A stretch of DNA of 64,000 bases from Geobacter sp. SVR (GTDB taxonomy: Bacteria; Desulfobacterota; Desulfuromonadia; Geobacterales; Pseudopelobacteraceae): NCBI RefSeq assembly GCF_016865365.1, contig NZ_AP024469.1, positions 620,001-684,000 of the forward strand. Reading direction: 5' to 3'. Below the pieces are notes generated by a model. The model was not told the DNA's origin. It did no database searches and saw only the letters and a list, made by a program, of their open reading frames with translations. Each line of letters starts with the position of its first letter. Position 1 is the first letter of the stretch. This document shows positions 1 to 64,000 of the stretch, piece after piece. Both the position numbers and the translations under genes were made by a program.

Positions 1-457
1 ACGAATTGCCGCCTTCATCGTAAAGGCCCGTGCCGAATCGCCGATCAGGAGCACCCTGCACCTGGTCGACATCGTAAAGGGCGCCGTGCCGAAGGCCAAG
101 TGGGACGAGCGTATCCACCCGGCCACCCGCACCTTTCAGGGGCTGCGGATCGCCGTCAATCATGAGCTCGACAGTCTGGAGCAGGGCCTGCGTGCCGCAC
201 TCGATCATCTCAAGCCGGGGGGGCGGGGGGTGGTGATCTCCTTCCACTCACTGGAGGACCGGATCGTCAAGCATATCTTCAGGGAGTTTGCCACCGGCTG
301 CATCTGTCCGCGTCACCTGCCGGTGTGCGTCTGCGGTCATCAGCCCAAGGTGCGCATCCTTACCGGCCGGCCGGTGCTTGCCACCGACCGGGAGGTGCAG
401 CACAATCCGCGCGCGCGCAGCGCCAAGCTGCGGGTGGTTGAACGCCTGCAGAGCTGA
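1..457 (+). CDS. rsmH: 16S rRNA m4C1402 methyltransferase RsmH (MraW), C-terminal part
   Basis: SAM-dependent N4-methylation of C1402 in 16S rRNA. The gene enters from the left window edge; the open frame starts at base 2 and about 152 residues are visible, so the N-terminal SAM-binding motifs are missing. The visible part shows the family segments '[15 protein letters not shown]', '[18 protein letters not shown]' and the terminal '[14 protein letters not shown]'. It is the first visible gene of the dcw cluster and lies 88 bases before ftsL, the usual order. The true start is outside the window. Confidence 0.95.
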
Positions 458-545
458 GGGCGGTTGAAATGAATTGACGCCGTGAGCCGCAGGCATCATG
501 GCGAAGCAGTACCGGGCAGGGTATTTTTCAGGAGGAAAAAACAGC

Positions 546-887
546 ATGGCACACGCCAGGACCGATTACGGCAAGGTCGCCGCTCCACGGCACATCACCG
601 GAGTGGAGTTTTTGTCCCACCGCATGGACATCTTCAGGTTCCTGATGATCTGCATGATTCTCTTCACGATCGTTTCGGTGTTTCATGTCTGGTCGCGTTT
701 CAAGCTGATCGACCTGAACCTGCAGATTGCAGAGTCGAGCAGGCAGCTCAAGGAGAGCCAGCAGGAACAGAAGCGCCTCAAGCTTGAGGCTGCTTCCCTG
801 AGAACTCCGGGACGCATCGAGACCATTGCCAAGGGAGAGCTGGGCATGGCACTGCCGAGCGAGCAGCAGGTCGTTTTCGTAAAATGA
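546..887 (+). CDS. ftsL: Cell division protein FtsL
   Basis: Small bitopic divisome protein (113 residues) that forms the FtsQ-FtsL-FtsB scaffold which activates FtsWI. It has one membrane segment at about residues 23-43 followed by a short heptad-rich periplasmic coiled coil (residues 50-85). I chose the ATG at 546 because AGGAGG lies at 530-535 with 10-base spacing; an upstream in-frame ATG at 498 would add 16 residues but has no ribosome binding site. The stop overlaps the ftsI start as ATGA (884-887). The call rests on position between rsmH and ftsI plus topology, since FtsL sequence is poorly conserved. Confidence 0.85.
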   Translation: MAHARTDYGKVAAPRHITGVEFLSHRMDIFRFLMICMILFTIVSVFHVWSRFKLIDLNLQIAESSRQLKESQQEQKRLKLEAASLRTPGRIETIAKGELGMALPSEQQVVFVK

Positions 888-2872
888 AGGAAGACCGGGA
901 AAAATGGGCCCGCACCCGGATAATCATTATCGGGACGTGCTTTGGCCTGTTGTTCCTGGCAGTGACGGTCCAGGCCTTCAGGTTGCAGATCCTGCAACAC
1001 GAGGAGATGGTCAAGAAAGCGGACCGGCAGCACCAACGCGTTGTCCCGCTGACACCGGCGCGCGGCACCATCATGGACCGCAACGGCAACAATCTGGCAG
1101 TATCGGTCGAGATGGATTCCTGCTACGCCGAGCCCCGCAATATTCAAGATCTTGAAGGCACGGCAGCCGTATTGGCCCCTTTCCTGGGTACCACCCAGCA
1201 GGAGCTTCTCAGGAAGCTGAACGGGAACAGGAATTTTGTTTGGCTGGAACGCAGGTTGACCCCGGAGCAGGCTGTCCGGATCAAGAACCTCAAGTTGCGG
1301 GGCATCGGCTTCGCTCCCGAAACAAAACGTTTCTATCCCAATCTGGAAGTGGCAGCGCATGTGATCGGGTTCACCGGTCTTGACCCGGTCGGCCTGGAAG
1401 GGGTGGAGCGCAAGTACGATTCCGTCATTCTCGGCAATACCGGCTATATTGTAACCGAGCGCGACGCCCTGGGACGCAATATTGCCCTGAAAAATGTGCT
1501 GGTCAAGAATTCGTCGCCCGGCAAAAACCTGATCCTGACGCTGGACATGACCATCCAGCACATTGCCGAGAAAGAGCTGGCCAAGGCGGTTACCACCAGC
1601 CAGGGCAAGAACGGCATGGCGCTGGTGATGGAATCCGATACCGGCAGAATTCTGGCGATGGCCAATTACCCGGCATTCAACCCCAATGCCTTTTCGCATT
1701 ATCCGCAGGCCTTTCTGCGCAACCGGATCGTGGCCGACAGCTTCGAGCCGGGATCGACCTTCAAGATATTTCTGCTGGCAGCAGCCATGGAAGAACGGCT
1801 CATCAAGCCAGGGGATGTACTTAACTGCGAGAACGGCAGTTATCGCGTCGCTGATCGTACCATCCATGACACCCACAGCTATGCGCGTCTGACGGTGGCG
1901 GAGATCCTCAAGTATTCGAGCAATATCGGGGCAGCCAAGATCGGATTCAAGCTGGGGGACGAACGGCTCTTCCAATACCTGCGGAACTTCGGTTTCGGCG
2001 AGCGTTCCGGCATCGATCTGCCGGGAGAATCGCCGGGCAACCTGCGCGACAAGCGCCGCTGGTACGGTGTCGACCTTGCCACCATCTCCTTTGGGCAGGG
2101 GGTGTCAGCCTCGGCTATCCAGCTCGCAGCGGCGGTATCGGCAGTGGCGAACGGCGGCAATCTGATGAAACCCTACGTGGTCGAGCGTATCCTGGACGAC
2201 AGCGGCCAGGAGGTTCGAAAAATCGAGCCACAGATCGTGCGCCGGGTGATCTCTCCCGAAACGGCTGCGCAGGTGACCAAAATGATGGAGGGGGTCACCA
2301 TCGATGGTGGAACCGGGCTCAACGCTGCTGTTGAAGGCTTTCGCGTGGCCGGCAAGACCGGTACGGCCCAGAAGGTCGATCCCGTGACCCGCGGCTATTC
2401 GGCTACCAAGCGTACTGCTTCGTTTATAGGGTTCATCCCGGCCGACAAGCCCAAGCTGACCATCCTGGTGGTGGTGGATGAGCCGAAGACCAGCCCCTAT
2501 GGCGGTGTCGTGGCTGCCCCGGCCTTTCACGAAATAGCTCTGAACTCGCTGGCCTATCTGAAGATCGTACCGCCCGGAGCGGCAGACAAGCCCAGGGTAA
2601 TGGAGGCCAAGGCAGCACAACAAAAGACCGCACCCCCCCCGCCGCAGGATGCAATGATCGAAGGGGGTGCCATGGAAGAGCCGGGCGCCGGTGCGGTGGT
2701 CATGCCTGATTTCCGGGGTATGAGCATGCGCACGGTGCTGCAGGTGATGGAAAAACGAAAGATAAACATCAGGCTGATGGGCAGCGGCCGGGCAACGGAG
2801 CAAAACCCGATGCCGGGGCAGACCATCAGGGGTGGCGACGAGGTCTGGATTAAATTCACCCCCTCAGCGTAA
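884..2872 (+). CDS. ftsI: Penicillin-binding protein FtsI (PBP3) with C-terminal PASTA domain
   Basis: Septal peptidoglycan D,D-transpeptidase, 662 residues. There is one membrane anchor at about residues 10-30, a dimerisation domain, then the transpeptidase domain with active-site S291-TFK, S345-S-N347 and K491-T-G. A proline-rich linker (about 575-600) leads to a single PASTA domain (about 602-662). PASTA on a division PBP is known from Gram-positives and delta-proteobacteria and is absent from the shorter gamma-proteobacterial FtsI. It is translationally coupled to ftsL through an ATGA overlap. A terminator-like hairpin follows directly after its stop codon. Confidence 0.95.
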   Translation: MKEDREKWARTRIIIIGTCFGLLFLAVTVQAFRLQILQHEEMVKKADRQHQRVVPLTPARGTIMDRNGNNLAVSVEMDSCYAEPRNIQDLEGTAAVLAPFLGTTQQELLRKLNGNRNFVWLERRLTPEQAVRIKNLKLRGIGFAPETKRFYPNLEVAAHVIGFTGLDPVGLEGVERKYDSVILGNTGYIVTERDALGRNIALKNVLVKNSSPGKNLILTLDMTIQHIAEKELAKAVTTSQGKNGMALVMESDTGRILAMANYPAFNPNAFSHYPQAFLRNRIVADSFEPGSTFKIFLLAAAMEERLIKPGDVLNCENGSYRVADRTIHDTHSYARLTVAEILKYSSNIGAAKIGFKLGDERLFQYLRNFGFGERSGIDLPGESPGNLRDKRRWYGVDLATISFGQGVSASAIQLAAAVSAVANGGNLMKPYVVERILDDSGQEVRKIEPQIVRRVISPETAAQVTKMMEGVTIDGGTGLNAAVEGFRVAGKTGTAQKVDPVTRGYSATKRTASFIGFIPADKPKLTILVVVDEPKTSPYGGVVAAPAFHEIALNSLAYLKIVPPGAADKPRVMEAKAAQQKTAPPPPQDAMIEGGAMEEPGAGAVVMPDFRGMSMRTVLQVMEKRKINIRLMGSGRATEQNPMPGQTIRGGDEVWIKFTPSA

Positions 2873-2876
2873 TGAT

Positions 2877-2913
2877 CACAACCTGCCTGCCGTCGGCGGG
2901 TTGTGCCATTTTT
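2877..2913 (+). terminator. Terminator-like hairpin between ftsI and murE
   Basis: An 11-bp stem (2877-2887 with 2895-2905, one G-T pair, 7-base loop) is followed after three bases by TTTTT at 2909-2913. It begins 4 bases after the ftsI stop, inside an otherwise co-directional cluster, so it would be an attenuator or internal partial terminator rather than the operon end. The fold is read by eye; the U-tract is short. Confidence 0.45.
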
Positions 2914-3072
2914 GCGAATTGCAACAGGCGGAATTGTTGCCTGAAACGAACAAAGCGATCGCCTGCTGACTCCCTTCTTTGGCGATTGAGACGTAACATC
3001 GCATCCCCCGATTGTGGGATAATGAAATCGAAGCTGTTACACCACTACTTTACATCAAGGGCGGTAGATCGT

Positions 3073-4596
3073 ATGACTCTCTCTCAACTGCTCAGCCCGC
3101 TTGCCGATTGCGAACTCCACGGACAAGGCGTTCCGGAGATCAGCGGCGTTACCTGCGATTCCCGCGGCGTGGCTCCGGGATCGCTCTTCTTTGCACTGCG
3201 GGGAACCAGCTTCGACGGCCATAATTATGTCGCTGCGGCTGTGGAGGCGGGTGCCGCGGCAGTGGTGCTGGAGGATCCCTCCTTTGCACCGGCAACGATT
3301 CCGTGGGTGCGGGTGCCGGACGGACGCGCGGCCATGGCCGCCATATCGGCCGAGTTCTACGGCAATCCGACTGCCGGGCTGCCGCTGGTCGGCATCACCG
3401 GGACCAACGGCAAGACCACGACCACCTATCTTCTGGAAGGTATTCTGACGGCCGCGGGCCTCCCTCCTGCCGTGCTGGGAACCATCAGCTACCGTTTCGG
3501 GGATACCAGCATCGAAGCATCCCACACCACGCCGGAATCGACCGAGCTGCAGGCCGCTTTCAGAACGCTGGACAATGCCGGCGCTCGGGCCTTTGTGATG
3601 GAGGTCTCCTCCCATGCGCTTGAACAGAAGCGGGTGGATGGTTGCCACTTCGACGTGGGGGTCTTCACCAACCTGACCCGCGACCATCTGGACTACCACA
3701 AGACCATGGAGAGCTACCTGGACTCCAAGCTGCGCCTGTTCAGGGAACTGCTCCGTACGGCGCCGGTCAAGCCGCAGCGCCGGGCAGCGGTCAATATGGA
3801 CGACGAATATGGTGCCCGGGTGGCAGCGGCTGCCGTCTGTCCGGTCATCACCTATGGTGTCGACTTCGCAGGGGATGTACGGGCAGCCAATGTCACCTCC
3901 TCCGTCAGCGGCATCAGCGGAACGCTGGTCACTCCCGCAGGGGAAATTCCCTTTGAGTCACGTTTGCTGGGCAAGTTCAATCTTTCCAATATTCTGGCGG
4001 CTGCAGCTGCCGGTATCGCACTTGACCTGCCGCTGGAAGCGATCAAAACCGGCATCGAGCAGCATGCCACGGTTCCGGGGCGGATGGAGCGGGTCGACAA
4101 CAGTCACGGCGTCACACTGCTGGTGGATTATGCCCATACCGGGGATGCCCTGGAAAATGTGCTGTCAACCCTGCAGGAGTTGAAAACCGGACGCATCATC
4201 ACCGTTTTCGGCTGCGGCGGCGACCGCGATCCGGGCAAGCGCCCGATCATGGGCAGCATTGCAGCCCGGATGAGCGACATTGCCATCGTCACCTCCGACA
4301 ACCCCCGCACCGAGGATCCCTTCGCCATTCTGGATCAGGTCAGGGCCGGCATCGTTCCGTTGAGATTGTGCGAGTTCAGCCCCGATCAGATCGATGCCGG
4401 CGGCGTGGAAAAGGGCTTCACCATGCTGGAAAACCGGCGCGAGGCGATCCGGCTGGCAGTGCGCCTGGCCCGCCCGGGGGACATCGTGCTCCTGGCAGGC
4501 AAGGGGCATGAGGACTACCAGATCATCGGCCGCACCAAGCACCATTTCGACGATCGCGAAGAGGCGCGGCAGGCCTTTGCGGAGCTGCTACCCTGA
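3073..4596 (+). CDS. murE: UDP-MurNAc-tripeptide synthetase MurE (meso-DAP adding)
   Basis: Cytoplasmic Mur ligase adding the third stem-peptide residue to UDP-MurNAc-L-Ala-D-Glu. 507 residues with the three Mur ligase domains. The ATP loop [11 protein letters not shown] lies at 107-117, and D409-N-P-R412 is the motif that selects meso-diaminopimelate rather than lysine. I took the ATG at 3073 because the family begins near 'MTLSQLL'; the frame is open upstream to 2872 and an ATG at 3022 is possible. No start has a strong ribosome binding site. The 200-base gap to ftsI is the largest in the upstream half of the cluster. The stop overlaps murF by one base. Confidence 0.96.
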   Translation: MTLSQLLSPLADCELHGQGVPEISGVTCDSRGVAPGSLFFALRGTSFDGHNYVAAAVEAGAAAVVLEDPSFAPATIPWVRVPDGRAAMAAISAEFYGNPTAGLPLVGITGTNGKTTTTYLLEGILTAAGLPPAVLGTISYRFGDTSIEASHTTPESTELQAAFRTLDNAGARAFVMEVSSHALEQKRVDGCHFDVGVFTNLTRDHLDYHKTMESYLDSKLRLFRELLRTAPVKPQRRAAVNMDDEYGARVAAAAVCPVITYGVDFAGDVRAANVTSSVSGISGTLVTPAGEIPFESRLLGKFNLSNILAAAAAGIALDLPLEAIKTGIEQHATVPGRMERVDNSHGVTLLVDYAHTGDALENVLSTLQELKTGRIITVFGCGGDRDPGKRPIMGSIAARMSDIAIVTSDNPRTEDPFAILDQVRAGIVPLRLCEFSPDQIDAGGVEKGFTMLENRREAIRLAVRLARPGDIVLLAGKGHEDYQIIGRTKHHFDDREEARQAFAELLP

Positions 4597-5972
4597 TGTT
4601 CACCGTTGCCGAAATAGCCGCCGCCACCGGAGGCGTCATTCATGGCAACCGAGAGCGGGAGGTGGCGGCCGTGTCCACCGACTCGCGCAGTGTTCAGCCG
4701 GGGGCCCTGTTCGTTCCGCTCAAAGGGGAGCGTTTCGACGGGCATGATTTTCTCCCGGAGGTGTTCGGCCGCGGTGTAACCGTGACGCTGGCCGAGAGCG
4801 GCCATTCGCTCGCCCGTTCAGGTGAGGAGGGCCGGACCATCATCGCGGTTCCCGACACGCTGAAGGCCCTGGGAGACCTGGCTGCCGCGTTCCGGCGCCG
4901 CTTCGCGCTCACCGTGATCGGCGTGACCGGCAGCAACGGCAAGACCACCACCAAAGAGATGCTGGCTGCAATTCTCGAGCAGACCGGGTCCGGACTCAAG
5001 ACCCAAGGCAACCTCAACAACCTGATCGGCCTGCCGCAGATGCTGTTCCGGCTGGAAACGGGGCATCGCTGGGCAGTGCTGGAGATGGGCATGAGTGAGC
5101 CGGGGGAGATCGATCGCCTGGCCGAGATCGCCGGACCGCAGATCGGCATCGTGCTGAATGCCTTTCCCGCCCATCTGGAGAGCATGGGGAGCGTGGAGAA
5201 CGTGGCCCGCGCCAAGGGTGAGCTGCTGCTGCGATTGCCGCACGACGGCTGCGCCGTGGTCAATGGCGACGATCCGCTCATTGCAGTACAGCCGTCGCCC
5301 GCCGGAGTGCGGCGTCTGGTTTTCGGTTCAGGCAGCCAGGTGCATGCCACGGAAATCGAGCCCCTGGGCATCGTGGGCCAGCGTTTCCTGCTCCATATCG
5401 AACAGGCGGTTTATCCGGTTGTGCTGCATGCCTTTGGCGGCCACGCCGTCAGCAATGCGCTGGCCGCGGCTGCCGCCTCGCTGGCCGCCGGAGTTTCGCC
5501 GGAACTGATCGTGAGCGGCCTGGAGCGGTTCCGGCCGTATGACAAGCGCTTCCGTTTGGAAGAGGTGGGAGGGCTGGTCCTGATCGACGACAGTTACAAC
5601 GCCAATCCCGCATCGACCGAGGCGGCGCTGAACACCCTGGCCGGACTGAAAGGCAGTCGCCGGGCCTTCGTAGCCCTGGGGGACATGCTGGAGCTGGGGG
5701 GTGACGAGGCGGAACTCCATCGCCAGGCGGGCATCCAGGCCGCACGTGTGGCGGACCGGCTCTATCTGCTGGGAGATTTGACGCGGCATAGTGCCGAAGG
5801 GGCGTCCTCCGCAGGCATGCCGGCCGCAGATATCGTCCGTGCCGCAAATCATGAGGAGATCATCGCTGATATCCGTCTGCGCGCCGCAGAGGGAGACTTC
5901 ATACTGGTCAAGGGCTCGCGCGGCATGCGGATGGAGCGGGTGGCCGAAGGAATCCGGGACATCAACCGGTAG
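4596..5972 (+). CDS. murF: UDP-MurNAc-pentapeptide synthetase MurF
   Basis: Adds D-Ala-D-Ala to UDP-MurNAc-tripeptide, the last cytoplasmic step of the nucleotide precursor. 458 residues, a normal length. The N-terminal domain shows '[26 protein letters not shown]', and the ATP loop [12 protein letters not shown] starts at residue 109. The C-terminal domain carries '[10 protein letters not shown]' and '[12 protein letters not shown]' near the end, both MurF signatures. The start overlaps the murE stop (TGATG), indicating translational coupling. D-Ala-D-Ala is supplied by Ddl encoded downstream in the same cluster. Confidence 0.96.
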
Positions 5973-6013
5973 GGGCGGTACGAGTATCGTCCCAACATGA
6001 ATCGGGGAAAAAC

Positions 6014-7090
6014 ATGCTTTACCATATTTTCTATCCGCTGGCTTCCAACGTAAAGCTCTTCAACATATTCAAGTACCTGACCTTCCGCACCATCTACGCG
6101 ATGATCACGGCGCTGGTGGTCTGCTTCGTACTGGGGCCCTGGATCATTCGCAAGCTGGAAAGCCTGCAGGCCCGCCAGGTGATCCGTACCGACGGTCCCG
6201 AATCGCACCTGCAGAAGCAGGGTACCCCGACCATGGGGGGGGTGATGATCCTGGCGGCGATCGTGATTCCGACCCTGCTGTGGGCAGACCTCAAGAATCT
6301 GTATGTCTGGCTGGCGCTGCTCATCACCGTCGGCTACGGCCTGATCGGGTTCGTCGACGACTACAAAAAGGTGGTGGAGAAAAACCCCAAGGGGCTCTCG
6401 CCGCGTCAGAAGATGTTCTGGCAGGTGCTCCTGGCCGGATCGGTGGCGATATACCTGTACGTCAAGCCGGGATTCAGCGAGCAGCTTTTCTTCCCGTTCT
6501 TCAAGAATTTCCATCCCGATCTATGGATCTGGTTCATTCCGTTTGCGACCCTGGTAATCGTGGGGGCCAGCAATGCCGTTAACCTGACCGATGGTCTGGA
6601 CGGTCTGGCAATCGGCCCGGTGGCGATCAATGCCGCCACCTACATGCTGTTCTCGTACATCGCCGGCCACGCCACCCTGTCAGCCTATCTGCAGGTGCCA
6701 CGCGTACCGGGGGCCGGTGAACTGGCGGTGCTGTGCGGCGCCATGGTGGGGGCCGGTCTCGGGTTCCTGTGGTACAACTCCTACCCGGCCGAGGTCTTCA
6801 TGGGAGATGTGGGCTCGCTCTCCCTGGGGGGGGCGCTGGGGGCGATCGCGGTCCTGACCAAGCAGGAGATCCTGCTGGTGATCGTGGGGGGGGTATTCGT
6901 AGTCGAAGCGCTGTCGGTCATCTTCCAGGTCGGCTCCTACAAGTACCGCGGCAAGCGCATATTCCGCATGGCGCCGATCCATCACCACTTCGAGCTGAAG
7001 GGGGTGGCCGAGCCCAAGATCATCGTGCGTTTCTGGATCATCACCATCATCCTGGCCCTGGTGGCGATTTCGACACTGAAGATGCGTTAA
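6014..7090 (+). CDS. mraY: Phospho-MurNAc-pentapeptide transferase MraY
   Basis: Integral membrane enzyme moving phospho-MurNAc-pentapeptide from UDP to undecaprenyl phosphate, producing lipid I. 358 residues with about ten hydrophobic segments. Family marks are 'KQGTPTMGG', the catalytic aspartates in 'GFVDDYKKV', '[10 protein letters not shown]', and the HHH motif in '[12 protein letters not shown]'. The start at 6014 is preceded by a GGGG-type ribosome binding site and gives the typical N-terminus 'MLYHIFYPL'. It lies 41 bases after murF and 37 before murD. Confidence 0.97.
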
Positions 7091-7127
7091 AAATCCGCCA
7101 CGGGGGCGCAGAGACACAGGTTTTCAT

Positions 7128-8468
7128 ATGGAACTGAAAGATAAGAACATACTGGTGGTCGGCCTGGCAAAAACCGGCGTGGCCTGTGCGCGTTTCCTGG
7201 CGAAAAAGGGAGCCCGGGTGACCGTGACCGATATGCGCGATGAAACGGCGCTGACGGGCCAACTGGCCGAGCTGGCGGCGTATAAGGTCCGTATGGTGCT
7301 GGGGCGCCACGACCAGGCCGACTTTACCTCCAGCGACCTAATCGTGGTTTCGCCCGGCGTTCCGCAGGATCACCCGCTGCTGGCTGCAGCCACAGCCGCA
7401 GGGGTCGAGATCGTCAGCGAGATCGAGCTGGCCGGACGTTTCATCGATGTTCCGCTGGCGGCCATCACCGGCACCAACGGCAAGACCACCACCACCACCC
7501 TGCTGGGGGCGATCTTCAAGCACAACGGTTATCACACCTTTGTGGGGGGTAACATCGGCAATCCGCTGATCGAGCTGGTGGAATCCCGTCAGATGGTGGA
7601 CCAGGTCGTGGCCGAAATCAGCTCCTTCCAACTGGAGTGGATCAGAACCTTCCGGCCTGCCGTGGCGGCGCTGCTCAACCTGAGCGAAGACCATCTGGAC
7701 CGTTATCCCAGCTACCAGGCCTATATCGATGCCAAACTGCGCATCTTCGAGAACCAGACCGCCGAAGACTTTGCCGTGGTCAACCGCGACGACCCGCTGG
7801 TCTGGCAACATGCCCAGCACCTCAAGGCGCGGCTGTTCCCCTTCAGCCGTACCCAGGAGCTGGAGGAGGGCATCTTCTACCGCGACGGCGTGATAACCTA
7901 CCGTCACGATGGACATGAGGAGTGCTTTCCCATCGCCGCTATCCGGCTGCAGGGGGTCCATAACCGGGAAAACATCATGGCGGCCCTGGCATGTGCGCTG
8001 CTTCTGGGCTGCCGCGCTGACGAGGCTTTCGAGACCGTGCTCTGCTTCGAATCACTGCATCACCGCATGGAGTTCGTGCGGGAAGTCAACGGAGTCGGCT
8101 ACTACGAGGACAGCAAGGCCACCAATGTCGGCAGCGTGCAGAAGGCGCTGGAGAGCTTCGATAACATCACCCTGATTGCCGGCGGCAAGGACAAAGGGGG
8201 CTCCTATGCACCCCTGGCAGCCCTGGTGCAGGAACGGGTGCGCCACCTGGTGCTGATCGGCGAGGCTACCGACCGGATGCAGGCCGAACTGGGTCACCTT
8301 ACCGATACGCTCAGGGCCGCCACTCTGGAGGATGCGGTCGCGCTGGCAGCACGGGTCACGCAAGCGGGGGGCACGGTGCTGATGTCTCCTGCCTGTTCCA
8401 GTTTCGATATGTTCAAAGATTACGAGGAGCGCGCCCAGCGCTTCATTGCAGCGGTGAACGCGCTGTAA
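7128..8468 (+). CDS. murD: UDP-MurNAc-L-alanine:D-glutamate ligase MurD
   Basis: Cytoplasmic ligase adding D-Glu to UDP-MurNAc-L-Ala. 446 residues. The N-terminal Rossmann-like domain begins '[13 protein letters not shown]'; the ATP loop [10 protein letters not shown] starts at residue 115; the C-terminal domain has '[13 protein letters not shown]' and '[21 protein letters not shown]', both diagnostic of MurD. The gene is co-directional and closely spaced with mraY and ftsW. Nothing is unusual. Confidence 0.96.
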
Positions 8469-8496
8469 AAGACCATGAATTGTTGCTCGGGATGCC

Positions 8497-9630
8497 ATGA
8501 AACTGATGCTCAAAAAACTGGAGGAGTATGATCTGATCATCATGCTGATGGCGATCGCCCTGACCTGTTTCGGGGTGGTAATGGTCTACTCCGCCTCGAA
8601 CATCATGGCAGACAAGCGCTTCCACGACGGCTTCTTTTTTCTGAAACGCCAGGGACTGTTTGCTCTGGTCGGGTTCACCATCATGCTGATCGTGATGCGG
8701 GTCGATTACCATCTCTGGAAGAAACTGGCCGTGCCGGCGCTGTTGATTTGCCTGGTGCTGCTGGGGATGGTGCTGATACCGGGCATCGGCGGCAAGGCCG
8801 GGGGCTCGTCGCGCTGGATCAAGCTGCCCGGTTTCAACCTGCAGCCATCCGAGATGGCCAAGCTTGCCCTGATCATGTATATGGCCTATTCCCTGGACAA
8901 GAAACAGGACAAGGTCAAATCGCTGACCTCGGGGTTTATCCCCTACATGATCGTGCTGATGTTCCTGATCGTCTTCCTGGTGCTGCAGCCCGACCTGGGT
9001 GGGGCGCTGACCCTGGCGGCGGTAGCGGTTACCATGCTGTTCGCTGCCGGTACCCGTTTGACCTATATCCTCTCCATGTTCCTGCTGGCATTGCCGCTTC
9101 TGGCCATCAAGCTCAGTCGCGGTTACCACAAGGGACGCATCGACGCCTACCTTGATCCCTGGAGCGACCCGGCCGGCAAGGGCTTCCAGATCATCCAGTC
9201 CTGGCTGGCCCTCGGCACCGGTGGCGTATTCGGACAGGGGCTGGGTGAGGGGAAGCAGAAGCTGTTCTACCTGCCCGAAGCGCACACCGATTTCATCCTC
9301 TCGGTGGTGGGCGAGGAGCTGGGATTCCTGGGAGTTGCGGTGATCATCGGCATGTTCTTTCTGCTGGTACAGCGTTCCATGCGGATTGCCGTGGCTGCGC
9401 CGGATACCTTCGGTCGCTTTCTGGCCTTGGGCATCGCCGTGTTGTTCGGCATCGAGGCCACGGTCAACATGGGGGTCGTGACCGGCCTGCTCCCCACCAA
9501 GGGGTTGGCGCTGCCGTTCATCAGTTACGGCGGCAGTTCCCTGCTGATCAGCCTGTTTGCGGTCGGCATCCTGCTCAACATTTCCTCGGGGCTGAAGATC
9601 TCCCCCATCGGCATCAAGGATGTGAAATGA
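8497..9630 (+). CDS. ftsW: Septal peptidoglycan glycosyltransferase FtsW (SEDS family)
   Basis: SEDS-family integral membrane polymerase that works with FtsI in septal wall synthesis. 377 residues with about ten membrane helices. Characteristic segments are 'GGSSRWIKLPGFNLQPSEMAKLALI' (the catalytic region near the QPSE motif), 'GEELGFLG' and 'PFISYGGSSLL' near the C-terminus. A poor ribosome binding site precedes the start; an ATG three codons further in is possible. Position between murD and murG separates it from RodA. Confidence 0.95.
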   Translation: MKLMLKKLEEYDLIIMLMAIALTCFGVVMVYSASNIMADKRFHDGFFFLKRQGLFALVGFTIMLIVMRVDYHLWKKLAVPALLICLVLLGMVLIPGIGGKAGGSSRWIKLPGFNLQPSEMAKLALIMYMAYSLDKKQDKVKSLTSGFIPYMIVLMFLIVFLVLQPDLGGALTLAAVAVTMLFAAGTRLTYILSMFLLALPLLAIKLSRGYHKGRIDAYLDPWSDPAGKGFQIIQSWLALGTGGVFGQGLGEGKQKLFYLPEAHTDFILSVVGEELGFLGVAVIIGMFFLLVQRSMRIAVAAPDTFGRFLALGIAVLFGIEATVNMGVVTGLLPTKGLALPFISYGGSSLLISLFAVGILLNISSGLKISPIGIKDVK

Positions 9631-9661
9631 CAATGGCACCTATTCTCAAAGGTGGATTGAT

Positions 9662-10771
9662 ATGAGGCTAATCATTGCCGGCGGCGGCACGGGAGGACAT
9701 CTGTTTCCCGGCATTGCCGTGGCCGAGGAATTTCTGTCCCGCGATCCCGCCAACCAGGTGCTGTTCGTGGGCACCGAGCGCGGCATCGAGGTCCGGGCCG
9801 TACCGGCTGCCGGCTATCGGCTGGAGCTGATCTCGGCCGCCGGCATTCGCGGCAAGGGGAGCCTCAGCAAGCTTAAAGGGACGCTGATGATGCTGTACGG
9901 CTACTCCCAGTCGCGTTCGATCCTCAAGGAGTTCCGTCCCGATCTGGTGCTGGGGGTGGGGGGCTATGCCTCGCTGCCAATGGTGCTGGCCAGCCGGGGG
10001 ATGCAGATCCCGCGTTTCATTCACGAGCAGAATGCGATTCCCGGCATGACCAACAAACTGCTGGCACGGGTGGCTGATCGGGTCTTCATCACCCTGGAGG
10101 AATCTGCCCGCTATTTTCCCGAGCGCAACACGATGCTGAGCGGCAATCCGTTGCGGCGCCAGATTTTGGATCAGGCCGGGCAGTTGACCTCGGAACAGAC
10201 CGGTGGTGACGGGCGATTCCGGCTGCTGGTATTCGGCGGCAGCCAGGGAGCACGCGCCATCAATCAGGCCATGACAGCGGCGCTCCCCTTTCTGGGAGAT
10301 CGTGCCGACCGGATCGAGATCACGCATCAGACCGGTGAGAAGGAGGCCGGCGAGGTCGGCGAGGCCTACCGCAAAGCGGGATTCGAGGCTTCGGTAACCC
10401 CCTTCATCCATGACATGGCCTCGGCCTATCAACGGGCCGACCTGGTAATCTGCCGGGCCGGGGCAACCACCATCGCGGAATTGACCGCCTGCGGTCGCCC
10501 CGCGGTTTTCATTCCCTTCCCCCATGCGGTGGACGACCATCAGCGCCGCAACGCCGAGGCCCTGCTCAAAAAGGGGGCCGGCTTCATGTTGCTGGAACAG
10601 GAGCTGAGCGGAGAACGGCTGGCCGAGACGATCCGGGAGTTGATGGACGCCCCGGAAACCCTGCAGCATACGGGGCAAGCCGCCTTTGCCTTGGCCCGCC
10701 TGGATGCGGCACGGGTGATTGTGGACGAAATGGAGAAATACAGGGAGAAAACAGGTACAGGTAGAGATTGA
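9662..10771 (+). CDS. murG: UDP-GlcNAc:lipid I GlcNAc transferase MurG
   Basis: Peripheral inner-membrane glycosyltransferase (GT28) converting lipid I to lipid II. 369 residues. The N-terminal glycine loop 'IIAGGGTGGHLFPG' (residues 4-17) and the donor-site 'GGSQGARAIN' and 'ICRAGATTIAEL' are MurG signatures. A ribosome binding site AAAGGTGGA precedes the ATG. Its last codons overlap the left arm of an 11-bp inverted repeat that fills the gap to murC. Confidence 0.96.
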   Translation: MRLIIAGGGTGGHLFPGIAVAEEFLSRDPANQVLFVGTERGIEVRAVPAAGYRLELISAAGIRGKGSLSKLKGTLMMLYGYSQSRSILKEFRPDLVLGVGGYASLPMVLASRGMQIPRFIHEQNAIPGMTNKLLARVADRVFITLEESARYFPERNTMLSGNPLRRQILDQAGQLTSEQTGGDGRFRLLVFGGSQGARAINQAMTAALPFLGDRADRIEITHQTGEKEAGEVGEAYRKAGFEASVTPFIHDMASAYQRADLVICRAGATTIAELTACGRPAVFIPFPHAVDDHQRRNAEALLKKGAGFMLLEQELSGERLAETIRELMDAPETLQHTGQAAFALARLDAARVIVDEMEKYREKTGTGRD

Positions 10772-10797
10772 GGTTTAAAATTTCTCAACCTCAATCT
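10765..10797. repeat. Inverted repeat between murG and murC
   Basis: A perfect 11-bp inverted repeat, AGATTGAGGTT (10765-10775) and AACCTCAATCT (10787-10797), with an 11-base AT-rich loop. The left arm contains the murG stop codon. The right arm is followed by a second partial copy, AACCTCAACCTG. There is no T-tract, so a simple terminator is unlikely; an mRNA-stabilising hairpin or a small dispersed repeat is more likely. Confidence 0.6.
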
Positions 10798-10848
10798 TAA
10801 CCTCAACCTGTGAGCGTAGCGAACCAGCGACCAAAGGGAGCACACCCC

Positions 10849-12225
<1,377 letters not shown>

Positions 12226-12265
12226 AGACGCACGGCTGCCAACAGTTCGGGGAAGGACAATGACC

Positions 12266-13189
12266 ATGAAATCAAAGAGAATCGGCGTACTGATGGGTGG
12301 CCTGTCGGCCGAGCGGGAGGTCTCCCTGCAGAGCGGGAAGGCCGTGCATCAGGCACTGCTGGATCGCGGATACGATGCGGTGGCGATCGACATGGGGCGG
12401 GACCTGCCCGAGGTGTTGCGCCGCGAGGGCATTCAGGCGGCCTTCATCGCTCTGCATGGCCGCTATGGCGAGGATGGCTGTGTGCAAGGGCTGTTGGAGC
12501 TGCTGCAGATACCCTATACCGGGTCCGGTGTGCTGGCCAGCGCGCTGGCCATGCACAAGCTCTACAGCAAGCAGGCCTTTGCCGCTGCCGGGATTTTGAC
12601 CGCCCCCTTTCACCGCGTGAGGCGCGGCGAAGAGGTCCGCCTTGGCTCGCTTCCCTTCGGACTGCCGCTGGTTGTCAAACCGGTGCAGGAGGGCTCCTCG
12701 GTGGGGGTTTCGATCGTCAAGACCGAACCGGAGCTGGCAACGGCCCTGGAGCTGGCCTTTCGCTACGATGACGAAATCCTGGTCGAGCAGTACATCAAAG
12801 GGCAGGAGGTGCAGGTGGGCATTCTGGACGACCGCCCCATCGGCGCCATCGAGATCGTTCCCAAAAATGAATTCTACGATTTCGAAGCAAAATATCAGGA
12901 CGGCATGGCCGAGCACATTTTCCCTGCCAGGCTGGAAGCGCCGCTGTACGAGAAGGCGCTGCAGGTCGGGCTGGCTGCCCACCGCGCCCTGGGGTGCCGC
13001 GGATACAGCCGCGTCGATCTGCTGGTGACCCCGACGGGTGAGTCTTACGTGCTGGAAGTCAACACTCTGCCCGGCATGACGGCCCTGAGCCTGCTGCCGG
13101 AAATTGCAACCAAAGGTGTTGGCCTCTCCTTCGGAGAGTTGGTGGAGCGGATACTGGAATCGGCGGCACTTGCCACAAAGGTGAACTGA
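12266..13189 (+). CDS. ddl: D-alanine--D-alanine ligase
   Basis: ATP-grasp enzyme making D-Ala-D-Ala for MurF. 307 residues. The N-terminal '[19 protein letters not shown]', the ATP-grasp '[16 protein letters not shown]', and the C-terminal '[19 protein letters not shown]' match the family. An ATG at 12260 is also in frame, but GGAAGGA (12251-12257) is only 2 bases from it and 8 bases from 12266, so the second ATG is favoured. It lies 40 bases after murC, where murB would be expected in related genomes. Confidence 0.95.
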
Positions 13190-13193
13190 ACGC

Positions 13194-14069
13194 TTGCGAG
13201 ACTTCTCCTCCTCGAAATATCAGCGCAAAAAGGTCGCTGTCAACCGGGTCAAGGTGCAGCGCACGCCGATCAACTGGGGCAAATACCTGCGGCCACTGAT
13301 CAAGGTGGCCTCAGGCCTGGCGGGCCTGGCCCTGGCCTGTGTCGTGGCGGTGATCGGGTGCCGTACGCTGGGCAAGATCGCACTGTTCCGCGTGAAGAAC
13401 ATTGACGTTTCCACGGCCAAGCATCTGACCAGAGAGGAGATCCTGTCCATTGCCGGAGTGGAGCCGGGGCGCGACCTGCTGCACATGAACCTGAAGCGGA
13501 TGGGTGAACAGCTGACCCAGAACCCTTGGGTGGAAACGGTCCGCATCCACCGCTATTTCCCGGACGGGCTGTCGATCTCGATCACCGAGCGCGAGCCGGT
13601 GGCAGTGGTCAACATGGGCTTCATTTACTATCTCGATAAAAAGGGCATCGTCTTCAAGGTACTCAATCAGGGGGACCAGTTGAATTATCCGGTCGTAACC
13701 GGGTTCACCGAAGAGGATATGACCAGCGATCCGAACGGCGCCAGGAAGGCTCTGCAGGCCACCTGCGAACTGCTGGACGTTTTGCGCCAAAAAGGGGCGT
13801 TTCTCCTTGCAGATGTGTCAGAGATTCATTACGATAAGGGCTTTGGTTTTACCCTGTTTACCGCTTCCGGCGCACTTCCGGTCAAAGTCGGCTCAGGCGA
13901 TTTCGGCGCCAAGGTCGATCGATTCTCCCGCATCTATCGGGATCTGATGGCTCAGCGCCCGACACTCCACTACATCGACCTTGATTACAACGACAAGATC
14001 ATCGTCAAAAAAGCACAAAACACCATTCCTGACAACGGGGGGGGGCATGTCAGCAATAAAAAAGGATAA
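13194..14069 (+). CDS. ftsQ: Cell division protein FtsQ
   Basis: Bitopic divisome scaffold protein with a POTRA domain, 291 residues. A basic cytoplasmic N-terminus is followed by one membrane segment (about residues 38-60), then the POTRA domain with 'FRVKNIDVSTAKHLTREEIL' and the FtsQ domain with 'NPWVETVRIHRYFPDGLSISITEREPVA'. The start is TTG at 13194, with AAGGTG upstream and only 4 bases after the ddl stop. The last codons contain a run of nine G and overlap the ftsA start by 23 bases. Confidence 0.93.
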   Translation: MRDFSSSKYQRKKVAVNRVKVQRTPINWGKYLRPLIKVASGLAGLALACVVAVIGCRTLGKIALFRVKNIDVSTAKHLTREEILSIAGVEPGRDLLHMNLKRMGEQLTQNPWVETVRIHRYFPDGLSISITEREPVAVVNMGFIYYLDKKGIVFKVLNQGDQLNYPVVTGFTEEDMTSDPNGARKALQATCELLDVLRQKGAFLLADVSEIHYDKGFGFTLFTASGALPVKVGSGDFGAKVDRFSRIYRDLMAQRPTLHYIDLDYNDKIIVKKAQNTIPDNGGGHVSNKKG

Positions 14070-15285
14070 TCTGATAGTCGGCCTGGATATTGGTACCACC
14101 AAGATCTGTGCCATCGTCGGCAATGTTACCGAGGACGGTATCGATATCGTCGGCATCGGCACCAGCCCCTCCAGCGGCTTGCGCAAGGGGGTGGTCATCA
14201 ATATCGAAAGCACGGTGGGTGCCATCCGCAAGGCGATCGACGAGGCCGAGCTGATGGCCGGCTGCGAGATCAAGTCGGTCTACGCCGGTATTGCCGGAGG
14301 CCACATCAAGGGGACCAATTCGCAGGGCGTGATTGCCATCAAGAATCGCGAGGTCTCCCAGGAGGATGTGCGCCGCGTGATCGATGCCGCCAAAGCCATC
14401 GCCATTCCGATGGATCGGGAGGTTATCCACATCCTGCCCCAGGAGTTCATCATCGACGAGCAGGACGGCATCCGCGAACCGCTCGGTATGAGCGGCGTGC
14501 GGCTGGAGGCCAAGGTCCATATCGTCACCGGTGCGGTGGCCAGTGCCCAGAACATCGTCAAGTCCTGCAACCGGGCCGGACTGGATGTGGCCGATATCGT
14601 TCTGGAGCAGCTGTCCTCCTCCGAGGCGGTGCTTTCGGCCGACGAGAAGGAGCTGGGGGTCTGCCTGGTGGACATCGGCGGCGGCACCACCGATATCGCC
14701 ATTTTCTCCGAGGGGGCCATCAAGTACACCTCGGTGCTCTCCCTGGGGGGAAATCACCTGACCAACGATATCGCGGTCGGTCTGCGCACCCCCATGGCAG
14801 AGGCGGAGAAGATCAAGCAGAAGTACGGCTGCTGTCTCTCCTCGCTGGTGGGCAAGGAGGACAAGGTGGAAGTGCCAAGCGTAGGTGGGCGCAAACCGCG
14901 TGAGCTTTCCCGCAACGTGCTGTGCGAAATCCTCGGTCCGCGGGTGGAGGAGATCTTCACCCTGGTGAACCGCGAAATCGTAAAGTCCGGCCTGGAAGAC
15001 TCCATTGCCTCGGGGGTGGTCATTACCGGCGGCTCCAGTATCCTGGAGGGAATGCCCGAACTGGCGGAACAGATCTTCAACCTGCCAGTCCGGCGGGGGG
15101 TGCCGCAGCGTATCGGCGGCCTGATCGATGTAGTCAACTCCCCGGTCTACGCCACCGGCGTCGGCCTGGTTGTCTACGGCAGCCGCAACTCCGGTGCCCG
15201 TGAATTTCCTACCACAAAGTCCGAAAGCAACCTGTTCGGTTCGGTCTTTGGACGGATGAAAGGGTGGTTCAGTGAGTTTTTCTGA
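14047..15285 (+). CDS. ftsA: Cell division protein FtsA
   Basis: Actin-like ATPase that tethers FtsZ to the membrane. 412 residues. The phosphate-1 motif is 'IVGLDIGTTKICAIVG' near the N-terminus, phosphate-2 is 'VCLVDIGGGTTDIAIF', and 'VVITGGSSILEGM' is the adenosine motif. The C-terminal 'GRMKGWFSEFF' is an amphipathic membrane-targeting helix. I took the ATG at 14047 from family alignment; the frame is open upstream to 13981. The ribosome binding site is a run of nine G at 14037-14045, directly before the start, within the overlapping ftsQ 3' end. Confidence 0.96.
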   Translation: MSAIKKDNLIVGLDIGTTKICAIVGNVTEDGIDIVGIGTSPSSGLRKGVVINIESTVGAIRKAIDEAELMAGCEIKSVYAGIAGGHIKGTNSQGVIAIKNREVSQEDVRRVIDAAKAIAIPMDREVIHILPQEFIIDEQDGIREPLGMSGVRLEAKVHIVTGAVASAQNIVKSCNRAGLDVADIVLEQLSSSEAVLSADEKELGVCLVDIGGGTTDIAIFSEGAIKYTSVLSLGGNHLTNDIAVGLRTPMAEAEKIKQKYGCCLSSLVGKEDKVEVPSVGGRKPRELSRNVLCEILGPRVEEIFTLVNREIVKSGLEDSIASGVVITGGSSILEGMPELAEQIFNLPVRRGVPQRIGGLIDVVNSPVYATGVGLVVYGSRNSGAREFPTTKSESNLFGSVFGRMKGWFSEFF

Positions 15286-15454
15286 CACACCGTTCAGTCA
15301 TGTCATAAGCTTGTTGAATATTTATTAAATAAAACTTTAAAAAACATTTTGAAGGGCCGTATTTTTCTGAAATTTTCCTTTGATTCTTGAAGGAAATGCA
15401 GTTACAGTTCACCCTTGGAAATGAAACACCGCCAATGCCGAAAGGGGGAAACAG

Positions 15455-16630
15455 ATGTTCGAATTCGATGAGACGATAGAGCAGGGCGCCATCATAAAGG
15501 TGATCGGGGTGGGAGGCGGCGGCGGTAACGCAGTCAACACCATGATCGCCGGCAGCATACACAAAGTCGATTTCATCGTTGCCAATACTGATGCCCAGTC
15601 GCTGCGCATCTCCAAAGCGCCGGTCAAGATCCAGCTCGGCCGCGAGCTCACCAAGGGGCTCGGTGCCGGTTCCAAACCCGAGGTGGGCAAGGACGCAGCG
15701 CTGGAAGATCGTGAGTATCTGCTCGAATCGTTGAAAGGATCGGACCTGGTTTTCATCGCCGCCGGCATGGGTGGCGGTACCGGTACCGGCGCTGCGCCGG
15801 TCATCGCCGAAGTGGCCCGCGAGTCCGGCGCCCTGACCGTGGGAGTCGTCACCAAGCCATTCACCTATGAGGGCAAGGCCCGGACCGAACAGGCCGAGCG
15901 CGGCATTGCCGACCTCAAGAAGCATGTCGATTCGTTGATCATCATCCCCAATGATCGTCTCATCAGCATGGCCAGCAAAAACATGTCCCTGTTCGACGCC
16001 TTCAAACCCTCCGATGATGTCCTGCGCCAGGCTGTCCAGGGTATTTCCGAGCTGATCACCTCCACCGGCATGATGAACCTGGACTTCGCCGACGTGAAGA
16101 CCGTCATGAGCGTGCGCGGCATGGCCATGATGGGCATCGGCACCGGCACCGGTGACAACCGTGCTGCCGATGCCGTCAACAGCGCCATTTCCAGCCCGCT
16201 GCTGGAGGACAACGATATCTCCGGCGCCAAAGGTGTGCTGGTCAATATCACCGGTTCGGAATCCATGACCATGGACGACTACAATACCGTCAACCGGATC
16301 GTGCACGAGAAGGTACATGCCGAGGCCAACATCAAGATCGGCGTCGTCAGGGACGACAACCTGGGCGAGACCATCAAGGTCACCGTGATCGCCACCGGTT
16401 TCGGGGATCGTTTCGATACGGAAAAGGGGCGCGAGTACCGTGCAAGTACGCTGCCGATCGCTGAAAAACCCTCTCCGGCCAAGAACCTGTTGGACATCCC
16501 CACTTTCAAGCGCGACCGTCAGCAGACCGAGAACGCCGTCCGCGTGCGCCCTGTCAGCTTTGCCTCCTACTCCGAGGAGGACGAGGATCAGTACGACATC
16601 CCCACGTTTCTGAGGAAGTCGGTCGACTGA
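15455..16630 (+). CDS. ftsZ: Cell division protein FtsZ
   Basis: Tubulin-like GTPase that forms the division ring. 391 residues. The nucleotide site includes 'VIGVGGGGGNAVN' near residue 12 and the tubulin signature GGGTGTGAAP from residue 106; the T7 loop has 'NLDFADVKTVM'. The conserved C-terminal peptide 'YDIPTFLRKS', which binds FtsA, is intact. A strong ribosome binding site AAGGGGGA precedes the ATG. A 169-base AT-rich gap separates it from ftsA, long enough to hold its own promoter, though I cannot pick one convincingly. A strong terminator follows. Confidence 0.98.
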   Translation: MFEFDETIEQGAIIKVIGVGGGGGNAVNTMIAGSIHKVDFIVANTDAQSLRISKAPVKIQLGRELTKGLGAGSKPEVGKDAALEDREYLLESLKGSDLVFIAAGMGGGTGTGAAPVIAEVARESGALTVGVVTKPFTYEGKARTEQAERGIADLKKHVDSLIIIPNDRLISMASKNMSLFDAFKPSDDVLRQAVQGISELITSTGMMNLDFADVKTVMSVRGMAMMGIGTGTGDNRAADAVNSAISSPLLEDNDISGAKGVLVNITGSESMTMDDYNTVNRIVHEKVHAEANIKIGVVRDDNLGETIKVTVIATGFGDRFDTEKGREYRASTLPIAEKPSPAKNLLDIPTFKRDRQQTENAVRVRPVSFASYSEEDEDQYDIPTFLRKSVD

Positions 16631-16673
16631 TTTCAACATTTTGTGCAGAGGCGGTTCAAACCGCCTCGCGTTT

Positions 16674-16719
16674 GCCCGGTTCTCCAACCTTTCCCCCTCC
16701 TGGAGAACCGGGCTTTTTT
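16674..16719 (+). terminator. Rho-independent terminator after ftsZ
   Basis: A perfect 12-bp stem, GCCCGGTTCTCC (16674-16685) with GGAGAACCGGGC (16702-16713), is followed by six T. A second smaller hairpin (16648-16667) lies just upstream. This marks the 3' end of the dcw cluster. Confidence 0.9.
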
Positions 16720-16912
16720 ATGTTTAAGTAACGGGGAGTAAATCCAAAACTGCAGACAGCCATAGAGATTCTTTGAGAACGCCGAGGGACAGTCCATTTT
16801 TAATCACGAAGCGGTGAGGAGGATAAAGGGATAACAGCTTGATGGGGGTCTGCGATCTCTGTGGCAGAGCTTTTCAAGTTGGATAGTGGCCGTGAGTGGG
16901 CGTTCTCGTGCT

Positions 16913-17722
16913 TCAGGCCGTTTCCAGCGTGACGGAAACGCTTGTCCCTGATGGGGAAGAGGAGACGGTAAGCGTCGCTCCGATTTGATCGGCGCGTTCC
17001 CGCATGATGCGCAGTCCCATGCCGGTCTGCTCCTGCAGCGGCCCCCGCAGGCCGCGGCCGTTATCGGCAACGCAAAGGCGCAGAACACCGTCCTGATGGG
17101 TCAATTCGACGGAGATAAGCCCGGCGTGGGCATGGCGGGCAGCGTTGGCCACCCCTTCCTGGGCGATGCGGTAAAGGTTGTCGCTGACCTCATGGGAAAG
17201 TGATGCGAAGTCGCCGGCGCAGGCCACCTCGATCGGCACGCCCCGCCTGGCAAGCAGTTCGCAGCGTTCGGCAACAGCCTGGTCCAGCGTGAGCTCGTTC
17301 AAATAGGAGGGGCGAAGCTGTTGGGCAATGTCCCGCAGTTCAGCCGCCACATCGGCAACCTCCCGGGCCAGCTGTGCGGCCAAGTGTTTCGGATCGCCGG
17401 CCCCCCCGTTGGCCAGCAACTGCAGATGCAGCGAGATGGCGTACAGGGACTGTCCCGCCCCGTCGTGCAGGTCACGATACAGTCGGGAGCGCTCCTCTTC
17501 CCGGACCAAGCCCTGGATGCGGTTATTCAACTCCTGCAACTGGGCCTGATAGCGATCGCTGATCGCCAGTGTTTTGTTGAATTTGCGCATGAGTGAGCGG
17601 TAATCGTCGGCCAGGGAGGCGTACTCGGCTTTCAGGTCAAGGGTTGGCCGGTCAGGGGCGGCAAGCACTTGGCCGAGGCGTGCCAGGACGACCTCCTCGA
17701 TGTTGATTCTGTCCGATGCCAT
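16913..17722 (-). CDS. Soluble sensor histidine kinase (HisKA_3 type) sharing a SiaD-like N-terminal module
   Basis: 269 residues, no membrane segment. The N-terminal part (about residues 31-75) is a helical module, followed by the dimerisation/phospho-acceptor motif 'YRDLHDGAGQSLYAISLHLQ' with His86, and a HATPase_c domain with 'NLYRIAQEGVANAARHAHA' and 'VADNGRGL'. This is the NarL-partner (HPK7-like) class. Residues 41-68 align without gaps to residues 65-92 of the neighbouring diguanylate cyclase (13 identities in 28: Y, L, R, F, K, L, I, D, Y, Q, Q, E, L, R pattern). It begins 9 bases after siaD and is probably in the same operon. No ribosome binding site is obvious and no response regulator gene lies beside it. 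Confidence 0.85.
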   Translation of the reverse strand: MASDRINIEEVVLARLGQVLAAPDRPTLDLKAEYASLADDYRSLMRKFNKTLAISDRYQAQLQELNNRIQGLVREEERSRLYRDLHDGAGQSLYAISLHLQLLANGGAGDPKHLAAQLAREVADVAAELRDIAQQLRPSYLNELTLDQAVAERCELLARRGVPIEVACAGDFASLSHEVSDNLYRIAQEGVANAARHAHAGLISVELTHQDGVLRLCVADNGRGLRGPLQEQTGMGLRIMRERADQIGATLTVSSSPSGTSVSVTLETA

Positions 17723-17731
17723 GGGGTGCGT

Positions 17732-18511
17732 CTAGTCCGCAGCCGCGACGATGCGGTCGCGTCCCCGGTTTTTGGCTGTGCAGAGCGCCTCATCCACCAG
17801 TTTGATGCACCCGTCAATACTCATTCCCGGTTTGAAGACTCCCACCCCGATGCTCATGGTGACGCCGATATGGGAGCCCTCCCATGGCACCTGATGCCTG
17901 CGTACCCCCTCCAGCAGTTTGCGAGCCACCTGATGCGCCTCCTGCAGGCCGGTCTCGGGAAGAACGATCAGGAATTCCTCGCCTCCCCAGCGCCCGCAGA
18001 TGTCTTCGCAGCGCAGGCAGGTACGCAGGGTGGCGGCCACCGACTTGAGAAGCCGGTCCCCTGCCAGGTGGCCGTGGGTATCGTTGATCTTCTTGAAGTT
18101 ATCCAGATCCGCAATCAGTATCGAAAATTCCTTGCCGTGACGTTCCGAACGGCTCTGCTCAGCCTGGAGCCGCTCCATGACATCCCAGCGACTGCCCAGC
18201 CCGGTAAGCAGATCAGTGCGTGCCATCATCTCCAGACGGGACTTGAGCTCCATCATCTGGGACTGATAGCTGTCGCCGATGGAGAGAACCTTGTCGAAGC
18301 GCCGCAAAAGCTTGTCATAGCTTGCCACAATCCGCTCCAGATCGGGTGCGAGCGGATTGCAATCGGCAATGCACTGCTGGAGCAGGGCCTGCATCCCTTT
18401 GAGGGCTTCGTAGTTGCCCTGCCACATACGTTTGACGGACGGGGGGCGTTGTGCAGGCTCAGTCCTGAACGGGATACTGCTGTCCGTATGTCTGCTCTTC
18501 CGGTGAGGCAT
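17732..18511 (-). CDS. siaD: Diguanylate cyclase SiaD (GGEEF)
   Basis: Makes c-di-GMP from two GTP. 259 residues, the same length as Pseudomonas aeruginosa SiaD. The N-terminal helical region (about 35-97) is the part that in Pseudomonas SiaD contacts SiaC; the GGDEF domain follows, with 'DLLTGLGSRWDVMERL', 'ADLDNFKKINDTHGH' and the active site G176-G-E-E-F180. An RxxD inhibitory site (R167-C-E-D170) lies five residues before it, so product inhibition is expected. There are no membrane segments. It starts 5 bases after the siaC stop. The assignment rests on domain type, length and gene order. Confidence 0.9.
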   Translation of the reverse strand: MPHRKSRHTDSSIPFRTEPAQRPPSVKRMWQGNYEALKGMQALLQQCIADCNPLAPDLERIVASYDKLLRRFDKVLSIGDSYQSQMMELKSRLEMMARTDLLTGLGSRWDVMERLQAEQSRSERHGKEFSILIADLDNFKKINDTHGHLAGDRLLKSVAATLRTCLRCEDICGRWGGEEFLIVLPETGLQEAHQVARKLLEGVRRHQVPWEGSHIGVTMSIGVGVFKPGMSIDGCIKLVDEALCTAKNRGRDRIVAAAD

Positions 18512-18516
18512 GGCGT

Positions 18517-18894
18517 TTATTCCTCGCAGGCAATGATGGAGAAGGGCAGGGTGACCTCTTCCTGGAACTCTTCCGCCAGATCGCGCGAGCGAGGATTTTC
18601 AGGGTCGTAGCGCCAATCTATGGAGATTCCGCTGCCCTTGGAGTGTGCCTCTTCCAGCAGGTCGAGCAGGTCGAGCATGCACTTGGTGCTGCTGCTGTTC
18701 ATGTAGCTGACGTTGATGTCCAGGAGAAGCTCGTTCTGTCCGGTAAGATATTCCTGCAACCAGCCGGTGACCGGGGCATAGAACTCGAACGAGTTTTCCG
18801 GATAGGATTCTCCGGTGATGCATAACCGCCGGGTGGCGGGATCAAAAGAAACCCCCGGCGTTGACAGTGATTGGGGTATGTCGAGCGTTGTCAT
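18517..18894 (-). CDS. siaC: SiaC-family regulatory phosphoprotein (DUF1987)
   Basis: 125 residues; in Pseudomonas the unphosphorylated protein binds and activates SiaD. Family features are 'SFDPATRRLCITGESYPENSFEFYAPV' near the N-terminus and 'LDINVSYMNSSSTKCMLDLLDLLEEA'; the segment Y64-MNSSSTK71 is where the phosphorylated hydroxyl residue is expected by analogy. The C-terminus is acidic. A GGAGGACC ribosome binding site precedes the ATG. It sits between siaB (its expected kinase) and siaD (its expected target), 13 bases after siaB. Confidence 0.9.
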   Translation of the reverse strand: MTTLDIPQSLSTPGVSFDPATRRLCITGESYPENSFEFYAPVTGWLQEYLTGQNELLLDINVSYMNSSSTKCMLDLLDLLEEAHSKGSGISIDWRYDPENPRSRDLAEEFQEEVTLPFSIIACEE

Positions 18895-18907
18895 CTGGCG
18901 GGTCCTC

Positions 18908-19435
18908 CTAAACCAGTGCTTTCAGGGTAAAAAAAGTGTGTTGCCCGTCGATGTCGCGCAGAGAGTACTCCAGCCTGCCGCTGGATCTCTTGGCCATTTC
19001 CATCAGGCCGATTCCGGCCCCCAGGGCTCCGGGCGCGACTTCGGCCCGCAGTTGCTGCCGGATGAGCTTTTTCAGCCCGTCCCGGTCCAGGGCGTTGATG
19101 TGGTCGATCCGCAGGCGCAGGTCGTCGACATCCTCGTTGAGGATCACGTTGCCGGAGGTGACGACATAGGCATCGTCCTGGCGGGCAATCAGGATGGTGG
19201 CCGAGCCGGACTCGCAGGTCATGTTCCTTCTGAAAAGGTAGTTACGGGCGTTCTGTGACATCTCGATGTAGATGGCGAATACATCCTGCACCGCCATGGG
19301 GGGGCTGTTTTCGGCCGACAGATGGTTTCTGATGGCGGTGCCGATTTCTTCGATGATGCTGTGGGAAAAGGGGCCGTTGAAACACAGAATGATGCCATCC
19401 TGCGAGAATTCGTCCCTGAGTTTGAAAAGGTCCAT
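18908..19435 (-). CDS. siaB: SiaB-family protein kinase (GHKL fold, DUF6272)
   Basis: 175 residues. In Pseudomonas SiaB phosphorylates SiaC and so switches off SiaD. The sequence has an N-box-like 'YIEMSQNARNYLF' and a glycine-rich 'ALGAGIGLMEMAKRSSG' typical of the small GHKL-like SiaB family. I chose the ATG at 19435 because GGAGGGA stands just upstream; an in-frame start at 19468 would add 11 residues. It begins 46 bases after siaA. Confidence 0.88.
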   Translation of the reverse strand: MDLFKLRDEFSQDGIILCFNGPFSHSIIEEIGTAIRNHLSAENSPPMAVQDVFAIYIEMSQNARNYLFRRNMTCESGSATILIARQDDAYVVTSGNVILNEDVDDLRLRIDHINALDRDGLKKLIRQQLRAEVAPGALGAGIGLMEMAKRSSGRLEYSLRDIDGQHTFFTLKALV

Positions 19436-19481
19436 TACTTCCCTCCTTGCTGGTGTCTTGTCCGGCACGGATCGCTGTTCT

Positions 19482-21461
19482 TCAATACTGGAAACCGATC
19501 AACGTCATATCGTCCCGCTGCGGGTATTCTCCCCGGTAATCATTGAGCAACCGTTCGAAGATGGCCGCCTGTGCCTGCATGTCGGCCTGTCCGTACGCGC
19601 CCAGCATCGTGCGGAACCGGTCGGAGCCGAAGCCGAAACCCTTGCGGCCGCCGGCCTGATCGAGAAGGCCATCGCTGCAGAGGTAGCATGAGTCTCCTGC
19701 GGATACAAGCAGTTCGTGATTGGTGTAGGCAAAATCGCTGCGGGAACTTCGATAGCCGACCCGACGGTGGTCGCCTTTGACCTCGCGTATCTCCCCGCGT
19801 GATACGATGTACAGGGAAAGCCCCGCCCCGGCGAAGACCAGGCGGCCCCCCTGCCGATCCACCAGGCAGAGTGCTATGTCGAGGCCCACATCCACCTGAC
19901 GCAGGTTGAGGGTCTTTCGGAGAACCCGGTGCAGCTCCGCAAGAATCCGGGCAGGATCGTCGGAGCAGATCATGTCGACCACATGGTTCAGCACTGCATT
20001 TACCGTCATGGTCATGAAGGCGCCGGGCACGCCGTGGCCGGTACAATCGATGACTGCTGTCAGGAAGTGGTCGGGGAAAGTGCGCAGGTAGTAAAAATCC
20101 CCCCCTACCATCTCTTTGGGGCGAAACAGAATGAAATGCCGCCCCAGGCAGTCCTCCAGCAATCGGCTGTCGGGCAGAATGGAAGACTGGATCATGCGGG
20201 CGTAGCGGATGCTCTCGGTGATCCGCTGCTGCGATGCTTCCAGCATGCGGTTCGCTGCCGCCAGTTCTTCGGTGCGCTCCCGCACCATTACCTCGAGGTT
20301 GTTGGTGTAATCGAGGATGGTTCTGGTCATGGCATTGAAGGTACCGGTCAGTTCCCCGATCTCGTCCTCCTTCACCACCTCCAGGGTGACGTCGTAGCGT
20401 CCGTCGGCCACCGCGCGGGAGGCGTCCGTGAGCCTGGTCAGTGGGGTCAGCACCATCCGGTTCATCAGGATGGCGATCGTTACGATCACCAGCAGCAACG
20501 AGATCAGCATGATGGCAATGATCGGAAGGAACTCCCGCACGCTCATGACACTGGCGGTGTCCACCAGGACGACGTTGAACCAGCCTACCCCCGGCATGAA
20601 CGAGACGGCGACGAGGTGATTCCTGCCGGCCAGGCGGGCCGGAAAGGCCTCCACCTCGCTTTTGCCGGCGGCAAGGGAGGCCAGTGCCGATCGCAGCAAC
20701 TCCTGCTGCGAGGGATCAGCCATCAGGCTGAAGATGGTGGTCTTTTTGGTGCTGTCCCTTTCAGTTGCGTTACGCTCGACGATGCTGCGGTCCTGATGCG
20801 CCTGGATCACGCCGGACCGGTCGATCAGGATGGCGGCGAGTCCCTTTTCCTTGGTATGGACAATTTCGTCAAGAAAGTCGGTGAGCGTGATGCCGCCGCC
20901 GCAGAGCCCGATCTTTTTCCCGTTTTTGTCCTTCATGACGGCATTGAGCCAGACTCTGGTCTCACGCAGGGTCGTATTGTAGTCCAGGTTCAAGGCATAG
21001 CTGTCAATCATGCGCAGCCCATCATAAAACCATTTGTCATCGGGTTTGGCAGGATCGAGCGTCATGAGCGGCTGCCCCTGCCGATCGGCTCCTCTGGTAT
21101 TGATATAATAGTTCCCCGAGGAAGCCAGGGCTATGAAACAGCTCCTGTCCCGAAAAAGGGTGCGGTAGCTCTCCAATTCGGTGAAGGCCCGCCCCTTTTT
21201 TACGGGATCGTGTTCCGCCAGGGCCCACTCTTTCAGGGCCGCATCATCCGCCATCTTTTGGGCCAGCACCACCTCCCGGTCGATCACCGAAATGATCCGG
21301 TTCTTTTCCAGGAGCGCCTCCTTGACCGCGAAGCGCCGGGCAAATTCAGCGATGATGCCGCTGGTGGAGGTGTAAAAGGCGGTGAGGGTGGCAATTCCCA
21401 CCGCCACCGAGACGGCGACAACGATGATGATGAATTTGGTTTTGAGCCGACGTATTCTCAT
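19482..21461 (-). CDS. siaA: SiaA: membrane sensor PP2C-type phosphatase (Cache-HAMP-SpoIIE)
   Basis: 659 residues, close to Pseudomonas SiaA. There are two membrane helices (about 9-31 and 308-332) flanking a periplasmic double-Cache-like sensor domain. A HAMP linker, a short coiled coil ('NLEVMVRERTEELAAANRMLEAS') and a SpoIIE/PP2C phosphatase domain follow. Metal-binding aspartates are visible in 'EMVGGDFYYL', 'AVIDCTGHGVPGAFMT', 'YLCSDGLLDQ' and 'QRDDMTLIGF'. In Pseudomonas, SiaA removes the phosphate from SiaC, allowing SiaD activation. The periplasmic ligand is unknown. It is the membrane input of the downstream siaBCD-kinase set. Confidence 0.9.
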   Translation of the reverse strand: MRIRRLKTKFIIIVVAVSVAVGIATLTAFYTSTSGIIAEFARRFAVKEALLEKNRIISVIDREVVLAQKMADDAALKEWALAEHDPVKKGRAFTELESYRTLFRDRSCFIALASSGNYYINTRGADRQGQPLMTLDPAKPDDKWFYDGLRMIDSYALNLDYNTTLRETRVWLNAVMKDKNGKKIGLCGGGITLTDFLDEIVHTKEKGLAAILIDRSGVIQAHQDRSIVERNATERDSTKKTTIFSLMADPSQQELLRSALASLAAGKSEVEAFPARLAGRNHLVAVSFMPGVGWFNVVLVDTASVMSVREFLPIIAIMLISLLLVIVTIAILMNRMVLTPLTRLTDASRAVADGRYDVTLEVVKEDEIGELTGTFNAMTRTILDYTNNLEVMVRERTEELAAANRMLEASQQRITESIRYARMIQSSILPDSRLLEDCLGRHFILFRPKEMVGGDFYYLRTFPDHFLTAVIDCTGHGVPGAFMTMTVNAVLNHVVDMICSDDPARILAELHRVLRKTLNLRQVDVGLDIALCLVDRQGGRLVFAGAGLSLYIVSRGEIREVKGDHRRVGYRSSRSDFAYTNHELLVSAGDSCYLCSDGLLDQAGGRKGFGFGSDRFRTMLGAYGQADMQAQAAIFERLLNDYRGEYPQRDDMTLIGFQY

Positions 21462-21510
21462 GCCGCTGTCCTCCCCCGTCCGTCACGGATCTTCAAATCC
21501 CGTCACGGTT

Positions 21511-21693
21511 TCAGGTGTTGTACTCATGGCAGTACATCATGACCAGTTTTGTCCGGATTTCGAGGCAGGTGGGGCAGAGGGTGCCGGCGTCCTGCCAGAC
21601 CTCCTCGGCCAGCCATTCTCCCGCCTTGGCGTCCTCGGACCGCTCGGCGGCAGCATCGAATGATCGCGAACAGATGCCGCAGATTTTCTTCAT
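21511..21693 (-). CDS. Small CxxC...CxxC protein upstream of siaA
   Basis: 60 residues with 'CGIC' at residues 5-8 and 'CPTC' near 40-43 plus a late Cys-His pair, suggesting a small zinc-ribbon-like fold. A good ribosome binding site (GAGAGG) stands 8 bases before the ATG, supporting a real gene. It ends 49 bases before siaA and could be the first gene of that operon. I do not recognise a named family; it may be a small conserved hypothetical protein of Geobacter relatives. Confidence 0.6.
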   Translation of the reverse strand: MKKICGICSRSFDAAAERSEDAKAGEWLAEEVWQDAGTLCPTCLEIRTKLVMMYCHEYNT

Positions 21694-21754
21694 CGTATGA
21701 ACCTCTCAATCCCTTATGGGGATAGTACGTGGCATTAAAAGATCGAGCCCGGCG

Positions 21755-23446
21755 TCACCGGTCCTCGGAATTCGAAGGAAACGCCCGACGGTACTCATCC
21801 TTCAGGTGATCCGGATCGGCGCTCCCCAGGAGCCCCCAAGGCAGCGCCTCGTCCAGCGGGATCGTCCGGTACACCCGGGTGTCGGTATCCATGCCGCATG
21901 ATCTGGCGGCCTTCTTCAGATTCGCACCGGCGGCCATCTCAGCCAGCAGAGGCGCGCAGCGGCGGTCACCCCGCGACAGGAGCGCCTGGAGATAGCAGCC
22001 CTTGAGACTCTCGACCTTGAGATGGACGTTGGCAACTCCGCGCAGGCGCGATTCCAGCAGCTTGACCTTGCGATCCAGCGAGGGGAGCGGCTCCATGCCG
22101 CACCACTGCAAGGGGGTGAAGGGCTTGGGGATGAAAGGGTTGACCGACAGGGTGATGTCGCCCAGCCTCCGGTTGATGCGGGCCCGCTCTACAACGCGTT
22201 CACGGATGGCCAGGGTCAGCCGGATCAGTTCCTCCAGATCCTGTTCGGTTTCGGTAGGCAACCCGATAATGAAATACAGCTTCAGGTTGAGGATGTCGCG
22301 GCTGATCAGCATTTCGCAGGCATCCAGAATCTGCTGCTCGGTCAGATTCTTGCGGATCAGGTCGCGCAGGCGCTGGGAACCACCTTCCGGCGCCAGGGAG
22401 ATTGTCTTGTGACCGCTGGCCGTCAGCGCATCGATCATGTCCGGATCGAGCCGGTCGATGCGCAGCGAGGAGACCGAAACCTTGCCCCCCCTGTCGACGA
22501 TAAGCCGGCACAGCTTGCCGATATCCCGGTGATCCGACACCGCCGCCCCGACCAGGCCGATCTTGCCGCGATAAGTCAGGCCGTCTTCCACCGCCGCTGC
22601 CAGATGATCGAAAGGCTGCTGCCGGAAAGGGCCGTAGACGAATCCCGAGGTGCAGAAACGGCAGCCGCGCGGGCATCCCCGGCTGACTTCGATCAGGAAC
22701 ATGCCGCCGAACTCGGTATTATCGGTCAGGATCACCGAGCGCGCCGGTGGATGCTGTTCCGGCACCGCGCACACGCGCCTGACCTGAGCCGGTATCCCCG
22801 CGTCGGTATCGTAACCGGTCAGACGATCGGCCTCGTACCGGGGATGATGAAAGCGGGGAACATAGAATCCCGGCAGGAGCGCCAGCCTCTCAAGCAATGC
22901 CTGACGGTCTCCCGAAGCCCGTGTCATCAGCTCGGCTGTCAGCTCGGGCACCAGCACCTCACCTTCGCCGATGCAGATCACATCCAGAAAATCGGCCACC
23001 GGTTCGGGATTGATAAAAAATGCCGCCCCTCCGGCAATGACCAGAGGATGTGACGCGCTCCGCTCGTGGGACCAAATCGGAATGCGGGCTGCAGAAAGCA
23101 TCAGGGGAATGTTGACGTAATCGGGTTCGAATGAGGTCGAAAAGGCGATCACATCGAAGTCCGAGAGGGGGCGTTGGGTCTCCAGCGAAAGCAGCGGCTG
23201 GCCCCGGCGGCTGTTCTCTTCGAGTTCGCTGCGCTCCGGCAGAAAGGCGCGTTCACAGAGGATGCCAGGGGAGGATGCCAGCAGGGAATAGACTGTCTGG
23301 AAACCGAGGCTGCTCATGCCGGTCTGGTAGCGGCCCGGCGAAACCAGGCATACGCTCAGTTGTCCCCCCCGTTCCCGGCCATGGCGGCAGAGATTGAGTT
23401 CCCCCGCCAGGAGGACTTTAAGCTTTTGTTTGCGGTCAAAACTCAT
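21755..23446 (-). CDS. B12-binding-type radical SAM protein
   Basis: 563 residues. The N-terminal third ('VCLVSPGRYQTGMSSLGFQTVY...', 'VIAFSTSFEPDYVNIPLML', 'VICIGEGEVLVPEL') resembles the cobalamin-binding-like domain of the TIGR03960-type family. The radical SAM core has the CX3CX2C cluster 'RGCPRGCRFCTSGF' near residue 240 and 'GLPTETEQDLEELI'. The C-terminus lacks the DUF2344 partner domain seen fused in longer relatives. The substrate is unknown. It has a candidate promoter at 23546-23573 and is followed 61 bases later by the CxxC gene. Confidence 0.85.
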   Translation of the reverse strand: MSFDRKQKLKVLLAGELNLCRHGRERGGQLSVCLVSPGRYQTGMSSLGFQTVYSLLASSPGILCERAFLPERSELEENSRRGQPLLSLETQRPLSDFDVIAFSTSFEPDYVNIPLMLSAARIPIWSHERSASHPLVIAGGAAFFINPEPVADFLDVICIGEGEVLVPELTAELMTRASGDRQALLERLALLPGFYVPRFHHPRYEADRLTGYDTDAGIPAQVRRVCAVPEQHPPARSVILTDNTEFGGMFLIEVSRGCPRGCRFCTSGFVYGPFRQQPFDHLAAAVEDGLTYRGKIGLVGAAVSDHRDIGKLCRLIVDRGGKVSVSSLRIDRLDPDMIDALTASGHKTISLAPEGGSQRLRDLIRKNLTEQQILDACEMLISRDILNLKLYFIIGLPTETEQDLEELIRLTLAIRERVVERARINRRLGDITLSVNPFIPKPFTPLQWCGMEPLPSLDRKVKLLESRLRGVANVHLKVESLKGCYLQALLSRGDRRCAPLLAEMAAGANLKKAARSCGMDTDTRVYRTIPLDEALPWGLLGSADPDHLKDEYRRAFPSNSEDR

Positions 23447-23545
23447 CTGAAGGTGCCGGGAACCGCTTCCGTGGCGTGAAAATCTGCAGCGGTGTGCGGG
23501 GATTGGAGTGCATACGGGTCCTCAACATGACATCGTATCGGCAAC

Positions 23546-23573
23546 ACTCTAGCAGCAGACATCGATTTTTCAA
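23546..23573 (-). promoter_or_regulatory. Candidate sigma-70 promoter for the radical SAM gene
   Basis: On the minus strand, TTGAAA (23568-23573) and TAGAGT (23546-23551) are separated by 16 bases, giving a leader of about 95 bases to the start at 23446. A perfect 15-base palindrome, GGATCA-TAG-TGATCC (23577-23591), lies directly upstream of the -35 and may be a regulator site. Confidence 0.45.
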
Positions 23574-23576
23574 AGC

Positions 23577-23591
23577 GGATCATAGTGATCC
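23577..23591. promoter_or_regulatory. 15-base palindrome upstream of the radical SAM promoter
   Basis: GGATCA and TGATCC arms are perfect, with a 3-base centre. It is 4 bases upstream of the predicted -35 box and 4 bases from the sfrA terminator. A dimeric regulator could bind here; no family is assigned. Confidence 0.35.
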
Positions 23592-23594
23592 AAT

Positions 23595-23623
23595 AAAAAA
23601 AGCGCCGCATGGGGGCGGCGCTT
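23595..23623 (-). terminator. Rho-independent terminator after sfrA
   Basis: Read on the minus strand, AAGCGCCGC and GCGGCGCTT (9-bp stem, 6-base loop) are followed by seven T. It begins 23 bases after the sfrA stop codon. Confidence 0.9.
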
Positions 23624-23646
23624 CGGGCACGGTTGTCAGGTGGGGA

Positions 23647-26262
23647 TCAGGCTTTCTGCAGTGTGACGCTGGCAGTTCGGCCGGCGGAGATGAGCTGGTT
23701 CAGGCCGGGCTCACGGAAGTGAGCGGGGGCAAACAGCAGACCCGGTTGCACGTCGGAGGAAATACGCGCCTTGAGGGTGCAGCTGCCCAGGGCCGAGACG
23801 AGCGTGACGGTGTCGCCGCAGGCAATGCCGGCCTTGGCTGCGTCGGCGGAGCAGATTTCGACGTAGGCTTCCGGGGCAACGGTGAGGTTGTTTTCTGACC
23901 GGGTCGTCAGAGTACCGTTGTGGTACAGAACCGGACCGAGCGAAAGGGTGAAGCCCTTGGACTCGGCCAGTGCTGCAGGGGTGAGCGACCGTAGGGCGGC
24001 CTTCTTCTCCCCGAATTCGACCCGGCTCTTGGTGCGGCCGATCCGGCAGGCGCCGTGATCACAGGTACCGCTGTACAGGCCGGTGAGGGCGTCGATCTCG
24101 TTCAGGACCGATTCGGCATCCGGCGCGGTAATGGTGGTCACCGGCGCAACCAAACGATGCAGCTTGGTGAGAATATCGGCATCGGTGCGGGCCGGGCCGG
24201 AGGGAGCCAAGGCACGCAAGAAGCACTGCACGCGATTATCGACGGTGGTGAAGGAGCCGCTCTTTTCCGCCGCAGTGGCGGCAGGCAGCACAACATGCGC
24301 CAGGCGGACGGTCTCGGTCGGGAACAGGTCCTGGACGATGAGCAGATCCAGTTTCTGCAGCGCTTTCAGGACACGGTTCCGGTCCGGCATGACCTGCAGC
24401 GGATCGCTGCCCATAACGTACAATGCCTTGATTTCGCCCCGTTCAATGCCCTCGAAGATCTGGAAGAGATCCTTGCCGGGGGTGACAGGTATGCTGCAGT
24501 TCCAGGCGGCGCCGAATTTCGCGGCCGCATTGGCGTAAGTAAGGTAGCCGGGCAGGAATTCCGGGCAGATCCCCATGTCGAGCATGCCCTGGGTATTGTT
24601 CTTTTCGTCAAGCGGGAAGATGCCCGCACCGGCAGTGCCTACCGCGCCGGTCAGCACGGCCAGATCGATCACGGCCTGGACGGCAGTGCCGCTGTCGGCG
24701 GAGCGCATGACCTCGGCTCCGTAGATGACGGCGGCGCGGCCCCCCTTGACTGCATAACGGGCTGCCTCGCGCAGGGCCGCCTCATCGATGCCGGTAGCCG
24801 ATTCGATCTGGGCGAAGGTGAGGGCATCGAGCGATGCTTTCAGGCTGTCCAGTCCGGACGCTTCCTGGGCCACAAAGGTGGTGTTCTCCAGTCCTTCTGC
24901 CAGGATCGCCTTGCACAGACCTGCTGCAAACCAGGCTTCGCTGCCGGGATGGTACTGGAGGAAAGCGTTGGCGAATTTGTTCATGGACGTGGCGCGGCTG
25001 TTGGCCAGGACCAGGGCGGCATCGTTCTTTGTGGCAGCCTGGATTACCCGATAGGCGAAACCGGGGGATTCCCCCTTCAGGTCGGCGCCGATCACGATCA
25101 CAGCCGTGGCCTGCTCGATGGCGTCCATTGCCTTGGTTCCGCCGCTGTAGCCCAGCATTTCCCACTGGATCACCTGCGCCGGGAAATATCCCAGACGGGC
25201 CTCGGAATCGATGTTGTTGGTGCCGACTGCTCCCCGCAGGAACTTCTGGAACAGATAGTTCTCCTCGTTGGTCGCGCGGGGAGAGCCGATGCCGGCCACC
25301 GCCGATCCGCCGCTGGCGGCGACGATCTCTTTCAGCTTGGCGGCTGCCGTGCCCAGTGCCTGGTCCCAGGAAGCGGTCTGCTGGTTGCCGGAGGCGTCCT
25401 TCAGCAGCGACGCCCCCAGTCTGGCGGGGGAGTTGAAGGCAGCGTAACCGAAGCGTCCGTTGATGCAGAGGTTGCCCTTGTTGAAGCCGGTATCGGAACT
25501 GGTGACCCGCTCGACACGGCCATCCTTGGTGTGGTAGTCGATCTGGCAGCCGGACGAGCAGAAGCCGCAGATGCTGGGGGTCACGCTGAAGGCCCAGGGG
25601 CGGCCGCGGAACTTGAAGGGCTTGCTCAGGAGCGTACCGGTGGGGCATGCATTGATGCAGTTGCCGCAGAAATCGCAGTCCAGCGGACCGCCATCGGGCG
25701 TATCGATCAGGGTCCGGTCGCCGCAGGACTTGATCTGGATCGCATCGGCCCCTACGATCTCGTGGCAGACCTTGGTGCATTTCTCGCACAGGATGCAGCG
25801 GGTAGTGCAGTTCTCGATCAGCGGCCAGTCGTAGCGGATCGGCGTCGAATCCGGGTTGGCGCCGTATTCGTTCCGGTCCACCTTCAGCTTGTAGCAGGTG
25901 TCCTGCAGGTCGCATTCGCCCCCGGCATCGCAGACCGGGCAGTCCAGAGGATGGTTGACGAGCATCAGCTCCATGGTCTTCTTGCGGAGCTGCTCCAGTC
26001 TGGGAGTGGAGGTCGTGACGTTGATGCCCTCCTTGACCGGGGTGTTGCAGGCGGTCTGCGGCAGGGCCACCCCTTCGATCTCGACCACGCAGATGCGGCA
26101 GGCGCCGGTGGTGGAAACCTTTTTCAGCCAGCAGAGCGTGTGGATCTCGATACCAAGGCTGCTGGCCGCCTCCAGAATGGTGGTTCCGGCGGGTACCGTC
26201 ACTTGCTTCCCGTCGATGGTCAGTGTCGCCGTTGCCTTTGTTTCAGTGGGTGCGTGTGCCAT
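23647..26262 (-). CDS. sfrA: SfrA: NADPH oxidoreductase, NuoG-like subunit
   Basis: 871 residues. An N-terminal plant-type [2Fe-2S] domain ('LCWLKKVSTTGACRICVVE'), a His/Cys [4Fe-4S] region ('NHPLDCPVCDAGGECDLQD'), a double [4Fe-4S] region ('CILCEKCTKVC', 'CDFCGNCINACP') and a molybdopterin-oxidoreductase-like domain follow the NuoG/FdhA plan. In Geobacter sulfurreducens the SfrAB heterodimer is a soluble NADPH oxidoreductase, first isolated as an Fe(III) reductase. The tandem NuoF/GltD-like gene upstream makes SfrA likelier than NuoG. It lies 184 bases after sfrB; a hairpin-containing gap separates them. Confidence 0.85.
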   Translation of the reverse strand: MAHAPTETKATATLTIDGKQVTVPAGTTILEAASSLGIEIHTLCWLKKVSTTGACRICVVEIEGVALPQTACNTPVKEGINVTTSTPRLEQLRKKTMELMLVNHPLDCPVCDAGGECDLQDTCYKLKVDRNEYGANPDSTPIRYDWPLIENCTTRCILCEKCTKVCHEIVGADAIQIKSCGDRTLIDTPDGGPLDCDFCGNCINACPTGTLLSKPFKFRGRPWAFSVTPSICGFCSSGCQIDYHTKDGRVERVTSSDTGFNKGNLCINGRFGYAAFNSPARLGASLLKDASGNQQTASWDQALGTAAAKLKEIVAASGGSAVAGIGSPRATNEENYLFQKFLRGAVGTNNIDSEARLGYFPAQVIQWEMLGYSGGTKAMDAIEQATAVIVIGADLKGESPGFAYRVIQAATKNDAALVLANSRATSMNKFANAFLQYHPGSEAWFAAGLCKAILAEGLENTTFVAQEASGLDSLKASLDALTFAQIESATGIDEAALREAARYAVKGGRAAVIYGAEVMRSADSGTAVQAVIDLAVLTGAVGTAGAGIFPLDEKNNTQGMLDMGICPEFLPGYLTYANAAAKFGAAWNCSIPVTPGKDLFQIFEGIERGEIKALYVMGSDPLQVMPDRNRVLKALQKLDLLIVQDLFPTETVRLAHVVLPAATAAEKSGSFTTVDNRVQCFLRALAPSGPARTDADILTKLHRLVAPVTTITAPDAESVLNEIDALTGLYSGTCDHGACRIGRTKSRVEFGEKKAALRSLTPAALAESKGFTLSLGPVLYHNGTLTTRSENNLTVAPEAYVEICSADAAKAGIACGDTVTLVSALGSCTLKARISSDVQPGLLFAPAHFREPGLNQLISAGRTASVTLQKA

Positions 26263-26344
26263 CCTGTCATATCTCCATCTGCTTCAGATTAATTTTTGAA
26301 TTCTGTTCAGGAGCGAGATTTTTTCGTCCTGGCAAGGCTGTCGA

Positions 26345-26369
26345 GGGACTACGCGAAGGCGTAGTACCC
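26345..26369. repeat. Hairpin in the sfrB-sfrA gap
   Basis: GGGACTACGC (26345-26354) and GCGTAGTACCC (26359-26369) pair with one bulge around a GAAG loop. The surrounding 26,290-26,440 looks like a dispersed intergenic element rather than coding DNA. There is no T-tract, so it may be a processing or stabilising hairpin between the two cotranscribed genes. Confidence 0.4.
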
Positions 26370-26446
26370 GCGCGGGCATAAACAGCGCTACGTTGCACAA
26401 GTTAGTCCCGAAGACTTACGCAGCCAGGGTGGAAAGGGCTCATTCC

Positions 26447-28465
26447 TCAAACCGTAACCAGCGCCACGCGGTAGCAGCGCAGGCAACGATCGGCCTCGCG
26501 CTGGGCGGTGCTGTCCGGGAAGCCGAGTTCCACTTCGCTGTAGTTCTTGAAGCTGGCGCGCTCCTTGCCGTGCACCTCTTTCTGGTTGGAGCGGGAGACG
26601 GAATCGAGGCAGGCCACCTGCTCGTTCTTGTCGTAGACCCCCAGGTAGGTCAGCAGGTCTTCGAAAATGTCCTCTTCGGTCAAGTAGGCGCTGCCCTCCT
26701 CCAGCCAGCGCTGGATCACACTGGCGGCGCGGTGGGCGTTGCCGACGCAGGCCACCACCGTCAGCGGACCGATCTCGGCATCACCGCCGGCGAAGACACC
26801 GTCGCAATCGGTGATCAGTGAGCGGGACAGGTCATTGCCCATGCCGTCTTTCAGGGATTTCCCGGCGGCATCTTTGAGCGGCAGGGCCTTGGTGACGACC
26901 GTATTCCACTTGGTGATGTCGATGCCCATGTCGGAGGGAATGAAGCTCAGGTCAGGATCCTGGCCGATGGCCGGGATGACGGTGTCGCACTCGACGATGA
27001 ATTCGCTGCCCGGCACCGGTTCAGGACGCCGGCGACCCGATGCGTCCGGCTCGCCCATGGCCATGCGCACGCATTCCACGCCGGTCACCTGCTCGTTGGC
27101 ATCCACCACGATCTTGGTGGGCAGCACCTGGAACTCGAACGTGACCCCTTCCTCTTCGGCGCCGTCCACTTCCCAGACATCGGCCGGCATCTCCTTGCGG
27201 GAGCGGCGGTAGAGCAGGGTCGATACCTCGGCCCCTTCGCGCAGGGCCACGCGGACGCAGTCGATGGCGGTATTGCCACCGCCGACCACGCAGACCTTCT
27301 TGCCCATGCCGGTCGGCTTGCCCATGTAGGCCTCGCGCAGGAAATCGATGCCGCCGGTGAGGAAGCCCTTGTAGCCCTTGTCCTCTCCTTCGACACCCAT
27401 CGGCTTGGAACGGTGGGCGCCGGGAGCCAGGAAAACCGCGTCGTGCTTCTTCTTCAGCTCAGGCAGTGTAATGTCCTTGCCGATGCGGCAGTTGTAGACG
27501 ATCTCCACGCCCATGGACTGGATGATGTCGATATCGCGCTGCAGCAGGTGGCGCGGCATGCGGTAGGCCGGAATGCCGACCGCGATCATGCCGCCGCCGA
27601 ATCCTTCGGGCAGGGTTTCATAGATCGTGCTGCGGTACCCTTCCAATGCCAGGTAGTAGGCTGCCGCGAGGCCGGCAGGCCCGGCGCCGACGATGCCGAC
27701 GGTCTTGCTTTTGGCTGGCTTGGGCTGCATGGGGGGCTGCAGTTTGTGCATCCATTCGTAATCAGATGCTGAACGCTTCAGCACCATAATGTTGATGGCA
27801 TCATCGACATTTTTGCGGCGGCAGGCGGTTTCGCAGGGGTGCGGACAGACCCTGCCGCATACGGCCGGCAGCGGCATGTGGTTGCGGATCGTGGCCAGCG
27901 AGTCGCCGAACTGATAGTTCTTGATCGCCTCGATGTAGGCTGGAATATCGATGTGCGAAGGGCATTTGTCCATGCAGGGGGCGGTCAGCTTGTGGATATA
28001 GCTGGCCGGTTTGGGGGTGCGGGTGCCGTTCAGGTAGGCCAGAAAATCATCCCGGAAGTGGGTGACGGCGTCCAGGACCGGCGTGGTCGCGCTCTGGCAC
28101 AGGGTGCATTTGCAGTGCTGCAGCACGTCGGTCAGATCAGCGACCGAGTCCAGATCGGCCGGGGTGGCTTTGCCTTCCAGCACGTTCTGAAGCAGGTCCA
28201 TCAATACCTTGGTGCCCTTTTTGCCCGGCGTGCACCTGCCGCAGCAGAAGAGTGTCTGAACGCGCTTCATGTACTCGGCGGTCATGGCAGGTACGTCGAC
28301 ATCCTTGTCGAACAGGATCAGCCCGTCCCACCCCATGAAACTGCGCAGGGGGCGCGTGCCGTCGAACGCGACCGGCAGCTTGAAGCTGGCCGCCGTCGGC
28401 TCACCGGAAATATTCCTGTTGTCGACTATATTTCTGCCCCATGTCGAAAAGACTACCTGAGCCAC
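26447..28465 (-). CDS. sfrB: SfrB: NADPH oxidoreductase, NuoF/GltD-like flavoprotein subunit
   Basis: 672 residues. The N-terminus has a NuoF C-terminal-like cluster (C74-C-G-R-C78-TPGKKG) and further cysteines at 118, 120 and 123. The middle has GltD-type double [4Fe-4S] motifs ('CMDKCPSHIDIPAYI', 'CGRVCPHPCETACRRK'), an FAD loop 'GIVGAGPAGLAAAYYLALEG' and an NAD(P) loop 'VCVVGGGNTAIDCVRVAL'. This is the SfrB architecture. The start is GTG at 28465 with GGAGG upstream. An IS200-type element lies only 66 bases upstream, so its promoter is either within that short stretch or disrupted. Confidence 0.87.
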   Translation of the reverse strand: MAQVVFSTWGRNIVDNRNISGEPTAASFKLPVAFDGTRPLRSFMGWDGLILFDKDVDVPAMTAEYMKRVQTLFCCGRCTPGKKGTKVLMDLLQNVLEGKATPADLDSVADLTDVLQHCKCTLCQSATTPVLDAVTHFRDDFLAYLNGTRTPKPASYIHKLTAPCMDKCPSHIDIPAYIEAIKNYQFGDSLATIRNHMPLPAVCGRVCPHPCETACRRKNVDDAINIMVLKRSASDYEWMHKLQPPMQPKPAKSKTVGIVGAGPAGLAAAYYLALEGYRSTIYETLPEGFGGGMIAVGIPAYRMPRHLLQRDIDIIQSMGVEIVYNCRIGKDITLPELKKKHDAVFLAPGAHRSKPMGVEGEDKGYKGFLTGGIDFLREAYMGKPTGMGKKVCVVGGGNTAIDCVRVALREGAEVSTLLYRRSRKEMPADVWEVDGAEEEGVTFEFQVLPTKIVVDANEQVTGVECVRMAMGEPDASGRRRPEPVPGSEFIVECDTVIPAIGQDPDLSFIPSDMGIDITKWNTVVTKALPLKDAAGKSLKDGMGNDLSRSLITDCDGVFAGGDAEIGPLTVVACVGNAHRAASVIQRWLEEGSAYLTEEDIFEDLLTYLGVYDKNEQVACLDSVSRSNQKEVHGKERASFKNYSEVELGFPDSTAQREADRCLRCYRVALVTV

Positions 28466-28582
28466 ACGAACCTCCGAATGCGAACCCCTTGTTATGCAGG
28501 GTTAAGTATCTGTAATTTCCTTAGGGTAAACCCCCGGCTCTGCCGGGGGACCCCAATAGTTTGACAGTTCCTGAAATATGTA

Positions 28583-28630
28583 GAAGCCTCCCTAACGTGA
28601 ACCGCTCAAAGTACACGAAAAGGAGGCTTC
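28583..28630 (+). promoter_or_regulatory. Hairpin masking the tnpA ribosome binding site
   Basis: GAAGCCTCC (28583-28591) is perfectly complementary to GGAGGCTTC (28622-28630), which contains the AGGAGG ribosome binding site of tnpA. A comparable 5' leader stem that blocks translation is known for IS200. The loop is 30 bases. Confidence 0.7.
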
Positions 28631-28631
28631 A

Positions 28632-29069
28632 ATGGACGACACACAAAGTTTATGCCACACGAAATGGGATTGCAAGTATCACGTTGTATGGATTCCAAAA
28701 TGTCGCCGCAAGGTGCTGTTTGGTCGAATCCGGAAATATCTTGCCGACTTGTTTCATAGTCTAGCCAGGCAGAAAGAGTGCAAGATAGTGGAAGGGCACC
28801 TTCAACCTGATCATATTCACATATTGATATCGATCCCACCAAAATACTCCGTTGCACAGGTGATCGGTTTCATCAAGGGCAAAAGTGCAATCCATATTGC
28901 GCGAATGTACCTTGGTCAGAAGAAGAACTTTGCTGGTATGAGCTTTTGGGCACGTGGCTACTTTGTATCCACTGTCGGTGCTGACGAGGAAACAATTGCC
29001 AACTACATCAGGAACCAGGAAGACGAAGACAAACGTCTGGATCAATTGACATTTTTGCCCGAAGAATGA
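28632..29069 (+). CDS. tnpA: IS200-like Y1 (HUH) transposase TnpA
   Basis: 145 residues. Single-strand transposase with the HUH motif H61-I-H63 in 'GHLQPDHIHILI' and the candidate catalytic Tyr125 in 'ETIANYIRNQ'. The N-terminal 'YHVVWIPKCRRKVLFG' and 'FWARGYFVSTVG' are typical of the family. The gene appears intact. AGGAGG lies 5 bases before the ATG but is sequestered in a hairpin. A 9-bp hairpin right at the stop (29067-29088) may terminate the transcript. Confidence 0.93.
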   Translation: MDDTQSLCHTKWDCKYHVVWIPKCRRKVLFGRIRKYLADLFHSLARQKECKIVEGHLQPDHIHILISIPPKYSVAQVIGFIKGKSAIHIARMYLGQKKNFAGMSFWARGYFVSTVGADEETIANYIRNQEDEDKRLDQLTFLPEE

Positions 29070-29097
29070 CCACCACTCGTGGTGGTCAGATAATCTT
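29067..29097 (+). terminator. Hairpin at the end of tnpA
   Basis: TGACCACCA (29067-29075) pairs with TGGTGGTCA (29080-29088) with a 4-base loop, followed by a short T-rich stretch. It is a weak terminator or part of the IS right-end structure; a second hairpin ACCGCT-TCG-AGCGGT (29107-29121) follows. Confidence 0.4.
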
Positions 29098-29154
29098 TTG
29101 AAAAAACCGCTTCGAGCGGTTCACGACTTTGAAAGCCCCCGGCTTTGCCGGGGG

Positions 29155-29406
29155 ATGCTTACTATTGCCAAAAGTGTTGTGGGAAAATTGTATACAGTAT
29201 GCATGCTTATCATAATAAGCTATCAGAAATCAAGGGAAAAAATATGAAGTTCCCCCTCCCGTTTTCGACGGAATTCCCCTTTTGGCTTTCTTATGCTATA
29301 GAACCAGAGAGAGCTCTGCCGAATCGACTGCAGAGGTGCTGCAGGCCTGTCCCGCATCCGAAATTCATCCTGTCCGGGCCTTGCCGCCCATACCTGAAGG
29401 GAGACC
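29155..29406. other. Gap between the IS element and the M29 gene
   Basis: About 250 bases of non-coding, AT-richer sequence that must hold the promoter of the following two genes unless they rely on readthrough. I see no convincing promoter pair or terminator. Confidence 0.4.
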
Positions 29407-30543
29407 ATGCCGATGAAAAATCTCGATCAAGCGTTCCGATCGCTTTTTGAAACCAATATGGGTATTCGCGCCGGTGAGCGGGTACTGGTGTTCAGCGACC
29501 TGATCCGGCCGGATGAAGAGCCTTCCGCCGGCGATCGTGACCGGCGTACCCGTCTGCAGGCCACCGCCCGCGAGGCAGCCGACTTTGCGGCCCGTGCCTG
29601 GGGCAGCGGGACGTTCGTCGATTTTCCCGCCACTCCGGCATCCGGGGCCGAGCCCCCGCGGGAGTTGTGGCTGGCCACCTTCGGGGCGGAAGCGCTGGCG
29701 CACCTGGAGGGAGCCGGGCTGCTGGACAGGCTGCTGGTCAAGAGCGCCACACCTGAAGAGGTGGACCGCGCCCGTGAGATCGTAGTGGAGCATAAGGAAT
29801 CCGCCGCCGACATCATCATTGCCATGAGCAACAATTCCACCAGCCACACCCGCTACCGGGCCCTGGCCTGTGCCACCGGCACCCGCTTCGCCAGCCTGCC
29901 GCACTTCGACCCGGAGATGTTCCATACCTCCATGACTGTCGACTGGCAGGTCCTGGCCGATCGTACCGCCCGGCTGGCAACGGCGGTCAACCGAGCCGAC
30001 TGGGTGAGGGTCACCACACCCAACGGCACCGATATGCGGATCTGCAAGCAGGGGCGCGTCGCCAAAGAGGACGACGGATTGCTGACTGCCCCCGGCAGCT
30101 TCGGCAACCTGCCGGCCGGCGAGGCCTACCTGGCGCCGTTGGAGGGGAAGAGTCACGGCGTGATGGTGATCGAGTGGGGGCCGACCCGCAGGCTGGATGA
30201 ACCGTTGCGTCTGACGGTTGAAAACGGGCGGGTGGTCTCGATCGAGGGCAACGACCAACACCGTGCCAAGCTGGAGGCCAAGTTCACCGAGAACGACAAC
30301 TGCCGCAACTTCGCAGAACTGGGCATCGGCACCAACGATCGGGCCACCCGGCCGGACAACGTGCTGGAGGCGGAAAAGATCATGGGCACGATCCACCTCG
30401 CCCTGGGGGACAACTCCGGATTTGGCGGCACGGTCAGCGCCCCCTTTCACGAGGATTACGTCTTCTACCGACCGACCCTGACCGCCATTGCAGCGGACGG
30501 CAGTGTGCAGGTCATCATCGACGACGGCAGGATGCTGATATGA
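29407..30543 (+). CDS. M29-like aminopeptidase (aminopeptidase T related)
   Basis: Up to 378 residues. The C-terminal part resembles family M29 metallo-aminopeptidases, with a metal-ligand-like 'NFAELGIGTN' and 'EAEKIMGTIHLALGDN' followed by 'HEDYVFYRPTLT'. The N-terminal half ('GIRAGERVLVFSD') also fits. A second ATG at 29413 is better spaced from AGGGAG (29398-29403) and may be the real start. The stop overlaps mqnD as ATGA, so the two are cotranscribed, although a menaquinone role for this protein is not known. Substrate unknown. Confidence 0.7.
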   Translation: MPMKNLDQAFRSLFETNMGIRAGERVLVFSDLIRPDEEPSAGDRDRRTRLQATAREAADFAARAWGSGTFVDFPATPASGAEPPRELWLATFGAEALAHLEGAGLLDRLLVKSATPEEVDRAREIVVEHKESAADIIIAMSNNSTSHTRYRALACATGTRFASLPHFDPEMFHTSMTVDWQVLADRTARLATAVNRADWVRVTTPNGTDMRICKQGRVAKEDDGLLTAPGSFGNLPAGEAYLAPLEGKSHGVMVIEWGPTRRLDEPLRLTVENGRVVSIEGNDQHRAKLEAKFTENDNCRNFAELGIGTNDRATRPDNVLEAEKIMGTIHLALGDNSGFGGTVSAPFHEDYVFYRPTLTAIAADGSVQVIIDDGRMLI

Positions 30544-31376
30544 ATGACATTCTCACCCTCGGATTTTCTCCCTGCCCCAATGACACCTTCATGTTCTATC
30601 CGCTGGTCCACGGTCTGGTGGACACCGGCGGTCTTTCCTACCGGGAGCGCCTGGAGGATGTGGAAACCCTCAACCAGCTGGCGCTGAAGGGGGAGCTGGA
30701 TGTGACCAAGGTCTCCTACCACGCCTTGGGGCACATCCGCGACAAATATGCCCTGCTGCGCTCCGGCAGCGCCCTGGGGCGCGGTTGCGGTCCGTTGCTG
30801 GTGACAGCCGGGGATACGGGGTTGCAGGACCTGGCCGGCAAGAGAATCGCCGTACCAGGCAGGTACACCACAGCCCTGTTGTTGCTCAGGCTCTTCGATC
30901 CGACGTTGGAAAATTTCCAGGTCATGCCTTTTAACGAGATCATGGAGGCGGTAACCAGCGGAAGGGCCGATGCCGGACTGATCATCCACGAGTCGCGCTT
31001 CACCTACCAGGATTTCGGGTTGCGCAAGCTGCTCGATCTGGGGGAGTGGTGGGAAGGAGAAACCGGGCTGCCGATCCCGCTGGGTGGCATCGTGGCCCGC
31101 CGCTCGCTGGGGGCCGAGAGGATCGCGGCGGTGGAGAGAGCCCTGCGGGCCGGCGTGGAATATGCCCGGAGCCACCCGGACCAGGCCGCGCGCTATATCG
31201 GCGAACATGCCCAGGAGATGAGCGCCGATGTCTGCGCCGCCCATATCGAACTGTACGTCAACGATTTCTCCTGCGATCTGGGAGACGAGGGGGTGCGGGC
31301 GATCGAGTGTTTGATGGAGAGAGCGGAGAAAGCCGGGATCGCGCCGCCGTCACGAGAGGGGCTGTTTGTGCAATGA
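30540..31376 (+). CDS. mqnD: 1,4-dihydroxy-6-naphthoate synthase MqnD
   Basis: 278 residues. Converts cyclic de-hypoxanthine futalosine to 1,4-dihydroxy-6-naphthoate in the futalosine route to menaquinone. The N-terminal 'LGFSPCPNDTFMFYPLVHG' (residues 7-25) and the periplasmic-binding-protein-like fold with 'VSYHALGHI', 'IAVPGRYTTALLLL' and 'ADAGLIIHESRFTY' are family marks. The start overlaps the upstream M29 gene by 4 bases. A second pathway gene, mqnB, lies 16 kb away on the same strand. Confidence 0.92.
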   Translation: MNDILTLGFSPCPNDTFMFYPLVHGLVDTGGLSYRERLEDVETLNQLALKGELDVTKVSYHALGHIRDKYALLRSGSALGRGCGPLLVTAGDTGLQDLAGKRIAVPGRYTTALLLLRLFDPTLENFQVMPFNEIMEAVTSGRADAGLIIHESRFTYQDFGLRKLLDLGEWWEGETGLPIPLGGIVARRSLGAERIAAVERALRAGVEYARSHPDQAARYIGEHAQEMSADVCAAHIELYVNDFSCDLGDEGVRAIECLMERAEKAGIAPPSREGLFVQ

Positions 31377-31490
31377 GTTTATATGTTACTGTTAATTTTG
31401 AAAAAAATTAGCTCCGGTGCCATTTTCATGGTGGAAGTCAATCTCATAAGTGTTGTATATAGACGACAACCACTTTAGGAAAGGGCTTAG

Positions 31491-32285
31491 ATGGCTATAG
31501 AAATCTCTTCCTACCGCAAACACCTGAAACCTGGGGCCACCGGCATTATTTCAGCCACCCTCGATCCTACGACAAAAATCGATCTGCATGGAGTTGTTGT
31601 TCAGGTAACCAGAATTGCTGCGGAGCTAGAGCTTACATCGGGCGAGGTGCCTGCCAGCATCAAGGGAGCGGAAGTTCCTGCGGTGCTCTTGCTGTTTACA
31701 GACAGTATTCAATGTGCCTGCCCCGTCATTATAGGAAAAAATTCTTCCGGCAATACCGTTTTTCTTCGTTTTACCGAAATCGCGGAAGTCATGCTTAAAA
31801 GGGATTACTTCAGACGGGACGTCCTGATTCCTTTCTACTACGATGAGGAAGGGGAGGACCTGGAAACCGTCAGGGACAAATGGCTTGAAGCCAGACTGGT
31901 ACCCACCAGACCGGTTTTCGAACTGATGTCCCACGGTGAAGGAAGCAAAGTACTCAACTGGAAAGGTCAGGACGTCCTTTTGCCGCAAAAGATCAATCTG
32001 AGCGGTGGAGGGCTCAGGTTCGCCAGCACAAAGGAACTTGCACCGGGCAGCCTGATCACGGCCCACATGTTCATCGAGAAGCCTTCTCCCTATTGCATCA
32101 GCGCCATAGTCGAAATATCCCGCTCCGAAATATTCCATATGACCATCGAGAACCGCGCCTTTTACAACTGGGCCAAATTACGCCTGAAGTCAGAGCCCAT
32201 TTTTCTTACTGCCGGCAAATTTATCACCATCGATGAGAAAGAACGGAAGGTCATCACCAATTATCTTAAAACTGTAGAAGAATAA
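31491..32285 (+). CDS. PilZ-domain protein (probable c-di-GMP receptor)
   Basis: 264 residues, no membrane segment. An N-terminal YcgR-like beta domain (about 10-100) precedes a PilZ domain with the RxxxR motif R104-DYF-R108 and the NxSxxG motif N169-LSGG-G174, both intact for c-di-GMP binding. The spacing between the two motifs (about 60 residues) is longer than in the minimal PilZ domain because of an insert at about 112-160. AAAGGG lies upstream of the ATG. It stands alone between mqnD and a small unknown gene; the target is unknown. Confidence 0.75.
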   Translation: MAIEISSYRKHLKPGATGIISATLDPTTKIDLHGVVVQVTRIAAELELTSGEVPASIKGAEVPAVLLLFTDSIQCACPVIIGKNSSGNTVFLRFTEIAEVMLKRDYFRRDVLIPFYYDEEGEDLETVRDKWLEARLVPTRPVFELMSHGEGSKVLNWKGQDVLLPQKINLSGGGLRFASTKELAPGSLITAHMFIEKPSPYCISAIVEISRSEIFHMTIENRAFYNWAKLRLKSEPIFLTAGKFITIDEKERKVITNYLKTVEE

Positions 32286-32458
32286 TCAAGGACGCAGCCC
32301 CTCTTTCGCACATCCTCCGAAAGCTTTTGCCTTCTGCCGGTATTCATCATTCATGGATGCATTTGCCGTGGATACTCCTGCCATCAAGGATCGAATGGTT
32401 GCGGAGCGCGGTGACGCAGCCTGACCAAGGTACGTCTTCACAAAGGGAGTAGCAACGT

Positions 32459-32770
32459 TTGATTCTGAACAACAACTGTCTGCCCTGGCCGATGAGCGCC
32501 GCGCTGAAGACACTGATAAACCGGCACCTCTCCGAGCGTTACAGCGCCACGGTACTGCATTTTGACGACATCAACGGTATCGGAGGCCCGGTGGAGATCG
32601 TCATCGACCTCGACGGCAGCATCGTCATGATCAACGATCCCAATCCGGTACCGCTGGACTCCGGTTCGGAAAATCTGAGCCGCTGGGACAATGATTTCAT
32701 GGCCCGGTACCGACTCGGATCCTACCGGGTCGAGGTCTTTCCCCTGATCGAGCTGCTGGAGATTGCCTGA
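32459..32770 (+). CDS. Small hypothetical protein
   Basis: 103 residues from a TTG start at 32459, with AAAGGGAG upstream; an ATG at 32492 would give 92 residues. There is no signal peptide or membrane segment. The sequence is acidic with 'VEIVIDLDGSIVMINDPNPVPLD'. I do not recognise the family. Codon use fits its GC-rich neighbours. Confidence 0.5.
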   Translation: MILNNNCLPWPMSAALKTLINRHLSERYSATVLHFDDINGIGGPVEIVIDLDGSIVMINDPNPVPLDSGSENLSRWDNDFMARYRLGSYRVEVFPLIELLEIA

Positions 32771-32869
32771 TGGGTATGCATAACGGCCTCGCGGTGTGAC
32801 CTGCGCGGCAGTTTTTGCCGCGTCAGTGTCCTTGCCGATGGCGGGGGAAACATTTCAGAAACATTTCGA

Positions 32870-32933
32870 GTCAGGATTGCAAATGGTAAAGTTGGCCGAA
32901 GATTTCTTAAGTTTGCAACTTTACAATCCTGAC
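32870..32933. repeat. 64-base two-part palindrome
   Basis: GTCAGGATT (32870-32878) pairs with AATCCTGAC (32925-32933) and GTAAAGTTG (32886-32894) pairs with CAACTTTAC (32916-32924). One 7-base bulge interrupts the left side and the apical loop is 21 bases. It could be the remnant of a transposon end, a MITE, or an RNA hairpin. Confidence 0.6.
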
Positions 32934-33022
32934 CCACCTGTTCTCCCTTAATTGATGAGCATCAGCAGCAGGGCTGCAGACCGCTGCTCTATTCCTTGAG
33001 CCTTGCACCATAGATAGAACTG

Positions 33023-33043
33023 AAAAAGCGGCCAATCGGCCGC
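33023..33043 (-). terminator. Candidate terminator hairpin, minus strand
   Basis: On the minus strand GCGGCC-GATT-GGCCGC is followed by TTTTT. It lies 160 bases beyond the stop of the minus-strand secreted-protein gene and could also stop plus-strand transcription from 32459-32770. Confidence 0.5.
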
Positions 33044-33206
33044 CTTTCCTGTCTGCACCATCAGCAGCCGTGATCTGGCTGGCTTGCCTGAGGATCAAGT
33101 CTGGAAGAATACCTTACGTCCTTATAAAAGGTGTGCCAAAGAAAGTTGGCAGGTAAATCTCAACTATTCAAGATTAAACGGATTATCGGGTTTTTTTTTC
33201 TCAGAC

Positions 33207-33728
33207 TTAGAACCCTGGATTTTTATCTGTTTCTTTTTTTCTCTGTTTTATTTCATCGTTATATTCCTTGGAGTGCATCTCTATGTATCCGCCTTTCGTA
33301 CCAACTGGCTCTTTAATAAAGATTGAGCCACCGTTGATATACCAAATACACTCTGCGCCCTTAAATTTTGCTCCGAACGCATTTTCATAGTCATTTACTT
33401 TGCAATTTTCGGTTTCACCATACTTTTCAATAAGGCCCTTATATAAGGGGAGGAAGGAATATTTTTTATCAAAAGTTGCCAATAACGCTGTCATGGTAGA
33501 AGTATTTTTGTCGAAAATTGGTGAAATTTTGAGCCATTCTCCTTTAACCTTAACATGAAATTCGCATGCTCCTGTTCTTATATATTTTGCACCTATCTCG
33601 CATATTTCTGATTTTGGTAGACCGAGCCTAAATTCACGTATGGCAAGGTCTACTGATGTATTGTCTTGAGCAGAACTTACTGACACAGTACAAGCAAAAA
33701 CGATTGCTATCAAAATATTGATCTTCAT
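33207..33728 (-). CDS. Secreted hypothetical protein (AT-rich gene)
   Basis: 173 residues. An N-terminal signal peptide 'MKINILIAIVFACTVSVSSAQ' is predicted to be cleaved after SSA. Four cysteines lie in the mature part ('SEICEIG', 'GACEF', 'ENCKV', 'AECIWY'), consistent with disulfides. GGAGGAAAAATG gives a clear start at 33728; the frame stays open further upstream without a ribosome binding site. The gene is notably AT-rich compared with its neighbours, suggesting recent acquisition. No family recognised. Confidence 0.65.
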   Translation of the reverse strand: MKINILIAIVFACTVSVSSAQDNTSVDLAIREFRLGLPKSEICEIGAKYIRTGACEFHVKVKGEWLKISPIFDKNTSTMTALLATFDKKYSFLPLYKGLIEKYGETENCKVNDYENAFGAKFKGAECIWYINGGSIFIKEPVGTKGGYIEMHSKEYNDEIKQRKKETDKNPGF

Positions 33729-34045
33729 TTTTCCTCCTAGCATTTCATTCAATGGTTCCGTTAGGGTTGATTCTAAAACACAACGTTGATTCCTTAATAC
33801 CTGATTCTTTGAAAACCGCGGGAACACTGAGTAGCCTGGGGACGTTGTAACTCGACACTTAATTAGAGAAACGGTGAACAATAATGATCGGAATAGTAAG
33901 TCTTCAATAATTGTCTGTCAATAATAGAAAGATATGCGCTGGGGAGGTACTGGAAACATGCCTAGATTCTGTGATATGGTCTGTAGGCTCAAGATTGCAC
34001 AGCGTCCGGAGCACGTATGGCACCTGAAAGGGAGAGGGTTTTTCT

Positions 34046-34594
34046 ATGTCGCAGAATGATAGCTCTGAGCAGAAAAAAGATCGCTGGATGGGATATCTGG
34101 CGCTTTCTACTGCCATCATGGCGGTTCTGGCCGCACTGACCACCCTGTACATGGGCAAGTATTCATCGCGGGCCATCCTGGCCCAGGGGCAGGAGAGCGA
34201 CCAGTGGGCCTTCTACCAGGCCAAAAGCATCAAGCAGCACACCTTTGACCTGGGCAAAAAGGCGCTGGAACTGCAGTACCGCTCCCAGAAGGGGCTTTCG
34301 CCGATGGTGGCCGCCGAGTACGAGAAGACTGTGGCGGCCTACGGCAATGAGGTCAAGCGCTATGACCAGGAGAAAAAGGAGATCAAGGACAAAGCCGAGG
34401 TTTTGGGAAAGGATAAGCTGAAGGCGCAGGCCATGGGGGGCAATTTCGCCTATGCGCTGATCTTCCTGCAGATCGCCATCATGCTCTCGTCGCTGGCCAG
34501 CCTGACCAAGCGCCATTACCTGTGGTACATCGCCCTGCTGTGCAACATCGGCTGGCTGTTCTTCTTTCTGGATGGCTGGTTGCTGTTCTACTGA
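34046..34594 (+). CDS. DUF4337-family membrane protein
   Basis: 182 residues. A membrane helix at about 16-37 is followed by a charged helical stretch ('YQAKSIKQHTFDLGKKALELQ', 'EVKRYDQEKKEIKDKAEVLG') and two further helices near 130-150 and 155-180. This matches the DUF4337 pattern; the function is unknown. It is a single-gene unit convergent with the M48 peptidase. Confidence 0.75.
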   Translation: MSQNDSSEQKKDRWMGYLALSTAIMAVLAALTTLYMGKYSSRAILAQGQESDQWAFYQAKSIKQHTFDLGKKALELQYRSQKGLSPMVAAEYEKTVAAYGNEVKRYDQEKKEIKDKAEVLGKDKLKAQAMGGNFAYALIFLQIAIMLSSLASLTKRHYLWYIALLCNIGWLFFFLDGWLLFY

Positions 34595-34611
34595 CACCTT
34601 CCGTTGAACGT

Positions 34612-34640
34612 AAAAAGGCCCGGTTGCATCTGCACCGGGC
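34612..34640 (-). terminator. Terminator after the nuo/M48 operon
   Basis: On the minus strand GCCCGGT and ACCGGGC (7-bp stem, 9-base loop) are followed by CTTTTT. It starts right at the M48 peptidase stop codon and marks the 3' end of the nuo transcription unit. Confidence 0.8.
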
Positions 34641-35435
34641 TCATTTCCTGTATTTTGCGATCACCTCGGGAATCTGCTGCTTGATCCTCTCGATCCTAGT
34701 GGCATCAGCCGGGTGGGTGCTGAGGAATTCCGGCCCCCCCTGTCCGTTTTTCTGCGCCGCCATCCGTTCCCAGAACGTCACCGCCTGGTTGGGATCGTAG
34801 CCGGCCATGGTCATGAAGATCAGTCCGAGCTGGTCCGCCTCGTTTTCCTGCAGGCGGCTGAACGGGAGGATCGCGCCATATTGGGCCCCGGCACCGTAGG
34901 CCGCCATCCAGAGCTGCTGGGTCTGTGCCGGCTTTGTCGCAAGTGCCGTGGACAGCGCCACGCCCCCCAACTGCGCCATCAGCCCCTGGCTCATGCGCTC
35001 GTTGCCATGCTCGGCCACCGCATGGGAGATCTCGTGCCCCAGCACCACGGCCAGGCCTTGTTCGTCCTTGGTGATTGGCAAGATGCCGGTGTACACTGCC
35101 ACCTTACCCCCCGGCATGCACCAGGCATTGACCTGTTTATCCTCCACCAGATTGAATTCCCACTTGTAGTTCGCCAGGAGGTCGGCTCGGCCGATGCCGG
35201 TAAGATATTGCTCCACCGCCCCTTTGATCCGCTCCCCCACCCGTTTGACCAGTTGGGTCTGTTCCTGGTTGGTGCTTATCTTATGCTCCTTCAGGAACTG
35301 GTCGTACTGCTGCAGGCTCATCGAGGTCATTGACGAGGCGGGAATGAGGTTGAGCTGATACCTGCCGGTGACCGGCACCGTGCTGCAGCCGGTCAGTGCC
35401 AGCAGCAAGCCGCTGATGAGCCATTTTTTCGACAT
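34641..35435 (-). CDS. M48-family zinc metallopeptidase lipoprotein
   Basis: 264 residues. A lipoprotein signal with lipobox 'LTGC' (Cys17) is followed by a peptidase M48 domain with the zinc motif H134-EISH138 and the third ligand in 'LQENEADQLG'. It resembles the periplasmic LoiP/YcaL/BepA-type proteases that handle outer-membrane proteins. The ATG at 35435 has GAGAGG upstream; the frame is open much further upstream inside nuoN but that part is antisense to no homologue. It starts 14 bases after the nuoN stop and is probably cotranscribed with the nuo genes. Confidence 0.88.
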   Translation of the reverse strand: MSKKWLISGLLLALTGCSTVPVTGRYQLNLIPASSMTSMSLQQYDQFLKEHKISTNQEQTQLVKRVGERIKGAVEQYLTGIGRADLLANYKWEFNLVEDKQVNAWCMPGGKVAVYTGILPITKDEQGLAVVLGHEISHAVAEHGNERMSQGLMAQLGGVALSTALATKPAQTQQLWMAAYGAGAQYGAILPFSRLQENEADQLGLIFMTMAGYDPNQAVTFWERMAAQKNGQGGPEFLSTHPADATRIERIKQQIPEVIAKYRK

Positions 35436-35449
35436 TGGGCCTCTCAACG

Positions 35450-36853
35450 TTACCGCGTGAATGCCAGCAGGTTCAGCAGTGGACCGGGATAGACACCGGC
35501 CAGCAGCATCACCGCTGCAGGGATGCACAGTGCCGCTACCTCGGATATCAGCAGGGGACGTTCCAGGGACAAAGAGGTCTGGGCCGGCTTCATGTAAAGC
35601 GTAACCACGACTCGCAGGTAAAAGAATACGGACACCAGTGCCGTCACGACCCCCACCACGGCCAGCGCGGTTTCGCCCCCCCGTAGCGCTGCTACGAAGA
35701 TGACGAATTTGCCCATGAAGCCGGCGGTGGGTGGGATGCCAGCCAGGGAGAACAGGGCCAGGGCCAGGACCGCCCCTGCCAGCGGATTCTTGAAGCCGTA
35801 GCCCTGATAATCCTCGATGCGGTCCCGCTCGGACCGGTCCGACAACACCGCTACGGCACCGAAGGTAACCAGCCCGGCCGCGGCATAGGCCACAGCATAA
35901 AAGGCCGATGCCCCGATACCCCCGGCGCTCGGGGCAACCACGAACCCGATCGCCAGATAGCCCATTTGGGCTACCGAAGACCAGGCCAGCATCCGCTTGA
36001 GGCTGGTCTGCACCAGGGCTGCCAGGTTGCCGAACAGCATTGACAGGAGCGCCAGCCACCAGAAAATGTCGTGACCCAAATGCCCCATCGGCACAAGAGG
36101 CAACAGGAGCAGCAGGGCCGCAACCGAAGCGGCCTTGGATGCGGTCGAAAGCATGGCGGTTACCGGGGCCGGGGCTCCCTGGTAGACGTCGGCCGTCCAT
36201 AGGTGGGCCGGGACCAGGGAAAGCTTGAAGGCCAGCCCCAGCAGAATCAGGCCGGCACCGGCTGCGAACAGGGTGCCGGATTCCGCACTGCTCGCCGATT
36301 GTGCCAGCTCCGCCAGTCTCAGTGTGCCGCGGCTGCAGTAGATCAGGGCAATGCCCATGGCCAGAATGGCTGCCGAAAGAGTGCCGTTCAGCAGGTACTT
36401 CAGCCCCGCCTCACCGCCGCGGGGTGCCTCGCGTTCGATCGCCACCATGATGTAGAAGGCGAAGGTGAATGACTCCAGCCCCAGAAAGAGCATCAGCAGG
36501 TTGTTGGCCGCGCAGGCCACCCCCATGCCCAGCAGGGCGAACAGCAGCGTGGACGGGAATTCCTCGCCGGTGATATCGCGGCGCCGGTTGTAGCCGGCTG
36601 CCAGCAGCAGTGAGATGATACCGGTGCCGTAGAGGAAGGCCGAGAAAAAGCGCGAGAAGGCAGTGATGCTTAATCCGGGCATGATTGCCGTTGCTGGCAC
36701 GGCCAGGCTCCACACTAGGGCGCCGGCTGCCGCTGCCGCTGCCACCTCGTACAGGTAGAAGCCGGACCTGACCGCGCCGGCCAGGAGCACCAGCACACTG
36801 CCGACAGTCAGAATGATCAGGGGCATCAGGGCTATCATGTCGTTCGCAGTCAT
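35450..36853 (-). CDS. nuoN: NADH-quinone oxidoreductase subunit N
   Basis: 467 residues, antiporter-like membrane subunit of complex I with about 14 helices. The Proton_antipo_M domain covers most of the length; the lysine-bearing segments 'EAGLKYLLNGTLSAAIL' and 'LAWSSVAQMGYL' are visible. I chose the ATG at 36853, which overlaps the nuoM stop as ATGA; the frame remains open upstream. Normal subunit length. Confidence 0.94.
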   Translation of the reverse strand: MTANDMIALMPLIILTVGSVLVLLAGAVRSGFYLYEVAAAAAAGALVWSLAVPATAIMPGLSITAFSRFFSAFLYGTGIISLLLAAGYNRRRDITGEEFPSTLLFALLGMGVACAANNLLMLFLGLESFTFAFYIMVAIEREAPRGGEAGLKYLLNGTLSAAILAMGIALIYCSRGTLRLAELAQSASSAESGTLFAAGAGLILLGLAFKLSLVPAHLWTADVYQGAPAPVTAMLSTASKAASVAALLLLLPLVPMGHLGHDIFWWLALLSMLFGNLAALVQTSLKRMLAWSSVAQMGYLAIGFVVAPSAGGIGASAFYAVAYAAAGLVTFGAVAVLSDRSERDRIEDYQGYGFKNPLAGAVLALALFSLAGIPPTAGFMGKFVIFVAALRGGETALAVVGVVTALVSVFFYLRVVVTLYMKPAQTSLSLERPLLISEVAALCIPAAVMLLAGVYPGPLLNLLAFTR

Positions 36854-38343
36854 GGCACCCCTCCGATCAGAAGCTGCACCGGCGTGTGAATCAAATCCAG
36901 GAGCGGCGCCGGGTGGATGCCCATCCAGATGTTCAGCAGTGCCAGTACGGCCAGCAGGCACAGTTCGCGCCGGTTCAGGTCCAGCAGCGGCAGCGGCTGA
37001 CGCTCCTGCTGGAAAAGCACTTCCTGGACCAGCCGCACCGTGTAGATCAGGGTCAGTACGATGCCGACGAAAGCCAGGGCCGCCACCAGGGGCGATTGCT
37101 TCATTGTGCCGGCCAGTACCAGGAATTCCCCCACGAAGTTGTTCAAGCCGGGCAGCCCCACCGAGGCGAGCGAGAAGAGCAGGAAAAAGAACGACCAGAG
37201 CGGCACCTTGCCCCACAGGCCGCCGAAGGCGCGGATGTCGCGGGTATGGGCGCGCTCGTCCAGCATGCCCACCATGCAGAACAGTGCGCCGGTGGTGACG
37301 CCATGATTGGCCATCTGGATGATCGCTCCGGAGAGTGCCACCGGTTGCCAGGCGGCAATGCCGATGGCCACGTATCCCATGTGCCCGATACTGGAATAGG
37401 CGATCAGACGCTTCATGTCCTCCTGGGCAAAGGCCACCAGCGAGGCATAGACCAGACCGATCAGTGCCAGGGCGTATACCAGCGGAGTCAACACCTGGGC
37501 TGCCTGGGGAAAGAGCGGATAGCCGAAGCGGATCAGGCCGTAGCTGCCGGTCTTGAGCAGCAGTCCCGCCAGGATCACGCTGCCGGCGGTGGGGGCGTCG
37601 GTATGGGCGTCGGGCAGCCAGGTGTGCAGCGGAAACAGCGGAAACTTAATGGCAAAGGCCAGCAGAAAAGCGGCGTACAGCCAGAGCTGGGTTTCCAGCG
37701 GGAGCCGGTTCTGCAGCAGCTCGTACAAACCGAAGGTGGCTACTCCCGTCTGTTGGGCATGCAGCAGGTGCAGGGCAATGATCGCCAGCAGCATCAGGAG
37801 CGAGCCGGCCAGGGTGAACAGAAAGAATTTGACGGTCGAGTACAGCCGCCGGCCGTGCCCCCAGATGCCGATCAGGAAAAACATCGGGATCAGCATCACT
37901 TCCCAGAACAGGTAGAACAGCGCCAGATCCAGAGCCAGGAATACCCCCATGATGCCGCTTTCCATCAACAGCATCAGGAACAGAAACATGCCTGTCTTCT
38001 CGGTAATGGCGCGCCATGATACCAGCAGGGCCGTGCAGAAGGTGAAGGCGGTCAGCATGACCATCAGCAGGCTGATGCCGTCCAGTCCCAGCGTGTAGCG
38101 GATGCCCAGAAACGGGATCCAGGGGAGATCCTCCAGCAGAAAGAACCCGGGCAGGCGCGAGGGGAGGGCGGCCATGCCCTGCCAGTCGGCAAACAGCCGG
38201 AGCGTTAGGGCGAATTCGGCCAAGGCGATTCCCAGCGTGAGCGGAAAGGCTACACGTGGACGTTTCCAGACGGGCAGAAGCAGCAGACAGCCGGCCAAGG
38301 GAAGCAGTACAAGGAACGAGAGTAAAGGGAAGGAATTCGTCAT
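36850..38343 (-). CDS. nuoM: NADH-quinone oxidoreductase subunit M
   Basis: 497 residues, proton-pumping antiporter-like subunit. It shows 'LFYLFWEVMLIPMFFLIGIWG' (conserved Glu), 'KFPLFPLHTWLPDAHTDAPTAGSVILAG' and 'LIAYSSIGHMGYV'. The ATG at 38343 overlaps the nuoL stop as ATGA, and the 3' end overlaps nuoN the same way, so L-M-N are translationally coupled. Confidence 0.96.
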   Translation of the reverse strand: MTNSFPLLSFLVLLPLAGCLLLLPVWKRPRVAFPLTLGIALAEFALTLRLFADWQGMAALPSRLPGFFLLEDLPWIPFLGIRYTLGLDGISLLMVMLTAFTFCTALLVSWRAITEKTGMFLFLMLLMESGIMGVFLALDLALFYLFWEVMLIPMFFLIGIWGHGRRLYSTVKFFLFTLAGSLLMLLAIIALHLLHAQQTGVATFGLYELLQNRLPLETQLWLYAAFLLAFAIKFPLFPLHTWLPDAHTDAPTAGSVILAGLLLKTGSYGLIRFGYPLFPQAAQVLTPLVYALALIGLVYASLVAFAQEDMKRLIAYSSIGHMGYVAIGIAAWQPVALSGAIIQMANHGVTTGALFCMVGMLDERAHTRDIRAFGGLWGKVPLWSFFFLLFSLASVGLPGLNNFVGEFLVLAGTMKQSPLVAALAFVGIVLTLIYTVRLVQEVLFQQERQPLPLLDLNRRELCLLAVLALLNIWMGIHPAPLLDLIHTPVQLLIGGVP

Positions 38344-40286
38344 GCCAGCACCCATACCAGGTAGACCAGCACCACCGCAACCCCGCCCCCCAGCCCATAC
38401 AGGGCGGTTGCCACGCGGCCGCTGCTCCAGCCGGCCGGAAGCTGGGCCAGGCGCGCCGTGAGCCGCGCCAATCCGTCCAGGGTGCCGTCGATGGTGGCTT
38501 CATCGATCGATTTCCAGAGGAAACGCGCCAGCCATACGAAGGGGGAGATAAACAGCAGGCGGTAGAGCGAGTCGAGATACCAGCCATTCTTCAGGAAGGC
38601 GGTCACCGGTGCGTCGCTTTCTTCTGCGGCCAGGGCGCCAGCCCGGCGGGAGCCGGTGTAGCGGAACCAGGCGATTGCCAGGCCGGTCAGACTGACCGCG
38701 GCGGCAAGCAGTTGCAGCATGATCTCGGTAGTATGTTCCACCGGCGCCGGATGTTCCCCAGCCTGAAGCGCCAGAAACCGTTCCAGCAGGCCGTGTCCCG
38801 GCAGGTATTCCGGCAGGTTCAGGAGCCCCCCCAGCAGGCCGAGGATGGCCAGCGGAACCAGGGTCCAGGTCATGACGGCCGGCAGCCCGGTTCGACTCCG
38901 CTCACCGACCGGAGCTTCATCGGTCGAATGATGGCTGAGCTGGTTCCCGCCGGTTGAACGGTGGCTGAGCGGAGTCGAAGCCCCGTGGAACACCACCAGC
39001 ACCATCCGGAAGGTATAAAAGGCGGTTAAAAGCGCCGTCAGCAGCCCCAGCAGGAATAAACCTCCGTACAATGCTCCCCCGTGCTCGAAGACTGCCCCAA
39101 GAATGGCATCCTTGCTGAAAAAACCGCCGCTCAGGGGGAAGCCGGCCAGGCAGAGCGCACCGGCCAGGAATGGCCAGTACACGGCCGGCAGACGCTCCTT
39201 CAATCCCCCCATGCGGAAGATGTCCTGCTGATGGTGCAGGGCGGTGATCACACAGCCCGCCCCCAGGAACAGCAGGGCCTTGAAGAATGCATGGGTCAGG
39301 AGATGAAAGCTGGCCGCGGTCAGTGCGCCGGCCCCCACGCCCAGCACCATGTAACCGATCTGGCTGATGGTGGAGTAGGCCAGGATGCGCTTCAGGTCGC
39401 GCTGACCGCAGGCGCAGGTGGCGGCGTAGAAGGCGGTGAGCCCGCCAGTGAGGGCAATGGCCGCTTGTACCGTCTCCGATCCGCCGATCAGGGGGAACAT
39501 GCGGGTCAGGAGATATACTCCGGCGGTGACCATGGTGGCGGCGTGGATCTGGGCCGAAACCGGTGTGGGGCCGGCCATGGCATCCGGCAGCCAGACCGAC
39601 AGCGGCAGCTGGGCCGATTTTCCGGCCGCTCCGATCAGCAGCAGCAGACCCCAGATGGTGACAATGCCGGCCGGAATCAGGGGCCCCAGCGAATTCAGAT
39701 GAGTAATGGAGACGCTGTTGGAGAGCTGGTACATCCAGACAATGGCGATGCCGAAGGCGGTGTCACCGATGCGGGTGACGATAAAGGCCTTGCGCCCGGC
39801 AGTGGCGTTCTTCTCCTCTGTGTACCAGAAGCCGATCAGGGCGTAGGAGCAGAAGCCGACTCCTTCCCAGCCCAGGTAGAGCAGGGGCAGGTTGCCGGCC
39901 AGGATCAGCACCAGCATGGCGAAGACGAAGATGTTGAGGAGAGCGAAATAGCGGGCAACATCGGACTCTTCCCGCATGTAGCCGACGGAGTAGAGATGGA
40001 TCAGACCGCAGACAAAGGTGATCATCAGGGTCAGCGACAGGGAGAGCTGATCCAGGTAGAAGGAGAGGGGGGCCTGAAAATCGAAGACTGACAGCCAGGA
40101 GCCATACTCCAGCGTTACCGGCCCGCTGAATCCCAGAAAGGCCAGCACCGAGCACAGAAAGGCGCCCCAGATAACCCCGCAGGCCACGGTTTCTCCTACC
40201 TGGCGGGGGAACCTGCGGCCGGCCAGGGCATTGAAAAGCCCGCCGGCGAGGGGGAGTAGGAGTATGAGGGCCAGGTAGAGCTTCAT
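38340..40286 (-). CDS. nuoL: NADH-quinone oxidoreductase subunit L
   Basis: 648 residues, the distal antiporter-like subunit carrying the long lateral helix at its C-terminus. Signatures are 'LYLGWEGVGFCSYALIGFWYTEEKNATAGRKAFIVTR', 'LSVWLPDAMAGPTPVSA' and 'LAYSTISQIGYM'. Positions about 440-460 ('STPLSHRSTGGNQLSHHSTDEAPVGERSRTG' region) form an unusual hydrophilic loop that appears internally repetitive. It lies 8 bases after nuoK. Confidence 0.96.
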   Translation of the reverse strand: MKLYLALILLLPLAGGLFNALAGRRFPRQVGETVACGVIWGAFLCSVLAFLGFSGPVTLEYGSWLSVFDFQAPLSFYLDQLSLSLTLMITFVCGLIHLYSVGYMREESDVARYFALLNIFVFAMLVLILAGNLPLLYLGWEGVGFCSYALIGFWYTEEKNATAGRKAFIVTRIGDTAFGIAIVWMYQLSNSVSITHLNSLGPLIPAGIVTIWGLLLLIGAAGKSAQLPLSVWLPDAMAGPTPVSAQIHAATMVTAGVYLLTRMFPLIGGSETVQAAIALTGGLTAFYAATCACGQRDLKRILAYSTISQIGYMVLGVGAGALTAASFHLLTHAFFKALLFLGAGCVITALHHQQDIFRMGGLKERLPAVYWPFLAGALCLAGFPLSGGFFSKDAILGAVFEHGGALYGGLFLLGLLTALLTAFYTFRMVLVVFHGASTPLSHRSTGGNQLSHHSTDEAPVGERSRTGLPAVMTWTLVPLAILGLLGGLLNLPEYLPGHGLLERFLALQAGEHPAPVEHTTEIMLQLLAAAVSLTGLAIAWFRYTGSRRAGALAAEESDAPVTAFLKNGWYLDSLYRLLFISPFVWLARFLWKSIDEATIDGTLDGLARLTARLAQLPAGWSSGRVATALYGLGGGVAVVLVYLVWVLA

Positions 40287-40294
40287 CAGGTTCT

Positions 40295-40603
40295 TTACCC
40301 TTTCATCTCGCTGAAGTCATCGGTATTGACCGTTCTCTTCCTGCGGTGCAGATAGACCACCAGGGCCAGGGCCAATGACACTTCACTGGAGGTCAGGGCC
40401 ATGATGAAGAAGGCGAACAGCTGTCCGTCGGCATTGCCCCAGTGGGCGCTCCCTCCCACGAAGACCAGCATCACGGCATTCAGCATGATCTCGATGCAGA
40501 CAAGCATCATGATCAGGTTGGCGCGCCAAGCCAGCAGCCCTCCCATGCCGATGAAGAACAGCAGGGCAGCCAGTATCAGGATATGCTGAAGCGGCACGAT
40601 CAT
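40295..40603 (-). CDS. nuoK: NADH-quinone oxidoreductase subunit K
   Basis: 102 residues, three membrane helices. Two conserved glutamates lie in 'MLVCIEIMLNAVML' and 'MALTSSEVSLALAL', the buried charges of the E-channel/antiporter chain. It overlaps the end of nuoJ by 4 bases. The C-terminal tail is slightly basic then acidic. Confidence 0.95.
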   Translation of the reverse strand: MIVPLQHILILAALLFFIGMGGLLAWRANLIMMLVCIEIMLNAVMLVFVGGSAHWGNADGQLFAFFIMALTSSEVSLALALVVYLHRRKRTVNTDDFSEMKG

Positions 40604-41142
40604 GGAGAATCCTCCCCCTCAGGCTTTCGGCCACCTTCTGGAGCAGGGAGCGAGGGTTCACGCCGTTTTCCCAGATACAGCGCCCCCACCAATGCGAACA
40701 GCAGCTGCATCGATACCAGCTCGACCGCCAGACCGTGTTCCTGGAACAGGCGTGCGGCAATCTGGCGGAGCGGCAGCGCCTGCAGCGAAGGAACCGGCGA
40801 TGCAGCCTGACGCGAGATCACGATCACCAGTGCCGCAATGCTGATGGACACCAGTACCAGGGCCGGCAGCCATTCGTACCGCTGTGGCGCGAGCCCCTTT
40901 TCGGGATGCCCCAGATCGAGCATCATGATCACGAAGAGAAACAAAACCATGATGGCACCGGCGTACAGGATCACCTCGAAGGCCGCTACCAGCGGAGCCA
41001 TCAGCAGATAGAAGATTACCGCCACCGCGAACAGCGATGTTACCAGGTAGAGGATGGCATGCACCGGGTGTTTCTCGAAGACTGCCAGGAGAGTGCCGAT
41101 CAGCGCCAGGGCGGCCAGTATGTAGAAGATGCTCTGTTCCAT
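40600..41142 (-). CDS. nuoJ: NADH-quinone oxidoreductase subunit J
   Basis: 180 residues with five membrane helices; 'FEVILYAGAIMVLFLFVIMML' is the conserved TM3 with a pi-bulge region. The tail is charged and proline-rich. It starts only 4 bases after the stop of a chemoreceptor gene, which takes the place normally held by the end of nuoI. Confidence 0.93.
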   Translation of the reverse strand: MEQSIFYILAALALIGTLLAVFEKHPVHAILYLVTSLFAVAVIFYLLMAPLVAAFEVILYAGAIMVLFLFVIMMLDLGHPEKGLAPQRYEWLPALVLVSISIAALVIVISRQAASPVPSLQALPLRQIAARLFQEHGLAVELVSMQLLFALVGALYLGKRREPSLPAPEGGRKPEGEDSP

Positions 41143-41146
41143 TCAA

Positions 41147-42766
41147 TTACAGCCTGAACTGTCTCACCAGAGATTCGAGATCGGTGGCAAGCCGCGACAG
41201 TTGGTCGGAGGCCTGGGCGGTCTCATGCGTTCCCTTGGCGGTTTCCTGAATGATCTCGGTGATCTGGTGCATGTTGTTGCTGATGTCGCGGCTGGTCGAA
41301 CTCTGCTCCTCGGCGGCCGTGGCGATCTGGTTGATCTGTCCGGTTACGTCGTTGATCTGGCTCAGGATCTCCTGCAGGGCGCCTCCCGAACGCGACGCGC
41401 CTTCCGTGCCGTGTTCCACCTCGTTGACGCCCTCTTCCATGGAGATGACCGCCTGCCTGGTCTCGGTCTGGATGGCCTTGATCATCTCCCCGATCTCGCG
41501 GGTGGCACGGGTGGTGCGCTCCGCCAAGGCGCGCACCTCGTCGGCTACGACGGCGAAGCCGCGCCCCTGCTCACCGGCCCGGGCTGCTTCAATGGCCGCA
41601 TTCAGTGCCAGCAGATTTGTCTGATCGGCAATATCCTCGATGGTGCTGATGATGGCGCCGATCTGATCGGAACGGGCACCGAGGCTTTCCACGTTGCGGG
41701 CGGTGGCGCGCACCCGCTCGGCAATGCGCTCCATGCCGTCCACAGTGCTCTGAACGATGTGTGCGCCGCTGGTGGCGAGATCATTGGCATGACGGGAACT
41801 TTCGGCCGCGGCATTGCAACTGCCGGCGATGTCCAGGGAGGTGGATGCCATCTCCTCGCCGGAGGTGGCCACCGTCGATGCCTGGGACGCCACTTCCGAG
41901 GTGCCGTTCACCATGTTTTGCGATGCGGCGTGCAGTTTGACGGCTGCCGACGAGACGGCGCCGGAGGCCTGGGAGACCCTTTCCATGGCGCCGCGCATCC
42001 TGACGATCATATTGTTCATAGTGCGCATGAGGTGCGATGTTTCGGAACGTCCCTGATCGGCCGCGACCGAAACGGTCAGATCGCCGTCCGCGATCCGGTC
42101 GGCAACGTTCACGCATTCATGGAGAGGTCCGGTAATGCCGCGAGTGATGACAATTGCCGTCAGGACGCTCAGGATCAGCGCTGCCAGGCCGAAGGCATAC
42201 ATGATGCGGGTGGCTGTCTGTGAGCTGCCGACGGCATCGTCCACGCGCACGCCCACCCGCTTCTCGTAAAACGTCAACAGCGCCTCGGCCCCTTTTGATA
42301 CGCGTGCAACCGCCTTGTCCCCCTCGCCGTTCATAAGCTGTCTGAAGGTGGCGCTGTCGCCCGCCACTGCGGCGGCGATCATTTTCTGATTGACTGCATC
42401 CTCCGCGCCGACAGCCTCTTTCAGCTCGGTTATCAGCTTCTTGCCTTCAGGAGTCTTGGTGTTCTTGTCGACAATGTCGAGCGCCTCGCGATATTTCGAC
42501 TTGAGCCCCTCGATGGCGGCCAGCTGCTTGTCCTTGTCCGACTGCTCCTCGTGCAGGATCAGCCCCTTGATGGATTCGTCGATTGTCTTGAGGTAGGCCT
42601 GCACCCTGGCGACATTGCTGCTCAGCATGGTGATGCGCTTGACATTTCCGAGCTGGTCTTCACTCTTGGAGAGACTGCTGACCCCTGCCCCGATTACCGC
42701 CAGCAGCAGTATGGTTACGATGGAAAAGCCAACCAGAAGCCGGCTCCCGATGCTGAACCTGTTCAT
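41147..42766 (-). CDS. Methyl-accepting chemotaxis protein (4HB_MCP-HAMP-MA)
   Basis: 539 residues. A first membrane helix (about 10-32) leads to a four-helix-bundle periplasmic sensor domain, a second helix (about 190-210), HAMP, and a long cytoplasmic signalling hairpin with the conserved tip '[47 protein letters not shown]'. The ATG at 42766 is preceded by AGGAGG. No C-terminal CheR-docking pentapeptide is seen. The gene lies inside the nuo operon, between nuoI and nuoJ, 4 bases from nuoJ, so it should be cotranscribed with complex I. The ligand is unknown; an energy-taxis role is a guess from context. Confidence 0.93.
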
Positions 42767-42877
42767 CTCAATCCTCCTTGACTCGACACGACATCCGCTC
42801 ATTGTTCAGATCGACAGCCGACGGTGCGAACCGGCATGACGATCGGCCGGCTCTGATCAGGCCGCACGGGAAAAGCG

Positions 42878-43408
42878 TCATGGCATGAGTGTCCTGACAT
42901 CTACCGGCGGCGTTTCCTCCAGCCCTTTTCCCCGCGGCTGGGTTACATTGATGCCGGCATGGCGATAAAAATTATAGGAGGCATCCTTGCCGCAGCCGTT
43001 GATCAGCAGGTCCTCCTTTTCCGCGACGAGCGACATGATGTCGCGCGAGCAGATCTCATAGTCCGGCGACATCTGGATAGCCAGGGTGGGACAGGCCTCG
43101 GCGCACAGCCCGCAGAAGATGCAGCGCGAAAAATTGATCCTGAACCATTCGGCGTAGCGCCGACCATTCTCCTGTTCCGCCGATTGCATCGAAATACAGT
43201 CCACCGGGCAGGCGGCCGAACAGAGGTAGCAGGCCACGCAACGCTCACCGCCGTCAGGATCGCGGGTCAGCACGATCCGGGCACGGAAGCGTGGAGGGGG
43301 GGTCCTTTTCTGTTCAGGATACTGGATTGTCACCGGTTTGCGCAGCATGTGGCGCAGGGTGACTCCCAGCCCCCCCAGAATGGCGCGTATGTCAGAAGAA
43401 ATGGTCAT
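42878..43408 (-). CDS. nuoI: NADH-quinone oxidoreductase subunit I
   Basis: 176 residues, peripheral-arm ferredoxin-like subunit with two [4Fe-4S] clusters: C57, C60, C63, C67 and C96, C99, C102, C106. It is the only hydrophilic-arm Nuo subunit encoded in this window. It is separated from nuoH by an ankyrin-repeat gene and from nuoJ by a chemoreceptor gene. Confidence 0.94.
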
Positions 43409-43525
43409 TATGCGGTTCCAAACTGAGCGGCGAGGATGCCGGAAACAGTGCCGTGACTCCTATCGGACTGTTTTCGATTCAGCCACGGTTCGCATCCGTT
43501 TGTCTCGTCGTGAAATTTTGCTCCG

Positions 43526-43936
43526 TTATTGTGTCCGTCCCGCTTTTTTCAGCAGCGCAGCAGCCAGAGGGTGGCTGTTGTTCTCGGCGTACTGGGCAGC
43601 AGTCGTGCCTACGTTGGTTTTGATATCAGGCCGCGCACCGCCGTCGAGCAGGGTCTGAATGGTCCTGTTGCAGCCGTAGATGGCAGCCAGCATCAGAGGA
43701 GTGTGTCCGGCACTGTCTCGGGCATTTACATCGGCACCCTTGTCGAGCAGCATGCGGGCGACCTCGGTGTGTCCGTTGGCGGCGGCATAATGCAGCGCGG
43801 TCTTGCCCTTGGTACTGGTGGAGGTAAGATCTGCCCCACGATGGAGCAGGTCCAGCACAAAGTCCTTTTGCCCCTCACGAGCGGCAGCGATCAGCGGGGT
43901 GTGTCCGTTACGGTCCTTGGCATTTACGCTTTCCAT
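43526..43936 (-). CDS. Ankyrin-repeat protein within the nuo operon
   Basis: 136 residues, essentially all ankyrin repeats: four units with the 'GHTPLIAAAREGQKDFVLDLLHRGAD' pattern repeat at about 33-residue spacing. No signal peptide or membrane segment, so it is cytoplasmic and probably a protein-binding scaffold. It starts 49 bases after nuoH and stops 117 bases before nuoI, on the same strand. Partner unknown. Confidence 0.85.
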   Translation of the reverse strand: MESVNAKDRNGHTPLIAAAREGQKDFVLDLLHRGADLTSTSTKGKTALHYAAANGHTEVARMLLDKGADVNARDSAGHTPLMLAAIYGCNRTIQTLLDGGARPDIKTNVGTTAAQYAENNSHPLAAALLKKAGRTQ

Positions 43937-43985
43937 GTGAGTCTCCTCCCTTGGGCATGTGAAGTCGGACGCTATGTCCGTAATG

Positions 43986-44978
43986 TCATGATCGCAACAT
44001 CAACCACCATCCGGTTACCAGAATGTTCAGCAGTGCCAGGGGCGTCAGCACCTTCCAGCCCAGGTGCATCAGCTGGTCGTAGCGCAAACGCGGCAATGTG
44101 CCACGCACCCAGATAAAGAAAAAGGCAAAGGCCAGAGTTTTGAGCGAAAACCAGATCACCGGCGCCAGAAACGGACCGTGCCAGCCGCCGAGGAAAAAGG
44201 TGGCTGCCAGTCCTCCCAGGACGATGATGTTGATGTATTCTCCCACGAAGAACAGGCCGAATCTCATGCCGGAATATTCGGTGTGGAAGCCGGCCACAAG
44301 TTCCCCCTCGGCTTCGGGCAGGTCAAAGGGGATGCGCTTGCATTCGGCCGTGATGCTGATAAGAAAGATGATAAAGGCCAGTGGCTGGTAGACGATGAAC
44401 GGCATGCCCTGCTGCGCGGCTACTATGTCAGTCAGGCTGAAGGAGCGGGAGAGCATGACCACCGGCACCAGGGACAGCCCCATGGAGAGCTCGTACGAGA
44501 TCAACTGCGCCAGCCCGCGGATACCCCCCAGCAAGGAGTATTTCGAGTTGGAAGCCCAGCCGCCGATGGCGACCCCGTAGACGGCGATGGAGGAGAGTGC
44601 CAGGAAGAACAGCAGTCCCACGTTGAGGTCGGAGATCAGGAGCGGTACCTGGCGTCCGACAATGTCCAGCGGTGCCCCAAAGGGAATTACGGCAAAGATC
44701 ATGATGGCGGGGATAGCGGCCATGGCCGGCGCAAGATAGAACAGCCACTTGTCGGCCGAATCGGGGAGAAAGTCTTCCTTTGTCAGGAGTTTGATCAGGT
44801 CTGCCAGTGGCTGCAGCAATCCGAACGGCCCGACGCGGTTGGGGCCCTTGCGATCCTGGATCCATGCCAGAATGCGCCGTTCGGCGAACACCAGGTAGGC
44901 GGCCAGGGTCAGGATGACGAAGAAGACCATCCCGAGTTTTACTGCGAAGATCACTATGTCCACAGAAGATGCCGTCAT
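43986..44978 (-). CDS. nuoH: NADH-quinone oxidoreductase subunit H
   Basis: 330 residues, eight membrane helices; quinone-site subunit connecting peripheral and membrane arms. Signatures are 'AERRILAWIQDRKGPNRVGPFGLLQPLAD', 'KRIPFDLPEAEGELVAGFHTEYSGMRFG' and the C-terminal 'RLRYDQLMHLGWK'. I chose the ATG at 44978; the frame is open to 45035, adding 19 poorly hydrophobic residues. It is the first gene of this nuo unit, with divergent engB beyond it, so nuoA-G are not upstream. Confidence 0.94.
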   Translation of the reverse strand: MTASSVDIVIFAVKLGMVFFVILTLAAYLVFAERRILAWIQDRKGPNRVGPFGLLQPLADLIKLLTKEDFLPDSADKWLFYLAPAMAAIPAIMIFAVIPFGAPLDIVGRQVPLLISDLNVGLLFFLALSSIAVYGVAIGGWASNSKYSLLGGIRGLAQLISYELSMGLSLVPVVMLSRSFSLTDIVAAQQGMPFIVYQPLAFIIFLISITAECKRIPFDLPEAEGELVAGFHTEYSGMRFGLFFVGEYINIIVLGGLAATFFLGGWHGPFLAPVIWFSLKTLAFAFFFIWVRGTLPRLRYDQLMHLGWKVLTPLALLNILVTGWWLMLRS

Positions 44979-45206
44979 CTGAACCTGTCGCGGGCATGTC
45001 GAGAGAGGCGGAAAGTACGCACTCTCATATAACATAAACGTACATTAAACACCACAGGCTAATTTCTGTCTGGAAAGCCTGTTGTGGACTGCGAATGGCC
45101 GGCGTTACCTTATCTCCAGTATAGTCAAAAACCCGATTATCACAATGTCCGGCGCCTCGCCGCGCCTCGCCGGGGGCCGGCAGACAGGCGTCGGGGAAAT
45201 AAGCGC

Positions 45207-45236
45207 TTGTGTCGGTGTAGTACCGCACACTATAAT
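45207..45236 (+). promoter_or_regulatory. Sigma-70 promoter for engB
   Basis: A perfect TATAAT at 45231-45236 with TTGTGT at 45207-45212 (18-base spacer). The predicted start lies near 45243, giving a leader of about 14 bases with GGAGGAG at 45246-45252. An interrupted inverted repeat, GTGT-CGGT (45209-45216) with ACCG-CACAC (45222-45230), fills the spacer and could be an operator. Confidence 0.6.
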
Positions 45237-45256
45237 GCAACGCTCGGAGGAGTTGC

Positions 45257-45847
45257 ATGGACGTAAAACAGACCGAATTCATCAAAAGCGCGGTGAAACC
45301 CCGCGATTTTCCCCCCGCTACGCTGCCTGAAGTGGCCTTTGTCGGCCGCTCCAATGTCGGGAAATCTTCCCTGATCAATGTGCTTGCCAACCGCAAGGCG
45401 CTCGTCCGTACCAGTTCCACCCCCGGTCGGACCCAGCTGATCAATTTTTTTAATGTGAACGGCCTTCTGACCCTGGTCGACCTGCCCGGTTACGGCTATG
45501 CCAAGGCTCCGCCCGAGGTACGCAAGCAGTGGGGGCCGATGATCGAAACGTACCTGGCCAAACGGGAAAACCTGAAGGCGGTGGTTCTGATCCTGGATAT
45601 CCGCCGGATACCCTCCGACGGCGATCTGCAGATGCTGCGCTGGCTGGAAAACTACAATATTCCGCCGATTCTCGTCCTGACCAAGTGCGATAAGCTGTCG
45701 AAGGTGGAGCGCGCCCGGCAGACCGGTTTGATCGCAGCCGCCATTCAGCGGGACAAGGGCATGATGCTGCTTTTTTCGGCGCTGTCCCGGGATGGGCGCG
45801 ATCAGGTCTGGCAGGAGATCGTGCGGTTGCTGGAGGTCCAGGCATGA
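45257..45847 (+). CDS. engB: Ribosome biogenesis GTPase EngB (YsxC/YihA)
   Basis: 196 residues, TrmE-Era-like GTPase required for assembly of the large ribosomal subunit. G1 is G30-RSNVGKSS, G3 is D75-LPG, G4 is T142-KCD; all intact. GGAGGAG precedes the ATG by 4 bases. It overlaps acyP by 4 bases and leads a plus-strand operon. Confidence 0.95.
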
Positions 45848-46119
45848 AGATCAGGATGGGCGTAACCGTTCACGGGCTGGTGCAAGGGGTCGCCTTTCGT
45901 CATTACACCTGTCGGCAGGCCCTGCAACTGGGGGTGACCGGCTGGGTCCGCAACATGCCCGACGGTACGGTGCAAGGGTTGTTCGAGGGGGATGAAGCCG
46001 CTGTCCAGGCCCTGGTGGAATGGTGCCGCAACGGCCCGCCGGCGGCTCGGGTCGAGAGTGTCGACGTTTGCCCCGGGGCCTATAGCGGCAGTTTCGAGAC
46101 ATTCCGCACCGAACATTGA
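45844..46119 (+). CDS. acyP: Acylphosphatase
   Basis: 91 residues, the usual size. Catalytic Arg lies in '[13 protein letters not shown]' and Asn in '[17 protein letters not shown]'. It hydrolyses acyl phosphates; the physiological substrate is uncertain. It is coupled to engB by a 4-base overlap (GCATGAAG). Confidence 0.93.
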
Positions 46120-46142
46120 TTCAACCCGACAAAGGATTTTCC

Positions 46143-46982
46143 ATGCCTCATACCCGCATGACACCTTCTCCGGCGCACCCCATGCCGGACATGCAGAAAC
46201 GCCCCGACCATCGCCGGATACCGATCGCCAAGGTCGGTGTAAAGGACATCAGCTACCCGATCGTGGTGATGGACAAGAACCATTCCCTGCAGCATACCGT
46301 GGCACGGGTCAACATGTACGTCGACCTGCCCCACCATTTCAAGGGGACTCACATGAGCCGCTTCGTGGAGATTCTCAACCGGCACCGGGAGCAGATCGCC
46401 CTGGACAAGCTGGAGACGATCCTGCACGAAATGAAGGCCAAGCTGGGATCTGACAGCGCACACCTGGAGATCCAGTTTCCCTACTTCATCGACAAGACGG
46501 CACCGGTGTCGGGGGCCAGGAGCCTGATGGAATATACCTGCGAGTTCAGCGCCTCGATGACCGATACCCTGGACTTCGTTCTGGGGATCAAGGTGCCGCT
46601 CACCTCGCTCTGCCCCTGCAGCAAGGAGCTGTCGCGTTTCGGCGCGCACAACCAGCGCAGCGTCATGACCGTACGGGTGCGCTATCGCGAGTTCATCTGG
46701 ATAGAGGACTTGGTGGAGCTGATCGAGCAGTGCGGCAGCAGTCCGCTCTTTGCGCTGCTCAAGCGCGAGGATGAAAAGTACGTCACCGAGCACGCCTACG
46801 AAAATCCACGCTTCGTGGAGGACATGGTGCGTGAGGCCTGGTCCCGCTTGGCGGCCGAAGAGAATATCATCTGGTTTTCGGTGGAGACCGAGAATTTCGA
46901 ATCGATACACAACCATTCGGCCTATGCCGCCGTTGAACTGGACAGAAGGCTGCCCGGCCAGCATCCCTCCCACCAGGTCTGA
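46143..46982 (+). CDS. folE2: GTP cyclohydrolase FolE2 (GCYH-IB)
   Basis: 279 residues. Converts GTP to dihydroneopterin triphosphate, for folate or queuosine-type 7-deazaguanine synthesis. The metal/active-site cysteine lies in 'VPLTSLCPCSKELS', followed by 'FGAHNQRSVMTVRVRY'. The ATG at 46143 has AAAGGA upstream; an in-frame TTG at 46116 would overlap acyP. FolE2 can use metals other than zinc. The next gene overlaps by one base. Confidence 0.94.
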   Translation: MPHTRMTPSPAHPMPDMQKRPDHRRIPIAKVGVKDISYPIVVMDKNHSLQHTVARVNMYVDLPHHFKGTHMSRFVEILNRHREQIALDKLETILHEMKAKLGSDSAHLEIQFPYFIDKTAPVSGARSLMEYTCEFSASMTDTLDFVLGIKVPLTSLCPCSKELSRFGAHNQRSVMTVRVRYREFIWIEDLVELIEQCGSSPLFALLKREDEKYVTEHAYENPRFVEDMVREAWSRLAAEENIIWFSVETENFESIHNHSAYAAVELDRRLPGQHPSHQV

Positions 46983-47683
46983 TGTACGTTCCCGAGATGG
47001 ATACAAACAAAGGACTGATCATCTTTGCCCGCGAACCGGTCCCGGGCAGGGTCAAGACGCGGCTGGCCCGGCAGGTGGGCGAGCAGGCCGCTGCGGACCT
47101 GTATGCCGAAATGCTGGCTGATGTCGTTGCACTGGCCGCTTCACTGGAGGATGTCAGGCCGGTGGTGTTCTGGGCGCTGGAAAACCCTGATGTTTCCTGC
47201 CCCGAATTTTCGGGCATGGGCTCCGCACGGCAGCAGGGGGCCTGCCTGGGGGAGCGCATGTCCGATGCCTTTGAACGCACCTTTGCCGACGGCAGCGAGC
47301 TCTGCTGCATCATTGGCAGCGATTCGCCGGACCTGCCGGCGGATTACGTGCGCCAGGCCTTTGATGTCCTGGAACAGGGCCGGGCCGATGTGGTCTTCGG
47401 ACCCAGCGAAGACGGCGGCTACTACCTGCTGGGCATGAGCCGCCTCTGGCCGGAACTCTTCGAAGGTATTTCCTGGGGTGGTCCCCAAGTGCTGGAGGTC
47501 AGCCTGGAGCGAGCCCGGAAACAGGGGCTGCGGGCAGTGTTGCTCCCCACGTGGTACGACATCGACACAGCCGCGGATCTGGAACGCCTGGCCCAGTCGC
47601 CGGACGCCGTCGCCTGCCGCACGGGGCGGATGCTGCTTGGGTCGGATTTCATCGTACAGGCAGGTCAAGCATGTCGGTTCTGA
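46982..47683 (+). CDS. TIGR04282-family (DUF2064) glycosyltransferase-like protein
   Basis: 233 residues. The nucleotidyl/glycosyl-transferase A-type fold shows 'GLIIFAREPVPGRVKTRLA' at the N-terminus, 'IIGSDSPDLPADYV' and 'FGPSEDGGYYLLGM', the family marks of the rSAM/selenodomain-associated transferases. The substrate is not known. An internal ATG at 46997 is an alternative start. The 3' end overlaps mqnB by 13 bases. Confidence 0.85.
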   Translation: MYVPEMDTNKGLIIFAREPVPGRVKTRLARQVGEQAAADLYAEMLADVVALAASLEDVRPVVFWALENPDVSCPEFSGMGSARQQGACLGERMSDAFERTFADGSELCCIIGSDSPDLPADYVRQAFDVLEQGRADVVFGPSEDGGYYLLGMSRLWPELFEGISWGGPQVLEVSLERARKQGLRAVLLPTWYDIDTAADLERLAQSPDAVACRTGRMLLGSDFIVQAGQACRF

Positions 47684-48393
47684 TTATCACTGCCGTTCGC
47701 CAGGAGGCGGCCCTGCTGGAGCAGGCCCTGAGCAGGCCGTCACGTGTCGGCGCTCGGGCCTTTCCTCATGTGGAAGGGCTGATCGGCGGCTTGCCGGTCG
47801 CGATCTGCGTGGCAGGAGTCGGCAAAATCAACGCTGCAGCCGCCTGCGCCGCCATGATCGAACGGCGTCAGCCTCAGCTGGTGATCAATGTCGGCTGTGC
47901 AGGGGCCTATACCGGCAGCGGATTGGGGATCGGAGCCCTGGCAGTGGCTGCCAGCGAGTTTCTAGGGGACGAAGGGGTGATCACCTCGGCGGGGTGGCTG
48001 GATCTGCTCGGCATGAAACTGCCGTCGCTGGTGCAGGGTGAACGGCGCTACTACAACGAGATTCCGCTTTCGTCGCAGGCGGTGGAGCGGGCTCGGCAGC
48101 TGGCCGACCGCTGCGGAATTTCCCTGGCATGCGGCGGTTTCGTGACTGTTTCGACCTGCAGCGGCTCAGAGGCTCAGGCGGAGGTACTGGCCGGCCGGTT
48201 CGGAGCCCTGTGCGAGAACATGGAGGGGGCTGCCATTGCCCTGACCTGTCTGCGGTACGGCATCGACTGCCTGGAAATCAGGGGCATCAGCAATCTGGTG
48301 GAAGAGCGGAACATGGCGGCTTGGGATATAGCGAGGGCAGTGGAGGAGGCGCAGCGTTTCGTGCTGAAGTATCTGGAAAACAGGGATTGGTGA
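47671..48393 (+). CDS. mqnB: Futalosine hydrolase MqnB
   Basis: 240 residues, nucleoside phosphorylase-like fold that releases hypoxanthine from futalosine in menaquinone synthesis. 'VINVGCAGAYTGSGLGIGALAVAASE', 'FVTVSTCSGS' and 'CENMEGAAIALTCLRYGIDCLEIRGISNLVEERN' fit futalosine hydrolase better than MTA/SAH nucleosidase. The ATG at 47671 starts 'MSVLIITAVRQEA'. MqnD is encoded at 30540-31376, so the same pathway is represented twice in the window. Confidence 0.88.
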   Translation: MSVLIITAVRQEAALLEQALSRPSRVGARAFPHVEGLIGGLPVAICVAGVGKINAAAACAAMIERRQPQLVINVGCAGAYTGSGLGIGALAVAASEFLGDEGVITSAGWLDLLGMKLPSLVQGERRYYNEIPLSSQAVERARQLADRCGISLACGGFVTVSTCSGSEAQAEVLAGRFGALCENMEGAAIALTCLRYGIDCLEIRGISNLVEERNMAAWDIARAVEEAQRFVLKYLENRDW

Positions 48394-48395
48394 TC

Positions 48396-48625
48396 GGGGG
48401 CCAGGGACCGGTAACAGGTTGTTAAAATTCCCAGTTCAAAAATCGGTAGATCGTCGCACCCGCAAGAAGCCCCGCGGAGGCGCCCGGAGAGTGAGGCCGC
48501 AGGCCGAAGTCACAAGGTGGCTGATGAGGACGGCGGCGAGATGGCTGTTTTTCAACAGCTTTATAATTCCAAAACAGATAATGCCTTTGATTTAACCGGC
48601 CCCTGGTCCCCGGTCCCTGGTCCCG
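48396..48625. repeat. Repeat-like intergenic element bounded by inverted CCAGGGACCGG
   Basis: CCAGGGACCGG (48401-48411) is the exact inverse of CCGGTCCCTGG (48610-48620). The right side also holds a tandem of CCCTGGTCCC-type units that encode the last residues of YggS. Inside are smaller palindromes, including GCTGTT-TTTC-AACAGC (48544-48559). No coding region. This looks like a small non-autonomous repeat. Confidence 0.5.
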
Positions 48626-49296
48626 AAGATGGCGGTACCGATCCTCACCAAGGTGGCCCCTTCCTGAATGGCAGCCTCGAAATCCCCTGACATGCCCATG
48701 GAGAGTTCCCTCATCTCGACTCCCGGGATTCCCGCGGCGGCGATCCGTTCCGACAGACGCCTCAGTTCGGCGAAGTAGGGGCGAGCCGCAGTCGGATCGT
48801 CAAAGAAGGGGGGCATGGTCATCAGGCCCCTGACGCGGAGATTGGGCAGCAGCGCGATCTCCTGTACCAACCGGCGCGCCTCTTCTGCGGTAGCGCCCGA
48901 CTTGGTCGCCTCCCCCGAAACATTCACCTGCACCAGCAGATCGCAGCTTTTGCCGAGCCTGCCCCATTGGCGGCTGATTTCCTGCGCCAGGGAGAGGCGG
49001 TCGACCGAATGGATCATGCCGACGATCCCGGCAATGTACTTGACCTTGTTGCTCTGCAGGTGGCCGATGAAATGCCATTCCACCGGCTCGCTCAGCCCGG
49101 CCGCCTTGGCCTGCAATTCCTGGACGTAGTTCTCGCCGAAGACCAACTGGCCCGCCTGGAAACACTGGCGCACCTCCTCGGTCGGCCGCGTCTTGGAAAC
49201 CGCCACCAGCCGCACCCCGTCCGGATCTCTCCCTGCCTTCACGGCAGCGGCGCGTATTTCCTCCCGTACCTCGGCCAGCCGCTCGGCAATCGACAT
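48592..49296 (-). CDS. yggS: YggS-family PLP homeostasis protein
   Basis: 234 residues, single-domain fold-type III PLP-binding protein controlling free PLP. The PLP lysine lies in 'LVAVSKTRPTEEV'; 'VFGENYVQEL', 'WHFIGHLQSNKV' and 'ELSMGMSGDFEAAI' are family signatures. The last residues 'TRDRGPGAG' are written by the GGGACC-type repeat that runs into the gene, so the C-terminus is probably repeat-derived. AGGAGA precedes the ATG. Confidence 0.93.
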   Translation of the reverse strand: MSIAERLAEVREEIRAAAVKAGRDPDGVRLVAVSKTRPTEEVRQCFQAGQLVFGENYVQELQAKAAGLSEPVEWHFIGHLQSNKVKYIAGIVGMIHSVDRLSLAQEISRQWGRLGKSCDLLVQVNVSGEATKSGATAEEARRLVQEIALLPNLRVRGLMTMPPFFDDPTAARPYFAELRRLSERIAAAGIPGVEMRELSMGMSGDFEAAIQEGATLVRIGTAIFGTRDRGPGAG

Positions 49297-49414
49297 GAGT
49301 CTCTCCTTGTTTCGGAACTATCCACAGCCAATCATGCCATAAAGGCAACACAACGGAGAACCGCAGCGGTCAACGGCGGTTTTGGCGCTGCCTCAGCGGT
49401 GCCGGATGCACGTA

Positions 49415-50023
49415 TTACGGTAGGGCCTGAATGGTCTGAAGCAGTTCGTAAAGTTCCGTCATCGGCAGCCCGACAACGTTGGTGTAGGAACCGTTTATAG
49501 AACGGACGAAATGCACCGCCCCCCCCTGGATGGCATAGGCGCCGGCCTTGTCCATGGGGCAGCCGGTGGCGATGTAATCGCTGATCTCCCGGTCGGTAAG
49601 GGCCTTGAAAGATACTTCCGTGCGGACCGAGCGGCTGAGGCAGACGGATGATTCCCGGTCGAGCACGGTGATACCCGTGATCACCTCATGGCTCGTGCCG
49701 GACAGAGCCGAAAGCATCTCGCGGGCCTGCTGTTCGTCGGCCGGTTTGCCCATGATCGTGCCGTTCAGAACCACCACGGTATCGGCGCCGATGAAAAAGC
49801 GCCCCGGAGCCGTCTCGGCGACCGCTTCGGCCTTTTCGCGCGAGAGGCGGATAGCGTATTCGCCGGCCTGCTCTCCCGGCATCGCATCTTCGCAGATATC
49901 GGCCGGCACAACGTTGCAGGTGATGCCTGCCAGGGCCATCAGCTCAGTCCGTCGGGGCGATGCGGAGGCAAGGACGATGGGGGTATGCGGGGGACTGCTC
50001 ATTTCAGACTCCGAATCACTCAT
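49415..50023 (-). CDS. maf: Maf-family nucleotide pyrophosphatase
   Basis: 202 residues. Hydrolyses dTTP/UTP-type or modified nucleotides. The substrate loop is 'VLASASPRRTELM' (residues 17-29); 'GADTVVVLNGTIMGKP' and 'GCPMDKAGAYAIQG' are family marks. A start at the second Met ('MSSPPHT') is possible. The first bases overlap the end of the upstream membrane-protein gene by 8. Confidence 0.93.
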   Translation of the reverse strand: MSDSESEMSSPPHTPIVLASASPRRTELMALAGITCNVVPADICEDAMPGEQAGEYAIRLSREKAEAVAETAPGRFFIGADTVVVLNGTIMGKPADEQQAREMLSALSGTSHEVITGITVLDRESSVCLSRSVRTEVSFKALTDREISDYIATGCPMDKAGAYAIQGGAVHFVRSINGSYTNVVGLPMTELYELLQTIQALP

Positions 50024-50288
50024 GGGGCGGTCTTTTGGCGTCCTGGCGCCGCTGGCGGGCTTTCTGTTCGGCCTCCAGCTCTTCCCAGTGCTTTTTCCAG
50101 TCCTTTTTACGCACCTTGGACAGGATGAAGACCCCGGGAATGATGACCAGGCCCCAGAAGACGTTGATCATGACATTCTGGACCAGGCCGTACACCAGGG
50201 AAACCAGCCCCATCAGCAGGAGCAAAGCCTCCATCGAAAATAAGCGGCCTATGAGAGATACTTCCTGGCGCTGCTTGTCGTTGTCCAT
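50016..50288 (-). CDS. Small two-helix membrane protein
   Basis: 90 residues. Two adjacent membrane helices ('LLLLMGLVSLVYGLVQNVMINVFWGLVIIPGVFIL', about 20-55) are followed by a strongly basic/charged tail ('KVRKKDWKKHWEELEAEQKARQRRQ'). AAAGGA stands before the ATG at 50288. It lies between the GlcD-like gene (29 bases upstream) and maf, with an 8-base overlap into maf. Function unknown. Confidence 0.75.
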   Translation of the reverse strand: MDNDKQRQEVSLIGRLFSMEALLLLMGLVSLVYGLVQNVMINVFWGLVIIPGVFILSKVRKKDWKKHWEELEAEQKARQRRQDAKRPPHE

Positions 50289-50317
50289 AAGAATCCTTTG
50301 TAGTACGGGCGTGGTGG

Positions 50318-51697
50318 CTACCAGGGAAACATCTTGCCGGGATTGAGAATGTTGTTGGGATCCAGGGCATGCTTGATCGCCTTCATGGCGGCGATCTGAT
50401 CCGGGGTCAGTTCCAGCTCGATGAACGGCGCCTTCGACAGCCCCACGCCGTGCTCTCCGGACATGGTTCCCCCCAGTCCCAATGCGGCCTGGAAAACCTC
50501 GCGGATCGCCTCGTGGGCCTTTTCCTCCATGCCCGGCACCGATTTGTCCACCATGATGTTGACATGGATGTTGCCGTCGCCGGCATGGCCGAAATTGACG
50601 ATCGGTATGTCGTAGCGTTGCCGGATCTGTTCGATCAGCCGGATCACGTCCGGTACCCGGCTGCGCGGCACGACGATGTCCTCGTTGTACTTGTCCGGGT
50701 TCACGTCCCTGAGGGAGGGGGATACCAGGCGCCGCACCTTCCACAGCTGTTCCGACTCGGCCGCGTCACGGGCGGCACGGAACTGCACCAGCCCCAGCGG
50801 TTTGATGATGTCGTGAATCTGCGTGGCCTGTTTTTCGATCAGATCCCGATCGCCATCCACCTCGATCAGCAGTACGGCGCGTCCTTCCGGCGGAATTCCC
50901 AGGTTGAAGCGCCGCTCCACGCACTGCAGCGTGGGGTAATCCATGAACTCCAGCGTGGTGGGGATGATCTTGCTTCCGATAATGGCTGAAACCGCCTTGG
51001 CGGCGCCATCGATCGAATCGAAGATCGTCAGCATGGTTTTCTTTGCATCAGGATAGGGGAGCAGTTTGAAAATGATCCTGGTGATAATACCGAGGGTCCC
51101 CTCGCTGCCGCAGAGCAGCTTGGTGAGATCGTATCCGACCACTCCCTTGTAGGTTTCACCCCCGGTGCGGATGATGGCGCCGGTCGGCAGCACCACCTCC
51201 AGTCCCATCACGAAGTCCTTGGTGCAACCGTACTTGACTGCCCGCGGACCGCCGGCGTTTTCGGCCACATTGCCCCCCAGGGTGGAGAACTTCAGCGAAG
51301 CAGGATCGGGGGGATAGAAGAGCCCCAGCTTTTCGACCGCCTGCTGGAACTGTTCCGTGACCACTCCTGGTTCAACTTCGGCGATCAGGTTTTCGGTATC
51401 GATCCGCAGGATGCGGTTGAGTCGCGTGGTGACCAGGACGATGCCCCCCGCCTTGGGCAGGGCTCCCCCCGAAAAACCGCTGCCGGCTCCGCGCGGGAAA
51501 ACCGGAAATCCCTCACGGTTTGCAAGGCGAACAACCGCCGCGACCTCTTCGGCGTTTGCGGGATGCACGACGGCAGCAGGCAGGTATTCCATCTGGGTTG
51601 CGTCATAGGAATAGCACAGCAGGTCCTGCCGCTCAGTTGAGATATTACCGCTTCCGACAATTGCTGCAAGTTCTTCGATGATGCCTGGTTTGAGCAT
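50318..51697 (-). CDS. GlcD-type FAD-linked oxidase (glycolate/D-lactate dehydrogenase like)
   Basis: 459 residues. A PCMH-type FAD-binding domain with 'FPRGAGSGFSGGA' and 'STLGGNVAENAGGPRAVKYG' is followed by a GlcD-type C-terminal domain with 'NFGHAGDGNIHVNIM' and 'SGEHGVGLSKAPFI'. It probably oxidises a 2-hydroxy acid and passes electrons to an Fe-S partner, but no Fe-S glcF-like gene adjoins. GGAGGAG lies before the ATG at 51697. Substrate cannot be told from sequence. Confidence 0.85.
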   Translation of the reverse strand: MLKPGIIEELAAIVGSGNISTERQDLLCYSYDATQMEYLPAAVVHPANAEEVAAVVRLANREGFPVFPRGAGSGFSGGALPKAGGIVLVTTRLNRILRIDTENLIAEVEPGVVTEQFQQAVEKLGLFYPPDPASLKFSTLGGNVAENAGGPRAVKYGCTKDFVMGLEVVLPTGAIIRTGGETYKGVVGYDLTKLLCGSEGTLGIITRIIFKLLPYPDAKKTMLTIFDSIDGAAKAVSAIIGSKIIPTTLEFMDYPTLQCVERRFNLGIPPEGRAVLLIEVDGDRDLIEKQATQIHDIIKPLGLVQFRAARDAAESEQLWKVRRLVSPSLRDVNPDKYNEDIVVPRSRVPDVIRLIEQIRQRYDIPIVNFGHAGDGNIHVNIMVDKSVPGMEEKAHEAIREVFQAALGLGGTMSGEHGVGLSKAPFIELELTPDQIAAMKAIKHALDPNNILNPGKMFPW

Positions 51698-51963
51698 TGG
51701 AGCTCCTCCCGTGAGGGGATACGGCACGCCTGCCGGATCATGCGCCGTTTTCACCGCTGTTTGCCATTTTATGAAACTGACAGAATACATGATTGTCTCT
51801 GATGTGCGCAACAGCATTTGCGCGTGATGCTCTGCCGTGAGAAACAACCAGATGGTGGCGCAGCCCGCTCTGACGTTCGCTGCAACAGCTTCGAGGCGCC
51901 TCCTTACCGGCATGCGTCACGCATTCCGGCTCTGACTCGGTATTTTTGTCCTGAACAATCCAG
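51698..51963. other. Divergent intergenic region
   Basis: Part of a 323-base gap between the divergent GlcD-like and receiver-like genes. Apart from the promoter at 51964-51992 I see no gene, terminator or strong palindrome. The promoter of the GlcD-like gene should also be here but is not evident. Confidence 0.4.
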
Positions 51964-51992
51964 TTGATAACGATGAATCCATGGCTTACAAT
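51964..51992 (+). promoter_or_regulatory. Sigma-70 promoter for the receiver-like gene
   Basis: TTGATA (51964-51969) and TACAAT (51987-51992) with a 17-base spacer. The predicted start near 51999 gives a leader of about 22 bases with GGAGGAG at 52009-52014 and a GTG start at 52021. Confidence 0.65.
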
Positions 51993-52020
51993 ATGCCGAT
52001 TACCAAACGGAGGAGCTGCA

Positions 52021-53352
52021 GTGACCGATCTGTTGTTGATTACGGATGTACCTCGCCTCAGGAAGATCTTTTCCCTGTTTTCCGACGAGCGCGATGTGCG
52101 GTTGCGCGTGGCTACCAGCCTGGAAAGCGGCGCTGAGGAACTTTTGGCTGCCAAGCCTGCCGTGGTGTTTGTCCAGGCATATCTGTCGGGTTTGTCGGCC
52201 GAAATTCTGTTGATGCATCTCAAGAAACAGCTCGGCCGGCGCCGGACCCGCTTTGTGCTGCTCAGTTCCGAAGACCAGACCGGTGAAGACGTTCGCAGGC
52301 TTTACCACGGCTTTGTCGACATCTCGCGTGACGACAATCTTCTGTTCCAGGAGGTTCAAGCGCTGGTGGCCGATCTGGGAGCCAAGGGCAGGAAAGGCGG
52401 TTCTGCCCCCCAGAAGGGGGATAATGCGGAAGTCCCCTCCGGGAGAGAAGTCATGCCTGCGGAAGAGGCCGCCTCCTCTGTCGCTGTTGAACAGCCGTCT
52501 GAGGCTGTCTCCCCGGTTGCTCCCCCGGACGGCACCCCTGCCGAAGCGTCCCTGGAGGAGCAGGGAATCGTTTACTCCCGGCGTCCCCCGCTTTCCGTCT
52601 ATTCGGAGTTTACCAGCTCCTTCGACAGTGCGGTCAGCAGCATGAATCCCCCCGAGCCGGCTGTGGAGCCCCCCCGCTCCTCTCCTCCGCTTCTCACCTG
52701 GAGCCATGAAGAGGCGGACATAGAAATCGCGGAGCGACCGCGCTCCAGGGTGAAGACGTTCCTGCTGTGGTTCGTGCCGATCGTGGCAGCCGTGATAGTC
52801 GTCACCGTGCTGCAGCACCCGGAATCCCGGAACGGCGTCGCTGTCACCGCCACTGCACCAGCCGTATCCCCCCCGCCGATCCCCTCCACTCCGCCAAAAG
52901 CGGGTGAGCCCGATGCCCGTCTCAGTGACCGGGCCGTGATGTCGGCCATTGCCGAGAACGCCGGACAGGCGCCGTCCGCATCGCCCAAGCCCCCGCGGCT
53001 GTCCGAATTGCCGGCCTTCATCCCGCGTGCGGGGCTGGATAAGGCTTATGGTTCCGCGAATCCGGGCTGGGAGCGCTATAAAGGTCAGGTTACGGAGTTC
53101 AAGGTTTATCGGGAAGGAAACTCTGTCAAAGCCATCCAGATCATAGACCGTGGTGGCCAGGGGTTGCCGGAATCGTACATGAAAACGGTTTTCAGCCAGC
53201 TGACAAAGGCGCCCTCCTTTGTCGTGGAGTCTTCCGAGAAAAAGGATGGCTATGAGATACAGCGGGGACGGTTGGCGGAAAATCTGAAGGCCGTGTTTTA
53301 CCGCGACACGCAGGGGGGGCTGCTGCGGGCTTTTGTGGTGACCTGGCAGTAA
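52021..53352 (+). CDS. Receiver-like / transmembrane protein of unknown function
   Basis: 443 residues. The N-terminal 120 residues ('LLLITDVPRLRKIFSLFSDERDVRLRVATSLESG') look like a degenerate response-regulator receiver; the usual phospho-Asp position reads 'AVVFVQAYLSGLSA', with no Asp, so it is unlikely to be phosphorylated. A long Pro/Ala/Glu-rich linker (about 130-240) leads to one membrane helix (about 247-266). Then comes another Pro-rich linker and a C-terminal domain of about 110 residues probably in the periplasm. GTG start with a strong ribosome binding site. A single-gene unit with its own promoter and terminator. Confidence 0.7.
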   Translation: MTDLLLITDVPRLRKIFSLFSDERDVRLRVATSLESGAEELLAAKPAVVFVQAYLSGLSAEILLMHLKKQLGRRRTRFVLLSSEDQTGEDVRRLYHGFVDISRDDNLLFQEVQALVADLGAKGRKGGSAPQKGDNAEVPSGREVMPAEEAASSVAVEQPSEAVSPVAPPDGTPAEASLEEQGIVYSRRPPLSVYSEFTSSFDSAVSSMNPPEPAVEPPRSSPPLLTWSHEEADIEIAERPRSRVKTFLLWFVPIVAAVIVVTVLQHPESRNGVAVTATAPAVSPPPIPSTPPKAGEPDARLSDRAVMSAIAENAGQAPSASPKPPRLSELPAFIPRAGLDKAYGSANPGWERYKGQVTEFKVYREGNSVKAIQIIDRGGQGLPESYMKTVFSQLTKAPSFVVESSEKKDGYEIQRGRLAENLKAVFYRDTQGGLLRAFVVTWQ

Positions 53353-53381
53353 CCTGGGCAATACGGCATACGGAGCGAAGA

Positions 53382-53411
53382 GGGGGTGTGCATCCAGCCA
53401 TCCCCTTTTTT
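53382..53411 (+). terminator. Terminator after the receiver-like gene
   Basis: GGGGGTG (53382-53388) pairs with CATCCCC (53399-53405, one G-T) around a 10-base loop, followed by six T. Confidence 0.75.
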
Positions 53412-53435
53412 CTTTGATGCCCACAGGGGAAACGT

Positions 53436-54221
53436 ATGAGAGCGGCTCCCCTGCGTAGACCTGCAAATTATGGAACTATGCCTGCCATGATCGAAACGTC
53501 CAAAAAAAGTTTCTGCAGCTCTCAGGCCGGTACCGGTGAGCTGCGGGCAGGCTTGGCCGCAGCCTGGCCGATCTGCCTCGGTTTCATCCCCATTGGCCTT
53601 TCGTTCGGCGTTCTGGCCCAGAAAGGGGGGCTGCACCCCTGGCAGGTGGCACTCATGTCGGTAATCGTATTTGCCGGCGGCTCCCAGTTCATCGCGGTCG
53701 CCATGATTTCGTCGGGAACCGCTGCAGCGGCGATCGTCACCACCACCTTCATGGTCAACCTGCGGCACCTGCTGATGAGCTCCGCCCTGGCAGTGCACTT
53801 TCCCCGGGCTTCCCGCCGTTTTCTGGCGCTGTTCGCCTATGGCGTCACTGATGAGAGCTTTGCGGTCAACATGGCCCGTTTCAACAGCGGGGAGTGGGAC
53901 CAGCGCAGCGCCCTGGCGCTCAATCATATCACCAATGCCACCTGGATCGTTAGCACCGTCATCGACGCTTATGCCGGTCAGTTCATACCCTCCGGCGGCA
54001 TGGGGATCGACTACGCTTTGACCGGCATGTTCATCTGTCTGCTGGTATTCCAGCTGCGCGGTGCCATATTTGCAGTAACAGCCGTGCTCGCCGCTGTCTG
54101 CTCGATTGCGGCATATCTCTGGCTGCCGGGCAATGCCTATGTGATCGTGGCCTCCTGCATGGCGGCAACCGCCGGTTTCTGGATCAAGCGCATCATGCGG
54201 CGCAGGCGGGGGATATCGTGA
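53436..54221 (+). CDS. azlC: AzlC-family branched-chain amino acid exporter, large subunit
   Basis: 261 residues from 53436; a start at 53478 would remove 14 residues. Five to seven membrane helices with 'PICLGFIPIGLSFGVLAQKGGL' and 'VFAGGSQFIAVAMISSG' near the N-terminus, typical of AzlC/YgaZ. 'VNLRHLLMSSAL' and 'AYGVTDESFAV' are also family marks. It is followed by azlD with a 4-base GTGA overlap; AzlC and AzlD form one exporter. Confidence 0.9.
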   Translation: MRAAPLRRPANYGTMPAMIETSKKSFCSSQAGTGELRAGLAAAWPICLGFIPIGLSFGVLAQKGGLHPWQVALMSVIVFAGGSQFIAVAMISSGTAAAAIVTTTFMVNLRHLLMSSALAVHFPRASRRFLALFAYGVTDESFAVNMARFNSGEWDQRSALALNHITNATWIVSTVIDAYAGQFIPSGGMGIDYALTGMFICLLVFQLRGAIFAVTAVLAAVCSIAAYLWLPGNAYVIVASCMAATAGFWIKRIMRRRRGIS

Positions 54222-54544
54222 GCAACCGTGACTTTTTCATCCTGGTGCTGGCCATGGGTATGGTCACCTACCTGCCGCGCATGCTGCCGCTGGCAATCCT
54301 CTCTCGCCAGAAGCTTCCGGCCTGGTTGGCTGAATGGCTCGAGCTGATTCCCCCGGCCATTCTCAGCGCTCTTCTGGCTCCGACGCTCTTCGCCCACGCA
54401 GCCCCCCGTTCACAGGCATTCGGCAAGATCGAGCTGCTGGCTGCTCTGCCGACCCTGCTCTGTGCTCTGAAGACCCGCTCCCTTGCCGGAACCGTCCTGG
54501 TTGGCATGCTCTCTTACTGGGGACTGACGCTGGCCATGGCTTGA
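54218..54544 (+). CDS. azlD: AzlD-family branched-chain amino acid exporter, small subunit
   Basis: 108 residues, four membrane helices. 'MVTYLPRMLPLAIL' and 'LIPPAILSALLAP' are AzlD/YgaH signatures. GTG start overlapping the azlC stop. Partner of AzlC. Confidence 0.9.
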   Translation: MSNRDFFILVLAMGMVTYLPRMLPLAILSRQKLPAWLAEWLELIPPAILSALLAPTLFAHAAPRSQAFGKIELLAALPTLLCALKTRSLAGTVLVGMLSYWGLTLAMA

Positions 54545-54623
54545 GCAGGATGACAGGAAGGATGGCGTGGCCGCCTGAATTTCGCATTCGCTGAGCATTG
54601 CGGGGCGAGTGGAAAAGGCGAAG

Positions 54624-54655
54624 AAAAACGGGACCTGCATGACTGCGGGTCCCGT
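54624..54655. terminator. Bidirectional terminator between azlD and the LysM gene
   Basis: ACGGGACC (54628-54635) pairs with GGTCCCGT (54648-54655). Five A precede it (T-tract on the minus strand) and TTTGTATTTT follows on the plus strand, so it can serve both convergent units. Confidence 0.8.
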
Positions 54656-54712
54656 TTGTATTTTGGGGTGAAAATATTGAACTGGAAAGCAACCTGCCGT
54701 GGCGTGATTGCT

Positions 54713-55354
54713 CTATCTGGACTGTTTCAGGTAGCACTCGGCCTTGTAGAGGCTGGCGTCGGCAGCCAGGGGGGAGGAGGGATTCCCGGCCAGGAAGCGG
54801 TCGAACAATTCCAGCGCGGCGCGGCAGTCATCTTGGCGATAGGCCGTCATGGCACGTTCGTACAGTTTCGCTCCGGCCGCTTCGGCGGTAGCCGCTTTCG
54901 GCTGCGGTGCGGTACCAGCCTTTCTGTGCGCCTGGCGGTGCTTGTGCTTCGTTTTCTTTGACGGCCGTGTCTTGCCGACCGCAGGGACGGTCGGTCCGGC
55001 GGCCTCCGGAGCGGGTTGCACAGCTTCCCTCTTCGGTTCGGAAGGGCGACCCGGGGACACAGGTACTCTCAGGGTATCGCCGGCGTAAATCAGGTCGGGA
55101 TTGTCAATCCGGTTGAACAGAAGAATCTGGGGATAGTAGGAGGCCCGCCCGCTGAACCTCTTCGATATCTTGGCAAGCGTATCCCCCCTGTGCACCGGTA
55201 CCTCGCGAACCAGCACGCCCTCTCCCTGCTGCGGAGCACTCTCCTCGGTGTTTACCGCCTTCGGGGTATAGAGGTAGTGTTGCTGAGCCTGAACGTGCGC
55301 GGCCAGGCCGAGAAGCAGCAGGGCCGCCGCAACGCCGCATGCGGGTCGGGTCAT
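54713..55354 (-). CDS. Secreted LysM-domain protein with TPR-like C-terminus
   Basis: 213 residues. A signal peptide ends near 'HVQAQ' (residues 20-24). A LysM domain at about 50-100 ('VPVHRGDTLAKISKRFSGRASYYPQILLFNRIDNPDLIYAGDTLRVP') should bind peptidoglycan. A Lys/Pro/Ala-rich linker and a C-terminal TPR-like segment ('AMTAYRQDDCRAALELFDRFLAGNPSSPLAADASLYKAECYLKQ') follow, similar to YbgF/CpoB repeats. It starts 4 bases after the stop of the 906-residue gene and is coupled to it. Confidence 0.82.
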   Translation of the reverse strand: MTRPACGVAAALLLLGLAAHVQAQQHYLYTPKAVNTEESAPQQGEGVLVREVPVHRGDTLAKISKRFSGRASYYPQILLFNRIDNPDLIYAGDTLRVPVSPGRPSEPKREAVQPAPEAAGPTVPAVGKTRPSKKTKHKHRQAHRKAGTAPQPKAATAEAAGAKLYERAMTAYRQDDCRAALELFDRFLAGNPSSPLAADASLYKAECYLKQSR

Positions 55355-55358
55355 ATGG

Positions 55359-58079
55359 TCAGTACCTGTTTCCTAATTGATCTTCGTACGAGAGGACGTT
55401 GGTCACCTGGATATTGGTGCCCACGCTGGTGCCGGGTTTGACGCGGAAGGAAACCTTGATGTTCCGTCGTTCACCCGCGCCGAGCTCCTTGAACTTCCAG
55501 ATCACATCGCCGTTGCCGGCTGCGCTGTTGCCCGGCTCGGCCGCGACAAGTTCCAGCTCCCGGGGCCAGGCGCTCTGCAGCTCGACGGTCCGTGCGAGGT
55601 TGGAGCCGTTGTTCGTTACGGCAAGGTCAAAAGAGGTTATTTCACCCGGCTTGAGCCTGCCGTCGCGGTTTGACAGGGCCAGTTGCAGCACCGGCCGCGA
55701 GTAGATCACGCCGGTTACGCTCGAAGCGGAACGCAGCTCGTCTCCTTCGGATTTGAAGGCCACCTGGACGCTTCCCTCGGTGCGGTCGGCGGTTGTGTTG
55801 GCGGTCTTGATTTCCATCACGACGCTGGCCTCTTCCTTGGGTTCGAGCGGACCGATCTCGCTGATGACGGGCTCGTTGGCCTGCCTGATGCCGTCGCGGT
55901 TGAGGTCGTGGTAGATGAGCCCCTCCGGGACGCCTTTAACGACCGAGGAGATGCGGAACTTCTCGCGCACATTGCCGGTGTTGGTCACGGTCAGCGGCAT
56001 GGTAACGGTCTGGCCGGGGATGACGACGATCTTGTCCGAGCCGGAACGTACCTTGACGCCGTGGATCGCTCCGACTTTGGCCAGATTCGAAACAAAGGCG
56101 GCGCTGGTTTTCAGCGGGTTGTTGATCAAGTCGGCATGGCAGAGCAGGTCCTGGCCTGCCAGGGAATCATCCTTGAGCCGGAAGGCGATCGTGAATTCCC
56201 TGTTTTCCCCCGAATTCAGCTGCAGCGAATCCAGAGTAAGAGCAGCCTTGGATTCGAGTCTGAATCCGGCAGCGGCAAAATCGACCGGCTCCAGTTGCGG
56301 TGGAAAATCCAGATGCAGGGAAACGTTGCGGGCAGCGGTTGAGCCGACGTTAAGCGCAGCCAGGCGATAGGTGATCCGCTCTCCGGGCAGCGGCTGGCTC
56401 CTGTCGGCCTTGAGCACCGCCCTCAGGAGCGGCGCTGCCGCGGTCAGGGCGACTTCACGGGATTGGGTCGCTTCACGCATCAGTGACGATACGGCCTTGA
56501 TCGGATGGGTAATGCGCAGGCCATCGATGCTGGTGGCGGGAATGATCAGGCTGACCAGCCCCTTGAAGGTTTCACCGGGGGCCAGACTGGGAGTTTGGGG
56601 TATGGCCTGTTCAGGTGCGGCGGATGAGGCGAAAAACACTGCGAACTCGGCCGGGAACCCCGATTCGAAGATGAAACTGTCGTTACCGTTGCCGCGGTTG
56701 ATGATTTCAAACGGCACCGTGACGCGGCGGGCAACCTCGAAAGCCTGCGGAGCGGCCAGCAACTTGAATTCGAATCCGGCGAACTGGGTCACTTCCAACC
56801 TGAGTACCTGGGCATTTTCGGTCTGTTTGACCGGCTTGGGCTCGGCAACTGCCTTGGGGGGCAGGGCAACTGCAATGCCCAGCTCCTTCAGCTTGTTGGC
56901 GGCAACGGTCGCCGCGTTGCTGGCCGGATACTTTTCGATGATGGATTTGTACTGTTCGATCGCTTTTTCGCGCAGGGCTGCCTTTTCCCGGCGTGCGCGC
57001 TCCTCATCCTCGCGCTGCTTGGCCAGGCGCTGTTCCTCGGCTTTCCGCTGTTGCTCCTTCCGCTTTGCCTCGGCCTTCCGCTGTTGCGCGAGCCGTTCCT
57101 CTTCGGCCTTGCGCTGTTGCGCCTGTCGCTCCGCTTCTACCTTGGCAGCGGCTATGCGTTCCTGTTCCTTCCTTGCAGCGGCGACCCTGGCAGCCTCGGC
57201 CTCGCTGGCGGCTTTTTCCGCGGCCAGTCTTTCCTGCTCGTGTTTGGCAGCGGCACGCCGCGCAGCCTCGGCAGCGCGCGCTTCTTCGGCCTTGCGAGCG
57301 GCTTCGTACTCCCGTTTCGCGTTGGCCTGGGCCAGACGTTGCTGCTCCTCGGCAAGCTTGCGCTCTTCCTCGGCTTTCAGGGCGGCCTGTCGTTCCTGCT
57401 CGGCCTTTTCTGCAGCGAGTTTCTCCTGGGCCGCCTTTTCCCGGCGCTGCTGCTCGACCAGTTCGGCGGCCTTGCGATCTTCCTGTGCCTTCAGGGCCTG
57501 TCGTTCCTGTTCGGCTTTTTCGGCGGCGAGCTTTTCCTGGGCTGCCTTTTCCTGGCGCTGCTGCTCAGCCAACTCGGCAGCTTTGTGCTGCTCCTCGGCC
57601 TTGGCCGCGGAGATCCGCTCCTGTTCGGCGGCCAGTCGGTCTTTTTCAGCCTGTTCGGCTTCTGCCGGTTTTGCCGGCTTGGCAACGGCGGAAAGCTTCT
57701 CGCCGCGTTCATAGCGTGCAGTCAGGTTGAGCAATTCGTCTTCGGCGGTGTTTTTGAGGGGATTTCCGGGGTATTCGGCATTGAACTGCGCCATGAAGCG
57801 GACGGCGTCCTGCTGGTTACCGTTTTTGAAGTATGCACGGGACAACCAGAAAAGAGTCATGTCGCGCAGGGGAGTTCCGGGGTACTTCTGCAGCACCTCG
57901 TTCATTTTCCGGATGGCAGCGGGATAGTCCTTCTGTTGATAGGCATTGAAGCCTGCAATGAAAGCCTGGGAATCTTCGGTTTCCTGGCAGAAGGCCAGCG
58001 GAGCCAGAAGCGATGAGATGAGTGCCAGTGCGACAAAAAGCCGGATCGGGGTGAGGCGGCATAATTTCAATGTTATCAC
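55359..58079 (-). CDS. Large secreted protein: TPR, Ala/Glu/Arg-rich coiled coil, CARDB/DUF11-like beta domains
   Basis: 906 residues from the GTG at 58079, which has AAGAGG 9 bases upstream and gives a clean signal peptide ending near 'APLAFCQ'. A GTG at 58121 would add 14 residues without a ribosome binding site. TPR-like repeats (about 30-115) precede a long charged coiled coil (about 125-370), a further TPR-like segment, and several immunoglobulin-like beta domains (about 420-906) with CARDB/DUF11-style sequence such as 'MPLTVTNTGNVREKFRISS' and 'FDLAVTNNGSNLARTVEL'. Probably a periplasmic or surface envelope protein working with the LysM protein. No named family. Confidence 0.75.
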   Translation of the reverse strand: MITLKLCRLTPIRLFVALALISSLLAPLAFCQETEDSQAFIAGFNAYQQKDYPAAIRKMNEVLQKYPGTPLRDMTLFWLSRAYFKNGNQQDAVRFMAQFNAEYPGNPLKNTAEDELLNLTARYERGEKLSAVAKPAKPAEAEQAEKDRLAAEQERISAAKAEEQHKAAELAEQQRQEKAAQEKLAAEKAEQERQALKAQEDRKAAELVEQQRREKAAQEKLAAEKAEQERQAALKAEEERKLAEEQQRLAQANAKREYEAARKAEEARAAEAARRAAAKHEQERLAAEKAASEAEAARVAAARKEQERIAAAKVEAERQAQQRKAEEERLAQQRKAEAKRKEQQRKAEEQRLAKQREDEERARREKAALREKAIEQYKSIIEKYPASNAATVAANKLKELGIAVALPPKAVAEPKPVKQTENAQVLRLEVTQFAGFEFKLLAAPQAFEVARRVTVPFEIINRGNGNDSFIFESGFPAEFAVFFASSAAPEQAIPQTPSLAPGETFKGLVSLIIPATSIDGLRITHPIKAVSSLMREATQSREVALTAAAPLLRAVLKADRSQPLPGERITYRLAALNVGSTAARNVSLHLDFPPQLEPVDFAAAGFRLESKAALTLDSLQLNSGENREFTIAFRLKDDSLAGQDLLCHADLINNPLKTSAAFVSNLAKVGAIHGVKVRSGSDKIVVIPGQTVTMPLTVTNTGNVREKFRISSVVKGVPEGLIYHDLNRDGIRQANEPVISEIGPLEPKEEASVVMEIKTANTTADRTEGSVQVAFKSEGDELRSASSVTGVIYSRPVLQLALSNRDGRLKPGEITSFDLAVTNNGSNLARTVELQSAWPRELELVAAEPGNSAAGNGDVIWKFKELGAGERRNIKVSFRVKPGTSVGTNIQVTNVLSYEDQLGNRY
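57376..57603 (-). repeat. Tandem 114-base repeat in the coiled-coil region
   Basis: Two copies (57376-57489 and 57490-57603) at 114-base offset encode 'AELxEQQRxEKAAQEKLAAEKAEQERQA', differing at scattered positions. Recombination between copies could change coiled-coil length. Confidence 0.7.
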
Positions 58080-58197
58080 GACGGTGAACCTCTTCTTGGC
58101 CGGCACTGAAAAAAGGCGCACGGAGATCGGCTAATGGTAGGATAAAATGCCTCCTAAATAGCACCTCTCCGTGCCCATGTCAACGAAAGAAAAGGTC

Positions 58198-58237
58198 CCC
58201 AAAAGCACGTCCGGTGCTTCTCCGGACTGCTTTTGGG
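58198..58237 (-). terminator. Hairpin terminator after amtB
   Basis: CCCAAAAGCA-c-GTCCGG pairs with CCGGAC-TGCTTTTGGG (16 bp, one bulge, 7-base loop), 13 bases beyond the amtB stop; on the minus strand it is followed by a T-rich stretch. Confidence 0.75.
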
Positions 58238-58249
58238 AGGAGGGGGTTC

Positions 58250-59470
58250 TCAGCGGACGTGATCCTCGGGGTAGGCCCCGATGCAGTGGATGGAAAGGTC
58301 GGCCCCGGCATGCTCATCTTCCTGGCTTAACCTGATGCCGCATGTTCTGGAAAGTACGCCGTAGACGATGAAGCCGCTCAGCAGGGCGAAGACGATGGCC
58401 GAAACGCTTCCTGCCAGCTGGGAGATGAAACTTACGCCACCCATGCCACCCAAGGCCTTCTGGCCGAAAATGCCGGCCGCAATCCCTCCCCACGAACCGA
58501 TTACGCCATGCAGCGGCCAGACTCCCAGAACGTCGTCGATCCTGAGTTTTTCCTGCTCGTAATGGAAGCCGTAAACGAAGATGATCGATGCGATGCAGCC
58601 GATTACAAAAGCCGCCAGGGGATGCACGATGTCACTGCCGGCACAGATGGCGATCAGGCCGGCCAGTGCGCCGTTGTGGATGAAGCCCGGATCGTTTTTG
58701 CCGGCAACCAATGCGGCCAGTACACCGCCAACCATGGCCATCAGGGAATTGACTGCAACCAAGCCGGAGATCTTCTCAAGATTGCCGGCGCTCATCACGT
58801 TGAAGCCGAACCAGCCCACGGCCAGAATCCAGGAACCGAGTGCCAGAAATGGGATGTTGCTGATCGGGATCGGATGCGACTTGCTGCGGACATAGCGCCC
58901 CATGCGCGGCCCGAGGATCAGGACAGCGGGGAGCGCAATCCAGCCGCCGATGGAGTGTACGACTACCGAACCGGCATAGTCATGAAACTCCGCCCCGCCG
59001 ATACGTTTGAAAAATTCCTGCAGCAAAGAGGAGTTCTGGCCCCAGATCAGCGATTCGAACAGGGGATAGGAGAGGCCGGCAAAGATCGCCCCGGCGATGA
59101 CCTGCGGCCAGAACTTGGCGCGCTCGGCAATGCCGCCGGAAATGATGGCCGGAATGCAGGCCGCGAAGCACAGCAGGAAGAAATAATGCACAAGATCGTA
59201 ACCCTGGGTCTTGCCGAGCAGTTCTTCGGCAGGTTTCAGGAAGGATATGCCATAAGCGATGGGAAAGCCGATCACGAAATAGGCCACGGTCGATACGGAC
59301 CAATCGGTGAGGATCTTGACAAAGGCATTGACCTGGTTTTTCTTGCGAACCGTCCCTACCTCGAGAAAGGCGAAGCCGGCATGCATTGCGAAAACCATTA
59401 CCGCCCCGAGCATCAGAAAAAGGACATCGGCGCTACTCTTCAGGCCAGTCATCGTTGACATGGTCTCCAT
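58250..59470 (-). CDS. amtB: Ammonium transporter (Amt family)
   Basis: 406 residues with about eleven membrane helices. The ammonium site Asp is in 'EFHDYAGSVVVHSIGGW' together with the first pore His; the second pore His is in 'WPLHGVIGSWGG'. 'MHAGFAFLEVGTVRKKN' near the N-terminus is typical of Amt. I chose the ATG at 59470 with GGGGG upstream. No glnK/glnB gene adjoins it. A sigma-54 promoter upstream predicts nitrogen-limited expression. Confidence 0.94.
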   Translation of the reverse strand: METMSTMTGLKSSADVLFLMLGAVMVFAMHAGFAFLEVGTVRKKNQVNAFVKILTDWSVSTVAYFVIGFPIAYGISFLKPAEELLGKTQGYDLVHYFFLLCFAACIPAIISGGIAERAKFWPQVIAGAIFAGLSYPLFESLIWGQNSSLLQEFFKRIGGAEFHDYAGSVVVHSIGGWIALPAVLILGPRMGRYVRSKSHPIPISNIPFLALGSWILAVGWFGFNVMSAGNLEKISGLVAVNSLMAMVGGVLAALVAGKNDPGFIHNGALAGLIAICAGSDIVHPLAAFVIGCIASIIFVYGFHYEQEKLRIDDVLGVWPLHGVIGSWGGIAAGIFGQKALGGMGGVSFISQLAGSVSAIVFALLSGFIVYGVLSRTCGIRLSQEDEHAGADLSIHCIGAYPEDHVR

Positions 59471-59529
59471 ACACACTACCCCCGTTGGTATCGGTGAATT
59501 GTGCCCTCCTTTGGGCAAAGGTCTGTTTT

Positions 59530-59545
59530 AGCAAGAATTCTGCCA
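59530..59545 (-). promoter_or_regulatory. Sigma-54 promoter upstream of amtB
   Basis: On the minus strand TGGCAGA-ATTC-TTGCT matches the -24/-12 consensus TGGCAC-N5-TTGCA with exact spacing. Transcription should begin near 59519, leaving a leader of about 48 bases to the ATG. No clear NtrC palindrome was seen in the upstream 100 bases. Confidence 0.7.
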
Positions 59546-59664
59546 GATCGGGGTGCGATGGCGCAAAGGGTTGTAATGAGAGCAGGATTGTATGCAACGC
59601 ACTAGTAACGGCTGCCCCAAATTTGTGCTGACGCCCAAAAAAGAGGCATTGTGACGCAACGGGC

Positions 59665-59693
59665 TTTTCATTCCGTTATCAAACGGCTAGAAT
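59665..59693 (+). promoter_or_regulatory. Candidate promoter for uvrC
   Basis: TTTTCA (59665-59670) and TAGAAT (59688-59693) with a 17-base spacer. The predicted start falls at 59699-59702, at or next to the ATG, which would give a leaderless message. Confidence 0.4.
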
Positions 59694-59701
59694 ACAGCCC
59701 C

Positions 59702-61534
59702 ATGGGTGTAGAGGATAAAATACGACAGCTGCCGAACTCCCCGGGCGTGTACCTGATGCGCGACGCCGCAGGGGAAATCATCTATGTCGGCAAGGCGCGC
59801 AGTCTGCGCCAGCGCGTGCGCGCCTACTTCAGCGCCACCGGAGATTCCCGGTACCACATCAAATTCCTGGTTGCCCGGATCGCCGACATCGAGGTCATGC
59901 TGACCGATACCGAAAAGGAGGCGCTGCTGCTGGAGAATACCCTCATCAAGCAGCACCATCCTCGCTACAATCTCAGCCTGAAAGATGACAAGACCTACTT
60001 TTCCCTCCGCCTCGATCCCAACGAGGAGTTTCCCCGCTTCGGCATCGTGCGCAAGGTCCCCCGCGACGGCGCGCGCTATTTTGGACCCTATGCCTCCGCA
60101 TCCGCGGCCCGCGAAGTGTTGCGCCAGCTCCAGCGCATGTTCCCCCTGCGCCACTATCCGCTGGCCCGCTGCATGGCCCGTAAGCGCCCCTGCCTTTATT
60201 ACCAGATCGGACAGTGCAGCGCCCCCTGCAGCGGCCTGATATCGGCCGCGGAATACGGATTGCTTGTGGAGGGGGCCATACTGTTCCTGGAGGGGAGGAA
60301 CCGGCAGCTGGTGGCGGAGTTCCGTCGCCGCATGCAGGAGGCCTCTCAGGAACTGCGATTTGAGGAGGCAGCCCGCTGGCGGAACCTGCTGCGGTCGATC
60401 GAGGTGACTGTGGAGAAGCAAAAGATGGTCACCCGCGGCGGAGACACCGATGCCGTCGGTTTTTACCGCGATGGCTCCCGCCTGGAACTGGCGCTGCTGT
60501 TTATCCGCGGCGGCGTGCTGACGGGAAGCCGCCTTTTCAGTCTGAGCTGGGAGTTGGAAGACGCCGAGGGGATCGCCGCCTTTCTGACCCAGTATTACGG
60601 CGAGGATGCCTTCATACCGGAGGATATTCTGCTGCCGCTCGATATCGAAGAGGGAGCGGCATTGGCTGAGCTTTTGGCCGAGAGGAAGGGCAGAAAGGTC
60701 ACCATAGTGCGCCCCTCGCGGGGGTTGAAGCGAGAACTGGTGGAGTTGGCAGGTAAAAATGCGGCTGCTGCGCTGCGGGAGCGGGACGACCGGCACGCCT
60801 CGTCTCAGGCGGTACTGGAGGTCTTGCGGCAGCGCCTGCATCTGTCGCGCTTGCCGGCGCGGATCGAATGTTACGACATCTCGACCATCCAGGGACGCTT
60901 TTCCGTGGGGAGCGGAGTCGTGTTCAGCGACGGTCGGCCGGACAAGGCGCGCTACCGCCGTTACCGGATACGCGACGTGGTTGGTCAGGACGATTTCGCC
61001 ATGCTGGCCGAGGTCTTCTCGCGCCGCTTCAGCAGCGAAAAGGTGGAGCAGGAAGGCTTGCCCGATCTGGTGGTGGTGGATGGGGGCATCGGCCAGTTGA
61101 ATGCAGCCGGTGAAATTATCAGTGGACTGGGGCTGAAGGGGCGATTCGATCTGGTTTCGCTGGCTAAGAGCCGCGTGAGCGGGAACAGCGCATCTGAGGT
61201 GATCGAGAAGAGCGACGAGCGGGTTTTCCTGCCGGGGCGCAAAAACCCGGTGGTGCTGCGGCAGAACTCGGCCCCGCTCTTGTTGCTGGCCGCTATCCGC
61301 AATGAAGCGCATCGATTTGCGATCGAATACCACCGGAAGTTGAGGGGAAAAAACGGCATGGCCTCTGCTGTCGAGCAACTGCCCGGTATCGGTCCAAAAC
61401 GGCGCACGGCTCTGCTGCGGCATTTCGGCAGCCTGCAGCAGCTCAAGCAGGCGAGTGTGGAGGAGATCGCCGCGGTGGAGGGAATGAATCGGGCAACGGC
61501 GGCGAAACTTTATGTGGCGCTGCATGGAGATTAG
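59702..61534 (+). CDS. uvrC: Excinuclease ABC subunit C
   Basis: 610 residues. N-terminal GIY-YIG nuclease (G15-V-Y...Y28-V-G with Arg36), the cysteine segment '[20 protein letters not shown]', a UVR domain ('[22 protein letters not shown]'), an RNase H-like nuclease domain ('[11 protein letters not shown]', '[12 protein letters not shown]') and tandem helix-hairpin-helix motifs ('[17 protein letters not shown]'). It makes the dual incisions in nucleotide-excision repair with UvrB. The ATG at 59702 fits the family N-terminus but lacks a ribosome binding site. An in-frame GTG at 59651 has AAGAGG upstream and would add 17 residues. Confidence 0.95.
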
Positions 61535-61835
61535 GAAACACGAACGGACTATCAGCCCAATCGGCTCAGAGGACTTTGTCCAAAGTTTATAAATTGCTCT
61601 TTGAAAGCACGGTAAGCCAGGGCCTAAAGGAAGTCGGGGTTAAGCAACGGCTTGACTAATCATCTAGGACCGCCCCCTTTTATGTTCGAGGCCGGCGGCT
61701 GTAGCCTCGTAAGCTGATCCCGGAGAGGCACTAACTCTGCAATTTTACTGGCACACATCGTTTCCCAGTAACTTTTGTACTCAACCGGCCGTCCTAATGT
61801 GTGTCAGTTTAATTCACATCAGGGGGGGCAACGAA
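61535..61835 (+). other. Non-coding leader with possible RNA structure before the lipoprotein gene
   Basis: 301 bases without a gene. At 61632-61657, AGTC-GGGGTT-AAGC-AACG-GCTT-GACT forms a stem with a GGGGTT bulge; the bulged GGGG could pair with CCCCC at about 61673-61677 (pseudoknot-like). A second hairpin CGAGGC...GCCTCG lies at 61687-61709. It does not match the c-di-GMP (GEMM) consensus. The ribosome binding site AGGGGGG lies at about 61821-61827. Confidence 0.4.
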
Positions 61836-63407
61836 ATGATTACCCGGATCTTGAGAAACTTTCCAGGGATAGTGATGGTTGTGTGTACTCTGGTATTCTC
61901 CGGTTGCAGCCCCTACGATGGTGATTACAGCGGCGGTTATGGTGGCGGTGGTTATGGCGGCAGCGAGTACTATAGCGTCGATACTATCCAAGTAACCCCT
62001 GCTGCCCTTAACCTCCTTGTCGGCGATACCCAGTCTCTCACCGCCACCGCGACCTGTGACGACTACTCGCAAGAGGACCTGAGTTGGGAGGTAACATGGC
62101 ATTCGAGCGATACTTCAGTTGCCACTGTCTCTCCCTATGGAGAAGTAACGGCTGTTTCCGCCGGGACTGCAGAGATCACCGCCAAATATGACAATCTCTA
62201 CTCCTATATCTACTCAACGCCTATAACCGTCACAGTGATAGCTGCGCCCACTTCACTCGTGGACAGTACCTTTGGAGATAACGGATTAGCTGTGTATGAT
62301 GCAGTCCCGGATACTGTCGAGCGGATACAGTCCGTGAAAGTGGTCCAACAGGACAAAACCCTGGGACTCGGAATCGCCGGATCACGAACATATATCCTCG
62401 TGCAGTTGTTGAATAACGGCTCACTGGACACAGGTTTCGGCGCCGGAGGAGTGGTTACTTCGACCACATCCGGCCTGAACCTGATAGACGCGAATGCAAT
62501 GGATGTCATGCCGGATGGTAAGATTGTTGTGGCCGGAACGAACAGTTCGGCACATCTGGCTCTGATCAGACTGAATGCCGACGGGTCTCCGGACACCAGT
62601 TATGGTGCAGGGGGTATGGCTTCAACACCTATAACCGGTTTTTCGGTCTCCCGGGTCATGTATGATGCGACCAATGGGCTCTATTATGTACTGGGCGCAT
62701 CGTCCATTGTGAGGCTGACTGCTGCAGGCACCGTTGATGCGATATACGGCACAAACGGGATTGTTGCCCTGCCGCCATCGTCGGTTTCTTCCATAAGCTC
62801 AGGTATTCTTCAAGCAGACGGCAAATTGATCATTGCCGGCCTTGACAATGCGAATCGTATGGCGGTCGCCCGATTCACTATGGCAGGCAAACCGGACTCC
62901 TCTTTTGGGACCGGCGGAGAAGCTTCTGTCACAATATATACGGGTTACAGCAATCTTGCCACGACAGATGTTGCGATAGCACCGAACGGGGACATATTCA
63001 TTTCCGGCACTGCGACCTTAAGAGGAGAAAAATACTCGAATGCTATCGTTGCCGGATTCAATTCTCGGGGCGCAGAACTATATTCTTTTGGGACGGTGCG
63101 GTTCCTATCCTATGACTTTACATCCCCCAGCGTCGGCAGATGCATTGTCGTCCAGGCCGACGGCAAGATAATCGTAGCCGGAGATTATGCTGGCAACTCA
63201 AAAGGTGGCTTTATACGACTGAATCCTGAGGGCACCTTAGATAGTGGATTCGGGTCAAGAGGCAAAATCAGCATTCCATCGGTCAGGATTAATGCACTAA
63301 CCATCCGTCAGGACGGCAAGATTGTCGCCGGGGGCACACAGGTGGATCAAAATTCGAATGCGATGCATCTGGCATTCATTCGGATCACCAATGATTCTCC
63401 CCAATAA
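61836..63407 (+). CDS. Lipoprotein with Big2-like domain and delta-60 repeats
   Basis: 523 residues. Lipoprotein signal with 'VFSGC' (Cys24), then a Gly/Tyr-rich linker ('GGYGGGGYGGSEYY'). A bacterial Ig-like (Big2) domain follows at about 50-140 ('VTPAALNLLVGDTQSLTATATCDD', 'TVSPYGEVTAVSAGTAEITA'). The rest holds six repeats of the D-x-x-[FY]-G-x-x-G type alternating with 'xDGKIxVAG' strands, the delta-60 repeat seen in surface beta-propellers. The gene is less GC-rich than its neighbours. The ATG at 61836 has AGGGGGG upstream. Function unknown; a surface or periplasmic protein. Confidence 0.82.
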   Translation: MITRILRNFPGIVMVVCTLVFSGCSPYDGDYSGGYGGGGYGGSEYYSVDTIQVTPAALNLLVGDTQSLTATATCDDYSQEDLSWEVTWHSSDTSVATVSPYGEVTAVSAGTAEITAKYDNLYSYIYSTPITVTVIAAPTSLVDSTFGDNGLAVYDAVPDTVERIQSVKVVQQDKTLGLGIAGSRTYILVQLLNNGSLDTGFGAGGVVTSTTSGLNLIDANAMDVMPDGKIVVAGTNSSAHLALIRLNADGSPDTSYGAGGMASTPITGFSVSRVMYDATNGLYYVLGASSIVRLTAAGTVDAIYGTNGIVALPPSSVSSISSGILQADGKLIIAGLDNANRMAVARFTMAGKPDSSFGTGGEASVTIYTGYSNLATTDVAIAPNGDIFISGTATLRGEKYSNAIVAGFNSRGAELYSFGTVRFLSYDFTSPSVGRCIVVQADGKIIVAGDYAGNSKGGFIRLNPEGTLDSGFGSRGKISIPSVRINALTIRQDGKIVAGGTQVDQNSNAMHLAFIRITNDSPQ

Positions 63408-63581
63408 GAGCCTTTGGAGCGAACAAATAGGGCTCGGCCCGTCGGTGGCAGAACCCATTTTCAAACAGTTGCACGAGGCGCCAAAAATTTCGGAAAAGCC
63501 TCTTCAAATTCTTGACTAAAAATAATATTGTATGTCCACGGCAGGCTGGCCCCTCTAATTACAATCAATGCAGGACACAGC

Positions 63582-64000
63582 ATGAACCCTACCATTACCA
63601 GTGCCACGCAAGCGCTACATATAGTTGTTGTCGAGGACATCGAAGATGTGCGGCAACTGCTTGTCATGGGGCTGGCCGAATTCGGGCACCACGTCAGGGG
63701 GGCGGTGGACGGTCAGGACCTGGATGCCGTGCTGGCCGAGGCGCCGGCCGACGTGGTGGTCCTGGACATCGGACTGCCGGGCGAAGACGGCATGGCAATC
63801 GCCCGCCGCCTACGGCAGACAAGCACGTGCGGCATCGCGATGGTCACCTCGTATGGAAGGGTCAGTGACCGCGTGCAAAGCTTCGAGAACGGCGCTGACC
63901 TTTATTTCGTGAAGCCGGTCGATCTCCGTGAGCTTGAGGCTGCGCTCCGAAGCCTGGCACGCAGGCTATCAGCAGAGCCTCCCCCCCCTGTGTGGCATTT
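63582..64000 (+). CDS. Response regulator, N-terminal receiver (gene runs off the window)
   Basis: 139 residues are visible and the frame is still open at the right edge. A complete CheY-like receiver: acidic pair E18-D19, phospho-acceptor Asp62 in 'VVVLDIGLPGEDG', Thr89 in 'AMVTSYG' and Lys111 in 'LYFVKPVDL'. A proline run then begins 'AEPPPPVWH', a linker that often precedes an OmpR/PhoB-type winged helix, but the output domain lies outside. The start has only a weak CAGGA ribosome binding site. No partner kinase is visible. Confidence 0.85.
   Translation, partial: MNPTITSATQALHIVVVEDIEDVRQLLVMGLAEFGHHVRGAVDGQDLDAVLAEAPADVVVLDIGLPGEDGMAIARRLRQTSTCGIAMVTSYGRVSDRVQSFENGADLYFVKPVDLRELEAALRSLARRLSAEPPPPVWH

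Follow-up and report, generated by a model that had tools for sequence, protein, structure and literature searches.

Partner switching of the RsbW/RsbV/PP2C kind relies on a kinase-phosphatase pair that sets a small switch protein, and two-component kinases are usually thought to read signals via sensor domains of their own. The described system closest to the locus studied here is SiaABCD of Pseudomonas aeruginosa (7e6g). According to the available text of PMC8457831, SiaC in its unphosphorylated state binds to the helical stalk of SiaD, and this docking activates SiaD via stabilised dimers. In detail, the proximal motif of the stalk contacts SiaC through R74, K77, V78, R80, I81, S82, D83, R84, Y85, Q86, M88, R90 and D91, while T68, the phospho-residue of SiaC, bonds S82 and Q86 of SiaD with its side chain (PMC8457831). 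A different helical element, the S-helix, is presented in the accessible part of PMC1592074 as a connector of about 40 residues which precedes varied catalytic domains and carries an ERT signature in its central heptad.

The window analysed here, a stretch of 64,000 nucleotides taken as a whole, contains a run of five genes on the minus strand, siaA, siaB, siaC, siaD and a histidine kinase gene, with 5–13 bases between genes. The features are as follows:

19482..21461, minus strand: SiaA, HAMP and PP2C (SpoIIE) phosphatase (NF038263 620 bits, cut-off 700)
18908..19468, minus strand: SiaB family protein kinase (NF038262 190.2 bits, cut-off 85)
18517..18894, minus strand: SiaC (DUF1987) phospho-switch protein (PF09345 130.8 bits)
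17732..18511, minus strand: SiaD-type diguanylate cyclase, 259 residues, short form with one stalk motif and GGDEF (GGDEF 140.7 bits)
18230..18352, minus strand: proximal SiaC-binding stalk motif, SiaD residues 54–94, assigned by profile and by homology to 7e6g
16913..17722, minus strand: soluble histidine kinase, 269 residues, with stalk (11–69), HisKA_3 (77–140) and HATPase_c (180–267)
17516..17692, minus strand: kinase stalk, residues 11–69, of the SiaC-docking type and the distal SiaD kind, with ISDRYQ at 54–59

The gene order siaA-siaB-siaC-siaD, the SiaC switch and the docking motif on a stalk before the catalytic domain are all as in P. aeruginosa, as far as the available text of PMC8457831 describes that system. 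The window locus differs from it by a fifth gene, which places a docking stalk on a histidine kinase, by a SiaD with one motif and by a serine at the phospho-site of SiaC, where Ser67 aligns to Thr68 of P. aeruginosa SiaC (alignment to 6kko). With the RsbW/RsbV/PP2C switches it shares the kinase-phosphatase pair and the small switch protein, but SiaC is predicted here to control a two-component kinase and not a sigma factor.

By Pfam and NCBIfam, a PP2C SiaA, SiaB, SiaC and a stalk-GGDEF SiaD are all present in this one operon. SiaB scores above its subfamily cut-off; for SiaA, SiaC and SiaD the equivalog models are the top NCBIfam matches, yet the scores stay under the strict cut-offs (for SiaD, 216.4 bits with NF038266 over residues 59–254, cut-off 290; its match to 7e6g has E 1.8e-43). 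The whole genome holds a single SiaC match. The ftsZ gene (15455–16630; Pfam FtsZ) is convergent to the run. No promoter-like sites were found in 16600–21700, a result that is uninformative on operon structure.

The product of the fifth gene is a HisKA_3 histidine kinase with both domains above the Pfam cut-off (HisKA_3 45.7 bits, HATPase_c 53.5 bits) and with the conserved histidine and the N and G boxes in place (RDLHD with H86, N182, DNGRG at 220, GMGL at 234). In these domains and boxes it resembles other kinases of the NarL/DesK type; unlike them, it has no periplasmic, PAS or transmembrane part, and its input would be the SiaC-type stalk. The maximum 19-residue hydropathy is 0.85, so that no transmembrane stretch is found, and no Pfam domain exceeds its cut-off before HisKA_3. 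Judged from the sequence, the first 75 residues are the evident input of the kinase.

Kinase residues 41–68 (17602–17519, minus strand) align without gaps to SiaD residues 65–92 (18319–18236, minus strand), as the sequence-only reading had noticed; the identities amount to 14 of 28, one more than it had counted. Among 400 shuffles of the kinase N-terminus the maximum was 10 identities and none reached 13. Pairwise BLASTP of kinase and SiaD gives 15/36 identities (E 2e-8). When kinase segment 30–93 was searched against the whole 4.7 Mb genome, it matched itself, then SiaD at E 1.6e-5, with the next match at 0.44; the SiaD segment likewise retrieved itself and then the kinase alone (E 3.7e-5). 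The NCBIfam SiaD model matches kinase residues 31–74 (E 5e-5; 22.8 bits, far under the cut-off for whole SiaDs), and the stalk core at 17513–17635 matches the stalk profile at E 6.8e-20, this profile including the sequence itself. A single-sequence search of the whole kinase against solved structures returned 7e6g (SiaD) over residues 15–69 at E 0.23 only. Pairwise, genome-wide and profile searches taken together, homology of the kinase N-terminus to the SiaD stalk motif is present.

The aligned stretch is the SiaC-contact motif, as the earlier reading had proposed; in the available text of PMC8457831, however, this motif lies on the long stalk helix of SiaD and not on its short N-terminal helices, where that reading had placed the contact surface. 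ISDRYQ of the window kinase is exactly residues 81–86 of P. aeruginosa SiaD, where the window SiaD reads IGDSYQ; of the 13 contact positions, seven are identical to P. aeruginosa in each of the two window proteins. P. aeruginosa SiaD has two recognisable stalk motifs and the window kinase one. Among 18 diverse kinase stalks, D83 is conserved in all, I81 in 17, K77 in 16 and S82 in 15, and the contacts R84, M88 and R90 are poorly conserved. Conservation over the 13 contact columns together does not significantly exceed that of the nine neighbouring columns (permutation p 0.10; same 18 stalks).

A duplication of the docking stalk had been suggested as the origin of the similarity. The stalk is indeed common to both enzymes, but it was probably not copied from the proximal motif of the window SiaD, being of the distal type. 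Many SiaDs of the class are long forms of about 380–450 residues, in which some 150 residues separate two stalk motifs (genomes and loci are given below by our own G and L numbers). Kinase residues 11–69 score 75.5 bits against the distal (N-terminal) segment of 15 long SiaDs and 37.1 bits against the proximal one, and the window SiaD shows the opposite pattern (distal 34.2 bits, proximal 98.1 bits). This distal segment is absent from the short SiaD of the window. The kinase and one long SiaD of a relative are identical at 33 of 64 positions, starting from the first kinase residue. The sequences therefore make the distal segment of long SiaDs, and not the window SiaD's own stalk, the likely source of the kinase stalk. 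No DNA repeats of at least 18 bases occur in 16800–18600, so nothing points to a recent duplication. Kinase residues 63–267, for their part, are 56% identical to a 641-residue kinase of G239 which carries SBP_bac_3 and PAS before HisKA_3 and HATPase_c, and the pairwise match to this kinase ends at the start of the stalk. Because the stalk matches the distal SiaD segment and the kinase half this SBP-PAS sensor kinase, the kinase gene looks like a fusion in which a SiaD docking segment has replaced the sensory half of a NarL-type (HisKA_3) kinase. The regulator adjoining the G239 kinase is 63% identical to the one adjoining a stalk kinase of G236.

The stalk type varies among kinases. The G245 kinase is proximal (80.0 versus 33.1 bits), and those of G236 and G208 lean proximal, the latter slightly; in G181, as in the window, the kinase has a distal-type stalk and SiaD a proximal-type one. 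Between their two stalk motifs the long SiaDs carry a Cys-rich stretch (ICMYC...HGICPDC; L038:4134-5306, L039:6809-7990, L057:7696-8847 and others), which looks like a zinc site by its residues; no Pfam model matched it in the three examples scanned.

To map the stalk, 277 genomes of the class were screened first by the kinase stalk itself and afterwards by a 41-column profile built from 24 stalks, of which six belong to kinases. The stalk is found in 27 genomes and SiaC in 27, with both in 26. One exception, G089, has a weak stalk match (E 1.9e-4) and no SiaC, and is the one weak match among the 250 genomes without SiaC. The other, G249, has SiaC and no scoring stalk, and its GGDEF and SpoIIE neighbours carry a diverged stalk, as judged by eye. 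Much of this overlap is due to siaC and siaD lying together, and the kinases are the sharper test. Stalk kinases were found in the following genomes:

G236: HisKA_3 kinase, the closest relative of the window kinase, directly followed by a NarL/LuxR-type response regulator
G212: HisKA-type kinase directly after siaD
G181: HisKA-type kinase near siaD
G208: HisKA-type kinase directly after siaC, in the usual place of siaD, cut by the contig end before HATPase_c
G245: kinase-receiver hybrid directly after siaC, in the usual place of siaD
G260 and G267: HisKA-type kinases away from the sia operon, each genome having two SiaC genes

HisKA stays below the Pfam cut-off in five stalk kinases of the class (17.9–23.1 versus 26.9 bits), with HATPase_c well above it in four of the five. 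The second SiaC of G260 and G267 (L095 and L096, with L045 and L047) lies near a SiaA-like phosphatase with no SiaB match nearby; it may belong together with the unlinked stalk kinase of the same genome. In the phylum, PF09345 matches occur in six of 345 genomes, too few for a wider co-occurrence test.

SiaC relatives were then sought in 84,980 species genomes, where 217 stretches matched, 202 were confirmed and the best 80 were retained. This survey thus comprises the 80 loci of 202 closest to the window SiaC and is not a random sample, several genomes being the same as in the class set. Domains were called by home-made profiles grown from window and class proteins. Pfam, run on 18 class-locus and eight survey proteins (seven kinases and one GGDEF-HD-GYP protein), gave the same main domains as these profiles, plus a PAS that separates stalk and kinase in L159 and an Hpt in L165; by both methods alike, the L179 kinase has HisKA and no HATPase_c match.

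The kinases were tested with a profile seeded by 18 SiaD stalks and extended on 64 proteins, all of the GGDEF type. The test set comprised 58 kinases of at least 170 residues, with GGDEF and PP2C fusions excluded, at a threshold of E < 0.01. The profile matched 31 of the 34 kinases in siaC runs (30 at 0.001), none of the 24 other kinases and none of 1160 shuffles. The corresponding Fisher p of 2e-13 is overstated, since the species are related: 11 of the 31 positive kinases are from Azospirillum and seven from Paenibacillaceae (including Ammoniphilus). At E 0.01 no stalk was found in three siaC-operon kinases (L114 2376-4316, L144 2-1660 and L177 11696-13201).

Among these best 80 of 202 loci, a stalk is carried by GGDEF only in 44, by a kinase only in 17, by both in 14 and by neither in five; the kinase-only loci are a further difference from P. 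aeruginosa SiaABCD. PP2C, SiaB and SiaC are present in all 31 stalk-kinase loci, and by pattern the phospho-site is S or T in 79 of the 80 SiaCs and H in one. Besides Opitutia, Thermotogaceae, a spirochaete and Paenibacillaceae, the kinase-only loci include five Methanospirillum/Methanomicrobiales archaea (four metagenome bins and one cultured strain). Since the kinase families differ, their sequences suggest that the stalk was probably recruited several times. In two of the five loci without a catalytic stalk protein (L133 and L147) siaC is directly followed by a short protein that consists of a stalk and the Cys-rich stretch known from the long SiaDs, and in which no catalytic domain was recognised; no stalk was found within 700 bases in the other three.

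Forty-five of the 80 survey genomes were searched whole with the class profile, which gave 67 matches in 39 genomes, all at the SiaC locus by coordinates except two (G612:C56 and G614:C51); in the remaining six, all of them SiaC genomes, the stalks are diverged. Seven of ten kinase-only genomes searched whole have exactly one stalk match, the kinase, and three have none, their stalks being too diverged.

From these comparisons we propose, with a probability of about 0.78, that the SiaABC partner switch has this kinase as its second output and that docking of unphosphorylated SiaC on its stalk sets the kinase activity. SiaA (PP2C) and SiaB (kinase) would set the phosphorylation of SiaC Ser67, and unphosphorylated SiaC would dock on the SiaD stalk and, we infer, also on the kinase stalk of the same type, presumably with one SiaC per kinase protomer. 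Docking would then fix the kinase dimer together with the phase of its coiled coil and thereby switch H86 autophosphorylation, most probably to the active state; the phosphoryl group would pass from H86 to a response regulator that would be encoded elsewhere. One phosphorylation switch would thus probably drive both two-component signalling and c-di-GMP. With further kinases of several families carrying the stalk beside SiaC, the SiaC-regulated kinase class proposed by the sequence-only reading is the best genomic reading.

The geometry is consistent with such a transmission. A model of the kinase (12 sequences, mean pLDDT 79.8, pTM 0.52) shows an unbroken helix, 30–104, through stalk and H86, which lends modest support, as single-chain models favour long helices. 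If stalk and first helix of the phospho-acceptor domain are one helix, docking would fix dimer and phase. In addition, the stalk Asp and the phospho-acceptor His are separated by 22, 36 or 43 residues in 23 of 30 kinases, all 1 modulo 7; these kinases are related and hence represent fewer than 23 independent cases, although the spacing spans Azospirillum, Paenibacillaceae, archaea, Thermotogaceae, the spirochaete and the G245-type hybrid. Other spacings are 49 or 56 in five kinases (with an HQW box where seen) and 30 in two HisKA_3 kinases; four of the 34 have no recognisable acceptor motif up to 90 residues from the stalk. To pass a signal, a continuous coiled coil requires spacings that change by whole heptads, which is why SiaC docking is proposed to fix the dimer phase.

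The target of phosphotransfer would have to be sought at a distance, as no response regulator gene adjoins the window kinase. Nor does the genome hold a clear ortholog of the G236 regulator, its six relatives at E 1e-10 being at best 38% identical. The surroundings of the four best of these, judged by reading, gave no cognate regulator: those in L194 and L196 are beside other HisKA_3-like kinases, and one in L195 (3368-4018) is beside a divergent kinase of another type, with nothing to tie it to the window kinase.

The direction of the effect is a guess from SiaD, where docking activates. SiaC might dock on the kinase and yet inhibit it or merely act as a scaffold, in which case the kinase would work while SiaC carries its phosphate and SiaD is inactive. 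The sign is not given by sequence, and the phase of the stalk can turn a kinase on as well as off; activation is weakly favoured by the stabilised dimers through which SiaD is activated and by the predicted unbroken run of the kinase stalk into the acceptor helix. We regard inhibition or scaffolding as possible, although rather unlikely.

It is improbable that the stalk is merely a homotypic dimerisation element by which kinase and SiaD form or avoid mixed dimers, with no need for SiaC to bind the kinase. The helical nature of the two stalks would fit this, as would the 14 of the best 80 loci in which a stalk kinase accompanies a stalk GGDEF; but the 17 loci where the stalk kinase stands without a stalk GGDEF always have PP2C, SiaB and SiaC, genomes of the class without SiaC are practically free of the stalk, and the two stalks are of different types in the window and in G181.

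We give equally little credit to a kinase upstream of the switch, which would act on SiaA, SiaB or SiaC and be recruited to the complex by its stalk. The common operon and the want of an adjacent regulator gene and of a clear G236-type regulator would fit this arrangement. However, the G236 kinase, its closest relative, directly precedes such a regulator, four other stalk kinases (L143, L159, L165 and L184) carry receiver domains, and the window kinase itself lacks a sensor domain.

A generic coiled coil or an S-helix, although helical and placed likewise before GGDEF and kinase domains, with the length and position described in the accessible part of PMC1592074, is hardly credible: the former, which the sequence-only reading had named as a refuting outcome, is excluded by the profile searches of class genomes and survey kinases, whose matches are nearly confined to SiaC genomes and SiaC-locus proteins, and the latter by the absence of ERT or ERS from all 34 kinase stalks and by the N-terminal position in the window kinase, where the stalk does not lie between two signalling domains. 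The stalk also tracks SiaC, unlike an S-helix.

Beyond the reading of the kinase as a second output, we consider it somewhat probable that SiaC is a general plug-in regulator and the stalk a portable input, grafted several times onto unrelated outputs in bacteria and archaea and placing two-component signalling and c-di-GMP under joint command. The outputs would comprise diguanylate cyclases, HisKA_3 and HisKA kinases, kinase-receiver hybrids, archaeal kinases and GGDEF-HD-GYP proteins, and perhaps PP2C and HD-GYP proteins. If true, Ser/Thr partner switching, histidine kinases and c-di-GMP would be joined in one circuit, the window kinase being sensor-less, and a role would be suggested for DUF1987/SiaC where the locus has no stalk GGDEF, e.g. 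in Methanospirillum-type archaea and some Paenibacillaceae.

As the available text of PMC8457831 suggests that DUF1987 proteins may modulate adjacent proteins in general, the principle was foreseen there; stalk kinases were not, as far as the open-access literature shows. In that literature on SiaC, SiaB and partner switching we found no report of stalk histidine kinases under SiaC, and the accessible text of a paper on a REC-RsbW regulator (PMC12826045) does not name SiaC.

Several further arrangements were seen around SiaC. The archaeal contigs L130, L131, L132, L144 and L153 (Methanospirillum/Methanomicrobiales) carry siaA/B/C-like loci with a stalk kinase, i.e. partner switching in archaea. 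Downstream of SiaC in G249 (L094:3219-5324) lie genes for a GGDEF protein, a SpoIIE phosphatase and an HATPase_c_2 protein. The GGDEF protein and the phosphatase share the diverged stalk (IADRQQ / IGDKQQ); its occurrence on the phosphatase suggests, from sequence, that PP2C proteins may be outputs too. A second SiaC of G035 (L097:6368-7549) precedes an HD-GYP protein with a stalk-like N-terminus, HKIMERSDKRQRQEYDEL. A histidine kinase of G244 (L056:584-2053) has hydrophobic stretches at its N-terminus and, in its linker, half a stalk motif (E 1.8e-5); SiaC is on a different contig of this genome. Finally, the Firmicutes SiaC loci L168, L171-L174, L177, L178, L182, L185 and L191 contain a GGDEF and HD-GYP protein with a weak stalk, mostly in the order siaB-siaC-siaA.
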